From Candidatus Zipacnadia bacterium (GTDB lineage Bacteria > Armatimonadota > Zipacnadia > Zipacnadales > UBA11051), in the NCBI GenBank assembly GCA_029821145.1, contig JALGTY010000001.1, forward strand, positions 1 to 48,795: 48,795 nt of DNA, read 5' to 3'. The first letter of the stretch is position 1. Every line of letters begins with the position of its first letter. Positions 1-48,795 of this stretch are shown piece after piece. The translations under genes and the position numbers were made by a program. Under the pieces are notes generated by a model, which was given only the letters and a program-made list of their open reading frames with translations, was not told where the DNA came from and ran no database searches.

Positions 1-19
1 GGGGACAACGACAACGCCA

Positions 20-37
20 TCGGGCTGGAAAGCCCGA
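20..37. repeat. small palindrome (tcgggct-ggaa-agcccga), probable intergenic repeat fragment
   Basis: 7-bp perfect stem with GGAA loop outside coding sequence; no T-tract. Confidence 0.4.
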
Positions 38-72
38 CCTACGGGTTCAGGGATACTGCGGGCTGGAGGGGC

Positions 73-1378
73 TCAGAAGTCCGTGCCGCCCTGTCGCATA
101 CTATCAGCCACTTTACGCAGCTCCTCGGCGGACACCTCTCCGGCCACTATGATGCCCAGGCTGCCGACCCGGAAGCGGATAATCTTGCCTCGCAGCCGGC
201 TGCGCATCATCCCGCCTCCCCATTCGCCCCGCTGCTGCCTGTCTGGCTGCTGCTGCAGGCGTGATTCGCCGCCACGAGGGCCTTGTTGCCGCCCACCACG
301 CTCCGCGTCGCCCTGTCGCTGCTGCCCACGTTCCGTGCCGCCTTGTCTCAGGCCGCGTTCTGCACGGCCCTGGCGTGGGCCGCGTCCTGGTTCGGTCCGC
401 TGGTCCTGAGCCTCGCGCCGCTGCTGCCAGCGCTCTCTCCCAGCGCTCTCTCAGTTCCTCGTGCCGCTCTTGCCGGGCACGGGCCTGGTCTGCTCTAGCC
501 TCATCGCGGCCCGGCACCTGCTTTTGTTTCTCCTCCCACGCCTTTCGCATCTGCTCCCGGCCAGGCAGTTTCATTTCTATAATATTCAGCAGCCGCACGC
601 CGTCGCTATAGCGGACTTCGACGGCTTCCCCGCGTTGCCTGTTGTGCGCGTAATAGCCCTGTAGCTCAAAGCCTTCTGGCAGGTATTTCGGCTCCAGCGG
701 CTCTTGACCTAGTACCTCAGCGGCCTTCGCCTTATCAATCTTTTCCGCCTGCTGGAACCGGCCGCGGCCAGTCGGGGCTTTCGGCAGCTTGACCTGTTCG
801 GGGGCCGGTGCGGAGAAGTCAACTGCGGTGTATCGCGTGCTCGAAATCAATTCGCCATCGTGATTATATCGGTCGGCGGCGAGCGGAAATCGGGTCTCTT
901 TGTCTGCCCATATCTCCAGACGAGCCGCAGAGTCCGGATGGGGTCTGATAACGACATTGTCAGTGGGCCGGCCTACTACCCGGCCGCCGGGTGCGACGGT
1001 GACCACGGCTTTCTTCCCCAGCGGCGGCATCTGGTCCAGCGGGTTGCGCGGCAGGCGGCGCACTGCTTTGCCGTCCGGCGCTATCTGCCACACGCTGCCG
1101 CCCTGCTCAATGATCTTCACTCCCTTAGTCTTGCCGGCGGTGAACTCAAGCTGCAGGCGACCGTCGCCGCGACGAATCGTCGCCTGTGCATTGACGTGTC
1201 TGTCACCCAGGCGCACGGCGGTGGTCAGCTCGCCTTTGAGGCTCACTTCGGCCTTGGCGTGTCTGATGTCGCGCACAAGCTCCCGGGCCTCCTCACGCGA
1301 GAGTTCGCGCGGCTTGCATCCACAGATCGCAAGCGCCGCCAGCATCACCAATGCCGCTACCAACAGCCTGTTCTTCAC
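73..1378 (-). CDS. RseB/LolA-like (DUF4367-type) lipoprotein, frameshifted by a 13-bp tandem duplication; uninterrupted ORF is 113..1378
   Basis: Lipoprotein-like N-terminus MKNRLLVAALVMLAALAICGCK; GTG start overlaps the anti-sigma stop; expected C-terminus (GKIIRFRVGSLGIIVAGEVSAEELRKVADSMRQGGTDF*) is in another frame ending at 73. Confidence 0.65.
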
Positions 1379-1869
1379 GGAATCGCTCCTCCAGCGTTCT
1401 CCGGCTCGATCACGGCCATCGCCAGCGCCAGGGAGGCTTCGTCAGCCAGCGGCTGGTCCCAGGCGGCTGCAATTTGCGTCTCGGCGTAGGTAGTGCCCTC
1501 GGCCATGGCCAACACGGGCAGGTCGGGCGTCAGCGGGGCCGGCGCTTGCAGCACCGGCCATGCCAACAGCACAGCTAGCAGTATCACCGCTGCGGCTGCC
1601 ATCGCCACTGCCGGCTTCCAGTACACGCGCCAGGCCGGTTTGCGTCGCGCCCTCGGCTCAAGCTGTGATCGGATCGCCGGCCAGAGATCTCGCGGCGGAT
1701 CAGTCGCCTGCATCGGCGCAAGCAGAGCACCGGTATTCTCAAGTGCCCTCAGCTCGCGCCGGCAGCTTTCACATTCCTGCAGATGCGCCCGCACGTGAGC
1801 TGCGATGTGCTCTTCCAGGCCCCCGACTGTATAGTCGGGCAGTATTTTCCGGATTTCTGCGCAGTCCAT
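1375..1869 (-). CDS. anti-sigma factor with zinc-finger (HxxxCxxC-type) N-terminus and one TM segment
   Basis: MDCAEIRKILPDY...HVRAHLQECESCRREL, then TM VAMAAAAVILLAVLLAW; directly follows an ECF sigma gene. Confidence 0.85.
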   Translation of the reverse strand: MDCAEIRKILPDYTVGGLEEHIAAHVRAHLQECESCRRELRALENTGALLAPMQATDPPRDLWPAIRSQLEPRARRKPAWRVYWKPAVAMAAAAVILLAVLLAWPVLQAPAPLTPDLPVLAMAEGTTYAETQIAAAWDQPLADEASLALAMAVIEPENAGGAIP

Positions 1870-1874
1870 TATCC

Positions 1875-2441
1875 TCATTCCTCCACATAGGGAGCGAGTT
1901 TGATCCGCAGCGCCTCTCGTCCGCGAGCCAGACGCGACAGCACTGTCCCAACGGGTATTCCCAAGTCCTCGCCGATCTCCGCAACCGGCTTGCCTTCCAG
2001 ATGGTGCATAACTATGACCAGCCTCTGGTCCTCGTTGAGTCGCTGGATCGCTTCCGTGACCTGCCGCTGCTGTTCGGAGGTCTCTAACTGGTCGGCCGGT
2101 CCTGCCCCATCGTCGGCCCATTGCCTGGGCATCTCTTCATCATTCTCGCCATCCAGCGGCTGTGTCGGCCGGTCGGCTCTGAGCCAGTCGCGCGTCAGAT
2201 TCAGGGCTATCATCCGCAGCCAGCCGCCGAATGCCTTCGGCTCCTGTAGCCTGGGTAGTGACCGCCAAGCCCGAATGAAAGTCTCCTGGGTCAGGTCAGC
2301 GGCCGCCTCGTCATTGCCAATCATGTGCCGAATGATGCTATAGATCACGCGCCCATATTGCGAATAGAGCGTGCCGAAAGCTCTTTGGTCGCCTTGCTGA
2401 GCCTTGCCAACCAGTTTTTCGTCTGCTGCCTCAGTGCTCAA
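1875..2441 (-). CDS. RNA polymerase ECF sigma factor (RpoE/SigW-like)
   Basis: Region 2 (DLTQETFIRAWRSLPRL) and region 4 (LNEDQRLVIVMHHLEGKPVAEIGEDLGIPVGTVLSRLARGREALR). Confidence 0.93.
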   Translation of the reverse strand: MSTEAADEKLVGKAQQGDQRAFGTLYSQYGRVIYSIIRHMIGNDEAAADLTQETFIRAWRSLPRLQEPKAFGGWLRMIALNLTRDWLRADRPTQPLDGENDEEMPRQWADDGAGPADQLETSEQQRQVTEAIQRLNEDQRLVIVMHHLEGKPVAEIGEDLGIPVGTVLSRLARGREALRIKLAPYVEE

Positions 2442-2533
2442 GAATCATTGACTCGCAATCTTAATGACGAACTGAAGTCTGTGCAGATTCCGTCATTTGA
2501 GACAAATGCTCTGTGCAGGAGCAATAAATTGCC

Positions 2534-3283
2534 TTATTCGCCTTGTTCTTGCCGGATCTCCCCCGTCATCGGCACAAAGCGAACCGGCAGCACCGATTTC
2601 TTGACGATCTCGCCATTCTCCTTGGTCAGCAGGTAGAGGTGCTGAACTCCGTGCTCCTCGCCGACGGGTATCACCATCCGCCCGCCCTCTTTAAGCTGCT
2701 CCACCAGCGGCTCCGGTATGCGGTTGGGTGCGCAGGTGACGATGATACCGTCGAAGGGGGCATGAGATGGCCAGCCGCGATAGCCGTCACCGGCCCGTAC
2801 CGAGACATTCTCGTAGCCCAGCTCGCGAAGCCTGTCGCGCGCGGAGTGGGCCAGCGGCTCGACGATCTCGATGGAATACACATGCTTGACCAGCTCGGCC
2901 AGCACTGCCGCCTGGTATCCCGAGCCGGTTCCTACTTCGAAAACGACATGCTCCGGCTTGGGCTTGAGCAGCTCCGTCATCAAGGCCACTATCGAGGGCG
3001 CTGATATGGTCTGCTCGTTCCCAATCGGCAGCGGCGTGTCCGCATAGGCATACGGCCGGACTTCCTCCGGGACGAACAGGTGCCGAGGGGTCTTGCGCAT
3101 CGCCGCTATGACGCGCTGCTCCTGCAACTCCCAGCGGGCAACGAGCATATCAACCATGGCGTTTCTTTGCGCGGCCCAGTCCGGCTCGGCGGTCTCCGGT
3201 TCCTTTGCGCATGAAAGCGGGCACACACCAAGCATAGCCAAACCAAGAGCCGCCACAATTCGCAAGCATTTCGGATATGCCAT
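2534..3283 (-). CDS. pcm: protein-L-isoaspartate O-methyltransferase with N-terminal signal-like segment
   Basis: PCMT motifs VFEVGTGSGYQAAVLAEL, PLPIGNEQTISAPSIVALMTELL; AAGGAGG 5' of ATG at 3283; N-terminus MAYPKCLRIVAALGLAMLGVCPLSCAKEP. Confidence 0.88.
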   Translation of the reverse strand: MAYPKCLRIVAALGLAMLGVCPLSCAKEPETAEPDWAAQRNAMVDMLVARWELQEQRVIAAMRKTPRHLFVPEEVRPYAYADTPLPIGNEQTISAPSIVALMTELLKPKPEHVVFEVGTGSGYQAAVLAELVKHVYSIEIVEPLAHSARDRLRELGYENVSVRAGDGYRGWPSHAPFDGIIVTCAPNRIPEPLVEQLKEGGRMVIPVGEEHGVQHLYLLTKENGEIVKKSVLPVRFVPMTGEIRQEQGE

Positions 3284-3453
3284 GCACCAACACCTCCTTG
3301 TTGCCAGACATTGTACTGCAGATTGGCACTGCAACCAATACCCCGAGCAGGTGGTGCGATGCCCACGGCGAATAACCCCCAGAATTCCTACCAGGGGAAA
3401 ACGGTTTCTTTTCCCCAAGATGGACACCCACCGACCGCGTTTGCTATAGGCTG

Positions 3454-4299
3454 ATGCCCATGCTTCTCTTGATTGTGATTGTCCTGTGCGGCGCCGGCTT
3501 TGCCCTGACCACGCGCGCGGCACAGCGCAGAGACACCGACACTGTAGCCGTCGGCGCTATCAACTATGCGTTTGCCGCCCTCATCGCCTGGGCGCTTGCC
3601 TCCCTGTCAGAGCCTGCAGCCGCGCCTGAGACTTTGCGGATAGGCATATTGGGCGGCATAACCTATGTGGTAGCATACCTGTTCTTGCTCCCGTCGCTCC
3701 GGCAAAAGGGCACGGCCATCGCCGCGTCTGTCATGCAGCTAGGAGTTCTGGTGCCGATTGCCGGGGCACTGCTGATCTGGGACGAACGCCCGGAGATCAT
3801 TCGTGCCTACGGCATGGTCCTGGCAGTTCTGGCCCTGCCCCTGCTCACGCTTGATAAGGGTGTAAGCAGACAGGCACTGACCCTGGGGCGGGTCATGGTC
3901 CTGGTAGGACTCTTCCTACTCAACGGCTTGGCGATGTTGATCAACACGTGGTTTCATACCACAGGCCTCGAGGGCCAAAGAGCCATGTACCTCGCGATAC
4001 TGTTCAGCGTCGCGGCTGTGGGCTGCGCGGCTGCGTGGCGTACTCGGCCTGAGCGGAAGCTGGGCGTCAAGGAGGCTGCTTGGGGAGCACTGCTGGGCGC
4101 CTTCAACGTGGCGGCTACCTTGCTTACGCTTTATGGCCTGGACCTCTATCCGGCGTCCATCCTGTTTCCTATCACCGCGGCCCTGACTCTCGCCATCATC
4201 ACTGCTTTCGCCGCGATTGCCTGGCGCGAGCTACCGGGAAAGATCGGCTGGGCCGGCATAGCGGCTGCTTTGGCCGCCGTGGTACTTGCCAATATGTAG
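3454..4299 (+). CDS. EamA/DMT-superfamily transporter (full length)
   Basis: About 10 hydrophobic segments, EamA-like duplicated architecture. Confidence 0.8.
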   Translation: MPMLLLIVIVLCGAGFALTTRAAQRRDTDTVAVGAINYAFAALIAWALASLSEPAAAPETLRIGILGGITYVVAYLFLLPSLRQKGTAIAASVMQLGVLVPIAGALLIWDERPEIIRAYGMVLAVLALPLLTLDKGVSRQALTLGRVMVLVGLFLLNGLAMLINTWFHTTGLEGQRAMYLAILFSVAAVGCAAAWRTRPERKLGVKEAAWGALLGAFNVAATLLTLYGLDLYPASILFPITAALTLAIITAFAAIAWRELPGKIGWAGIAAALAAVVLANM

Positions 4300-4308
4300 C
4301 GCGCGTGT

Positions 4309-6987
4309 CTATTTCTCGTAGCTCACCGCGCCCTGCCAGCGGACCACGTGCTCTCCCGTGTGAGTGTGGTGCGGGAAAAACTTATACTGAGCGGTCTGCG
4401 TGTCGGCATCATATTCAAAGCCCGGGTCCTGTGTGGTGACTATCCGGCTCCCCGCGCCGGCTTTTTCGACCGATGCCACCGTGTAGCCGTGTGTCCTCCC
4501 GTCGCCATGATCGAGCACCAGCACCGTTCCGACAGTCGGGCCCACCTGCGTCCAGTCGGCGTCAATCAGCAGCGCCCCACCATCTTCCCCACGCTCGACA
4601 CCGACAAGCCTCGCCTCCCGTGGTGCTCCAATGTCCAGCATGAATTTCCCATAAGATACGAAGCCGGTGGAGTAGGCTCTGATTACCTCGCCCTGGCGGA
4701 TGCGCAACTGGCTCATCGGGCCTGACATCTCGAATCCGACGCCTTCATGGCTGCCTTTGATCTCCGTTGCGAACACGCCTATTATGTCAACAAACTCATC
4801 GGTCTCAACCGCCAGGACCCGGCCATCGCCTTCCGTTTCCAGCACTGACACGGATTTGATGATAGGCGAGCCGCCGACTGGTTCGGCTAAGCTAACAAAG
4901 AGGTTCGCCTCCTCACCACTCGCGCGCCTGATCATCACATAGTGGCGATTGAACTGTTCGAGTTTGGAGTCATCTCGTCCCGCCGGCCTTACCTGCGGAT
5001 TCATTCCGCTGTAAAGCTCGTCCCCGTCCTCGGTCACCAGATAAACGCGAGTGCCCAGGTCTTTATCTTCATACTTGAATTCCGCGAGCTGCACGCCGGC
5101 TGCGGGCCTCCCCACACTGTTGCCGGCCAGGAATCCATAGGCATTGCCCATTGCTGTTATCCAGCCGCCGTGATGTTCGCCTTCGGGCTCTTTCCACTCG
5201 ACGCCCTCGGGCAGCATCGTGTCCAGCGGCTGCATGTGCAGCGGCCCGCCGGCTCCCGCTACTCCAAGGCTTTGTGGCCTGTCGGCGCTGCCGTGGATGA
5301 AGTAGTCGTGCTGCTGGCCGCCCTGCACCAGAAAGGCATCAACAACGTATGCGTTTGCCGGATCTGTCCCGACCATCGCCAGCATCCGGCGATATACCTG
5401 TGCTTTTTCCGGATATACCTGTGGGTTGCTGGCGGCGACCACCTGCATGTCCGGGCTGGTGGCGTCGAAGAATTCCAGCGCGCCGTCCGAAGGCGGCTTG
5501 CTGCCCGCGTACTGATTCTCGCAATCTATCACCACGCTGTTGTGCGAGGCGGTGGCCAAAGTCCAGCCCCGATAGCGAGTGTGGGTATAGCCCAAGTCCG
5601 GCAGCATTTCTTCGCCCTTGGCAAACATCAGCATGCTCAACCCGTCGTAGTGCGTGTGTCCGTAGCCGCCGGACCAGGTGAGATGCACCTGCATCTGGTC
5701 ATCGCCCTGCCCCCGGCCCAAGATGGCATGGCCCAGCGCCGGTAGCAGCACCGGCTCAGATGCGGAAAGCCTCCCCCGGCCGCTGGTGGACCAGGTGTCA
5801 TGCACGGGTGCCAGCCGTCCATTCGGCAGCCGCATACTGTCGAGCGAGGCGATGACCCGGGCCACCATCGGCACCCCTGAGCCCAAGTCCAGGTCGTCCA
5901 GCCGCTTGCCGGTCTCGGGGTGGGTGTAGCCTTCCGGGTCGGAATAGCCCTCGGTCAACTTGAAAACAGACGAGAGGCCGCCGATTACCTGGCTGTGGTA
6001 AGATGGTGCGCCTTCGCGCCAGACGCCGTCGTAGTAGAACTGCTGGGCACAGAAGCGCTCGAGGCGACTGACGACTTCGTGGAGGTACTGTGGCTTCTCC
6101 AGCACCCGTGCGATGACTATCATCCCGCGCCAGGCGACCGGGCTCATATTGCTCAGCGAATCACGGTTGGCCGCGACCTGCTCGGCGGCGGGCAGGAAGA
6201 AATCGTCTTCTACTCGCTGCTTGGCCTCCCCTATCTTTTCCAGTTCGCCGCTTGCATAGATCATGTCATAGGCGTAAACCAGATCAACGGGGATATCCAT
6301 ATATGCCCACCAGTCCCAGCGCGCGGTGCGAAATCCGCCCCGAAAGTCCTTCGGGTCAACCTCGCCCTCGTAGAGTACCTTCTGTCGGAACGGGTAGTCG
6401 AACTTGTATATGTAGTCGGGAAAGGCCTCGGCGAAGCGATTGAGTATGAGTGCTGCTCGGCGCGCATACTCGATTTCGCGGGTCACATGATAGATGTATG
6501 CCATGTAGTAGGCCTGGCCTGCCAACTGCTTGCGTGCATCGTAGTCGCCGAATGACTCGAAGTAGTAGCGATAGCCGTCCTGATCTTCCCAGTAGGGATA
6601 CTTGAGCTTGTTGCCCGCCGGGCTGGTGACTTCCTGAATTCCGGAAACAGGATACTTTTCGCTGGGATACACCTGGCCGCAGTGCAGGCAGTGGACCTGG
6701 TCCGGCTTTTTCGGGTCCCAGGCAAGCCCGTGTTCCTGCTGGCCAGCGGTGCAGTTGGGACAGCCGGTGAAGTAGAAGCCGGCTTGCGTCGGCACCAAGG
6801 ACAGCAGTTGCTGCTCAGGAAGTTGCATGAAGTAGGCTGTTTTCGCCTTCAGTGTGTCAATGTTGTCGGCGTTGTAGCGCGTGTACTCGAAGACTGGATG
6901 TTGTACCTGGCACATACCATTGCTCCCCATAGATACTAGCAATGTGACCGCTGTAATGGACAGTACGAATCGCCTCAAGATCGCCAT
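4309..6987 (-). CDS. secreted heparinase II/III-family protein
   Basis: Signal peptide, alpha/alpha-toroid-like segments, GGYGHTHYDGLSMLMFAKGEEMLPDLGYTHTRYRGWTLATASHNSVVID typical of heparinase II/III C-terminal part; CPNC/HCLHCG pairs near N-terminus. Confidence 0.82.
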   Translation of the reverse strand: MAILRRFVLSITAVTLLVSMGSNGMCQVQHPVFEYTRYNADNIDTLKAKTAYFMQLPEQQLLSLVPTQAGFYFTGCPNCTAGQQEHGLAWDPKKPDQVHCLHCGQVYPSEKYPVSGIQEVTSPAGNKLKYPYWEDQDGYRYYFESFGDYDARKQLAGQAYYMAYIYHVTREIEYARRAALILNRFAEAFPDYIYKFDYPFRQKVLYEGEVDPKDFRGGFRTARWDWWAYMDIPVDLVYAYDMIYASGELEKIGEAKQRVEDDFFLPAAEQVAANRDSLSNMSPVAWRGMIVIARVLEKPQYLHEVVSRLERFCAQQFYYDGVWREGAPSYHSQVIGGLSSVFKLTEGYSDPEGYTHPETGKRLDDLDLGSGVPMVARVIASLDSMRLPNGRLAPVHDTWSTSGRGRLSASEPVLLPALGHAILGRGQGDDQMQVHLTWSGGYGHTHYDGLSMLMFAKGEEMLPDLGYTHTRYRGWTLATASHNSVVIDCENQYAGSKPPSDGALEFFDATSPDMQVVAASNPQVYPEKAQVYRRMLAMVGTDPANAYVVDAFLVQGGQQHDYFIHGSADRPQSLGVAGAGGPLHMQPLDTMLPEGVEWKEPEGEHHGGWITAMGNAYGFLAGNSVGRPAAGVQLAEFKYEDKDLGTRVYLVTEDGDELYSGMNPQVRPAGRDDSKLEQFNRHYVMIRRASGEEANLFVSLAEPVGGSPIIKSVSVLETEGDGRVLAVETDEFVDIIGVFATEIKGSHEGVGFEMSGPMSQLRIRQGEVIRAYSTGFVSYGKFMLDIGAPREARLVGVERGEDGGALLIDADWTQVGPTVGTVLVLDHGDGRTHGYTVASVEKAGAGSRIVTTQDPGFEYDADTQTAQYKFFPHHTHTGEHVVRWQGAVSYEK

Positions 6988-7207
6988 TGCTCACTCCCGT
7001 TGATGATTTATGTTTGACATGTTCTCAAGTAAAGTTCTAAAATGACATCGTCAGTGAAGCGCAGCACTAGAGTTCGTTCACAACGGCTTGTTACCTGCTG
7101 GGGCTTTTCGTGAAGAACTTTCGGTAGTTGCAGGCATCGGGCACTTGATAGCCCGACTATGTATCAATAGCTGTGCAAACTTGGGGGGAGGAGCACCAAT
7201 TCCACGC

Positions 7208-7906
7208 ATGAAAAAAGCTAAGATTCTCATCGTAGAAGATGACCCGACCACAATAGAGGTTATCTCGTTGCGCTTGCAGCAGGAAGGCTACGAAACCGAG
7301 GCTTATACTCTCGGCGAGGAGGCGCTGGCCGCCTTCGATGCAGGCGACTTTGACCTGGTGATACTCGACATCATGCTCCCTGACATAGACGGCATATCAG
7401 TCTGTCGCGAAATGCGGCGCAAATCAAATGTGCCCATCATTATGGTGACCGGGCGCGGCGAGAGACTCGACCGCGTGCTGGGGCTGGAGGTCGGGGCCGA
7501 TGACTATGTGGTTAAGCCGTTTATGTCAGAGGAATTGCTTGCCCGAGTGCGCGCCCATCTGCGCCGCGTGACTGAGTATGCCACGAAGGCTGCAACCGAG
7601 CGCTTTGTGACAGCCGGACCGCTGCAGCTCGACATGCACACACATCAAGTTACCAGGGGCGAGCAGGGAATAGATCTCACCCCCACAGAATTCCGGCTCT
7701 TGCTGGCCCTTGTGGAAGCCGAGGGAGCCGTCCTATCAGTTCCCGACTTGTTTCAGAAGGTGTGGAGCCGTGAGGACAGCAACCAGACCCTCATTGAGAC
7801 CCACATCTACAATCTCCGCCGCAAGATCGAAGACAACGCCTCCGCACCCAAGTACGTGCTCACCATCCGTGACGCCGGATATCGCTTCAACACAGAGGCC
7901 GACTGA
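7208..7906 (+). CDS. OmpR/PhoB-family response regulator
   Basis: KILIVEDDPTT...LVILDIMLPDIDG...GADDYVVKPF receiver, winged-helix output LTPTEFRLLLALVE...VDTHIYNLRRKIE-like end; ATG at 7208 with upstream GGAGGAG. Confidence 0.93.
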   Translation: MKKAKILIVEDDPTTIEVISLRLQQEGYETEAYTLGEEALAAFDAGDFDLVILDIMLPDIDGISVCREMRRKSNVPIIMVTGRGERLDRVLGLEVGADDYVVKPFMSEELLARVRAHLRRVTEYATKAATERFVTAGPLQLDMHTHQVTRGEQGIDLTPTEFRLLLALVEAEGAVLSVPDLFQKVWSREDSNQTLIETHIYNLRRKIEDNASAPKYVLTIRDAGYRFNTEAD

Positions 7907-7954
7907 ACCAGTCTTATTGTCTCTTCAAAGCACACAACGCGTCCAAACGAATAC

Positions 7955-7990
7955 AACGGCGGCCCCGGAGAAACCTCGGGGCCGTCGTTT
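7955..7990 (+). terminator. Rho-independent terminator after the response regulator
   Basis: aacggcggccccg / cggggccgtcgtt 13-bp stem with one G-U, followed by TTTATTGT. Confidence 0.75.
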
Positions 7991-8033
7991 ATTGTCATCA
8001 CAGCTATGCAAGGGAAGGTAAGCTAGCTGCCCG

Positions 8034-9713
8034 CTAGTCCCATACGTTGAACACCTGCAGAAGCCATAAGTTCTCCCGGATGTAGTCCCACATGGTCTTG
8101 CCCTTACGCGCCACCACCGGCGGGAAGTAAATGATGTCACCCGCCTGCACGGTCACATCGGGGGGAAGCTGTCCCTCCTTGATCTTGGACATATCTATCT
8201 TGGTCACTTCCGTCTCGCCTGTCTCCTTGACTCTCACCAACGAGCCGACCGAGTGGCCGAAGCCCGCGCCCAACGCCGCCGTACTGAGGTAATCAAACAG
8301 CGACAGATCCGGGTCGTACGGATACACTCCGGGCCTCCCAAACGCGCCGAGCAGATACACCTTTTCGGCATCGTTGACAATCACCACATCGCCGGGCTGC
8401 AGTTGGACATCCCCTGACATATCCCCTTCTTCCTCGATTTTCTTGATGTCAACCGTCATCTGCTGCCCGCCGCGATAGACCTGCACTTTGCGCAAATCTG
8501 CCTTCTCCGTCGGACCGGCCATCATCACTATCTTCAGCACGCCCGTATTGCGCATATTCGCGATGCTGACAGACCCGACGTTGGTGAGCGCGCCAAGCAG
8601 CACAATCTCCTCGGGCTCTTTTTCAGGCACGATGAGTGTATCGCCCGCTTGCAGAGCGATATCCTTGCTCATGTCCCCTTCTTTCCACAGGCTTTCGAGG
8701 TCCACGGGGATGTATTCGCCATCGCGGAAGATGCTGGCCTCGGCAAGGCCGGAGCTCTCATTAAAGCCACCCGCACGGATGATTGCCTCAGTAACCTTGA
8801 TCGGCTCTGGCGAATAGAACGTCGTAGGAGAGTTCACTTGGCCCACTACGGCTATCTGGTTGGCCTTCTGTATCAGCAGCACGTCCCCGCCCTGCAACTC
8901 GTGATTCTGCGACACATCGCCATCCTTGATAAGGGCCCGCAGGTTTATCCTGATCGGCTGGTCCAGGCCCTTGCGCAACAGCAGTGCCGCGTTGGTGTCG
9001 GCCTCTACAGCAAAGCCCTCACCCACTCTGGCAATTGCCTCCAGTACCGTCAGCCGTTCGCCTGTTGGCAGTGTCAGTGAGCCGGGCTGCTTGACTTCGC
9101 CGAGGACGGATATGATGCTATCAAGGCGCGGTACGTATATGACGTCACCGTACTGCACCGGCACCGGCGCGCCCAGGACTCTACCATCTCGCAAGCCGCT
9201 CAGGTCAATCTCCAGCGGCTGTTCCCCTCTCCGGCTGAGGCGCACCTTACTCAAATCAGCGCGTGCCTGCGACTGAGCCGTGACCACGGCGTCTCGTACG
9301 TTCGACCCGGGTCGTAGCATCACGGCGCCCTTGTTCTCCACATACCCGCTCACGAATACCTTCCGCGCCGACTTGACTTCATCAATGGCGACGGTGACGA
9401 ACGGAGCACGAATTATCTGCGCCAGTTGCTTGCGCAGCAGATCGCGTACCTCGGCAAGCGTTTTGCCTACTACCGCGACCTGCCCGACCATTGCCATCGG
9501 AATCGTACCGCCGGCACCCACCAGGTAGGTGCCGGTGAGCACTTCCTCATCAAAGACATAGATCAACAGCGCATCGCCCTCCTGGACCGTGTAATCTGCC
9601 GCAGGCGCGTCAGCATGCGCTGGCAAGCAGCACGTCAGCAGCCACGCATGTGCAAGTACGGTCAATGCTAGTGCAATCTGAAGCCTGGTTAGTTTCTGCA
9701 GTGTATTGTGCAT
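8034..9713 (-). CDS. Wza-like polysaccharide export protein with about five SLBB repeats
   Basis: Poly-export N-terminus YTVQEGDALLIYVFDEEVLTGTYLVGAGGTIPMAMVGQVAVVGKTLAEV; repeated VxVxGxVxxPG...LQxGDVVIV units; GGAGG before ATG at 9713. Confidence 0.88.
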   Translation of the reverse strand: MHNTLQKLTRLQIALALTVLAHAWLLTCCLPAHADAPAADYTVQEGDALLIYVFDEEVLTGTYLVGAGGTIPMAMVGQVAVVGKTLAEVRDLLRKQLAQIIRAPFVTVAIDEVKSARKVFVSGYVENKGAVMLRPGSNVRDAVVTAQSQARADLSKVRLSRRGEQPLEIDLSGLRDGRVLGAPVPVQYGDVIYVPRLDSIISVLGEVKQPGSLTLPTGERLTVLEAIARVGEGFAVEADTNAALLLRKGLDQPIRINLRALIKDGDVSQNHELQGGDVLLIQKANQIAVVGQVNSPTTFYSPEPIKVTEAIIRAGGFNESSGLAEASIFRDGEYIPVDLESLWKEGDMSKDIALQAGDTLIVPEKEPEEIVLLGALTNVGSVSIANMRNTGVLKIVMMAGPTEKADLRKVQVYRGGQQMTVDIKKIEEEGDMSGDVQLQPGDVVIVNDAEKVYLLGAFGRPGVYPYDPDLSLFDYLSTAALGAGFGHSVGSLVRVKETGETEVTKIDMSKIKEGQLPPDVTVQAGDIIYFPPVVARKGKTMWDYIRENLWLLQVFNVWD

Positions 9714-9869
9714 CTTTTCTCCTCCGTCCTGTGTACTGGTACTACCGCAAAGCAACGCCCAACTGGCCAATGCGCACCTATTATCACATCATTTTAGGCA
9801 TTAGTCTAACACGGTGTCAAGCAGACAGCGCCACGCCCGTCCGTCCCCTATACAACAGACGGCCATTGC

Positions 9870-9878
9870 TGCTATAAT
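9870..9878 (+). promoter_or_regulatory. extended -10 promoter element (TGCTATAAT) for PBP1A
   Basis: TGnTATAAT about 18 nt upstream of ATG 9896. Confidence 0.55.
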
Positions 9879-9895
9879 AGCGGTTGGTGGTCTGT

Positions 9896-12373
9896 ATGGC
9901 AAAACGCACGTGGATACGCAAATACACTGCATTTCTAAGGTACATCAACGTTGTCGTGCTGGCCTGTTGCTTCATCGGCACTGGACTAGTCGCAGGCGGG
10001 CTGTTGGCCGTTCGCGAATCTCTGCCAGACGCCGAGGAACTGATTGCCTACCGCCCACGGCTGACCACCGAGATATACTCCACTGAGATTGACGCCGAGG
10101 GCAATACCAGCCATACGCTACTCGGCCGGGTCTTCAAGGAAGATCGCGAACCGGTTGATCTGCAGAAGATACCACTGCATCTTCGCCGGGCCACTATCGC
10201 CATCGAGGACCGCCCCTACTACCAGCACCGAGGCGTTGACCCCAAGGGCATCCTGCGTGCGGCGTGGGTCAACCTACACGAGCGCAGCTTGCGCCAGGGC
10301 GGCAGCACCATCACCCAGCAGCTCGTGCGCAACATGTGGCTTACCCGCAAGAAGACGCTTGACCGCAAGATACGGGAGGCAATCCTCGCCCTGGAGCTTG
10401 AGCGCCGGTATTCCAAAGACGAAATGCTGGAGATGTATCTCAATGAAGTCTATTACGGCCATGGCGCTTATGGCGTCAAGGTCGCAGCACACATGTTTTT
10501 CGACAAGAATGTCAGCGACCTGTCACTGGCCGAGGCGACGCTGTTAGCCGGTCTGCCCCGTTCGCCGCTGTCTTGCAGCCCCTATCGCCATCCGCAGAAA
10601 GCCAAGCAGCGGCGACGCCACGTGCTTCACGCCATGGTCGAGATGGGCTATATCACCTCCGCACAGGCGGCGAAGGCCGATCAGCACCAGATTCAGGCCA
10701 ACCTCGCGCCGCTTCAAGAGCGCGGAATCACCGCCTTCAGAGCGCCATATTTTACCCACCTGGTCGTACGCCAGCTTTGTGAACAGTACGGCGTGGCAGC
10801 CGTTTATGAGGGCGGCTTGCGCATCTATACCACCCTCGATATGAGGCTGCAGAAGATCGCCGAGGAGGAACTCACCAAAGGCGTCGAGTCCCTACGCAGT
10901 CGCCGACGAATGAAGGGAGGGCTCGTCGGCCAGGGCGCACTGGCTGCCGTGGAAGTCGCCACCGGTGACGTGCTGGCGATAGTCGGCGGCGTGGGCGATT
11001 ACGAAGACGTTCAATACAATCGCGCGTATGCCGGACCGCCACTGTACGGCCGACAGCCGGGATCGTCATTCAAGCCATACGTATGGGCCACAGCACTGGA
11101 AAAGGGCTATGGGCCAAGCTCCACGTTCAGCGGCTCGGCGATAAGCATTCGCACCGGTCCGGGCAAGTACTGGAGTCCCAAGAATTACTCGCCGAGACAG
11201 GGCGGTAACTACACTCTGCGCTGGGCGCTGGCCCAATCGGTCAATCTCGTCTCGGTGCGCATAGTCCGTAAGCTTGGGGCCAAGACGATCCAGAAAGCCG
11301 CCGCACAGATGATGGGCTTGCCCGAGGAGCGGCTGCGCGCGGTGCCGGCCATCGCCTTGGGCACCTCGGAGTTGGCCCCGCTGGAGCAAGCAGTCGGCTA
11401 TTGCACCTTCGCCAGCGGTGGGCTGTACACCAAGCCACGCCTGATTCGACGCATCGAAAACGCACACGGCGAGACACTGGTTACTTTCAGACCAGAGCGC
11501 AAGCGCGTCATCAAGAAGGCGACGGCCATCAGCATGATCTCGATGATGCGTACGGTGGTCACCTCCGGCACCGGCAGACGGGCGGCGGTTTCCGGCTACC
11601 CGATATGCGGCAAGACGGGCACGACGCAGAGAGGCCGTGATGCCTGGTGGGTAGGCTACAGCCCGGATCTGTCTTGTGCGGTGTGGGTTGGCAATGATGA
11701 TTACACACCGATGCGCGGCTCCTCCGGCGGCGGCTTTTGCGCTCCGATATTTGCCAAGTTCATGGCCCAGGCGTTGAAACTGCGCGGCTACAACGGTAAA
11801 TACCCGGAGGGCGCAGGGGCGAAGGCCACCAGACGCAGCCAGCCGGAGAAAGAAGAAGAAAAGGAGGAGGAAGAAGACAAGGAGCGGCCAGGTGGCACTA
11901 TTACAGTATGCACTACCAGCGGCGGTCGGGCGACGCCTTATTGCCCCAGTACCGTCGAAAGAGTCTTAGGCCCCGGCGAATCGCCGCCCTCGCCCTGCCG
12001 CATCCATGGCCCCGCCTCCTCAGGCCACGCATCCGAAAGGCCCGCCCCCGGACCCAGCTCGCCGGCAGACGAAACTGGCAGCCGCACAGTCACTGTGTGT
12101 ACCCAATCCGGACAACTGGCCGGGCCCTACTGCCCGCAGACCGTGGAGCGCACTTTCGCCGGCGGCGGGCCAACGGGGACTTGCACATTGCACGGCCCGC
12201 CGAGCAACTCATCTCCCAAACCACCGCCTGCCACGGACACTACCGCCGACACAATTGAGAAGCCTGGGACGCCGCCTGCCACACCTGGAGATGCTCACAG
12301 CGATGCGCCGAAGCCTGAGCCGAAACCCGAGGCCGACGACGAAAAGCCACTCAAGCCGCCGGGCGAACAATGA
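9896..12373 (+). CDS. mrcA: class A penicillin-binding protein (PBP1A)
   Basis: GT51 motifs (EDRPYYQHRGVDPKGILRAAW, RQGGSTITQQLVRN), transpeptidase RQPGSSFKPYVW and KTGTT; two C-terminal Cys repeats. Confidence 0.94.
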   Translation: MAKRTWIRKYTAFLRYINVVVLACCFIGTGLVAGGLLAVRESLPDAEELIAYRPRLTTEIYSTEIDAEGNTSHTLLGRVFKEDREPVDLQKIPLHLRRATIAIEDRPYYQHRGVDPKGILRAAWVNLHERSLRQGGSTITQQLVRNMWLTRKKTLDRKIREAILALELERRYSKDEMLEMYLNEVYYGHGAYGVKVAAHMFFDKNVSDLSLAEATLLAGLPRSPLSCSPYRHPQKAKQRRRHVLHAMVEMGYITSAQAAKADQHQIQANLAPLQERGITAFRAPYFTHLVVRQLCEQYGVAAVYEGGLRIYTTLDMRLQKIAEEELTKGVESLRSRRRMKGGLVGQGALAAVEVATGDVLAIVGGVGDYEDVQYNRAYAGPPLYGRQPGSSFKPYVWATALEKGYGPSSTFSGSAISIRTGPGKYWSPKNYSPRQGGNYTLRWALAQSVNLVSVRIVRKLGAKTIQKAAAQMMGLPEERLRAVPAIALGTSELAPLEQAVGYCTFASGGLYTKPRLIRRIENAHGETLVTFRPERKRVIKKATAISMISMMRTVVTSGTGRRAAVSGYPICGKTGTTQRGRDAWWVGYSPDLSCAVWVGNDDYTPMRGSSGGGFCAPIFAKFMAQALKLRGYNGKYPEGAGAKATRRSQPEKEEEKEEEEDKERPGGTITVCTTSGGRATPYCPSTVERVLGPGESPPSPCRIHGPASSGHASERPAPGPSSPADETGSRTVTVCTQSGQLAGPYCPQTVERTFAGGGPTGTCTLHGPPSNSSPKPPPATDTTADTIEKPGTPPATPGDAHSDAPKPEPKPEADDEKPLKPPGEQ

Positions 12374-12424
12374 GCCTTCCCCTGCACTGCGCACTGACAA
12401 CGCTACTGCCGTTTTGCTGATTAC

Positions 12425-14389
12425 ATGGCCGTAGCGGACCGATTGACTCTCATGGACAAACCTACCACAAATACACGTATTGCGGGGCTGGGCGGATTCT
12501 TCGGCCTGGTTCTGTTGGCTCTCATCGTGCGCCTGTGGACGCTGCAGGTGGCTAACTGGGTCCCTTACGCGAAGCAGGCGCAGAAGAATCGCTTCACAGA
12601 GATCTCCAGCCCTGCCCCGCGTGGCTTGATTCTCGACTGCAATGGCGAGGTCCTGGCGGACAACCACTACACCTGGCATGTCGAGGTGATTCCCAAGGAC
12701 CTACCTTCGCGCGAAGATGACCTGGAAAAGGAAGTCGCGATACTGGCCGGCATCCTGGGCGACACTTCGGCTGCCGAGTTGCGCGAGCATTTTGAGAAGA
12801 TCAAGTCAACGCAGATGCAGGCGCTACCTCTACCCGGCGGCGAGGACGTGCCCTTCCGAGTTGTGGCCCAGGTCGAAGAGCGCGCGCCAGAGTTGCCTGG
12901 TGTCCGCATTGCAGAATGTGCTCGTCGCCATTACCCTCACGCCTCGCTGGCCGCACACGTCTTGGGCTATGCCCGCAGCATCAGTAGCATCCCGAAAGAG
13001 CAGGCCGACATCTGCAAGTCTCTGCCTTATCCCGATGATGCGCTCAATGGGCCCAACCAGTCACCAAAGCCTGAGGGCATCGAGGCGATGCCGATATACG
13101 GAAACGACTCCATCGTCGGCCAGACCGGCGTCGAGCAATCGTGTGAGCTGGACACCAACACTGCGCCGGCCGTGCCGATACTACAGGGCCGCCGCAGCCG
13201 CACCGTCTATGAAGTGGATCGCCTCAACAATCCAGTGCGCCTGGTTTACCAGGAGGAGGCAGCACCGGGAGCCACAGTCTATCTCACGATTGATGCCCGC
13301 GTGCAGAAGGTAGCCGAAGCCGCCCTGGCAAACGCTATCAGGACCACCACCGGCAAGACTGGTGGCGCGGTGTGTCTCGACCTTGAGACCGGCGGCGTGG
13401 TGGCGATGGCCAGCTATCCCACATTCGACCCCAACGGCTGGGTCAGAGGCTGGTCCGACGAAGAGTTCAAGGCTTTGAACGAGGACTCGCGCAAGCCGCT
13501 TTTCAACAAGGTCATCGGCGGGCAGTATGCGCCCGCATCCACCTTCAAAATGGTCTCGGCAACCGCAGCTCTGGAGACTACACAGATCAAGACCACCACC
13601 ACCTATCTCTGTAGAGGCATCATCCACGAAGGCACCAAGCACCAGCCCTTCAAGTGCTGGCAGCGCAAGGGCCACGGCCGTGTGGATTTCTACCGGGCCA
13701 TCGCTGAGTCGTGTGACGTGTATTTCTATGAAATGGTTCGCAAGTCCGGTCTCACCAGCAGCGCCATTGCTCGGCACGCCCGGCTGTTCGGCTTCGGCGA
13801 ACCGACCGGCCTGGGGCTGACCGGCAGTGCTTGCGGACTTGTGCCAACCAAGGAATACAAGCGCAGCAATACGGGCGATGACTGGCGCACCGGCGATACG
13901 CTCAACATGGTCATCGGCCAGGGCTATCTGTCCTCAACTCCATTGCAGGTAGCTATAGCCACCGCAGTCGTGGCTACCGACGGCGAGGTGATCGAGCCTA
14001 CCGTCGTCCGCAAGATCGCCTGGCCGCATCACATGCACCACGAGCCGACTACTTTCGAGCGCAAGGTTCGTCGCCGCCTTGAATTGAGGCCTGACACTCT
14101 GGCTTCGGTGCGTGCCGGCATGCGTCGGGCGGTGACTTATCGCAACGGCACGGCCCGCCTGCTCGATGCCTTGCCTTTTTCGTGCGCCGCCAAGACCGGT
14201 TCTGCCGAGCATGACAAGCGCCTGCACACTCACGCCTGGATTACGGCCTTTGCACCCTACAGCGACCCGCGCTTTGTCGTGACCGTGCTAGTCTCTGAAG
14301 GCGGCTATGGCAGTTCTACAGCCGGGCCCGTAGCGCGTGACATTCTCGCCGCGGCTATGGCAGCGAAAGACAAGCCTGTGAGTGATTAA
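12425..14389 (+). CDS. mrdA: class B penicillin-binding protein 2 (start may be ATG 12452)
   Basis: PAPRGLILDCNGEVLADN, ASTFKM active site, SCD motif, AAKTGSAEH. Confidence 0.92.
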   Translation: MAVADRLTLMDKPTTNTRIAGLGGFFGLVLLALIVRLWTLQVANWVPYAKQAQKNRFTEISSPAPRGLILDCNGEVLADNHYTWHVEVIPKDLPSREDDLEKEVAILAGILGDTSAAELREHFEKIKSTQMQALPLPGGEDVPFRVVAQVEERAPELPGVRIAECARRHYPHASLAAHVLGYARSISSIPKEQADICKSLPYPDDALNGPNQSPKPEGIEAMPIYGNDSIVGQTGVEQSCELDTNTAPAVPILQGRRSRTVYEVDRLNNPVRLVYQEEAAPGATVYLTIDARVQKVAEAALANAIRTTTGKTGGAVCLDLETGGVVAMASYPTFDPNGWVRGWSDEEFKALNEDSRKPLFNKVIGGQYAPASTFKMVSATAALETTQIKTTTTYLCRGIIHEGTKHQPFKCWQRKGHGRVDFYRAIAESCDVYFYEMVRKSGLTSSAIARHARLFGFGEPTGLGLTGSACGLVPTKEYKRSNTGDDWRTGDTLNMVIGQGYLSSTPLQVAIATAVVATDGEVIEPTVVRKIAWPHHMHHEPTTFERKVRRRLELRPDTLASVRAGMRRAVTYRNGTARLLDALPFSCAAKTGSAEHDKRLHTHAWITAFAPYSDPRFVVTVLVSEGGYGSSTAGPVARDILAAAMAAKDKPVSD

Positions 14390-14404
14390 TGAAACGGTCT
14401 CAAT

Positions 14405-15463
14405 ATGCTTTTGGGAAACGCTGACAAGCAGCGCTACAACGATTTCGTCGCCGCGTGTGAGTACGGCAATTTCCTGCAAACCTGGGAATGGGGCGAGCTG
14501 AAGTCCCGCACCGGCTGGCAGCCGTACCGCATCGCCATAGAAGAAGGCGGCCGAATTAACGCGACCGTGCAAATTCTCAAGCGCCCGGTGCCTGGTCTTG
14601 GCCGCTGTCTATTCTACAGCCCGCGAGGGCCGCTACATGACCTCAGCCGGCCACGCGTTTTCGAACTCCTTGTCGAGCAGGTCAACGCGTTGGCCACAGA
14701 GCACGGGGCAATGGCCTATAAGATTGACCCGGCGATTCCAGGCGACAACTCGGAGTACGTCCGGATGCTGCGCGACTGCGGCTTTTCTCCTGCGCCGACC
14801 TCCGATGAGAGCTTCGGTGGCATCCAGCCCCGCTATGTGATGCAGGTTGATGTAACCCCACCGGAAGATGAGATTCTGGCCCGCTTCAAGAACAAATGGC
14901 GTTACAATGTCCGCCTCGCACAGCGCAAGGGCATAGCCATTAGCAGCGGTTGCCCCCGCGAGGAGGTCGCTGTCTTCTACCGGCTTCTGCTTGAGACGGC
15001 CGAGCGCGACGGCTTTATGGTGCGCGCCGAAAGCTACTTTTACGATATTTACGACCTGCTGATATCCGCCGGTTTAGGTGGGCTTTTTCTTGCCAGATTG
15101 GAGGACGAGCCGATCGCCGGCGCGATTAGCTTCACCGTGGGCAAGCGCGCCTGGTACGTCTATGGCGCTTCCAGCAACAAGCATCGGAACAAGATGCCTA
15201 ATCACCTGATGCAGTGGGAAATGATGCGCTGGGCCAAGGCGCGTGGCTGCGAGATTTATGACATGCGCGGTGTTGTGCACCAGGACAACAAGGCTAGCCC
15301 GCTATATGGCCTCAATCGCTTCAAGGAAGGGTTTGCCGCCCGCCATGTAGAATACCTCGGCGAGTGGGACCTGATCTACTCGCCGGCATGGTATCGTTTG
15401 CTCAACATCGCCGAGCCGGCGGTGCGCAAGCTGCGCCTGTTCCTTGCCGGTCTGAAGAAGTAA
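14405..15463 (+). CDS. FemAB/FemX-family peptidyltransferase (GNAT-like, interpeptide-bridge type)
   Basis: FLQTWEWGELKSRTGWQPYRIAI...KWRYNVRLAQRKGI...YDMRGVVHQDNKASPLYGLNRFKEGF. Confidence 0.88.
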   Translation: MLLGNADKQRYNDFVAACEYGNFLQTWEWGELKSRTGWQPYRIAIEEGGRINATVQILKRPVPGLGRCLFYSPRGPLHDLSRPRVFELLVEQVNALATEHGAMAYKIDPAIPGDNSEYVRMLRDCGFSPAPTSDESFGGIQPRYVMQVDVTPPEDEILARFKNKWRYNVRLAQRKGIAISSGCPREEVAVFYRLLLETAERDGFMVRAESYFYDIYDLLISAGLGGLFLARLEDEPIAGAISFTVGKRAWYVYGASSNKHRNKMPNHLMQWEMMRWAKARGCEIYDMRGVVHQDNKASPLYGLNRFKEGFAARHVEYLGEWDLIYSPAWYRLLNIAEPAVRKLRLFLAGLKK

Positions 15464-15542
15464 CTGTCAGTCGAAGCCGAACCGAAGGCCCAACCAAACG
15501 GTTGGCGAGGTGGACGCGAAGCGTCTTCAGGAGGTTGCAACG

Positions 15543-15893
15543 GTGCAAAACTCCGAATCGCTGTCTGAACTTCTCAAGCAATTCATGCGCGGCATGACCA
15601 ACTACCTGCGGGCTGTGATCACCGACTTCGCCATCTCCTCCGGCAAGAAGATGGCCCTATTTGCCGTCGCGCTTACGTGCCTGGTGCTGGCGCTCATTTA
15701 CCTGTCCATAGGTCTGATCAACTGGCTGACAATGTACTTCCTTTCCCCTGCCCCGCCGTACTTCATCGTGGCCCTGATGCTGCTGATCGCGGCCGCGATC
15801 ATGATCATGGTGGCGGGCAGGAAGAAGCCGAAAGATGATGATGATGGCGAAGACAAAGAAGAGAAAGAAGAAGAAACCAGCGCCGAAGCCTGA
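15543..15893 (+). CDS. small two-TM membrane protein with acidic C-terminal tail
   Basis: GTG start 15543 preceded by AGGAGG; two hydrophobic segments; tail KKPKDDDDGEDKEEKEEETSAEA. Confidence 0.7.
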   Translation: MQNSESLSELLKQFMRGMTNYLRAVITDFAISSGKKMALFAVALTCLVLALIYLSIGLINWLTMYFLSPAPPYFIVALMLLIAAAIMIMVAGRKKPKDDDDGEDKEEKEEETSAEA

Positions 15894-16215
15894 GGCTGCG
15901 CTTGAGGAACTCGGCCAGGTCATTGACCGCCTGGAGGCTCAGATCAAGAGCCGGGCCACGCAGATGACACAGAGTCTGCGTCCGAGGCCTGCTACTATCC
16001 TGGCTGTGGCTGGTGTTGCCGCCGTCGCAGTTGGCGTCTGGCTGATGGTGTCGCGAGGCCGCGCCGTCCAAAGCACCGAGCAGACGACCGCTGCCAACGC
16101 CGATAGCCACAGCCGCGGACAGGTTCTCGCGAGAGTACTGGGCAAGGGCCTTGCCGCCGGTCTGAAGGCAATGGCAAAAAGCCGGCAGCGCTCCCCTGAG
16201 GCAATAGAAAAGTAA
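15835..16215 (+). CDS. small one-TM protein with lysine-rich N-terminus, overlapping the previous gene by 59 nt
   Basis: MMMMAKTKKRKKKKPAPKPEAALEELGQVIDRLEAQIKSRATQ...TM ILAVAGVAAVAVGVWLMV; four consecutive in-frame ATGs. Confidence 0.65.
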   Translation: MMMMAKTKKRKKKKPAPKPEAALEELGQVIDRLEAQIKSRATQMTQSLRPRPATILAVAGVAAVAVGVWLMVSRGRAVQSTEQTTAANADSHSRGQVLARVLGKGLAAGLKAMAKSRQRSPEAIEK

Positions 16216-16250
16216 GAGGGCGAGGCCACATCACCGCAAAGAGGTCACTT

Positions 16251-17654
16251 ATGCAACAGTTAATGGAACGGATTATCCAGGCGGCGCTCGACAAGGGCGC
16301 TGATTTCGCCGATCTGCGCATTAGCAACGGCGCTGCCACGGCGATTGGGGTGGAAGACGGCCGCGCCGATAAGATCTCTACCGCTCGCTCCCGCGGCGCC
16401 GGCCTGCGCGTGCTGGTAGATGGCGCATGGGGCTTCGCCCCCACCAACCGGCCCGACGAGACCGAGTTGCTGCGCTGTGTGGAGGATGCGACTGCGATGG
16501 CGAAGGCCGCCAGCTCTCACGTCACCGACCCGGGCATTGTCGCCGAAATCGAGCCTGCCCACGGCGAGGTGGGCAAGCCGCCTCGCATCCGCCCTGACCA
16601 GGTGCCGCTGGAGGACCGCGTGGACCGCGTGTTCGAGCTTGAAAGGGCCGCGCGCAGTTATGAGCCGGCGAAGATCACCAACACCATCGCCAGCTACGCC
16701 GACGGCTCTGGCGAGATGTTCCTGGCCAACAGCCTCGGCACCTTTCTGCACTACGAAAGCACCGGCACGTCCATCGGTGTGTCCGTGGTGGCCACCGATG
16801 GCGACACGCGCCAGCGCGCTGCCGAGCGCAAGGCCAACCGCACCGGGTACGAACTGATCGAGGACATGGACATCGAGGCCCTGGGCAAGAAGACCGCAAG
16901 GAAAGCGGTGGACCTGCTCAGCGCCGAGCGCGCACCTGCCGGCACCTTTGATGTCATCATTGACCACCGCATCTGCGGCCTGCTGGTGCACGAGGCCTTC
17001 GGGCACAATTCGGAGGCCGATGCGGTCTGGAGTGGCAACTCGATTCTGGCCGGCAAGCTTGGCGAGAAGGTCGCCGCTGAAGAGGTCACCATCATTGATG
17101 ATCCGACGCTCCCCGGGCTAAACGGCACCTTCGACTACGACCACGAGGGTGTACCTGCCCAGCGCCATGTCATCGTAGAAAATGGGATATTGAAGGGCTA
17201 TCTGCACAGCCTTGAGACGGCCGCACGTTTCGGCGTACAGCCGAGTGGTTCAGCCCGCGCCGACGGCCACCAGAGCGTCCCTATTGTCCGCATGAGCAAT
17301 ACTGCCATTGAACCCGGCAAATGGACGCTCGAGGAGATGATGGCCGAGATGGACGAGGGCTTGTATCTGAGCGGCGGCGGCTGGGGCTATGTTTTCACCG
17401 CCCAGGGACAGTTCACGTGCAATGTCGAAAACGCCTACACGATCAATAATGGCAAGCTGGGCACCCACTACCGCAATGTCTGCATCTCCGGCCTCACGCT
17501 GGACACTTTGCAGAAGGTTACCGCCGTGGGCGACGACTTGCAGTTCGAGCTTGGTGGCACGTGCGGCAAAAACGGCCAGAGCATGCCCGTTGACGCGGGC
17601 GGGCCACACGTGCGCATCTCGCAGGTGGTCGTCGGCGGCCAGGAAGCCCAGTAA
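16251..17654 (+). CDS. tldD: TldD-type metalloprotease subunit
   Basis: HEAFGHNSEAD metal-binding motif, C-terminal TldD fold motifs ISGLTLDTLQKVTAVG. Confidence 0.92.
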   Translation: MQQLMERIIQAALDKGADFADLRISNGAATAIGVEDGRADKISTARSRGAGLRVLVDGAWGFAPTNRPDETELLRCVEDATAMAKAASSHVTDPGIVAEIEPAHGEVGKPPRIRPDQVPLEDRVDRVFELERAARSYEPAKITNTIASYADGSGEMFLANSLGTFLHYESTGTSIGVSVVATDGDTRQRAAERKANRTGYELIEDMDIEALGKKTARKAVDLLSAERAPAGTFDVIIDHRICGLLVHEAFGHNSEADAVWSGNSILAGKLGEKVAAEEVTIIDDPTLPGLNGTFDYDHEGVPAQRHVIVENGILKGYLHSLETAARFGVQPSGSARADGHQSVPIVRMSNTAIEPGKWTLEEMMAEMDEGLYLSGGGWGYVFTAQGQFTCNVENAYTINNGKLGTHYRNVCISGLTLDTLQKVTAVGDDLQFELGGTCGKNGQSMPVDAGGPHVRISQVVVGGQEAQ

Positions 17655-17687
17655 CAGTCAATTCGAAGAACGAAGACGGAGGACATC

Positions 17688-19025
17688 ATGAGTGACCTGC
17701 TCGACATCGCCCGGAAAGCCGTCAAAGCCGCCATAGATGAGGGGGCCGATTTTGCCGACGCCTATTGCATGCAGGTGCGCGAAGTCGGGGTAGGTGTCGA
17801 GAACTCCAGCCTGCGCGAGACCGAGGTTGTTCGCGATTACGGCATCGGCGTGCGCGCTTTTCACGACGGCGGTGTCGGCCTCGGCAGCACCCAAAGCCTG
17901 CAGCCCGACGATGTCGTAGAATGTGCCCGCAGTGCGACCAGCCTGGCCAAGGCCGCGCATCCCGACCCCGACTTTGTGGCATTGCCGGACCCCGCCGAGC
18001 CGCCACACGTTGAGGACCTTTTCGACGACGCAGTAGCCGGACTGGAGGTCGGGCAGGTCGTGGAATGGTGCACGCAGGCCATTGAGGAAGCCCAGGCCGT
18101 GGAGCCGGAGGTGCGCCTCGAAGGTGGTGCCAGCCTTACTGTCGGCTCCAGCGCGATCGCTTCATCAACCGGCGTCGCCCTGCAGCGTTCAGGCACCAGC
18201 CTCGACATCAGCTTCCAGGCGGTGGTTATTGAGGGTGAGGAGGTCGGGGTGTATTTCGAATATGACGCGGCGCGGTTGCTGAAAGACTTCGTCCCCGCAG
18301 GCGTCGCTAAGAAGGCGACAGAAGAGGCGCGGCACTACCTCGGTGGGCGCAATGTTGAGACAAAGCGTCTGCCGTTGGTGCTGGGGCCGCTGGCCGCTTC
18401 CGGGCTGCTTTTCTCGTGCATCGGCGCGGCCGCTGCGGAAAACATCCAGCGCAACCGTTCCTTCCTCGCCGGAAAAGAGGGACAGCGGATCGCCAGCGAG
18501 CTGGTCACGATTACCGAGGCTCCGCTTGTTCCCGGCGGTCTGAGTTCGGCTGCCTATGACGGGGAGGGTGTGCCCAAGCTCCAGCGCGATCTCATCGAAA
18601 ACGGCGTGTTGACCACGTATCTGCACAATTCGTACACCGCCAACAAGGCCGGTGTGACCAACACCGCTCATGCCGGGCGTCACGGCTATCGCGGCTCTGT
18701 CGGCGTCAGCACGTCCAATCTGCAGGTGGCTCTGGGGACACGTACCGAGGCCGAGCTAATTTCCGAAATAGACGAAGGCCTCTACATCGATTACGGCGGC
18801 CTGCAGCCGGACGGGGCCTCCGGAGACATCTCGGCCACTGTTGACTTCGGGTTCAAGATCGAGAAGGGCGAGTTGGCCTATCCGGTGGCCACGACGATGA
18901 TCGGCAGCGACGCTCTTGAGATACTTGGCAACATTGACGCAGTCTCCAGCGACTACCGCGAGGAGCCGGGCATCATCGTCCCGAGCCTGCGCATCCACGA
19001 CATCCAGGTCGCCGGCCAGAAGTAG
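17688..19025 (+). CDS. pmbA: TldE/PmbA-type subunit
   Basis: Homologous layout without HExxxH; GVTNTAHAGRHGYRGSVGVSTSNL, GGAGGACATC upstream. Confidence 0.88.
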   Translation: MSDLLDIARKAVKAAIDEGADFADAYCMQVREVGVGVENSSLRETEVVRDYGIGVRAFHDGGVGLGSTQSLQPDDVVECARSATSLAKAAHPDPDFVALPDPAEPPHVEDLFDDAVAGLEVGQVVEWCTQAIEEAQAVEPEVRLEGGASLTVGSSAIASSTGVALQRSGTSLDISFQAVVIEGEEVGVYFEYDAARLLKDFVPAGVAKKATEEARHYLGGRNVETKRLPLVLGPLAASGLLFSCIGAAAAENIQRNRSFLAGKEGQRIASELVTITEAPLVPGGLSSAAYDGEGVPKLQRDLIENGVLTTYLHNSYTANKAGVTNTAHAGRHGYRGSVGVSTSNLQVALGTRTEAELISEIDEGLYIDYGGLQPDGASGDISATVDFGFKIEKGELAYPVATTMIGSDALEILGNIDAVSSDYREEPGIIVPSLRIHDIQVAGQK

Positions 19026-19050
19026 TACCAACGTGGGCAGAAAGGAGTTT

Positions 19051-19080
19051 CGGGAGGGCGTCACCGAGAACGCCTTCCTG
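19051..19080 (+). promoter_or_regulatory. 5'-leader stem-loop upstream of membrane paralog 1
   Basis: cgggagggcgt (19051-19061) pairs with acgccttcctg (19070-19080): 11 bp with two G-U. Confidence 0.5.
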
Positions 19081-19093
19081 ACTTGTTACCCTC

Positions 19094-21097
19094 ATGGCAG
19101 TGGATGGAAGCCGCAGTTCAGAAACCGAACCTGCAGGTCTTGACCAGCCGCGCTATCCGCTGATTGGCGTGACCGGCCGCAGCCTGATTCTCGCCATAAT
19201 CCTTTGCTACCTTGCCAGCTTCTGGATCAACCAGAGCGAGGTCATCGCGCATTTCTGCCAGATTACCGAAGCCGCGCCCCCGATTCCCGCCGTCGGCATA
19301 CTGCTTGCGCTGGTATTGCTGAATCCCCTTGTGCGGCGCATCAGCAAGCGCCTCTCCCTCGACCGCCGCGAGATCATCATGATCTATGTGTTCCTGGCCG
19401 TAGCCACCACTGTTACCGGCTGCGGCATTGGCCGCTTCTTTCTCAACATCCTGCCGACGCTTTACTACTTCGACACACCGGAAAATAACTTCACATCTTT
19501 GCAGAGCCATCTGCCTGACTGGATGGTGCCAAAGGATCATGAGGTCGTTCGCAAGCTCTACGAGGCCTCTGAAGCCGGTGCGGTGCCGTGGGGAGCGTGG
19601 GCTCTGCCGCTTTTCATGTGGGGAATCTTCTTCCTGGCGGTGTGGGTCTGCATGCTCTGCATCAGCACCATCTTCCGCCGTCAGTGGTCGGAGAAGGAGA
19701 AGCTGACCTATCCTTTGCTGTACCTGCCGATGGACTGCACCCAGGGCGTTGACGGGCCGAACCTGGTGGTCGACTTTCTGCGCAGCCGCATTATGTGGAT
19801 CGGCTTCGCTATTGCTTTCTTGTTCAATATCACCAATGTCATGAATTCCTACAACCCGGCTTTCACGGCGCTGGGCAGAGCCTACGACATCGGCGGGCTG
19901 TTCACCGAGCACCCCCTCAGCGCACTGCAGCCCATGGCCATCGTGTACCGCCCGGAGATAATCGGCTTCGGCTACCTGGTGCCCACCGAGATCGCCTTCA
20001 GCGTCTGGGCCTTCTACTTCCTACTCAAGTTAGAGACATTGCTTGCGGCGATGGCAGGGCTACAGATAGCCGGCTATCCGTTCTGGCAGGAGCGTGGCCT
20101 GGGCGCTTACGTAGCGGTCTGCCTGCTGCTCACGTACATCGGACGGCATCACATCGCTGACGTGCTGCGCAAGGCCTTCACTGGCGACGACAGCATTGAC
20201 GATTCCGACGAGCCGATGAGCTACCGGGTGGCGATCTTCGGCGGGCTGCTGGCTTTTGCCGTGGTCATTGGCTGGATGAAGCTGGCAGGGATGGCGCTGT
20301 GGCTGGCGATTCTGTACATGGTCCTGGTCTTCATGGTGGCGGTAGTCTATGCCCGGATCCGCGCCGAGGTCGGCGTCCCGCTGATCTGGATGTTCCCCTT
20401 TTACCAGACCTTCAAGGGCATCCGCTACTTCCTCGGTTCCGAAGCCCTCAAATACAACAATAGCTGGCGAAGCGCGACTATCTTTGCCACATTCGTATTC
20501 CTCTCGCGCGGGTATTACTCGTCCATGATGGCCTACCAGATAGACGGCTACCGGCTGGCGCGAGCGACTGGTGTGAAACAGACGGGGATGAACTGGGTGC
20601 TGGTAGTGGCGCTGATAGCCGGCTTCACGGTCTCGATGACGGGCCTGTTGCGCGCTTATTACGAATACGGCGCTGGCGGGCTGGGTCGCATGTCCGGATG
20701 GGGCTCGGGGATTGCACAACAGGAGTACACTGCGGTGGTGGACTATGCCAAAGCGGCGGTGCGGCCCGAGACACCGCGCATGCTCGCTGCCAGCTCCGGC
20801 TTTGTGGTAGCCGTGGGCCTGATGCTCTTGCGCATGGCGTTTTTGCGCTTCCCACTCCACCCGCTGGCCTTCTGCATGATTCTGTCCTACAGCGGGCCAA
20901 TCTGGGGACCGTTCTTCATCGTCTGGCTCATCAAGACCATTGTCTTCAAACTCGGCGGCATGCGCGCCTATCGCCAACTCATCCCCGGCTTTGTCGGCCT
21001 GGCGGTGGGCCACTATCTGACCGCCGGTGTGGTATTGAATATCATCGGCATTTATGGCGGTGAAAGTGTCCGCCTCTACCACGTCATTTTCGGCTGA
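19094..21097 (+). CDS. polytopic membrane protein, DUF6785/DUF6784-like, paralog 1
   Basis: 667 aa, many TM segments, highly similar along its length to 21373..23388. Confidence 0.75.
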   Translation: MAVDGSRSSETEPAGLDQPRYPLIGVTGRSLILAIILCYLASFWINQSEVIAHFCQITEAAPPIPAVGILLALVLLNPLVRRISKRLSLDRREIIMIYVFLAVATTVTGCGIGRFFLNILPTLYYFDTPENNFTSLQSHLPDWMVPKDHEVVRKLYEASEAGAVPWGAWALPLFMWGIFFLAVWVCMLCISTIFRRQWSEKEKLTYPLLYLPMDCTQGVDGPNLVVDFLRSRIMWIGFAIAFLFNITNVMNSYNPAFTALGRAYDIGGLFTEHPLSALQPMAIVYRPEIIGFGYLVPTEIAFSVWAFYFLLKLETLLAAMAGLQIAGYPFWQERGLGAYVAVCLLLTYIGRHHIADVLRKAFTGDDSIDDSDEPMSYRVAIFGGLLAFAVVIGWMKLAGMALWLAILYMVLVFMVAVVYARIRAEVGVPLIWMFPFYQTFKGIRYFLGSEALKYNNSWRSATIFATFVFLSRGYYSSMMAYQIDGYRLARATGVKQTGMNWVLVVALIAGFTVSMTGLLRAYYEYGAGGLGRMSGWGSGIAQQEYTAVVDYAKAAVRPETPRMLAASSGFVVAVGLMLLRMAFLRFPLHPLAFCMILSYSGPIWGPFFIVWLIKTIVFKLGGMRAYRQLIPGFVGLAVGHYLTAGVVLNIIGIYGGESVRLYHVIFG

Positions 21098-21149
21098 AGA
21101 CATTTGCCCTGCCTCACATGCAGGTTTTCCCTGGCACCATGCAGAAGAA

Positions 21150-21281
21150 GTAGGGGCGTGATTTATCACGCCCTTGAGGCCGCTGTTCCTTGGGCGCAAT
21201 GAATTGCACCCCTACAACAGATCCTCCTGGACGACAGGCATCCTTGCCTGTCTGTCGCAGCGGGCGCACGCCGTGCGCTCG
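21150..21281. repeat. intergenic array of palindromes between the two paralogs
   Basis: GTAGGGG...CCCCTAC-bounded pair of hairpins (21154-21173, 21192-21211), gacaggca-tcct-tgcctgtc (21233-21252), gggcgcac/gtgcgctc (about 21263-21281). Confidence 0.7.
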
Positions 21282-21327
21282 CACCGACCCGATGCTGAGA
21301 ACACCAAGGACTTCATGAAAGGGGGTT

Positions 21328-21359
21328 CGGGGAGGGGCCCGCCCAAATCGCCTTCCCCG
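21328..21359 (+). promoter_or_regulatory. 5'-leader stem-loop upstream of membrane paralog 2
   Basis: cggggaggg (21328-21336) pairs with ccttccccg (21351-21359): 9 bp with one G-U. Confidence 0.5.
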
Positions 21360-21372
21360 GCTTGTTAGATTC

Positions 21373-23388
21373 ATGGCAGTGGATAAGAAAACCGACGAGG
21401 GACGCACTTCGGAACCTGAAGCCGCAGGTCTCGACCAGCCGCGCTATCCGCTGATGGGCGTGACCGCCCGCAGCCTGATCCTGGCCATAATTCTTTGCTA
21501 CATCGCCAGCTTCTGGATCAACCAGACCGAGGTCATCACCCACTTCTGCCAGATTACCGAAGCCGTACCCCCGATTCCCGCTGTCGCCATGTTGCTTGTG
21601 CTGGTGCTGCTCAATCCGCTGGTGCGCCGGCTCAGCAAGCGCCTCAGCCTCGACCGCCGCGAGATCATCATGGTCTATGTGTTCCTCACCGTGGCCACTA
21701 CGGTGACCGGCTGCGGCATCGGCCGGTTTTTCATGAACACCCTCCCCGTCTTGTTCTACTTCGACACTGCGGAGAATAACTTCGCCTCCCTGCAGGGCCA
21801 TCTGCCCGACTGGATGGTGCCACACGACCGCGAGGTGGTCCGCAAGCTCTACGAGGCCTCCGAAACCGGTTCGGTGCCATGGGGCGCATGGGCCATCCCG
21901 CTTTTCGCATGGGGCATCTTTTTCCTGGCGGTGTGGGTCTGCATGCTCGCTATCAGCACGGTTTTCCGCCGCCAGTGGTCAGAAAAGGAAAAGCTCACCT
22001 ATCCGCTCTTGTACCTGCCGATAGAATGTACCCAGGGCGTTGACGGCCCCAACATTCTTGTTGACTTCCTCCGCAATAAGATTATGTGGATCGGCTTTGC
22101 CATCGCCTTCTTCTACAATATCACAAATATCATCAACTCCTATAATCCTGCCTTTACCGCCCTGGGCAAGTACTATGACCTCGGTACGCTTTTCACCGAG
22201 TTCCCCCTGAGTGCGCTGCGACCCATGTCGGTCCACTATCGCCCGGAGCTGATCGGCTTCGGCTACCTGGTGCCCACTGAGATCGCCTTCAGCGTATGGG
22301 CCTTCTATATGATGATGAAGCTTGAGAAGCTGATCGTCGCCTCTGCGGGCGTCCAGCTCGCCGGCTATCCCTTCTGGCAGGAGCGCGGACTGGGCGCTTA
22401 TGTGGCCCTGTGCATCCTGCTAATCTATATCGGTCGCCACCACATCGCCGATGTGCTCCGCAAGGCGTTCGCCGGTGACAAGAAGATAGACGACTCCGAC
22501 GAGCCGATGAGCTACCGGGTGGCGGTCTTCGGAGGCATACTCGCATTCGCCGTAATTGTCGGCTGGATGAATATGGCGGGCATGGCCCTGTGGCTGGCGG
22601 TTCTTTACATGGTTCTGGTGATGATGCTGGCGGTGGTGTATGCCCGCATCCGCGCCGAAGTCGGCGTACCGCTGATCTGGATGTACCCCTATTACCAGTC
22701 CTTCAAGGGCATCCGCTATTTCCTCGGCTCCGAGGCGTTCAGATACCAGGGCTCCTGGCAAAGCGCGACGATCTATGCCACATTTGTGTTCATGTCACGC
22801 GGGTATTATTCCTCGATGATGGGCTACCAGGTTGATGGCTACCGGCTCGCGCGCGGGACCGGCGTCAAACAGAGCGCCATGAACTGGGTCTTGATCGTCG
22901 CGCTTGTAGTCGGCTTTACCGTCTCGATGACCGGGTTATTGCGCGCCTATTACGAGTTCGGCGCCGGCGGGCTTGGTCGCATGTCCGGTTGGGGTTCCGG
23001 CATCGCCCGCCAGGAGTACACGGTTGTGGCCGACTACGCAAAGGGGGCACTCAAGCCCGACACTCCGCGCATCATCGCCACCGGCTCCGGCTTTGTGGTC
23101 GCCGTCGGCTTGATGCTCTTGCGCATGGCGTTTTTGCGCTTCCCGCTGCACCCACTGGCCTTCTGCATGATCTGCTCCTACGGCGAGTTAGTCTGGGGCG
23201 CGTTTCTTATCGTGTGGCTCATCAAAAGCGTGGTGTTCAAGCTCGGCGGCATGCGCGCCTACCGGCAGCTCATTCCGGGCTTCGTCGGCCTGGCGCTGGG
23301 ACATTACTTCACCGCGGGCGTATTATATGGTCTGATTGGCGCCTACGGGGGCGAAAGCGTCCGCCGCTACGGCGTCTGGTTCGGATAG
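21373..23388 (+). CDS. polytopic membrane protein, DUF6785/DUF6784-like, paralog 2
   Basis: 671 aa, collinear homolog of the preceding gene; shared start context CTTGTTAnnnTCATGGCAGTGGA. Confidence 0.75.
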   Translation: MAVDKKTDEGRTSEPEAAGLDQPRYPLMGVTARSLILAIILCYIASFWINQTEVITHFCQITEAVPPIPAVAMLLVLVLLNPLVRRLSKRLSLDRREIIMVYVFLTVATTVTGCGIGRFFMNTLPVLFYFDTAENNFASLQGHLPDWMVPHDREVVRKLYEASETGSVPWGAWAIPLFAWGIFFLAVWVCMLAISTVFRRQWSEKEKLTYPLLYLPIECTQGVDGPNILVDFLRNKIMWIGFAIAFFYNITNIINSYNPAFTALGKYYDLGTLFTEFPLSALRPMSVHYRPELIGFGYLVPTEIAFSVWAFYMMMKLEKLIVASAGVQLAGYPFWQERGLGAYVALCILLIYIGRHHIADVLRKAFAGDKKIDDSDEPMSYRVAVFGGILAFAVIVGWMNMAGMALWLAVLYMVLVMMLAVVYARIRAEVGVPLIWMYPYYQSFKGIRYFLGSEAFRYQGSWQSATIYATFVFMSRGYYSSMMGYQVDGYRLARGTGVKQSAMNWVLIVALVVGFTVSMTGLLRAYYEFGAGGLGRMSGWGSGIARQEYTVVADYAKGALKPDTPRIIATGSGFVVAVGLMLLRMAFLRFPLHPLAFCMICSYGELVWGAFLIVWLIKSVVFKLGGMRAYRQLIPGFVGLALGHYFTAGVLYGLIGAYGGESVRRYGVWFG

Positions 23389-23408
23389 CGAGCCAGAGGG
23401 GACAAATC

Positions 23409-24566
23409 ATGAACAGGACTGCACACGGACATCTCTTACTGGCTCTGGTGTTACTCATCGCTTGCGCAGGCTACTGCGGCGCCCAGCCGGCCCCTGAGGG
23501 CGTCGCGATCCGCTTACTGCTGCCGCCGGACATCTACGCGGTGCCCGGACATGAGATCAATATCTATTTCGACAACGTTGTTCTCGTCCCCAATATCAAC
23601 AACTACATCTTCGACATCACGTGCAACCGGGGACGCCAGGATGCCGAACGCTGGCGCTATACGCCGGCCCCCGAGGACGTCGGCCAGTTCACCATTACGG
23701 TACAGGTCAGCGATGCAACAGGCAATCTTATTGAAGAAGCCAGCAGCATGATCCATGTAGTCCCCGCTGATGCCGGCGCCGACCGGGATGTATCCGTCCT
23801 GGTCGTAGGTGACAGCCTGACCGCCGGCGGGTACTATCCCACCGAGCTCTACAGCCTCTGCCAGCCCGAAGGCAATCCGCAGCTCAAGATGCTCGGTACC
23901 CGCAAGGGTCGGGTCGAAGGCGCCGCGCACGAGGGCTACGGTGGCTGGACCTGGGCGAGGTTCTGCACGCACTGGAGCGATGGTGATGACTACAGGGCCA
24001 AAAGCCCATTCTTGCGCCTCAAAGGCGACAAGCCGGTGCTCGATTTTCAGGCCTATTGCGATGAGCAAAATGATGGCAAAGGCCCAGATTTCATCACCGT
24101 GCTGCTGGGCTGCAATGACACTTTCTCGGCCACCGACGAGACCATCGAAGAGCGAATAGACACGATGTTTGGCTATGCCGATACGCTGTTGGCCGAGTTC
24201 CACCGCGTGCGGTCCGATACCCAGATCGGCATCCTGCTGCTAGTGCCGCCGGCGGCCAGCCAGGACGCTTTTGGCAGCAACTACAGGTGTAACCAGACCC
24301 GCTGGCAGTACCGCCGCAACCAGCACCGCGTGGTGGAGCGGCTACTGGAAAAGTTCGGCGGCCGCGAGGCTGAGCATCTCTTCATCATCCCCTCTCATGT
24401 CAACCTGGACTGTGTCAACAACTACCCCGCCAGGCAAGAGCCAGTCAATGCACGCAATGAAACAAAGGTCCTGCGACAGGTCAATGGCGTGCACCCGGCG
24501 GCACCGGGCTATTACCAGATCGCCGATACCATCTACTACTGGCTGAAATTCAGATTGAACAAGTAG
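23409..24566 (+). CDS. secreted SGNH/GDSL-type hydrolase
   Basis: Signal peptide; VLVVGDSLTAGGYYP block I; LGCNDTF; VNGVHPAAPGYYQIAD C-terminal His block. Confidence 0.82.
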   Translation: MNRTAHGHLLLALVLLIACAGYCGAQPAPEGVAIRLLLPPDIYAVPGHEINIYFDNVVLVPNINNYIFDITCNRGRQDAERWRYTPAPEDVGQFTITVQVSDATGNLIEEASSMIHVVPADAGADRDVSVLVVGDSLTAGGYYPTELYSLCQPEGNPQLKMLGTRKGRVEGAAHEGYGGWTWARFCTHWSDGDDYRAKSPFLRLKGDKPVLDFQAYCDEQNDGKGPDFITVLLGCNDTFSATDETIEERIDTMFGYADTLLAEFHRVRSDTQIGILLLVPPAASQDAFGSNYRCNQTRWQYRRNQHRVVERLLEKFGGREAEHLFIIPSHVNLDCVNNYPARQEPVNARNETKVLRQVNGVHPAAPGYYQIADTIYYWLKFRLNK

Positions 24567-24581
24567 CCGGAGGTGTCCGAC

Positions 24582-25346
24582 ATGTCCGACCGCAACATGC
24601 GCTTTAGGGATAAGGTTGCCATCATTACCGGTGCCGGCCGTGGCATGGGTGCCGCCTTCGCGCGTCTGTTCGCCTCCGAAGGCGCCGCCGTGACCGTCTG
24701 CGATGTGGACACCGGTGCCGCCCAACATGTCAGCGACCAGATCGCTGCCTCCGGCGGGCGCGCTATCACAGTTGACTGCGATGTCAGCAAGTCCGACCAG
24801 GTGGAGGCGATGGTTCAGCACACCCTCGACGCCTTTGACACCGTCTCCATCCTTGTCAACAATGCCGGCATCATCCGGCGCACCCGCGTCGAGAGCATCT
24901 CCGAGGAAGAATGGAATCTCGTGATGTCAGTCAATGTCAACGGCGTATTCTTGTGCTCGCAGGCAGTCATTGGGCCGATGAGGGAGCAAGGCTGGGGCCG
25001 AATCGTCAATCTCTCCTCCTCGGCGGGCAAGACTGTCAGCACTCTCGGGGGCGTCCACTACACCGCTTCCAAGCACGCCGTCCTCGGCATCACCCGTGGC
25101 TTCGCCAAGGAGCTGGCCGACGACGGCATCACCGTCAACGCCATTTGCCCCGGGCTGATTGCGACGGAGATGGTCCTTGACAACACGCCTCCTGACGAGT
25201 TGCGTGCCTGGGAGGAGTCCTTCCCGATCCAGCGCCTGGGCAGTCCCGAGGAGGCCGCCTGGCTGGTCGGCTTCTTGGCTTCGGACGAGGCGGCATACAT
25301 CACAGGTGCCGCCTTCGATCTCACCGGCGGCGACCTCATGGTCTGA
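24582..25346 (+). CDS. SDR-family oxidoreductase (FabG-like)
   Basis: GAGRGMGAAFAR, NNAG, YTASKHAV, SSSAG; GGAGGT before ATG 24582. Confidence 0.92.
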   Translation: MSDRNMRFRDKVAIITGAGRGMGAAFARLFASEGAAVTVCDVDTGAAQHVSDQIAASGGRAITVDCDVSKSDQVEAMVQHTLDAFDTVSILVNNAGIIRRTRVESISEEEWNLVMSVNVNGVFLCSQAVIGPMREQGWGRIVNLSSSAGKTVSTLGGVHYTASKHAVLGITRGFAKELADDGITVNAICPGLIATEMVLDNTPPDELRAWEESFPIQRLGSPEEAAWLVGFLASDEAAYITGAAFDLTGGDLMV

Positions 25347-25504
25347 CACCACAAAATCCGGCCGTCAATTGGGGTATCTCGGCAAGAAATTCTCTATCGG
25401 CGGCAGGAGAAACACTGCTGCACGTCGTAGTAAGCTATGCACATAAGTGTACGTTGGCAAGAAGATCGTCTGGTATTTTCGACTCACAGCGAACCACGGA
25501 AGCG

Positions 25505-26815
25505 ATGATCATGGAAATCTGCCTGATTGCTCCAGAAGCCTCTCGCTATCACAACGACTCTACCCGGTTAGGCAAACCCCTTTTCCCGCCGCTGGGCCTC
25601 ATGACCGTAGCCGCGCTTACCCCTGACAAGCACAATGTTACCATTATAGACGAAAGCGATAAGGCGGTTGACTTCGACATTCAGCCCGATCTCATCGGGC
25701 TGACGGCGATGACGGCTGCTGCACCTCGCGCCTATCAGATAGCTGATGGCTTCAAGCGGCAGGGCATCACAACCGTCATGGGGGGAATGCACGCTTCGGC
25801 GATGGCTGATGAAGCCCTGCAGCATGTAGATTCAGTAGTTGTCGGCGAGGCGGAAGAACTGTGGCCGCAGTTGTTGGACGACTTCGAGCATGGAAATCTG
25901 GACCGGCTTTACCGCCACAAGCGCTATCCAGACCCCGGCAAGGTCCCGGCGGCTCGCCGTGACCTAGTGGATATCAACAAATATGTCGCCAAGGATACCC
26001 TGCAGGCTACTCGGGGCTGTCCGTTTGCCTGCCACTTCTGCGCGGTCTCGAACTTCTTTGGGCGTACCTACCGGACGCGCCCCGTGGAGCATGTTGTGGC
26101 CGAAGCAGCGGCGCTGAAGGGGCGTCCGCTGATTCTGGTGGACGACAATATCATGGGAGAGCCGTCATACGCCCGGAGACTTTTTGACGGGCTGGCGGGT
26201 CTCAAGAAGACATTCCTCACCCAGGCCTCCACTACTATGCTCAAAACCCCAGAACTAATCACCAAGGCGGCAAGAGCCGGCTGCCGGGCGCTGTTCGTCG
26301 GCCTGGAGAGTATCTCACCACAACAGTTGACCAAGATGGGCAAACAATTCAACGTGGTTACGAAGTATAGAGAGCTGGTGCAGCGGCTGCATGACAATGG
26401 CATTGGCATAATCGGCAGCTTCATGTTCGGTATGGATGGCGATGAGGCCGATGTGTTCGAGCGCACCGCCGAGTTCGCCGAAGAAGCGCACATTGATATT
26501 GGCCAGTTTTCGATTATTACCCCCTTGCCCGGTACCAAGTTCTACGAGCAGCTAGAACGCGAGGGTCGGATAATCGAACGCGACTGGACCAAGTACGACG
26601 GGACCCACGTGGTCTTCCAGCCCCAGGGCATGAGCATGGACAGATTGTACGCAGGCCTGCAGTGGATTTACCAGCGATTTTACTCGTGGCGGAGCATAGC
26701 CAAGCGTACGGCGCACCGCCTGCAGCCGATCGTCTGGACGCTCAACGGCATCTTTCACCGTCGCGTGAAAACCTGGGTATCCGACACAGGACAGCATCTG
26801 GGCCCAAACGAATAG
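25505..26815 (+). CDS. B12-binding-domain radical SAM protein
   Basis: N-terminal PPLGLMTVAAL...VTIIDE...DLIGLTAMT cobalamin-domain pattern; TRGCPFACHFCAV CxxxCxxC. Confidence 0.92.
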   Translation: MIMEICLIAPEASRYHNDSTRLGKPLFPPLGLMTVAALTPDKHNVTIIDESDKAVDFDIQPDLIGLTAMTAAAPRAYQIADGFKRQGITTVMGGMHASAMADEALQHVDSVVVGEAEELWPQLLDDFEHGNLDRLYRHKRYPDPGKVPAARRDLVDINKYVAKDTLQATRGCPFACHFCAVSNFFGRTYRTRPVEHVVAEAAALKGRPLILVDDNIMGEPSYARRLFDGLAGLKKTFLTQASTTMLKTPELITKAARAGCRALFVGLESISPQQLTKMGKQFNVVTKYRELVQRLHDNGIGIIGSFMFGMDGDEADVFERTAEFAEEAHIDIGQFSIITPLPGTKFYEQLEREGRIIERDWTKYDGTHVVFQPQGMSMDRLYAGLQWIYQRFYSWRSIAKRTAHRLQPIVWTLNGIFHRRVKTWVSDTGQHLGPNE

Positions 26816-26855
26816 CCATTCTCAGGAGCCAATAAGCGCCCCATTGGCGCAGCTC

Positions 26856-26885
26856 CGCCGCCGGTAACTGGTCATTGTTCAGGCG
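26856..26885. repeat. 30-bp imperfect direct repeat, copy 1 (pairs with 28901-28930)
   Basis: cgccgccggtaactggtcattgttcaggcg versus cgccgccgataaccggccattactcaggcg, 25/30 identical. Confidence 0.6.
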
Positions 26886-26962
26886 CAAAAAGTCGCGAAC
26901 TATCCTTGACAATCTTCGCGCAAGTACAATTATGCTGCCGTTCTAATCAAAGGAGGACAACC

Positions 26963-28876
26963 ATGGAATATGCGCTCTGTAAGTTGTTGGTCGGTATGTT
27001 GCTCGTACTTATTGGGGTCCAGGCGGTCTCAGCCGAAACGGAAGACCTCGGCAACGGCTTTCTGCATCACGGCGTGGCCACGCCCGTCAGTAACCACCGC
27101 GGCACCGTCGCCACCGTTGATGGGGAGGGCCGCAACGTCGTGCTGGTCTGGCTCTTCGACCACCGAGGCGGCTATGCGCTGCTGATGATTGATGCCGAGA
27201 CGGGAGAGAGCGAGCAATTCCCGATGCCGTTCCGGACCGGCGATTGCCCCTATGCCTCCGTCCTATCGAGCGGCAACAAATTCTACACCCATTTCGGCAG
27301 CCACTTTGTCGAGTTTGACCCGGAAAAGCGGGCCTTTACCTTCTTCCACAAGACCGCACCGCAGATGGCCATGGGCATGACCGAGGACGACAACGGGGTC
27401 ATCTGGTCGGTCACATACCCACAAAGCGGCGTGGTGTCCTTCGATCCCAATACCCGTGAGTTCACGGACTACGGGCACGTCTATAAGCAGAACTGGCGCC
27501 AGTACCAGCGCTATGTCGCTGCCGACGACACGGGCTGGATCTACTTCGGGATAGGCAATACTGCCAGTCAGATCATCGCCTTCGATCCGGGAACCAGGGA
27601 GGCCAAGCCGATGCTCCCGGAGGAGGAACGTGCCCAGGGCGGCGGATATGTGTATCGCGACATGAACGGCAAGGTGTACGGCTACATTAGCGGCAGAAGA
27701 GATAACTGGTACGAATTCTACGAGGGCGAGGGCAAGAAAATCGGGACGCACGAGCAGATCGAAAAGAAGCCCATCATCACCAGCAGTCAGGGCCTGTTCC
27801 ATCGTGAGTTCCCCGACGGTAAGATGCTCAAGAGCTGCGATCTGGTGAACCGTGTCCTGGTCGTAGAGGATCCGAAGACCGGGGAGGCAAAAGAACTGGA
27901 GTTCGACTACACGAGCGAAGGCGCGCATATCATGGGCCTGGCCACCGCCCCGGATGGCACCATCTGCGGCGGCACGGCCTTCCCGATGCGGTTCTTCAGC
28001 TACAATCCGGGAACCGATGAGTGGACCAACCGCGCGGCCTACGGCCAGTGGAATACCGTGGCCCCGCAGGGCGACCGCTTCTTTGTCGGTGGCTACGGCG
28101 GCGGGTTCCTTCTGGAGTGGGATCCCTCGCAGGAGTGGGTGACGACGAAGAAGGGTGATGAGAACTGCAACCCGCTTTACCTGACTCAATGCTCGCCCAC
28201 CATCAACCGCCCGCACGACCTGTTGGCGACCCCCGACGGGAAGAAGCTGGTGCTGGCCGGCACGCCCGGTTACGGCTTCACCGGCGGCGGCCTGCTGTTC
28301 TGGGACCGCGAGACACGGACAGCGACGGTGATAAAGCACACGGAGATACTCCCGGAACAATCCACGATGGCCCTCGTGGCGCTGCCGGATGGCAAGCTAC
28401 TGGGCGGCACTACCACCAGCCCCGGCACGGGTGGGGAGAAGAAGGCCACCGAGGCGGAACTCTACATCATGGACATGGCGACCAAGGAGCTGGAGTGGCA
28501 CGAGGTCGTGTTCCCCGGCGTGCAGGGCTATACGGACATGTGCCTGGGGCCGGACGGGTTCGTCTTTGGCTTCGCCGACCGCAAGCGCTTTTTCGTCTTC
28601 GACCCCGCTGAGAGAAAGGTCGTCCACGAGGAGAACACCGAGGCCGAGTTCGGAGCCACCATCTCCCATCAGGGGCCGCGGGTGTTTGTGCTTGACCCCG
28701 ACGGGACGATCTACATACTCTTTGCGAAGGGGATTGCACGTCTCGACCCGACCACATTCGACATTACGATGCTGGCCGAGTCGCCGGTGGGGATCGGCCC
28801 CGGAGGGGACATCCTCAACGGGCGCATCTACTTCGGCAGCGGTTCGCATCTTTACAGCTACGGGGTGCCCAACTGA
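26963..28876 (+). CDS. exported beta-propeller-like protein of unknown function
   Basis: Signal peptide ending VSAET; repeated blade-like strings (GVVSFDPNTREFTDYG, QIIAFDPGTREAKPM, FFSYNPGTDEW, FFVFDPAERKVV); AAAGGAGG upstream. Confidence 0.78.
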   Translation: MEYALCKLLVGMLLVLIGVQAVSAETEDLGNGFLHHGVATPVSNHRGTVATVDGEGRNVVLVWLFDHRGGYALLMIDAETGESEQFPMPFRTGDCPYASVLSSGNKFYTHFGSHFVEFDPEKRAFTFFHKTAPQMAMGMTEDDNGVIWSVTYPQSGVVSFDPNTREFTDYGHVYKQNWRQYQRYVAADDTGWIYFGIGNTASQIIAFDPGTREAKPMLPEEERAQGGGYVYRDMNGKVYGYISGRRDNWYEFYEGEGKKIGTHEQIEKKPIITSSQGLFHREFPDGKMLKSCDLVNRVLVVEDPKTGEAKELEFDYTSEGAHIMGLATAPDGTICGGTAFPMRFFSYNPGTDEWTNRAAYGQWNTVAPQGDRFFVGGYGGGFLLEWDPSQEWVTTKKGDENCNPLYLTQCSPTINRPHDLLATPDGKKLVLAGTPGYGFTGGGLLFWDRETRTATVIKHTEILPEQSTMALVALPDGKLLGGTTTSPGTGGEKKATEAELYIMDMATKELEWHEVVFPGVQGYTDMCLGPDGFVFGFADRKRFFVFDPAERKVVHEENTEAEFGATISHQGPRVFVLDPDGTIYILFAKGIARLDPTTFDITMLAESPVGIGPGGDILNGRIYFGSGSHLYSYGVPN

Positions 28877-28900
28877 CTCGTTGACTGACAAAACGCGACG

Positions 28901-28930
28901 CGCCGCCGATAACCGGCCATTACTCAGGCG
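28901..28930. repeat. 30-bp imperfect direct repeat, copy 2
   Basis: See copy 1; overlaps the 3' end of the DUF4139-like gene. Confidence 0.6.
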
Positions 28931-30117
28931 TTGGTGCCCTGGTGCTTGATGAGGATGAATTCGAGGGCTCGAGTCTCACCTGCGGCCAACGGACCGGACC
29001 ACAATAGCGGCTCATCTTCTTCCGCGATCGGCGCCGCAGGCGGCTTGGGCTTGATCTCCCACGTGCTGAGCAACTCCTGATAAACCGCCATCTCCACATC
29101 CGCGCCGGTGTGGTTGGTGACAGTCAGCCGGTGTTGTTCGATAATGTCCATGCCGCTGACCCGGCCCAGCTTGTCGAGCGCGAGCCGGTCTTTGCGCGAA
29201 GCCAGAACGCTGTGCTCGACGACAATGTCCGGCTCCACACCGACATCAAGCAGCATGTATGCCTCGGTGCCGGCAGCATCCTCCTGCCCCACCTGGGCGC
29301 GCCATTTCGTGACCACCGCCGGCACCCGGTTGGACGTCTCGCCCGGGCCAGGGAAGAAGAGCTCCATCGGCGCCTCGGGCAAGCTCAGCAGGTACAGGCG
29401 CTGTGAACTGCCCGGCTCAGCGGGGATCATCAGCAGCTTGTGAACCGCCTTGCCGTACACTCTCGGGTCATACACGTGCCGCAGGTGCACCGGCTGGGCC
29501 TCGTAAATGTAGGCCGAGCCCGCAGCAGTCACCAGCGGCCATTGCTTCGACCATCCGGCTGGCAGGTCGAGGCCCTCATCGCGCACCCGCAACTCGCGGC
29601 TGTCCTCGCCGCCGCCGAGCGCCAGAAGAAAGCTCGCCGCTTCGAGGTCCAGGCCGCTGTCGTTGGTAATGGCGATCTCAGCCTGCAGGTTGATGCTGCC
29701 GCGGTCGGGGACTTTGCGGTTCTGCTCGTAAGTGAGCCGGTACAGCGGCTGCCACTTCAGGCCCTCCAGCCCGTAGGAGATAACGGTAGGCCCGGGGCTC
29801 TGCGCGGTCCCCTGCAGCTCCCAGACCAGGCAATTGTCCTTGCCGGCGGGACGGTAGCTGCGCGCCACTGTCAGGCCCGGCGGCGGCGCGATCTGGATGC
29901 TGTCGGCGACGATCTTGGCCTGCCCATAAGAAAACACCACCGACTTGACCTGGCCGGAATAGTCAATGCCTCGGAGGTCCCGCACCAGCGCCCGCGAGGA
30001 GCCGGGCGTCAGGGTGATCTCCATTCCCGCCCTGCCGGCGGCCTGCTGCAACTCGACGGCGAAGCTACCCACACATAATGCCAGCCCACACAGCGCACAA
30101 ACGGTGGCTCTGAGCAT
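28924..30117 (-). CDS. exported DUF4139-like protein
   Basis: Signal peptide; YGLEGLKWQPLYRLTYEQNRK...LQAEIAITNDSGLDLEAASFLLALGG; AGGAGA before ATG 30117. Confidence 0.7.
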   Translation of the reverse strand: MLRATVCALCGLALCVGSFAVELQQAAGRAGMEITLTPGSSRALVRDLRGIDYSGQVKSVVFSYGQAKIVADSIQIAPPPGLTVARSYRPAGKDNCLVWELQGTAQSPGPTVISYGLEGLKWQPLYRLTYEQNRKVPDRGSINLQAEIAITNDSGLDLEAASFLLALGGGEDSRELRVRDEGLDLPAGWSKQWPLVTAAGSAYIYEAQPVHLRHVYDPRVYGKAVHKLLMIPAEPGSSQRLYLLSLPEAPMELFFPGPGETSNRVPAVVTKWRAQVGQEDAAGTEAYMLLDVGVEPDIVVEHSVLASRKDRLALDKLGRVSGMDIIEQHRLTVTNHTGADVEMAVYQELLSTWEIKPKPPAAPIAEEDEPLLWSGPLAAGETRALEFILIKHQGTNA

Positions 30118-30204
30118 GTCAATTTCTCCTTCATAGGCAACCCTGACATCGCAAGCGTATCGTTGAGGAAGGTTCCTGCCGCAAGAGGCCTTCTCCTGCA
30201 AGTG

Positions 30205-30249
30205 AACCCAAAAATCAGCAAGCCGCCAGGCGAATGCCTGGCGGCTTGC
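30205..30249 (-). terminator. strong intrinsic terminator (minus strand) downstream of the TPR/ABC operon
   Basis: gcaagccgccaggc-gaat-gcctggcggcttgc, 14-bp perfect stem; minus strand continues TGATTTTTGGG. Confidence 0.75.
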
Positions 30250-30259
30250 ATTTACTTTT

Positions 30260-30461
30260 CGCGTAGGCCAGGCTTGTCGGCCTGGCACGCGGGGATAAAC
30301 CGGAACGATCTCGGGCTGGAAGCTGAGAATGCTTGCCCTTCGACAAGCTCAGGGCAAGTACATTCTCACCTGAGCTTTGCCAACACCACAAAGCTCAGGC
30401 CGAGCTACGCGTTCATAAATGGTGCGGGCTAAGAAAACCTGACCCACGCCAGAGCGTGGGT
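30260..30461. repeat. cluster of four intergenic inverted repeats
   Basis: cgcgtaggccaggc/gcctggcacgcg; gagaatgcttgccct/agggcaagtacattctc; tgagcttt/aaagctca; acccacgc/gcgtgggt. Confidence 0.7.
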
Positions 30462-30487
30462 GCCCAGGCGCTGGCAAGTAATCCAGC

Positions 30488-31537
30488 TTACCGCGACAGC
30501 TTGTCTCGGCCCGGCATGCTTACCTTGAGGTCCTTGCCGACCTTCTGCATGTACAAATACTGCGCGGTGTCCTCGGTCTCTATGCCCAGCTCGTGGGCCA
30601 GCTCGACGGCCTTGTTCTGGGCCAGGAAGTCCAGTTGCGAGATGTCGCCGGCCAGCTTCCACGTGTCATAGGCCAGCCGGAGCTTGCCGGCCCGCTCGGC
30701 AATGTGGCCCTTCACGTGCAGGCCGAGGCTGCTGTTGGGCTTGGCCAGCAGGTACTCGTTGATGGCCTCCAGCGCCTCGTCATACTTGCCCTGCTCGGCC
30801 AGATACCACGGCCATAAATACCGTTCGCGGATGGTGAGGGTCGCGCCCTTGGCGGTGTGATCCTGGGGATCGCGCTTGAGACAATAGTCATAGGCATCCA
30901 GGGACCTGGGCACATCAGGCATGCGCTCGTAGGCGTGGCCGACCAGGCGATCCACATACTCGGGATGCGGGTAGCGCATCGCCGCTTTGAACCACTTGTT
31001 AGCCTCCTCGAAGTCCTCGACCTTGTCGAAATAGGTCCAGCCGAGCTCCATATACAGGTCGTAGCGGTTCGGGTTCCAGGATACGCCTTCCCTGAGACAG
31101 TCAACACCCATCTGCAGATACTTGGCGCGCAGTTCGGGATCGTCGGTCTCCACGTACAGGTTGTAGGCCAGGTGCCAGGCAGTTACGCGCCACGGCTCCA
31201 GCCAGTGCGGATCGAGCAGTGTAACCAGGCGCATCAGCCACAGCGACTTGGCCTGCAACGCCTCGCCCTTGTGCCAGTACTCATGCGTCTTCATCCACAG
31301 CATGGTTGCGGCAACCTCGCGGAAGCCGCCCAGCGCCGCGCCGACGATGACACCAGTGACGCCGGTGACGGCAAGTTCCGTATCACCGGCCGCACCACGC
31401 GCAGCGATCTGGAACCACGGTGTCGGCTGCTGCAGGCCGAGTATAAGCCGGTTGTACTCGACACTGCGATCCAACGGCTGAATGGCAACTATCAGAGCTA
31501 TGACTGCCAGCCAGCCGATAATTCTGTATGGCTTCAT
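30488..31537 (-). CDS. TPR-like protein with N-terminal TM, in ABC-transporter operon
   Basis: N-terminal TM; helical repeats (YDLYMELGWTYFDKVEDFEEANKWFKAAMRYPHP); AGGAGA before ATG 31537. Confidence 0.7.
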   Translation of the reverse strand: MKPYRIIGWLAVIALIVAIQPLDRSVEYNRLILGLQQPTPWFQIAARGAAGDTELAVTGVTGVIVGAALGGFREVAATMLWMKTHEYWHKGEALQAKSLWLMRLVTLLDPHWLEPWRVTAWHLAYNLYVETDDPELRAKYLQMGVDCLREGVSWNPNRYDLYMELGWTYFDKVEDFEEANKWFKAAMRYPHPEYVDRLVGHAYERMPDVPRSLDAYDYCLKRDPQDHTAKGATLTIRERYLWPWYLAEQGKYDEALEAINEYLLAKPNSSLGLHVKGHIAERAGKLRLAYDTWKLAGDISQLDFLAQNKAVELAHELGIETEDTAQYLYMQKVGKDLKVSMPGRDKLSR

Positions 31538-31553
31538 GCCGGATAGCTCTCCT

Positions 31554-32369
31554 TTAGACCTCCCGCTCGTTGAATACGAGATACCCAATCAGCAGGACTA
31601 CGACCAAGTACGCAGCGCCTTGGCCCATGGTTTGGAACATCGTGGCCCAGGGCGTGTGAGTGCCCTGCAGTATGGCCTCGCGGATGTCGAATATTTCAAA
31701 GTGCGGCAGCACCCGGTATAGAGTGCCAAGGAGGATTTGAGCAATCCGCGATGCGCCGCGCTCGGGGTCGGAAAGCTGCTGGAAGAAGTCGCTCATCTGG
31801 CCGACGAAGTAGATGACAAAGGTAAAGATGACCGACAGGACCCACGAAAACAGCGTCGAAGCGACTACCGCGATGCCCAGTACGAGCCAGACCTCGAAAA
31901 ACGCCAGGACAATGGCCTTGGCGATATTGGAATACATCGCCGCGAAGATGAAGGCGTCTTCGGGCTTGGCAGCAGCGAATTGCGGGGCCTTGATCGCGAA
32001 GACGATGTAGAAGGCGATGCCCATGAGCGCCAGGTTCACCGCGATCGTGGCAACCCCGCCGAGGAATTTGCCAAAGACAAACTGTGCGCGGCTGACGGGC
32101 TTGGCCAATATGGTGTGGATAGTCCTGCGCTCGATCTCGTCAGGTATCAGCCGCGTGCCCATGAAGACAGCAATCAGCATCCCGAAGAAGCGAATGGAGC
32201 CCAAGCCGATGTCAATAATCATCTGGAGCTCGGCACCGGGCTGCAGATAGGCGAAGACCCACGAGGAGCCGATAATGAGAATGGCGAAGAGCAGAATTCC
32301 ATTGAGGAATCGTCGCCGCCATGCCTCGTGAAAGGTGGCTCTTGCTACTCGGAGAATGGGACGCATCAT
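31554..32369 (-). CDS. ABC-2-type transporter permease
   Basis: Six hydrophobic segments, MGTRLIPDEIERRTIHTILAKPVSRAQFVFGKFLGG motif; start overlaps ATPase stop. Confidence 0.87.
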   Translation of the reverse strand: MMRPILRVARATFHEAWRRRFLNGILLFAILIIGSSWVFAYLQPGAELQMIIDIGLGSIRFFGMLIAVFMGTRLIPDEIERRTIHTILAKPVSRAQFVFGKFLGGVATIAVNLALMGIAFYIVFAIKAPQFAAAKPEDAFIFAAMYSNIAKAIVLAFFEVWLVLGIAVVASTLFSWVLSVIFTFVIYFVGQMSDFFQQLSDPERGASRIAQILLGTLYRVLPHFEIFDIREAILQGTHTPWATMFQTMGQGAAYLVVVLLIGYLVFNEREV

Positions 32370-33283
32370 TTCTCGCCTCCCACGGCTTCAATGAAGACTT
32401 CTTCAAGGGTACGATGGTGAGGACCGAGTTCTTCGATCACCGCACCGGCGGCCGAGGCCTCCTGGGCCGCGGCCAAAGCGGCACTCTGATCGGTGAAGTA
32501 GGCTTCAAAGTGGCTGCCCACGACCTCGGTGCGCTGTGCTGATGCCTGGAGCTTCTGGTGCAACTCCTCGGATGAATTGGAAAGCAGCAGCCGGCACTGG
32601 TTCTCGACCCGCAACAGGTCCTCGACGGCACCGCTCTGACACATCTCGCCGCGGTCGAGGATCACAACCCGGTCGCACAGTGGTTCCATATCCTTGAGCA
32701 GGTGACTGCACAGGAATATGGTCTTACCCCGGTCGCGCAGCTGCATTATCAACTCGTGCATCTCCATGGCACCGATCGGGTCAAGGCCGGAGGTCAGCTC
32801 GTCGAGGAAGAGCAGATCGGGATCGTTGATCATAGCCTGGGCCGCTCCAATGCGCTGGCGCATGCCACGGGAATAGTCGCGCACGCGGATGAAACGCCGG
32901 TCCCACATGCCGACGAGGTGCAGCAACTCCTCGATGCGCGCCTCCAGTCGGCTCCCGCCCATGCCAAAAAGCGTGCCGTAGAAGCTGAGCAACTCGATAC
33001 CGTTGAGGTGCTCGTAAAAATACGGTCCCTCAGGGAGGAACCCGATGCGTTCTTTGGTGGCGTTGCTGCCCAGCGGGTAACCGAAGATCTGTCCGCTGCC
33101 ACTGGTGGGGAAAACGAGGCCGAGCAGAAGCTTGAGTGTGGTGGTCTTTCCCGAGCCGTTGGGGCCCAATAGGCCGAAAATCTGCCCCTCTTCAACTTCA
33201 AGTGACAGATCAATCAGACCCACCGGTCGCCCGGTCGCATCGCGTGAGTAGATCTTGGAAAGGTTCTCGGTATTGATAGCCAA
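32366..33283 (-). CDS. ABC transporter ATP-binding protein (probable TTG start at 33283)
   Basis: Walker A GPNGSGKTT, signature YSRGMRQRIGAAQAM, Walker B LLFLDELTSGLDP. Confidence 0.93.
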   Translation of the reverse strand: MAINTENLSKIYSRDATGRPVGLIDLSLEVEEGQIFGLLGPNGSGKTTTLKLLLGLVFPTSGSGQIFGYPLGSNATKERIGFLPEGPYFYEHLNGIELLSFYGTLFGMGGSRLEARIEELLHLVGMWDRRFIRVRDYSRGMRQRIGAAQAMINDPDLLFLDELTSGLDPIGAMEMHELIMQLRDRGKTIFLCSHLLKDMEPLCDRVVILDRGEMCQSGAVEDLLRVENQCRLLLSNSSEELHQKLQASAQRTEVVGSHFEAYFTDQSAALAAAQEASAAGAVIEELGPHHRTLEEVFIEAVGGEK

Positions 33284-33557
33284 GCTTATGGCGAAACACC
33301 TCCCGGCGGCCCGGGCGAACTTCCCCGGCCGCTTCACGATTGCCAATCAAGCGGCAGGATTCCTGCCACTAATCCAAACGCGAAAATGCGTAGCAGTAGT
33401 TCCCGGCCACGCATTATAGCAGAAAAATCTTTGAGAGGCTACCGTTGTACTTGAAATCATTGGGTGTGGAGATTGCCGATGTCGGAAGTTGGGTGCTGGG
33501 CCGCACTGAACGGGGACAGTCTCTCGGAAAGGCTACGGTACCCTCACCCCCGACCTC

Positions 33558-33578
33558 ACCCACTCCTTCGGAGTGGGT
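33558..33578. repeat. intergenic hairpin acccactcc-ttc-ggagtgggt
   Basis: 9-bp perfect stem within CCCTCACCCCCGACC...GGGAGAGGGGAG context. Confidence 0.55.
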
Positions 33579-33691
33579 ACCCGCCGCAGGGAGAGGGGAG
33601 CAAGGCAACGACAGACGGCAGGTGCGCGGCATGGACTGCACAGGCTCAAGGTCCGCTTTGCGCCCTTCCAAAGAAAAAGGCAAAATAATGC

Positions 33692-33720
33692 TTGACATGG
33701 GCTGGGGTGTTGTCTATACT
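33692..33720 (+). promoter_or_regulatory. near-consensus sigma70 promoter TTGACA-N17-TATACT
   Basis: TTGACA 33692-33697, 17-nt spacer, TATACT 33715-33720. Confidence 0.85.
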
Positions 33721-33726
33721 GCGTAC

Positions 33727-33942
33727 AGGGTTGTATAGGAATAGTGGCTGCAGCCTAAACATAGCTTCACTCGCAGCACCCCACCCTAGTCTGCATCTTA
33801 GCTCGAAAAAGTCGCCCCCTTGACTTGCGCCCAGGCTAAGAGCAGACATGTGCCGCCCGACACCGTAACCAACTACGCAGGCAGGGCGGACGAAGTGCAG
33901 CCCGCCGGGCTTCTCCCACAGCCCGGCGGGTGTTGTCTTTTA
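33727..33942 (+). ncRNA. candidate structured small RNA of unassigned family, about 215 nt
   Basis: Strong promoter, nested hairpin 33789-33847, ccgccc/gggcgg pairing 33853-33889, intrinsic terminator 33901-33942, no convincing ORF. Confidence 0.6.
33901..33942 (+). terminator. intrinsic terminator of candidate ncRNA
   Basis: cccgccgggc-ttctcccaca-gcccggcggg perfect 10-bp stem then TGTTGTCTTTTATT. Confidence 0.8.
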
Positions 33943-34124
33943 TTGGTTGAGCCGACATAGCTAGTGCTACTGCGGTGAAGTCGGCTCATGGCAGCGGGCC
34001 GTGCTCAGCGCTCGACCGACCTCTCCGGAAGGCAACGGCGACGCAGGCTGGAAGGCCTAAGCCACGCGAGGCACCGGTTCGGGCTGCCCTTTGACTTCGC
34101 ACTCGCATCCCTCATGCTCATACT

Positions 34125-34154
34125 TTGCCCCCGCAACACATTCTGTGGTACAAT
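34125..34154 (+). promoter_or_regulatory. probable sigma70 promoter TTGCCC-N18-TACAAT
   Basis: Located about 78 nt before ATG 34232. Confidence 0.5.
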
Positions 34155-34231
34155 GAGGCATTATTCCCATTAGGTACGCGACCGCTTGTTAGTACAGAAA
34201 CATACCGAGTGTATCGGAGGTAGTTTGCCGC

Positions 34232-36115
34232 ATGTTGAATGAGGAAGAGATGGCCAGGCGGTACTTAGCCGATCTGCTGTTCGATATGCTCATTTACTGC
34301 CCTGGGCCTACCAGAAGCAAAGAACTGGCGGCGCGGCTGCCAGAAAAGCTCGATATTGCTGCGGAATTCGTTGAAACGGTCCTTACAGAGGCCTTTCGCT
34401 TCGCAACGGTCGGGGGGTCGTACGATATTGCGTACCGGCAGGTACTCCCGCAAAGACCGCTGGGCGGGGCGTTTGAGGCTGTGCTGAGCGGTTGTGGCAG
34501 ACCGATACCAATGGCGCTGTTGACCAGTGAACTGGTGCGTACCAAGAAGGGGAACGTGGCTTTCTTCCAGGAGCTGGTGGCGAGCGCCGTGCAAAGGGGT
34601 CAACTGGGCGAGCTTGACGATGAGTTCATATACCTGCCTGACTGGCTTTTCGTGCCCATGCCCGGCACCGACACTGAGCGGCTGCTATATCTCAACGGTC
34701 TGACTGAGGATACGGACCTCGCCGAGGTCATGGATACTTGCACGAATGAAAAGCTCGGCTCGCGCAGCCTCACTGAAACCGCTTACGCGGTCCTCAAGGC
34801 CGCAGAGCGCTCGCTATCCAATAAGGCGCTGGGCTTTCTGGTCGGGTGCCACCAGGGCGAGAAATACGACCCGGCCGAGTTGCTGCGTCAGATGGTATAT
34901 GATGAGGAGAAACGCTTTGTGTGCGTATCCGGTCCCACCTGGATACTGGGCGAGTGGGTCGCCGATCTGCAAGAGTCGCTGCGCAAGCAGGCACCCAAGG
35001 CTGAGGAGCAGGAGCACGAGGTTGACATCGAGCAGATGCTTGCCAAGGAGATACCCGCTGATAAGCGCTATGAGCTATCCGAGGAAGAGACTGCGGGCGT
35101 AATGGCGCTGGTCGAAAACTCCAAAGCGCCTTTTACTATCGAGCAGATTCTGGCCGATGTCCTTGGCTTGACGCCCAATCAGCGCAAATATCCGCCGGCT
35201 GCGCAGGCACTGGAGCAACTGCTTCTCGTCGTGCAGAGCGTGAAGAAGCTGCAACCGGGCCGTTACCTGCGAACTGCCGCGATACCGTTGTGGGCCAGGG
35301 CAATGCCTGAAGCCCTGCTGCCAGATGAATGGATCGCGAGACTCAGCAAAGAAGGCGAACTTCTTTCGGATGACGTTATTCTGCATCCAGACGGCCTGAC
35401 GCCGGAAGCTCTGGAAGCAGCCGCCGAGCAATACTACGACGATGTCGGCGAGCTCTACGTAGCGCCGGTGGCAGCCGACACCGCGCAGGAGACGCTGACC
35501 TATCCCGTGCTGTATCACCACTACTTGGCCGGCACCATCAAGCTCCGGACAATGGACAGTGACTTTTTCGCCGAGGAAGATTCACTGACGATGGTCAATT
35601 TCCACTGCGATGACCAAGAGCTGCTCGGTTTGTGGCTCAATAAGGATACCGGGCTCATATACGGCCTGGCAGCCTGGTATCAGACGCATCTGCCCCCATC
35701 CGGGGCGCTGCTGACCATCACGAAGGCTGACGCCGCTGGCCGCTACGTGTTGCAGTATGGCGACGAGACCGATGTGCAGACGTATATCGGCAGAGAGAGT
35801 CTGCAGGAGCTGTTGATCTGGCGGGAGCGCTTTAGTCACAGGCCCACCTCACTGAGAGAGCTCATTGAGTTGCTACTCGCCGACGACAAGGGGCTCCCGT
35901 TCAGCCAGTTGTGGGCCCAGCTCAATGTCATCCGCCGCACCACGCGAGCACAGCTTGCCTCGGTGCTGAGCTTCTATCACTGCTTCGGATTCGGCGAGGG
36001 TAATCGCTGGTACCTGGACGCCGACAGGATCGCGGATGGGTATGACTGCGAAAAGCTGCAACATGTCGTGGGGCTTGATGAGCTGTTAGTTGAAGCCGAC
36101 GAGGCTGACGAATAG
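34232..36115 (+). CDS. 627-aa multi-winged-helix-like protein of unknown function
   Basis: GGAGG upstream; several helix-helix-strand units predicted by eye; central beta-rich segment KLRTMDSDFFAEEDSLTMVNFHCDD...LLGLWLNKDTGLIYGLAAWYQTHLPPSGALLTITK. Confidence 0.6.
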   Translation: MLNEEEMARRYLADLLFDMLIYCPGPTRSKELAARLPEKLDIAAEFVETVLTEAFRFATVGGSYDIAYRQVLPQRPLGGAFEAVLSGCGRPIPMALLTSELVRTKKGNVAFFQELVASAVQRGQLGELDDEFIYLPDWLFVPMPGTDTERLLYLNGLTEDTDLAEVMDTCTNEKLGSRSLTETAYAVLKAAERSLSNKALGFLVGCHQGEKYDPAELLRQMVYDEEKRFVCVSGPTWILGEWVADLQESLRKQAPKAEEQEHEVDIEQMLAKEIPADKRYELSEEETAGVMALVENSKAPFTIEQILADVLGLTPNQRKYPPAAQALEQLLLVVQSVKKLQPGRYLRTAAIPLWARAMPEALLPDEWIARLSKEGELLSDDVILHPDGLTPEALEAAAEQYYDDVGELYVAPVAADTAQETLTYPVLYHHYLAGTIKLRTMDSDFFAEEDSLTMVNFHCDDQELLGLWLNKDTGLIYGLAAWYQTHLPPSGALLTITKADAAGRYVLQYGDETDVQTYIGRESLQELLIWRERFSHRPTSLRELIELLLADDKGLPFSQLWAQLNVIRRTTRAQLASVLSFYHCFGFGEGNRWYLDADRIADGYDCEKLQHVVGLDELLVEADEADE

Positions 36116-36154
36116 CTAGCCGTTTAGACCTCGGGTGGCGTCGTTAGTCGTAAT

Positions 36155-36316
36155 GGAAGGGCCTGTCGCAGGAAGCTTCGCTTTGCGAAGCTTTCAAGGC
36201 TGGCCCAGCTGTTGTCGTTGGGCGTTTGGGTATGGGGACCTCGCCAGGATAGCGTCCTACGTGGACCGGCCTCCCAGCGCACCGAACAACGGTGCGCTGT
36301 TCGACGCGGCCCTTCC
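36155..36316. repeat. about 162-bp MITE-like element with terminal inverted repeats and internal hairpins
   Basis: ggaagggcc (36155-36163)/ggcccttcc (36308-36316); internal aagcttcgc/gcgaagctt (36173-36193) and cagcgcacc/ggtgcgctg (36275-36299). Confidence 0.55.
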
Positions 36317-36466
36317 AACAGCACCACAATGTGTAATGGGAAACGCCTGCAAAACTCTATACTCCTTTTACGATTAGAAATCCGCATAACTACAGTGGAA
36401 CTCTGAGCCACGCGTCTGTGAATGGTCGTGGTTAGGGGCAACTTGCGCGATGAAAGAGTGCACGTC

Positions 36467-37972
36467 ATGCCAGAGCAGATAAGGACCCGATTCGCGCCCT
36501 CGCCAACCGGCAGTATGCATGTCGGCAATGCACACACCGCGCTTTTCAACTGGCTGTTCGCGCGCAAGAACGGCGGTGCGGTCGTCTTGCGCATCGAAGA
36601 TACCGACGAACTGCGCTCTACCCCCGAGGCACTCGATGTCATCTACGACGGGCTGAAGTGGCTCGGAATTGACTGGGATGAAGGACCCGACATCGGCGGC
36701 CCCCACGGGCCCTACATTCAGTCGCAGCGCCTTGAGCTGTACGAGCAGAAGGTCAATGAGCTAGTCGAGCAAGGCAAGGCCTACCGCTGCTACTGCACGC
36801 CTGAAGAAGTACAACAGCGGCGCGAGATTATGCGCGCCCAGGGCCTGCCGCCCAAGTACGACGGCAAGTGCAGAACTCTTACGGAAGAAGACTGCGCAAG
36901 ACTGGCCGCCGAAGGTCGGCAGCCTTGCATCCGCTTCAAGATGAAACAGACCGGCAGTACGATCATCAATGACATCATCCAGGGCGAAGTCGTCTATGAC
37001 AACAACCTCTGCGGCGATCCGGTAGTCTTCAAGCAGTCCGGCTTTCCCACCTATCACCTGGCAGTAGTCGTTGACGATGCCGCCATGGACATCACTCACG
37101 TCATCCGTGGGGCGGGGCATCTGCCCAACACGCAGATACACCTGCAGCTTCAAGCGGCGCTGGACCTGCCGCAGCCGCGTTACGCCCATCTGCCGCTTAT
37201 TCTCGGCGAGGACCGCACTAAGCTGTCCAAACGCCACGGCGCGGTCAGCGTGATGGAGTACCAGGAGCTGGGGTATTTGCCTGAGGCGATGCTCAACTTC
37301 CTGGTTCTGCTCGGCTGGTCGCCGGGCGATGAGCAAGAGATAATGCCCCAGGACGAGATCGTCAGCCGCTTCTCACTCGAGGCCTGCAACAAGGCCCCGT
37401 CTGTATTCGACCTGAAGAAGGCCGAATGGATGAATGGTGAGTACATGAAGCAGATGGAGCCGGCTGAGTTGGCCGACCGGGTTCATCCGTGGCTGGTGGC
37501 GGCCGGGCTGATGGAACAGGACCCGTCCGAGAAGCGGCGGCAGTGGCTCATGGATGTCGTTGAGCTGATGCAGGAGCGAGCCAAGCTGCTGAAGACATAC
37601 ACCACGTGGGCGCGCTACTTTTTCACCGACGACTACGAGTATGAGAACCGCGCCCGCAACAAATGGCTCAATAAGGAAGCGACCGTAGATGTGCTGGACC
37701 GGCTTGCCGACGGTTTCGAGACGCTGGACGAGTGGAACGCGGAGACTGTCGAGAGCGTCATCCGCGGGCTGGCCGAGGAAATGGGGCTATCCGCCGGCAA
37801 GGTGATCCACCCCTGCCGTGCCGCTGTCACCGGCACCACCATCGGCCCGAGCCTGTTCCATCTATTGGTGCTGCTGGCGCATGATGATGTCGTGGCTCGC
37901 CTCCGGCGCACCGCCCGGCTTTCCCGCGATGGAAAGCTGGCCCCCACAGGCGACGATGCGGACGAGGAGTAG
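36467..37972 (+). CDS. gltX: glutamyl-tRNA synthetase
   Basis: RFAPSPTGSMHVGNAHTALFNWLFAR (HIGH-type), KLSKRHG (KMSKS-type). Confidence 0.96.
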   Translation: MPEQIRTRFAPSPTGSMHVGNAHTALFNWLFARKNGGAVVLRIEDTDELRSTPEALDVIYDGLKWLGIDWDEGPDIGGPHGPYIQSQRLELYEQKVNELVEQGKAYRCYCTPEEVQQRREIMRAQGLPPKYDGKCRTLTEEDCARLAAEGRQPCIRFKMKQTGSTIINDIIQGEVVYDNNLCGDPVVFKQSGFPTYHLAVVVDDAAMDITHVIRGAGHLPNTQIHLQLQAALDLPQPRYAHLPLILGEDRTKLSKRHGAVSVMEYQELGYLPEAMLNFLVLLGWSPGDEQEIMPQDEIVSRFSLEACNKAPSVFDLKKAEWMNGEYMKQMEPAELADRVHPWLVAAGLMEQDPSEKRRQWLMDVVELMQERAKLLKTYTTWARYFFTDDYEYENRARNKWLNKEATVDVLDRLADGFETLDEWNAETVESVIRGLAEEMGLSAGKVIHPCRAAVTGTTIGPSLFHLLVLLAHDDVVARLRRTARLSRDGKLAPTGDDADEE

Positions 37973-38131
37973 CCTCGCCTCGTTGCTGGACGCTGGTGTC
38001 GGCTTGCAAACCGGACTTGCCAAAGCTATAATTGCTCAAGCTTTCCCGAGGCGCTGCCCGACTCATGCGGCGGGGTTGCGTGGCGGCTACGGTCGAGCCA
38101 CTACTTATATGCAAGAAGGCGCAAGAGTCCC

Positions 38132-39406
38132 ATGAACATACCGTTGAAGGATTACGACAAGATACCGGCGGCCACTGTTGAGGCGGTAGCGAAAGACGAA
38201 AAATGCGCGCCGGAGACTATCTACAAGGGCCTGCAGAGCGGCACGATTATCGTCATGGGCTCGCCCGATGGCCCGGCAAAGCCCATCGGCATCGGCACCG
38301 GACTGCGCACCAAGGTCAACGCCAACATCGGCACCTCACCCGACTTTTCGTCGGCGGATAACGAGCGGCACAAGCTTGAGGTCGCGGTCGCGGCAGGCGC
38401 TGATGCCGTCATGGACCTGTCCACTGGCGGCGATCTGGATGCGATTCGCAAACAGATCCGCGCCGCCTGTCCCGTCGCTATGGGCACGGTGCCTATCTAT
38501 CAGGTTATCGCCAAGCTCGGCGAAGATGGCAAGGTCGCCGATGTCACTGCCGACCAGGTTTTTGAGGTCATCGAAAACCACGCCGCCGATGGCATAGATT
38601 TCCTCACGCTGCATTGTGGCGTCACGCAGGAAACTGTCGCCGCTTTGCAGAAAGACCAGCGCATCTGCGATATCGTCAGCCGTGGTGGCTCGATGCTGGC
38701 GCAGTGGATGGAGCTTACCGGCTGCGAGAATCCGCTTTACGAGCACTATGACCGGGTGCTGGACATTTGCCTGCGGCACACAACGGCGATCAGTCTCGGT
38801 GATGGACTGCGGCCCGGGGCGGTCGCGGATGCCACCGACGCCGGGCAGATCGCGGAAACGCGCGTTTTGGGCGACCTGGTTCTGCGCGCTCGCGCCGCCG
38901 GCGTACAAGTCTTCGTTGAAGGCCCGGGACACATGCCGCTAGACCAAATCGAAGCCAATGTTATTCTGGAAAAACAGCTCTGCCACGGCGCACCTTTCTA
39001 TGTACTGGGTCCGCTTACGACCGATATCGCTCCCGGCTATGACCATATCACCGGGGCCATCGGCGGCGCGATCTGTGCCGCCGCGGGTGCAGATTTTCTC
39101 TGCTACGTGACGCCCGCCGAGCACCTGGGGTTGCCGACAGACGAGGATGTCTGGGACGGCGTGATAGCAAGCCGCATCGCCGCTCATTCGGCCGACATCG
39201 TGAAAGGCATCCCGGGCGCACGGGAGTGGGACGATGAGATGAGCAAGGCGCGAGCGGCGCTCGACTGGGACATGATGCGCGAGCTGGCGATTAACCCGGC
39301 CCGCGTTATTGATGTACGCGGCGAGCGCGGCAGTCTCGACCCCAAAGCCTGCTCCATGTGCGGGCGATTTTGCTCCATGAAGCTGAAACTCGGCAACAAG
39401 GACTGA
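38132..39406 (+). CDS. thiC: ThiC-family radical SAM enzyme (phosphomethylpyrimidine synthase or ThiC-like paralog)
   Basis: NANIGTSP, GGDLDAIR, EGPGHMPLDQI, C-terminal CSMCGRFCSMK cluster motif. Confidence 0.88.
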   Translation: MNIPLKDYDKIPAATVEAVAKDEKCAPETIYKGLQSGTIIVMGSPDGPAKPIGIGTGLRTKVNANIGTSPDFSSADNERHKLEVAVAAGADAVMDLSTGGDLDAIRKQIRAACPVAMGTVPIYQVIAKLGEDGKVADVTADQVFEVIENHAADGIDFLTLHCGVTQETVAALQKDQRICDIVSRGGSMLAQWMELTGCENPLYEHYDRVLDICLRHTTAISLGDGLRPGAVADATDAGQIAETRVLGDLVLRARAAGVQVFVEGPGHMPLDQIEANVILEKQLCHGAPFYVLGPLTTDIAPGYDHITGAIGGAICAAAGADFLCYVTPAEHLGLPTDEDVWDGVIASRIAAHSADIVKGIPGAREWDDEMSKARAALDWDMMRELAINPARVIDVRGERGSLDPKACSMCGRFCSMKLKLGNKD

Positions 39407-39576
39407 CAACCGTTGCGGGCGTAGCCCAGTAATGCTGACTTATTCAATCGGCCCCGGCACATGATACGGTGAGAGCACCGGGGTGCGCTGTTCTTGCTTC
39501 TGTTTATGTATCTACGGCCCCCGGGGCAAGCGGGCTCTGCACGTCGGTCCTGCAGCCGCAAGGAGTCTGGTAATCC

Positions 39577-41247
39577 ATGTCCATCATGCGCATGCGGAAA
39601 TTCTTCGGCCGTCCGATCAAGGTCGGCAAGGGCAAGCGACGTCTGCAACTACTCACTCCGGCGATGATGATATTCGTGCTGATAATCATCGCCCTGCTCA
39701 TCGGCACTTATTTCTCCTTCGGCCCGCCATCGCGAGCGGCCAGTGACGGCCGCGGCCAAGCCACCCAGAAGCTCACCCGCGTCGTCGCCACTATCAACTC
39801 CAAGCCGATCCTGCGTCAGGATTACTACATGGAGCTGTCGCTGGCCGAGAAGCGCTTCGCTCAGCAACTCGACCCCACTCAAATGCGCTTTGTGAGAACC
39901 AGTGTGCTGCAAGGGATGATTGGCCGGCGACTCGAGCAGGAGGCAGCAAAACGCGAACGCATCAAGATCACGAAGAACGACATTAGAGCCGAAAAAGATC
40001 GCATGGTCGAGGAGGAGCTGCAGCGGCGTTTCCCGGACAAGAAGGCCATGCGAGACTATCTGCAACGGAAGCGACTCTCTCTCGATGAACTGCGGGCCAA
40101 TATCCGCAAGGCGCTGCCGGATGATGACGCGCTCAAGGGCAATCTGCAGCTCGCTAAGCTCAAGGAGAAAGTCGCATCGGCCGTGACAATGAGCGACGAG
40201 CAGCTTAAGGAGACCTTCACCGAGGTCAAGGCGCGGCATATTCTCATTACTCCTACCACCATGACCGAAGAGGAGGACGACGCCGAGAACTCGCAGGGCC
40301 AAGATGCCGAAGCCGATAAGCCCGACGAGGCCGGCGACAAAGCCGAGGAACCGAAGAGCGACGTCGAGGAAAAACTCTCCGAGGAGCAGGCCAAGCAGGA
40401 GGCTAAAGAACTTGCCGAAAAGTTGCTCAAGGACATCAAGGCGGGCGCTGATTTCGCCGAACTCGCCAAACGGCACAGTGACGATGACAGCAACGCGGCA
40501 CAGGGAGGGGACCTCGGCTGGTTCAGAAAAGGCCAGATGGTACCCGAGTTTGAGAAAGCGGCTTTTGAGACCAAGCCGGGCGAGGTAAGTGACATTGTCG
40601 AGACCAGCTTCGGTTACCACATAATCAAGGTCGAAGACCGGCGTGAGGAAATGCCGGAAGACTTCGAAAAAGAGCAGGAGATGTACCGCGAACAGGCACT
40701 GGGACAGGCCAAATACCGCGCCTGGCAGGAATATGCAACGCAACTGCACGACCAGGCTGATATCGAGGTCATTGATCCCGAATTGAAGGCGTACCAACTG
40801 CTCGACGAGGACAAGGTTGCGGAAGGCGTGACATACCTCACGCAGGCAGTGGCTAACGACCCCCACAACATTGTCGCGGCCTACGAACTGGCCGAGATCT
40901 GCTACGAAACCGGCCAGCAGGACAAGGCAATAGAGCTACTGGAGAGTATTACCACCAGCGAGTTCGGGGCAACTTCGCCGCGTGCACACATGAGACTGGG
41001 CGAGTTGCTTGTCAGCAAGGGCGAACAGGAAAAGGCCGTCAACTCGTTCAAGTCGGCTTCCGACTGGGCACGGTCCTACATCGAGAAGGACTACAGGACG
41101 CATGTTCAGCTCCAGCAGCAGTTTGAGGAGCTCAAGAAAGACGACCTGGTCGCCAAGGAACAAGAGTGGATTGACGCGTACCTGGAACACGTTCGCGAGA
41201 CGGGCATGGGCGGCGGCATGCCATTTATGCCACTCGACAGGCCCTAG
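39577..41247 (+). CDS. SurA/PrsA-type parvulin peptidylprolyl isomerase with C-terminal TPR-like region
   Basis: N-terminal TM; parvulin ARHILI...GGDLGWFRKGQMVPEFEKAAFETKPGEVSDIVETSFGYHIIKVEDR. Confidence 0.9.
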   Translation: MSIMRMRKFFGRPIKVGKGKRRLQLLTPAMMIFVLIIIALLIGTYFSFGPPSRAASDGRGQATQKLTRVVATINSKPILRQDYYMELSLAEKRFAQQLDPTQMRFVRTSVLQGMIGRRLEQEAAKRERIKITKNDIRAEKDRMVEEELQRRFPDKKAMRDYLQRKRLSLDELRANIRKALPDDDALKGNLQLAKLKEKVASAVTMSDEQLKETFTEVKARHILITPTTMTEEEDDAENSQGQDAEADKPDEAGDKAEEPKSDVEEKLSEEQAKQEAKELAEKLLKDIKAGADFAELAKRHSDDDSNAAQGGDLGWFRKGQMVPEFEKAAFETKPGEVSDIVETSFGYHIIKVEDRREEMPEDFEKEQEMYREQALGQAKYRAWQEYATQLHDQADIEVIDPELKAYQLLDEDKVAEGVTYLTQAVANDPHNIVAAYELAEICYETGQQDKAIELLESITTSEFGATSPRAHMRLGELLVSKGEQEKAVNSFKSASDWARSYIEKDYRTHVQLQQQFEELKKDDLVAKEQEWIDAYLEHVRETGMGGGMPFMPLDRP

Positions 41248-41288
41248 TGCCGGGCGACTTAGCAAGTCGCTACTTGTGGGGTGAAGCG

Positions 41289-42107
41289 ATGCTGGCACAG
41301 TTGGCGATAGACGAGCAGGCTGCTGCCGACAAGATCGCCGGCTTTATCCGCGATGCGATTGAGGAGCCCGGCCTCGACGGTGCGGTCATTGCGCTGTCAG
41401 GTGGTCTCGATTCGGCGGTTTCGGCGTACCTGACTGCCCGTGCGATCGGCCCTGATAATTTCCGCGCCTACAACATGCCCTATGTCACCAGCAACCCCGC
41501 CAGTCAAGAGCACGCCTGCCTGGTCGCAGCTGAGCTTGGCATCGCCTTCGAGGCAATTGACATCACCCCCCAGATAGATACTTACTTCGAGCGCTTCCCT
41601 GAGGCCGATCGCATACGCCGCGCCAACAAGATGGCCAGAGAGCGCATGAGCGTCATCTACGATATGGCCAAGGTGCATCACGCCATGGTCATCGGGACCG
41701 GCAACAAGACCGAGGGGATGCTGGGCTATACCACCATGTGGGGCGACATGGCCGCCGGAATTGTGCCCATCGGCAATCTTTACAAGATACAGGTGCGGCA
41801 GCTCGCAGCGTATCTGCGCGTGCCACAGGTAATCATTGACAAGACGCCGTCAGCCGACCTGTGGCCCGGGCAGACCGATGAGGGAGAACTCGGCCTGACT
41901 TACGATCAGGCCGACTGGATACTATACAACATGCTGCAACTCAGCAAGGATGCCGAAACTATAGCCGCTGAGGGCGCCGACGCCAGTGCGGTGCAGCGTG
42001 TGTTTGCCCGCGTCGAACGCAATGCCTTCAAGCGTCGTATGCCCAGCGCCTGCGATATCTCCGACTGCTGGCTGAAGAGCTACACTGAAGCAAGTGGCGA
42101 GGTGTGA
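41289..42107 (+). CDS. nadE: ammonia-type NAD+ synthase
   Basis: SGGLDSAV P-loop, GTGNKTEGMLGYTTMWGD, KTPSADLWPGQTDEGELGLTYDQAD. Confidence 0.95.
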   Translation: MLAQLAIDEQAAADKIAGFIRDAIEEPGLDGAVIALSGGLDSAVSAYLTARAIGPDNFRAYNMPYVTSNPASQEHACLVAAELGIAFEAIDITPQIDTYFERFPEADRIRRANKMARERMSVIYDMAKVHHAMVIGTGNKTEGMLGYTTMWGDMAAGIVPIGNLYKIQVRQLAAYLRVPQVIIDKTPSADLWPGQTDEGELGLTYDQADWILYNMLQLSKDAETIAAEGADASAVQRVFARVERNAFKRRMPSACDISDCWLKSYTEASGEV

Positions 42108-42988
42108 AGGTCATAGCACTATCTTCCCATTCGCGATCATCCGGCCTGCTGTTGATCGTAGCCACCCCCATAGGCAACCTCAGTGACATTTCCGAGCGCG
42201 CCCTCGAGGCCCTGCAATATGCAGACCTCATTGCCGCCGAAGACACCCGGCGTATCGCCAAGCTGATGTCACATTTCGGCATCGAGAAGCCCACCGAAAG
42301 CTTCCACGGTGACAGCGGCGCGGCGAAGCTCGACCGCATAATCGAGCGCCTGCGCCAGGGCCAGATTGTCGCATACGTGAGCGACGCCGGGACGCCGACC
42401 ATATCCGACCCTGGGGCCGAGCTGGTCAGAGCCGCTGCAGAAGCCGGCATCACGGTCTGCCCCATCCCCGGCCCCAGCGCCCTTACTACCGCACTAAGCG
42501 CCTCGGGCATCAACGCCGACCGCTTCCTGTTTCTGGGCTATCCGCCGCGCAAGGCGGGAGAGCGGGCAGAATTCTTCAGCCTGGTTACATCCCAGCCATG
42601 GACGGTCGTGCTCTATGAAGCTCCGCACCGCCTGAGGCCCACGTTAGAGGAGCTGGCCCAGGTCGCCGAAGACAGGTACGCGCTTGCAGGTCGCGAGATC
42701 ACCAAGAAGTTCGAGGAATTCATTCGCGGGCCGCTCGGCGAGCTTGCGAAACACTTTGCCGAAAACGAGCCGCGTGGGGAATTTGTGATAATCATTGAAG
42801 CCGGCGGCGACGCGCCCACTGAAACCGCACCTGACGAAGCAGCGATCCGCTCGACGCTTGAGCAGCTTCTGCAATCCGGCATGTCGGTCAAGACCGCCGC
42901 CGAGGTTGTCGCAAAGCTGACCTCAATCTCGCGCAATGCCGCATACAAAATGGCCCTGGACGTGGCAGACAAATCGGCGGAGGAATAG
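42104..42988 (+). CDS. rsmI: 16S rRNA (cytidine1402-2'-O)-methyltransferase
   Basis: LLIVATPIGNLSDISERALEAL, AEDTRRIAKLM, VSDAGTPTISDPG, PIPGPSALTTALSASG. Confidence 0.96.
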   Translation: MKVIALSSHSRSSGLLLIVATPIGNLSDISERALEALQYADLIAAEDTRRIAKLMSHFGIEKPTESFHGDSGAAKLDRIIERLRQGQIVAYVSDAGTPTISDPGAELVRAAAEAGITVCPIPGPSALTTALSASGINADRFLFLGYPPRKAGERAEFFSLVTSQPWTVVLYEAPHRLRPTLEELAQVAEDRYALAGREITKKFEEFIRGPLGELAKHFAENEPRGEFVIIIEAGGDAPTETAPDEAAIRSTLEQLLQSGMSVKTAAEVVAKLTSISRNAAYKMALDVADKSAEE

Positions 42989-43001
42989 GATACCGGATCC
43001 G

Positions 43002-43448
43002 CTAAGCGGCTCCAGAAAGCGAAAGTATCATCAGTCCGCCGACAACCATCAGCGTCCCGACGACCTTGTTCCACGTCAGCTTTTCGCCCAAAAACGGAAC
43101 CGCAAGGAATACCGTCAGCACCGGGTAGCCTGAAGAGAACACCGCGACCTTCGAGACCTCGCCGAGTTGGACCGCGTACAGGTATGTTGCTCCCCCAACG
43201 CCTACCCCGAAGAAGCCACTGAGGACAATATACAGCCAGGCCCGGCGGCTCAAGCGTCGCACTTCACCATAGAAACCGGTGAACAGGCCGCAAATCCATA
43301 GCGCTACGGTGGCGACGCTGAAACGGAAGAATTGTGCCGTCAGCGGCGACATCCCGGACATGGTGTTGAGGGCCACTTTGTCAATAACGCCGCCCACGCC
43401 CCATCCAACAATCGCTACCACACACGCCACAACTACGTATTTCTTCAA
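43002..43448 (-). CDS. single-domain (half-size) EamA-like membrane protein 1
   Basis: 148 aa, five hydrophobic segments, GGVIDKVALNTMSGMSPLTAQFFRF. Confidence 0.8.
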   Translation of the reverse strand: MKKYVVVACVVAIVGWGVGGVIDKVALNTMSGMSPLTAQFFRFSVATVALWICGLFTGFYGEVRRLSRRAWLYIVLSGFFGVGVGGATYLYAVQLGEVSKVAVFSSGYPVLTVFLAVPFLGEKLTWNKVVGTLMVVGGLMILSLSGAA

Positions 43449-43561
43449 AGTTGGATTCCTTCAGGCCCGCAGACAGCACAGTTGACAGAGATGGACTGCG
43501 GGGGAGAATTGGTACGCGACGATGGGTCGCTCGATGCGATGTGCTTCAGAATGCTTCATCG

Positions 43562-44062
43562 TTAGGAAGACTCTTTGGCCTCAATATTGTCGCTTACAGT
43601 GCCGTCGTCGTTTTGTGCAGCCTTGCCGGGTATCGTGAGGACAATGAGGCCGCCGATGACCAGGGCAGTTCCCAGCAGCTTCTGCCACGCGAGGCTTTCC
43701 CCTAGCCATGCTGCGGCCACGAACACCGTTACCAGAGGCCATGCAGAGGTAAACACGACCACCTTCGATATCTCGCCACCGCCGGCGGCAAAGAAATAGG
43801 CTACCTGCCCTAACACCGCTGCCAGCAGTGCGCTGACACCCAGATAGATGAAGGTCACCGGCTCCATCCTGTGCAGGTCGTCCCACATACCCATGTACCA
43901 GCCGGCTCCACCGACGACGAGCACCGCAACGGGCATCCGCGCTATGACTGCAGTCAGCGGGGACAGCCCTCCCATGGCGTTGAGCGCCAGCTTGTCGAGT
44001 ACTCCGCCGACGCCCCACATGACTAGAGCAATAATTACCCCAAGCAAAACAATGGCGCTCAT
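43562..44062 (-). CDS. single-domain EamA-like membrane protein 2
   Basis: 166 aa, GGVLDKLALNAMGGLSPLTAVIARM. Confidence 0.8.
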   Translation of the reverse strand: MSAIVLLGVIIALVMWGVGGVLDKLALNAMGGLSPLTAVIARMPVAVLVVGGAGWYMGMWDDLHRMEPVTFIYLGVSALLAAVLGQVAYFFAAGGGEISKVVVFTSAWPLVTVFVAAAWLGESLAWQKLLGTALVIGGLIVLTIPGKAAQNDDGTVSDNIEAKESS

Positions 44063-44175
44063 GCGCCACCTCTCTTAATGTACTGCCCAGGTTGTCTGAG
44101 ATAGGCCAGGCAGCTCTGCCGCTGGACAGCCGGGCTGCCTGCATTGTCTGGAAAACGGCCTCAGGCGTGCGACAC

Positions 44176-44643
44176 TCACGAGCTGGAAACTCGTGTCGCG
44201 GCCAGAAGCATCAAACCGCCAACTATCAGAGCAGCCGCCAGCAGCTTTTCCCATGTAATCGGCTCGCGGAGGAACTGTGCGGCCAATAACACCGTCACCA
44301 GCGGGTAAGCGGCTGTGAATAGCACGACTTTTGATATTTCACCTGCGTCAACGGCAAAATAGTACGCGGCCTGCGCGAGGACTCCGGCCAGAATTCCACT
44401 CATAGCCAGATAGAACAATGTCTTCGGCTGCATCTGCCTGATGTCCTCGCGCGCGCCAGTGAGGGTGACGATGATTATGATGCACACTAACGCGAACACC
44501 ATCCGAACCAGTACGGCACTGTACGGGGACAGGTCTTCCATAGAATTGAATGCCAGTTTGTCAAATATCGCGCCGCTGCCCCACGCGAGCATAGCAACAA
44601 CGGCTGCAGTCAGAACAAAGCCGTTCATCGCGTGCCAACTCAC
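44176..44643 (-). CDS. single-domain EamA-like membrane protein 3
   Basis: 155 aa, GAIFDKLAFNSMEDLSPYSAVLVRM; start overlaps kinase stop. Confidence 0.8.
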   Translation of the reverse strand: MSWHAMNGFVLTAAVVAMLAWGSGAIFDKLAFNSMEDLSPYSAVLVRMVFALVCIIIIVTLTGAREDIRQMQPKTLFYLAMSGILAGVLAQAAYYFAVDAGEISKVVLFTAAYPLVTVLLAAQFLREPITWEKLLAAALIVGGLMLLAATRVSSS

Positions 44644-46157
44644 CTTTCAGCGCGCAGCTCGTGGGCCAGGTCTGCAATCGCCGGCCACGCGCCCTTGTAT
44701 ATCTCGAAAAGCTGCTGGTACTGCTCGTGCCTGGCCGGGTTTGGCTGGTAGCTATCCTGCTCCTCGACGAGGCCCGCGACCGCCTGCTGCAGGTCGCCGT
44801 AGATGCCGGCCGCCACGCCGCCCAGCATCGCGCCGGCCAGGCAGCCGCTTTCGATGACATTCAACGTAACGACCTCGCGGCCGGTGATGTCGGCCTTAAT
44901 CTGCAGCCACAGCGGGCTCTTACTCCCGCCACCTGTCACCCGCAGCCGGGTTATGTTGACGCCTCCCTCGGCCATTCTAATCAGGTTCAGGTTCAGCTCG
45001 TAGCAGGTGCCTTCCAGAATCGCCTTGACTATCGTCTTGCGATCTGCGGCGAGCGTCAGGCCGAGGAACGCGCCACTGGCCTGCGGGTCAAGATACGGCG
45101 TGCCGGAGCCCGCGAGGTACGGCAGCACCAGTACGCCGGTCGGCTCGTCGGGGAGGTCAGAGACTATCACGTCATATACATCGGAGCCCTCGCGCTCGGC
45201 CTGGGCGCTCTCATACAGCGCAAAGTTATCCCGGTACCAGCGCAGCAGACGCCCGGAGGTGTAGTTGTAACCCAGCGTGACGTACATGCCGGCGACCACG
45301 TGTGGATAGCAGCAGTAATTCCACTTGCGCATCGGCTCGGTGAGCATCGGCTCATCAAACGCCGTGGTGACGCACTCCACGGTGCCCATGCCATCAACCG
45401 CCTGCCCGTGGCGGATTACTCCGCCGCCCAGCGCATTCATCGGCTGGTCGTGGCCTCCGGCGACCACCAGGCACTCCGGCGGTAGGCCAGTTATCGCAGC
45501 CCCTGGCGCGCCCAGCAGGCCGACAACCTCCCCCGGCGCAATCGGCTCGGCCAGCAGCTCCATATCTATGCCTGCGACCTCGAGCATCTCGGGGGACCAC
45601 TGTTTCTTCCTTATGTCGAGCGCCATCGTGCGCCCGGCCAGGCTGTGGTCAATCCTCGGCGGCAACCCCAGCTTGAGGGTCACCAGGTCAGGCCACATCA
45701 GATATTTACCGGCGCGCTCGTGGACCTGCGGCTCGTTCTCCCGCAGCCACATCAGCTTGTTTATCGAAAAGCTGGGGTGCAGCGGCATGCCGGTTATCTC
45801 GAACACGCGCTCAGCGCCCAGCGTCTCGTGCCATGAATTGGCCTGCGGGATAGCGCGCCCGTCTGCGGACATTATGGTGTTGTAGAGATACTCGCCGTCT
45901 GCGCCGATGGGGGTGATCGCCTCTCCCATCGTGGACATGCACAGCGACTGCGCCGGATCATTCTTCGTGTTGCCGGCGACTTCATTGAGCACGGCCACGA
46001 TGGCGTCCCAGACCTGCGCCGGGTCCAATTCGATCCAGCCCGGCCTGGGATACTGCGCGGGGTATTCGCGGTATGCCTCGGCCAGAATCTCGCCCTCGGG
46101 ATTGAACGCTACCGCCTTCACACCGGTGCTGCCAATGTCGAGGCCTAGCAGTGACAC
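44640..46157 (-). CDS. FGGY-family carbohydrate kinase (xylulokinase-like)
   Basis: LLGLDIGSTGVKAVAFNPEGEILAEA; VVAGGHDQPMNALGGGV; LRVTGGGSKSPLWLQIKADITGREV. Confidence 0.92.
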   Translation of the reverse strand: MSLLGLDIGSTGVKAVAFNPEGEILAEAYREYPAQYPRPGWIELDPAQVWDAIVAVLNEVAGNTKNDPAQSLCMSTMGEAITPIGADGEYLYNTIMSADGRAIPQANSWHETLGAERVFEITGMPLHPSFSINKLMWLRENEPQVHERAGKYLMWPDLVTLKLGLPPRIDHSLAGRTMALDIRKKQWSPEMLEVAGIDMELLAEPIAPGEVVGLLGAPGAAITGLPPECLVVAGGHDQPMNALGGGVIRHGQAVDGMGTVECVTTAFDEPMLTEPMRKWNYCCYPHVVAGMYVTLGYNYTSGRLLRWYRDNFALYESAQAEREGSDVYDVIVSDLPDEPTGVLVLPYLAGSGTPYLDPQASGAFLGLTLAADRKTIVKAILEGTCYELNLNLIRMAEGGVNITRLRVTGGGSKSPLWLQIKADITGREVVTLNVIESGCLAGAMLGGVAAGIYGDLQQAVAGLVEEQDSYQPNPARHEQYQQLFEIYKGAWPAIADLAHELRAER

Positions 46158-46193
46158 AGGCCAGCCTCCCTGTTCGTGCGATTGGTCGTCGTG

Positions 46194-47604
46194 CTATCCA
46201 AGTTCATCCATCAGAGCCGCCAGCCGCTTCTCGTACTCGTCGCACAACGCCCTGGTCTTCTCAGCCGCGATGCCGGTGTATGCTTGCGGATCCCGCAGCA
46301 TCGCCTTTGTCCAGGTATGGGGCGAGTTCCTCGTCTTCGCAAATCAGGTCCCACAGCATGCGGCCACTTGTCTGCGCCTGCAGCGTCAGCTTGCGCATCG
46401 CCTCATGGGCATCCGGGTGACCGTGGGCCGCCAGCAGAATGTACGCCGGCTCGGCAGCCACCATCCCGGAGGTCATCTCGAAATTCTGCTTCATCCGCTC
46501 TTCGTCAGTGACCAGCTTCGACATTATCCTGACCAGCCGCTGCACGCTGTTGGCCAGCCCCACGATTATCTCCGGATTGAAGCGCGAGGAGGCCGAATTG
46601 CTCAAGTCGCGCTGGTGCTCGGAAAGTTGGTCCGCGTACACCGTGACCATCCGCGGCATGAACGCCTTCCACATGCTCTTTACGTTCTCGAAATTCCAGG
46701 GGTTGCGCTTGTGGGGCATGGTCGAGGAGCCGACCTGGTCGGCCTCAAACTCTTCGCCCACCTCGGCGATCTCGGTGCGCTGGAGATGCCGCATGTCGTC
46801 GGCCAGATCGGCCAACACGCCGAAGGTGGATATCAGCGCGTGATAGTAATCGGTCACCTGCTCCGGCTCGACTATCTGGGTCGAACTCGGCGATGCTTTC
46901 AGGCCCAATTCTGCCAGCACTTCGGCCTCGAACTCATCAGGATCATCGAAAAACAGGGCGCTGGCGTTATATGCGCCGACGGCTCCGCTGATCTTGCCAC
47001 AGAGGTTGTCAGCGGCCATTCTAATCGCCTCGATCCGCCCACCCAGCCTGCTGACAAAGCCGACCAGCGCGAAGCCGAAGGTAATCGGCACCGCGTGCTG
47101 GCCGTGGGTGCGGCCTATCTGGATCTGGTCGGCCTCGCGGCGGGCCAGGTCTATCAGCACCTGCTGAAGCTCGGCCAGTTGCGGAATCATTCCATTGTAC
47201 GCCGCCTGCTGCAGCCGCCACGCCGCGGCAGTGTCAATCACATCGAAGCTGGTCAGGCACAGATGCACGTAGGGCTTGGCCTCGTCACTGACCTGGGAGC
47301 GCATTACGTTGACCAGAGCGCGGATATTGTGATGGATGCGCGCCTCTTCCTGCGCCACTTCTTCCGGAGAGGTGCCGTCGGCGGCGGCAGCGACCTCATC
47401 CGCTACGGTCTCCGAGCATACCCCGCGCCGCGCCAGCACTCGCACTGCGGCCGCCTCCACCATCGCCTCGCTCAGGACTCGCCCCTTCTCGGTCACGTAA
47501 GGGTCCAGCAGCGCTCTTAACTTCTCGTCGGGTCCATAGTAGCGGAAATCCAGCGGCGACACATTATCGAATCGCGACTCTGACATGGCATCCTCCCTGC
47601 ACAT
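46194..47604 (-). CDS. purB: adenylosuccinate lyase, with an apparent +1 frameshift at 46306-46308 (uninterrupted ORF 46261..47604)
   Basis: GSSTMPHKRNPWNFENVKS signature; alternate-frame C-terminus KAMLRDPQAYTGIAAEKTRALCDEYEKRLAALMDELG* ends at 46194. Confidence 0.92.
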
Positions 47605-47664
47605 CGCACCCTAACTGCTACACGCACCATTTCATCTCTTGCCAGACGGCTTCCTGCAAGAATC

Positions 47665-48795
47665 TCAACGCCGCGTCACCAACACCAACTCAAACGCCCC
47701 CGGATAAGCGAAGGGCTGCTCTTGTGCCTGCGGCGATCCGGCCGCGCTATCAGTGACCGTGGCCACGCTGACTGTCGGCCCGAACCCGGGCAGCTCCACC
47801 TGCACGCCGGCGGTATCGCATGACAGGTAATAGCGCCCCGGTTCATGTACCAGCTCCCAGGTGCCGTTTTTCAGATAGATGCGCACCACTTCGCGCCCGC
47901 CCAGCGATACCACCGTCGCCCGCGAGGTCTTTTCGGCCATTGTCGTAATCGGCGCGTCACCCATCTGCTCCAGCGCATAGACCGTTTTCTCATCATTGGA
48001 GTAATGCAGCTTCATGCTTTGGCCGGTGTTGGCCGCCACAGTGGTCATCTTGAGAACCCAGTGTTGGGACTCCGCCGGCGACCTGCGGTCAAGGCTTGCC
48101 CATATAACCGCCCCGGTCACTGAGGCCGTGCTCACCTGCAATTGCGAGGTCTTCGCTTTTGCGGAGTTGCTGAGAGCTCCGGCCACCGCGTGCAAACACG
48201 GGGTATCAACAGTCATGAGGCCGGCATTGAGGTCGCGAGTAATCTGCCCGGTATCGGACTTGTACACATTGGCGTTCACGTAATCGTGTGATATCGGCGC
48301 GCCGAATATCTGCCCCAGCGCATCCAGCGCCACCCGCAGCTTCTGATGAGCCGTCAGCCTCCGAAACACGTAGATATTCCGCCGCACATCGCGGAAGCCA
48401 ACGCAGCCTTCGCCGGCTGCATCAATCCCTATCGCGCGCAGGTCCTTTGCCTTCACATCCGCCACCAGAAACGCCGGATCGGTCTGCACGCGCTGCTTGT
48501 GCCCGGGGGAAAACATCGTGCCGCCGAACGTATAGTACGTGTAGTCGCCGGGCACGGTCGCCACCTGATAGCCGCTTTTCTGCTCGATGCTTTGATCGCG
48601 CTTATGGTCGAGAAGGTCTTCAGCGTCCCAGTTGCTGCATATTACCGCATTTTCGCGGTCATAGACGCCGCTTGCTGACCGGCCTGAGGCCATCAGCAAA
48701 TCGGGGCCGCCTGATGGTGCCTTCTCGTCAAAAAACAGCGTATAGAATCCCGAGACCCATCCCAGCTTGTAGGCCTCCGTCGGCATCGGCTGCCA
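47665..48795 (-). CDS. C-terminal part of an unidentified protein, open at the window edge
   Basis: Frame stays open to the last base (WQPMPTEAYKLGW...); no family recognised. Confidence 0.55.
   Translation of the reverse strand, partial: WQPMPTEAYKLGWVSGFYTLFFDEKAPSGGPDLLMASGRSASGVYDRENAVICSNWDAEDLLDHKRDQSIEQKSGYQVATVPGDYTYYTFGGTMFSPGHKQRVQTDPAFLVADVKAKDLRAIGIDAAGEGCVGFRDVRRNIYVFRRLTAHQKLRVALDALGQIFGAPISHDYVNANVYKSDTGQITRDLNAGLMTVDTPCLHAVAGALSNSAKAKTSQLQVSTASVTGAVIWASLDRRSPAESQHWVLKMTTVAANTGQSMKLHYSNDEKTVYALEQMGDAPITTMAEKTSRATVVSLGGREVVRIYLKNGTWELVHEPGRYYLSCDTAGVQVELPGFGPTVSVATVTDSAAGSPQAQEQPFAYPGAFELVLVTRR

What the first reader, a model, noticed from the sequence alone, without database searches (positions are those of the whole stretch)
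33692..33942. Independent structured small RNA with a near-perfect promoter and terminator
Seen directly: TTGACA-N17-TATACT, then about 215 nt with no convincing ORF, then a perfect 10-bp GC stem followed by TGTTGTCTTTTATT. Inside, gtctgc(33789-33794)/gcagac(33842-33847) encloses cttagc(33797-33802)/gctaag(33835-33840), which encloses aagtc/gactt around a GCCCCCTT loop. A second pairing ccgccc(33853-33858)/gggcgg(33884-33889) and a 5' palindrome ggctgcagcc add further structure. The next gene has its own promoter-like site about 200 nt further on, so this looks like a stand-alone transcript and not a leader. Long nested hairpin plus strong promoter is compatible with a divergent 6S-type RNA, but I could not derive a convincing closing stem and central bubble; the family is unassigned.
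Basis: partly seen in the sequence, partly recalled or inferred. Interest (0 to 1): 0.75.

Follow-up and report, generated by a model that had tools for sequence, protein, structure and literature searches.

The report
New order-wide bacterial small RNA gene
A 215-letter stretch between two genes is very probably a stand-alone RNA gene with its own promoter and terminator; it is found in nearly every related genome, matches no catalogued RNA family, and is distinct from the 6S, SRP, tmRNA and RNase P RNAs that the same genome carries elsewhere.

Summary
Window 33692-33942 is a free-standing small-RNA gene: TTGACA-N17-TATACT, an RNA of about 215 nt starting near 33727, three hairpin domains and an intrinsic terminator. 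Covariance models find it in 36 of 41 sampled genomes of the same order, in all 19 good-quality ones, and in 2 of 5 further genomes of the class. No convincing match appears in the 246 other genomes of the phylum. Base pairs covary strongly: 31 of 37 pairs show changes on both sides, and the covariation score is 0.56 against 0.06-0.11 for slid controls. The -35 and -10 boxes are conserved; neighbouring genes are not. Neither the window copy nor any of 12 relatives matches Rfam 15. It is an undescribed RNA family. Its most conserved letters lie in C-rich loops (CCUCC/CCCCC and GCGCCCAG). The favoured but untested mechanism is a constitutive, trans-acting RNA that pairs with G-rich ribosome-binding sites, as RoxS/RsaE or RNAIII do; an RNA-protein particle is the main rival. 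No transcript, target or function has been shown.

The parts
33692..33697 (+). -35 box TTGACA
   Evidence: Sequence, scan. Conserved as TTGACA or TTGACT at a similar distance in the homologues examined.
33715..33720 (+). -10 box TATACT (17-nt spacer)
   Evidence: 26 of 34 homologues score at least 10 of 12 in the 60 nt just upstream, against 1.4% of random 60-mers; 5 more do once the window is moved 8 nt.
33727..33942 (+). predicted small RNA (about 215 nt), stand-alone non-coding RNA gene
   Evidence: Covariance model hit 33725-33938. The start is inferred from the -10 box and the end from the terminator; no transcript data exist.
33732..33761 (+). P1: 5' hairpin UGU-A-UAGG (33732-33739) / CCUA-A-ACA (33754-33761)
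   Evidence: Found by alignment; 84% of cells paired, 4 of 7 pairs with changes on both sides in 26 sequences. Not part of model R1, so not imposed on alignment A9.
33759..33777 (+). conserved linker ACAnAGCUnCAnUCGCAG at and after the 3' strand of P1
   Evidence: Alignments A2, A9, A10.
33789..33847 (+). P2: long hairpin, 33789-33794/33842-33847 and 33796-33802/33835-33841
   Evidence: Two stacked helices, 84-88% of cells paired, 11 of 13 pairs with changes on both sides.
33815..33837 (+). most conserved core CCCCCUnGACUUGCGCCCAGGCU: C-rich apical loop plus large 3' internal loop of P2
   Evidence: Exact (one N) in 8 of the first 10 homologues (L002 and L005 differ slightly); order-wide consensus CCYCC ... 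GCRCCCmG.
33853..33889 (+). P3: GC-rich hairpin 33853-33858/33884-33889 with conserved CGCAG(C/G) in its loop
   Evidence: 91% of cells paired, 5 of 6 pairs with changes on both sides.
33900..33942 (+). intrinsic terminator: 10-12-bp GC stem with C-rich loop (TTCTCCCACA) and T-rich tail
   Evidence: 11 of 11 pairs with changes on both sides, 97% of cells paired.

Best explanation
It is a single-copy, vertically inherited gene for a trans-acting, non-coding small RNA of about 215 nt. It is made from a near-consensus housekeeping (sigma-70 type) promoter and ended by its own terminator. Shown by comparison: the gene is real, structured, order-wide, non-coding and independent of its neighbours. 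Inferred mechanism: P1, P2, P3 and the terminator act as a stable scaffold that presents C-rich single strands, namely the P2 apical loop (CCCCC or CCUCC), the P2 internal loop (GCGCCCAG) and the C-rich terminator loop. These pair with G-rich (Shine-Dalgarno) segments of target mRNAs and block or tune their translation, in the manner of RoxS/RsaE or RNAIII, possibly helped by Hfq where Hfq is present.
For: Homologues in 36 of 41 order genomes and in 19 of 19 of those at least 90% complete and at most 5% contaminated, plus G041 and G042 of the class. 31 of 37 pairs with double-sided change, covariation score 0.559 against 0.061-0.108 slid and 0.199 shuffled. In a ranking of all column pairs the top 12 are all proposed pairs. 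Conserved -35/-10. Flanking genes conserved only within families: ABC ATPase, FolC, FeoB, Gfo/Idh, methyltransferase, RpsE, PBP2. No shared ORF position. C-rich motifs: CCYCC in the P2 region in 22 of 33, GCxCCC in 24 of 33, CCC in the terminator loop in 26 of 33. Ribosome-binding sites found in the window are mostly GGAGG/AGGAG. Hfq gene present in the own genome and 9 of 12 relatives searched. C-rich regions are known to pair with SD sequences (PMC4409812; PMC2837412).
Against: No RNA-seq, no target and no conserved mRNA partner was found. Several f3 members and L055 lack the CCYCC loop and keep GCRCCCmG better, so the C-rich apical loop may not be the business end. At 215 nt with rigid structure and near-universal presence it also looks like the RNA of an RNA-protein particle. 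Hfq was not detected in f2 and f4 genomes that keep the RNA. Some members have a poor U-run after the terminator.
Confidence: 0.5

Rival explanations
1. It is the RNA of an unknown ribonucleoprotein or a protein-sequestering (6S/Csr-like in logic) housekeeping RNA of this lineage. The conserved internal loops bind a protein and the RNA does not act by pairing with mRNAs.
For: Single copy in the order, as widely detected as 6S, SRP and RNase P RNAs in the same genomes. Near-consensus constitutive promoter. The large asymmetric loop GCRCCCmG is the best-kept feature even where the apical C-run is lost.
Against: No protein partner known. Flanking genes are not conserved, so no genetic link to a protein. 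No conserved GGA loops seen in the alignment, so not a Csr-type sponge.
Confidence: 0.33
2. It is a cis-acting leader or riboswitch: aptamer plus terminator controlling the downstream gene.
For: Structured domain followed by a terminator, same strand as the next gene in the window.
Against: Downstream genes differ in identity and strand between families and even within f1. The terminator lies about 290 nt before the next start codon, and a weak promoter-like site lies between them.
Confidence: 0.05
3. It is a divergent copy of a known housekeeping RNA (6S, SRP, tmRNA or RNase P).
For: Size and strong promoter fit 6S.
Against: All four are present elsewhere in the own genome, above Rfam cut-offs: 6S C314, SRP C492, tmRNA C526, RNase P C397. 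No Rfam match to any of these for the window element at E<=10, nor for the element in 12 relatives at E<=1. Topology is three hairpins in a row.
Confidence: 0.04
4. It is a short protein-coding or dual-function transcript.
For: Some members contain ORFs of 40-70 codons.
Against: No ORF shares position, start and length across members; the changes seen are those that keep base pairs.
Confidence: 0.03

Closest known systems
RsaE/RoxS and related C-rich sRNAs of Bacillota (PMC4409812), RNAIII C-rich loops (PMC2837412)
   Same: Stand-alone sRNA with conserved unpaired C-rich segments suited to pair with Shine-Dalgarno sequences.
   Different: No match to any Rfam family including theirs; different lineage; targets unknown here.
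Yfr1 of cyanobacteria (PMC2190773)
   Same: Lineage-wide sRNA gene with hairpins, terminator and a highly conserved unpaired motif.
   Different: Yfr1 is 54-69 nt with the motif ACUCCUCACAC in a linker; this RNA is about 215 nt with the motif inside a hairpin, and its gene neighbourhood is not conserved.
6S RNA (RF00013)
   Same: About 200 nt, strong promoter, single copy, widespread.
   Different: No model match, no single long hairpin with central bubble; a true 6S is encoded elsewhere in the same genome.

Membership tests
6S RNA (RF00013) | Match to the family covariance model | tested here: not met
   No hit at gathering nor at E<=10; the genome's 6S is at G000:C314:2325-2505, 73.2 bits.
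6S RNA (RF00013) | One long hairpin with closing stem, central bubble and terminal stem | tested here: not met
   Covariation supports three consecutive hairpins plus terminator.
SRP RNA, tmRNA, RNase P RNA | Match of this element to the family model | tested here: not met
   No match of this element in Rfam; regular copies lie at G000:C492, C526, C397.
Any Rfam 15 family | Model match of any member | tested here: not met
   Window and 12 homologous loci; the only match over a gathering score is a neighbouring RNase P RNA in L046.
Stand-alone bacterial sRNA gene (kind) | Own promoter and intrinsic terminator, conserved | tested here: met
Stand-alone bacterial sRNA gene (kind) | Conserved structure shown by covariation | tested here: met
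Stand-alone bacterial sRNA gene (kind) | Detected transcript | not testable with these tools
   No expression data.
C-rich, SD-pairing regulatory sRNA (RsaE/RNAIII-like function) | Unpaired conserved C-rich segments | tested here: inconclusive
   Present in about two thirds of members by simple pattern (22 of 33 CCYCC), absent from several f3 members and L055.
C-rich, SD-pairing regulatory sRNA (RsaE/RNAIII-like function) | Demonstrated mRNA targets | not tested
Riboswitch or leader | Conserved downstream gene on the same strand | tested here: not met

The most novel reading that the evidence does not exclude
A fifth core RNA of a deep bacterial lineage: an essential or near-essential ribonucleoprotein or regulatory RNA, universal in one class-level group and unrelated to any described family, with a function that no known bacterial RNA performs.
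Probability: 0.15. Interest if true: 0.85.

Novelty: new member of a known kind. Interest (0 to 1): 0.55.

Why it matters
It adds a well-supported, uncatalogued RNA family to the few RNAs that are near-universal within a whole bacterial order. The lineage appears known mainly from metagenome assemblies. The covariance models and the conserved loop sequences give concrete handles (antisense pull-down, loop mutants, metatranscriptome reads) for finding what a lineage-wide housekeeping-level RNA does.

Tried and rejected
6S identity. SRP, tmRNA, RNase P identity. Leader or riboswitch. A pseudoknot between 5' GGGUUGUA and UGCGCCC, suggested by RNAalifold on the first ten sequences, dropped because f3 members lack the 5' GGG and no covariation supports it. 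A 5'-domain-only element in other leaders: partial model hits, for example before mutS in L057, inspected; most look like chance and only L057 is striking. Hits outside the class: G069 is a coding-gene end plus terminator; G053 hits at E 0.002-0.005 are near noise for 292 genomes. The taxonomic name could not be settled: a relative's record is an unnamed MAG, JAUVVY010000007.1, isolate CSMAG_1176, the CSMAG name being that of a cold-seep genome catalogue (PMC10491686). Armatimonadota of marine sediments would fit by size and GC (PMC10290634) but this was not tested. A viral-contig scan for the core failed on the server.

Full report
What was claimed and whether it is there. All features are present at the stated positions. 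The promoter TTGACA-N17-TATACT scores 11 of 12 and the terminator is recognised by a simple scan. Folding energy gives z = -3.6 with the terminator and only -1.8 without it, so energy alone would not have settled the matter.

Homologues. A DNA search of 61 genomes found clear homologues in the same family and short conserved matches in a second family. Aligned in one orientation they share the promoter, a nearly invariant segment CCCCCUnGACUUGCGCCCAGGCU, hairpins and the terminator. Three successive covariance models extended the set. The final tally with R3 is 36 of 41 sampled genomes of the order, including all 19 that are at least 90% complete and at most 5% contaminated, plus G042 and G041 of the class. 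The five order genomes without a clear hit (G001, G025, G034, G035, G038) are drafts of 76-90% completeness. Genomes of two other class families (f9, f10) and 246 genomes elsewhere in the phylum gave nothing convincing. Apparent hits in G069 and G053 were inspected and judged noise or unproven. Nearly all genomes carry one copy.

Structure. P1 is UGU-A-UAGG / CCUA-A-ACA. P2 is a two-part long hairpin whose apical loop is C-rich and whose 3' internal loop reads GCGCCCAG. P3 is a GC-rich hairpin with CGCAG in the loop, and the terminator follows. On 26 sequences 31 of 37 pairs show changes on both sides; 89.9% of cells are paired against 35-40% for slid controls; the covariation score is 0.559 against 0.061-0.108 (slid) and 0.199 (shuffled). 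The alignments were fitted to the models, which favours P2, P3 and the terminator somewhat. P1 was not in model R1 and still held on alignment A9. In a ranking of all column pairs the top twelve are all proposed pairs, with no sign of a further helix or pseudoknot.

Independence. A near-consensus sigma-70 promoter sits at the expected place in 26 of 34 homologues at 10 of 12 or better, against 1.4% of random 60-mers; five more appear once the search window is moved 8 nt into the model. In two f4 members the -35 box lies at the start of the model hit, so their RNA probably starts later and P1 is altered. Neighbouring genes are shared only within families: an ABC transporter ATPase in f1, FolC in f5, FeoB in f6, a Gfo/Idh-type dehydrogenase in f2, a methyltransferase in f3, and others (the names are the author's reading of the sequences, not a profile search). 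This fits a free-standing gene acting in trans, not a leader. No ORF shares a position, start and length among members.

What it is not. Rfam 15 has no match above chance for the window element at E<=10 nor for the element in 12 relatives at E<=1. The own genome carries regular 6S (C314), SRP (C492), tmRNA (C526) and RNase P (C397) RNAs above Rfam cut-offs. The 6S idea is therefore refuted, at least as the genome's 6S.

How it may work. The best-kept letters are in loops of P2. The 5' side is CCCCC or CCUCC in most members (22 of 33 by a simple pattern), the 3' side is GCRCCCmG (24 of 33), and the terminator loop is also C-rich (26 of 33). Ribosome-binding sites found in the window are mostly GGAGG/AGGAG, and an Hfq gene is present in the own genome and most relatives searched but was not found in f2 and f4. 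C-rich loops that pair with Shine-Dalgarno sequences are an established way of action: RoxS/RsaE (PMC4409812) and RNAIII (PMC2837412). A lineage-wide sRNA with a highly conserved pyrimidine-rich motif is known in cyanobacteria: Yfr1 (PMC2190773). On this ground a base-pairing regulator is favoured at about 0.5. The near-universal, single-copy distribution and the loss of the apical C-run in several f3 members leave an RNA-protein particle as a serious rival (about 0.33). Neither targets nor partners were tested.

Novelty and score. It is a new RNA family of a known kind (stand-alone structured small RNA). The existence of the family is well supported; its function is open.

Noticed in passing
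L057 1501-1570 (G015:C197), before mutS: The leader of mutS in G015 carries a sequence very like the RNA's 5' domain (UUGUGCAGC...UUACACAUAGAUUUACUCGCAGGAGG), with the ribosome-binding site at its end and no promoter seen; could be chance or a shared leader element.
   Followed up: partly
L046 (G013:C28:19746-20250 and 20625-20846, minus strand): In G013 the RNase P RNA gene lies about 375 nt downstream of the new RNA, same strand; two structured RNA genes in a row.
   Followed up: no
L103, L104 (G053:C33 and C144): Two copies of a similar short element (GCAUGUUUGAACAAGUUUUGUGCC...AAAGUUUUACAAAGC) in another part of the phylum, resembling the 5' domain weakly (E 0.002-0.005); possibly another small RNA family.
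   Followed up: partly
L058 (G031:C27:180066-180421): In G031 the RNA gene is faced by a second, opposite-strand partial model match with a P1-like hairpin and terminator-like end.
   Followed up: no
window 33541-33600: Stretch CCCTCACCCCCGACCTCACCCACTCC...GGGTACCCGCCGCAGGGAGAGGGGA upstream of the promoter, with inverted-repeat character; looks like a dispersed repeat.
   Followed up: no
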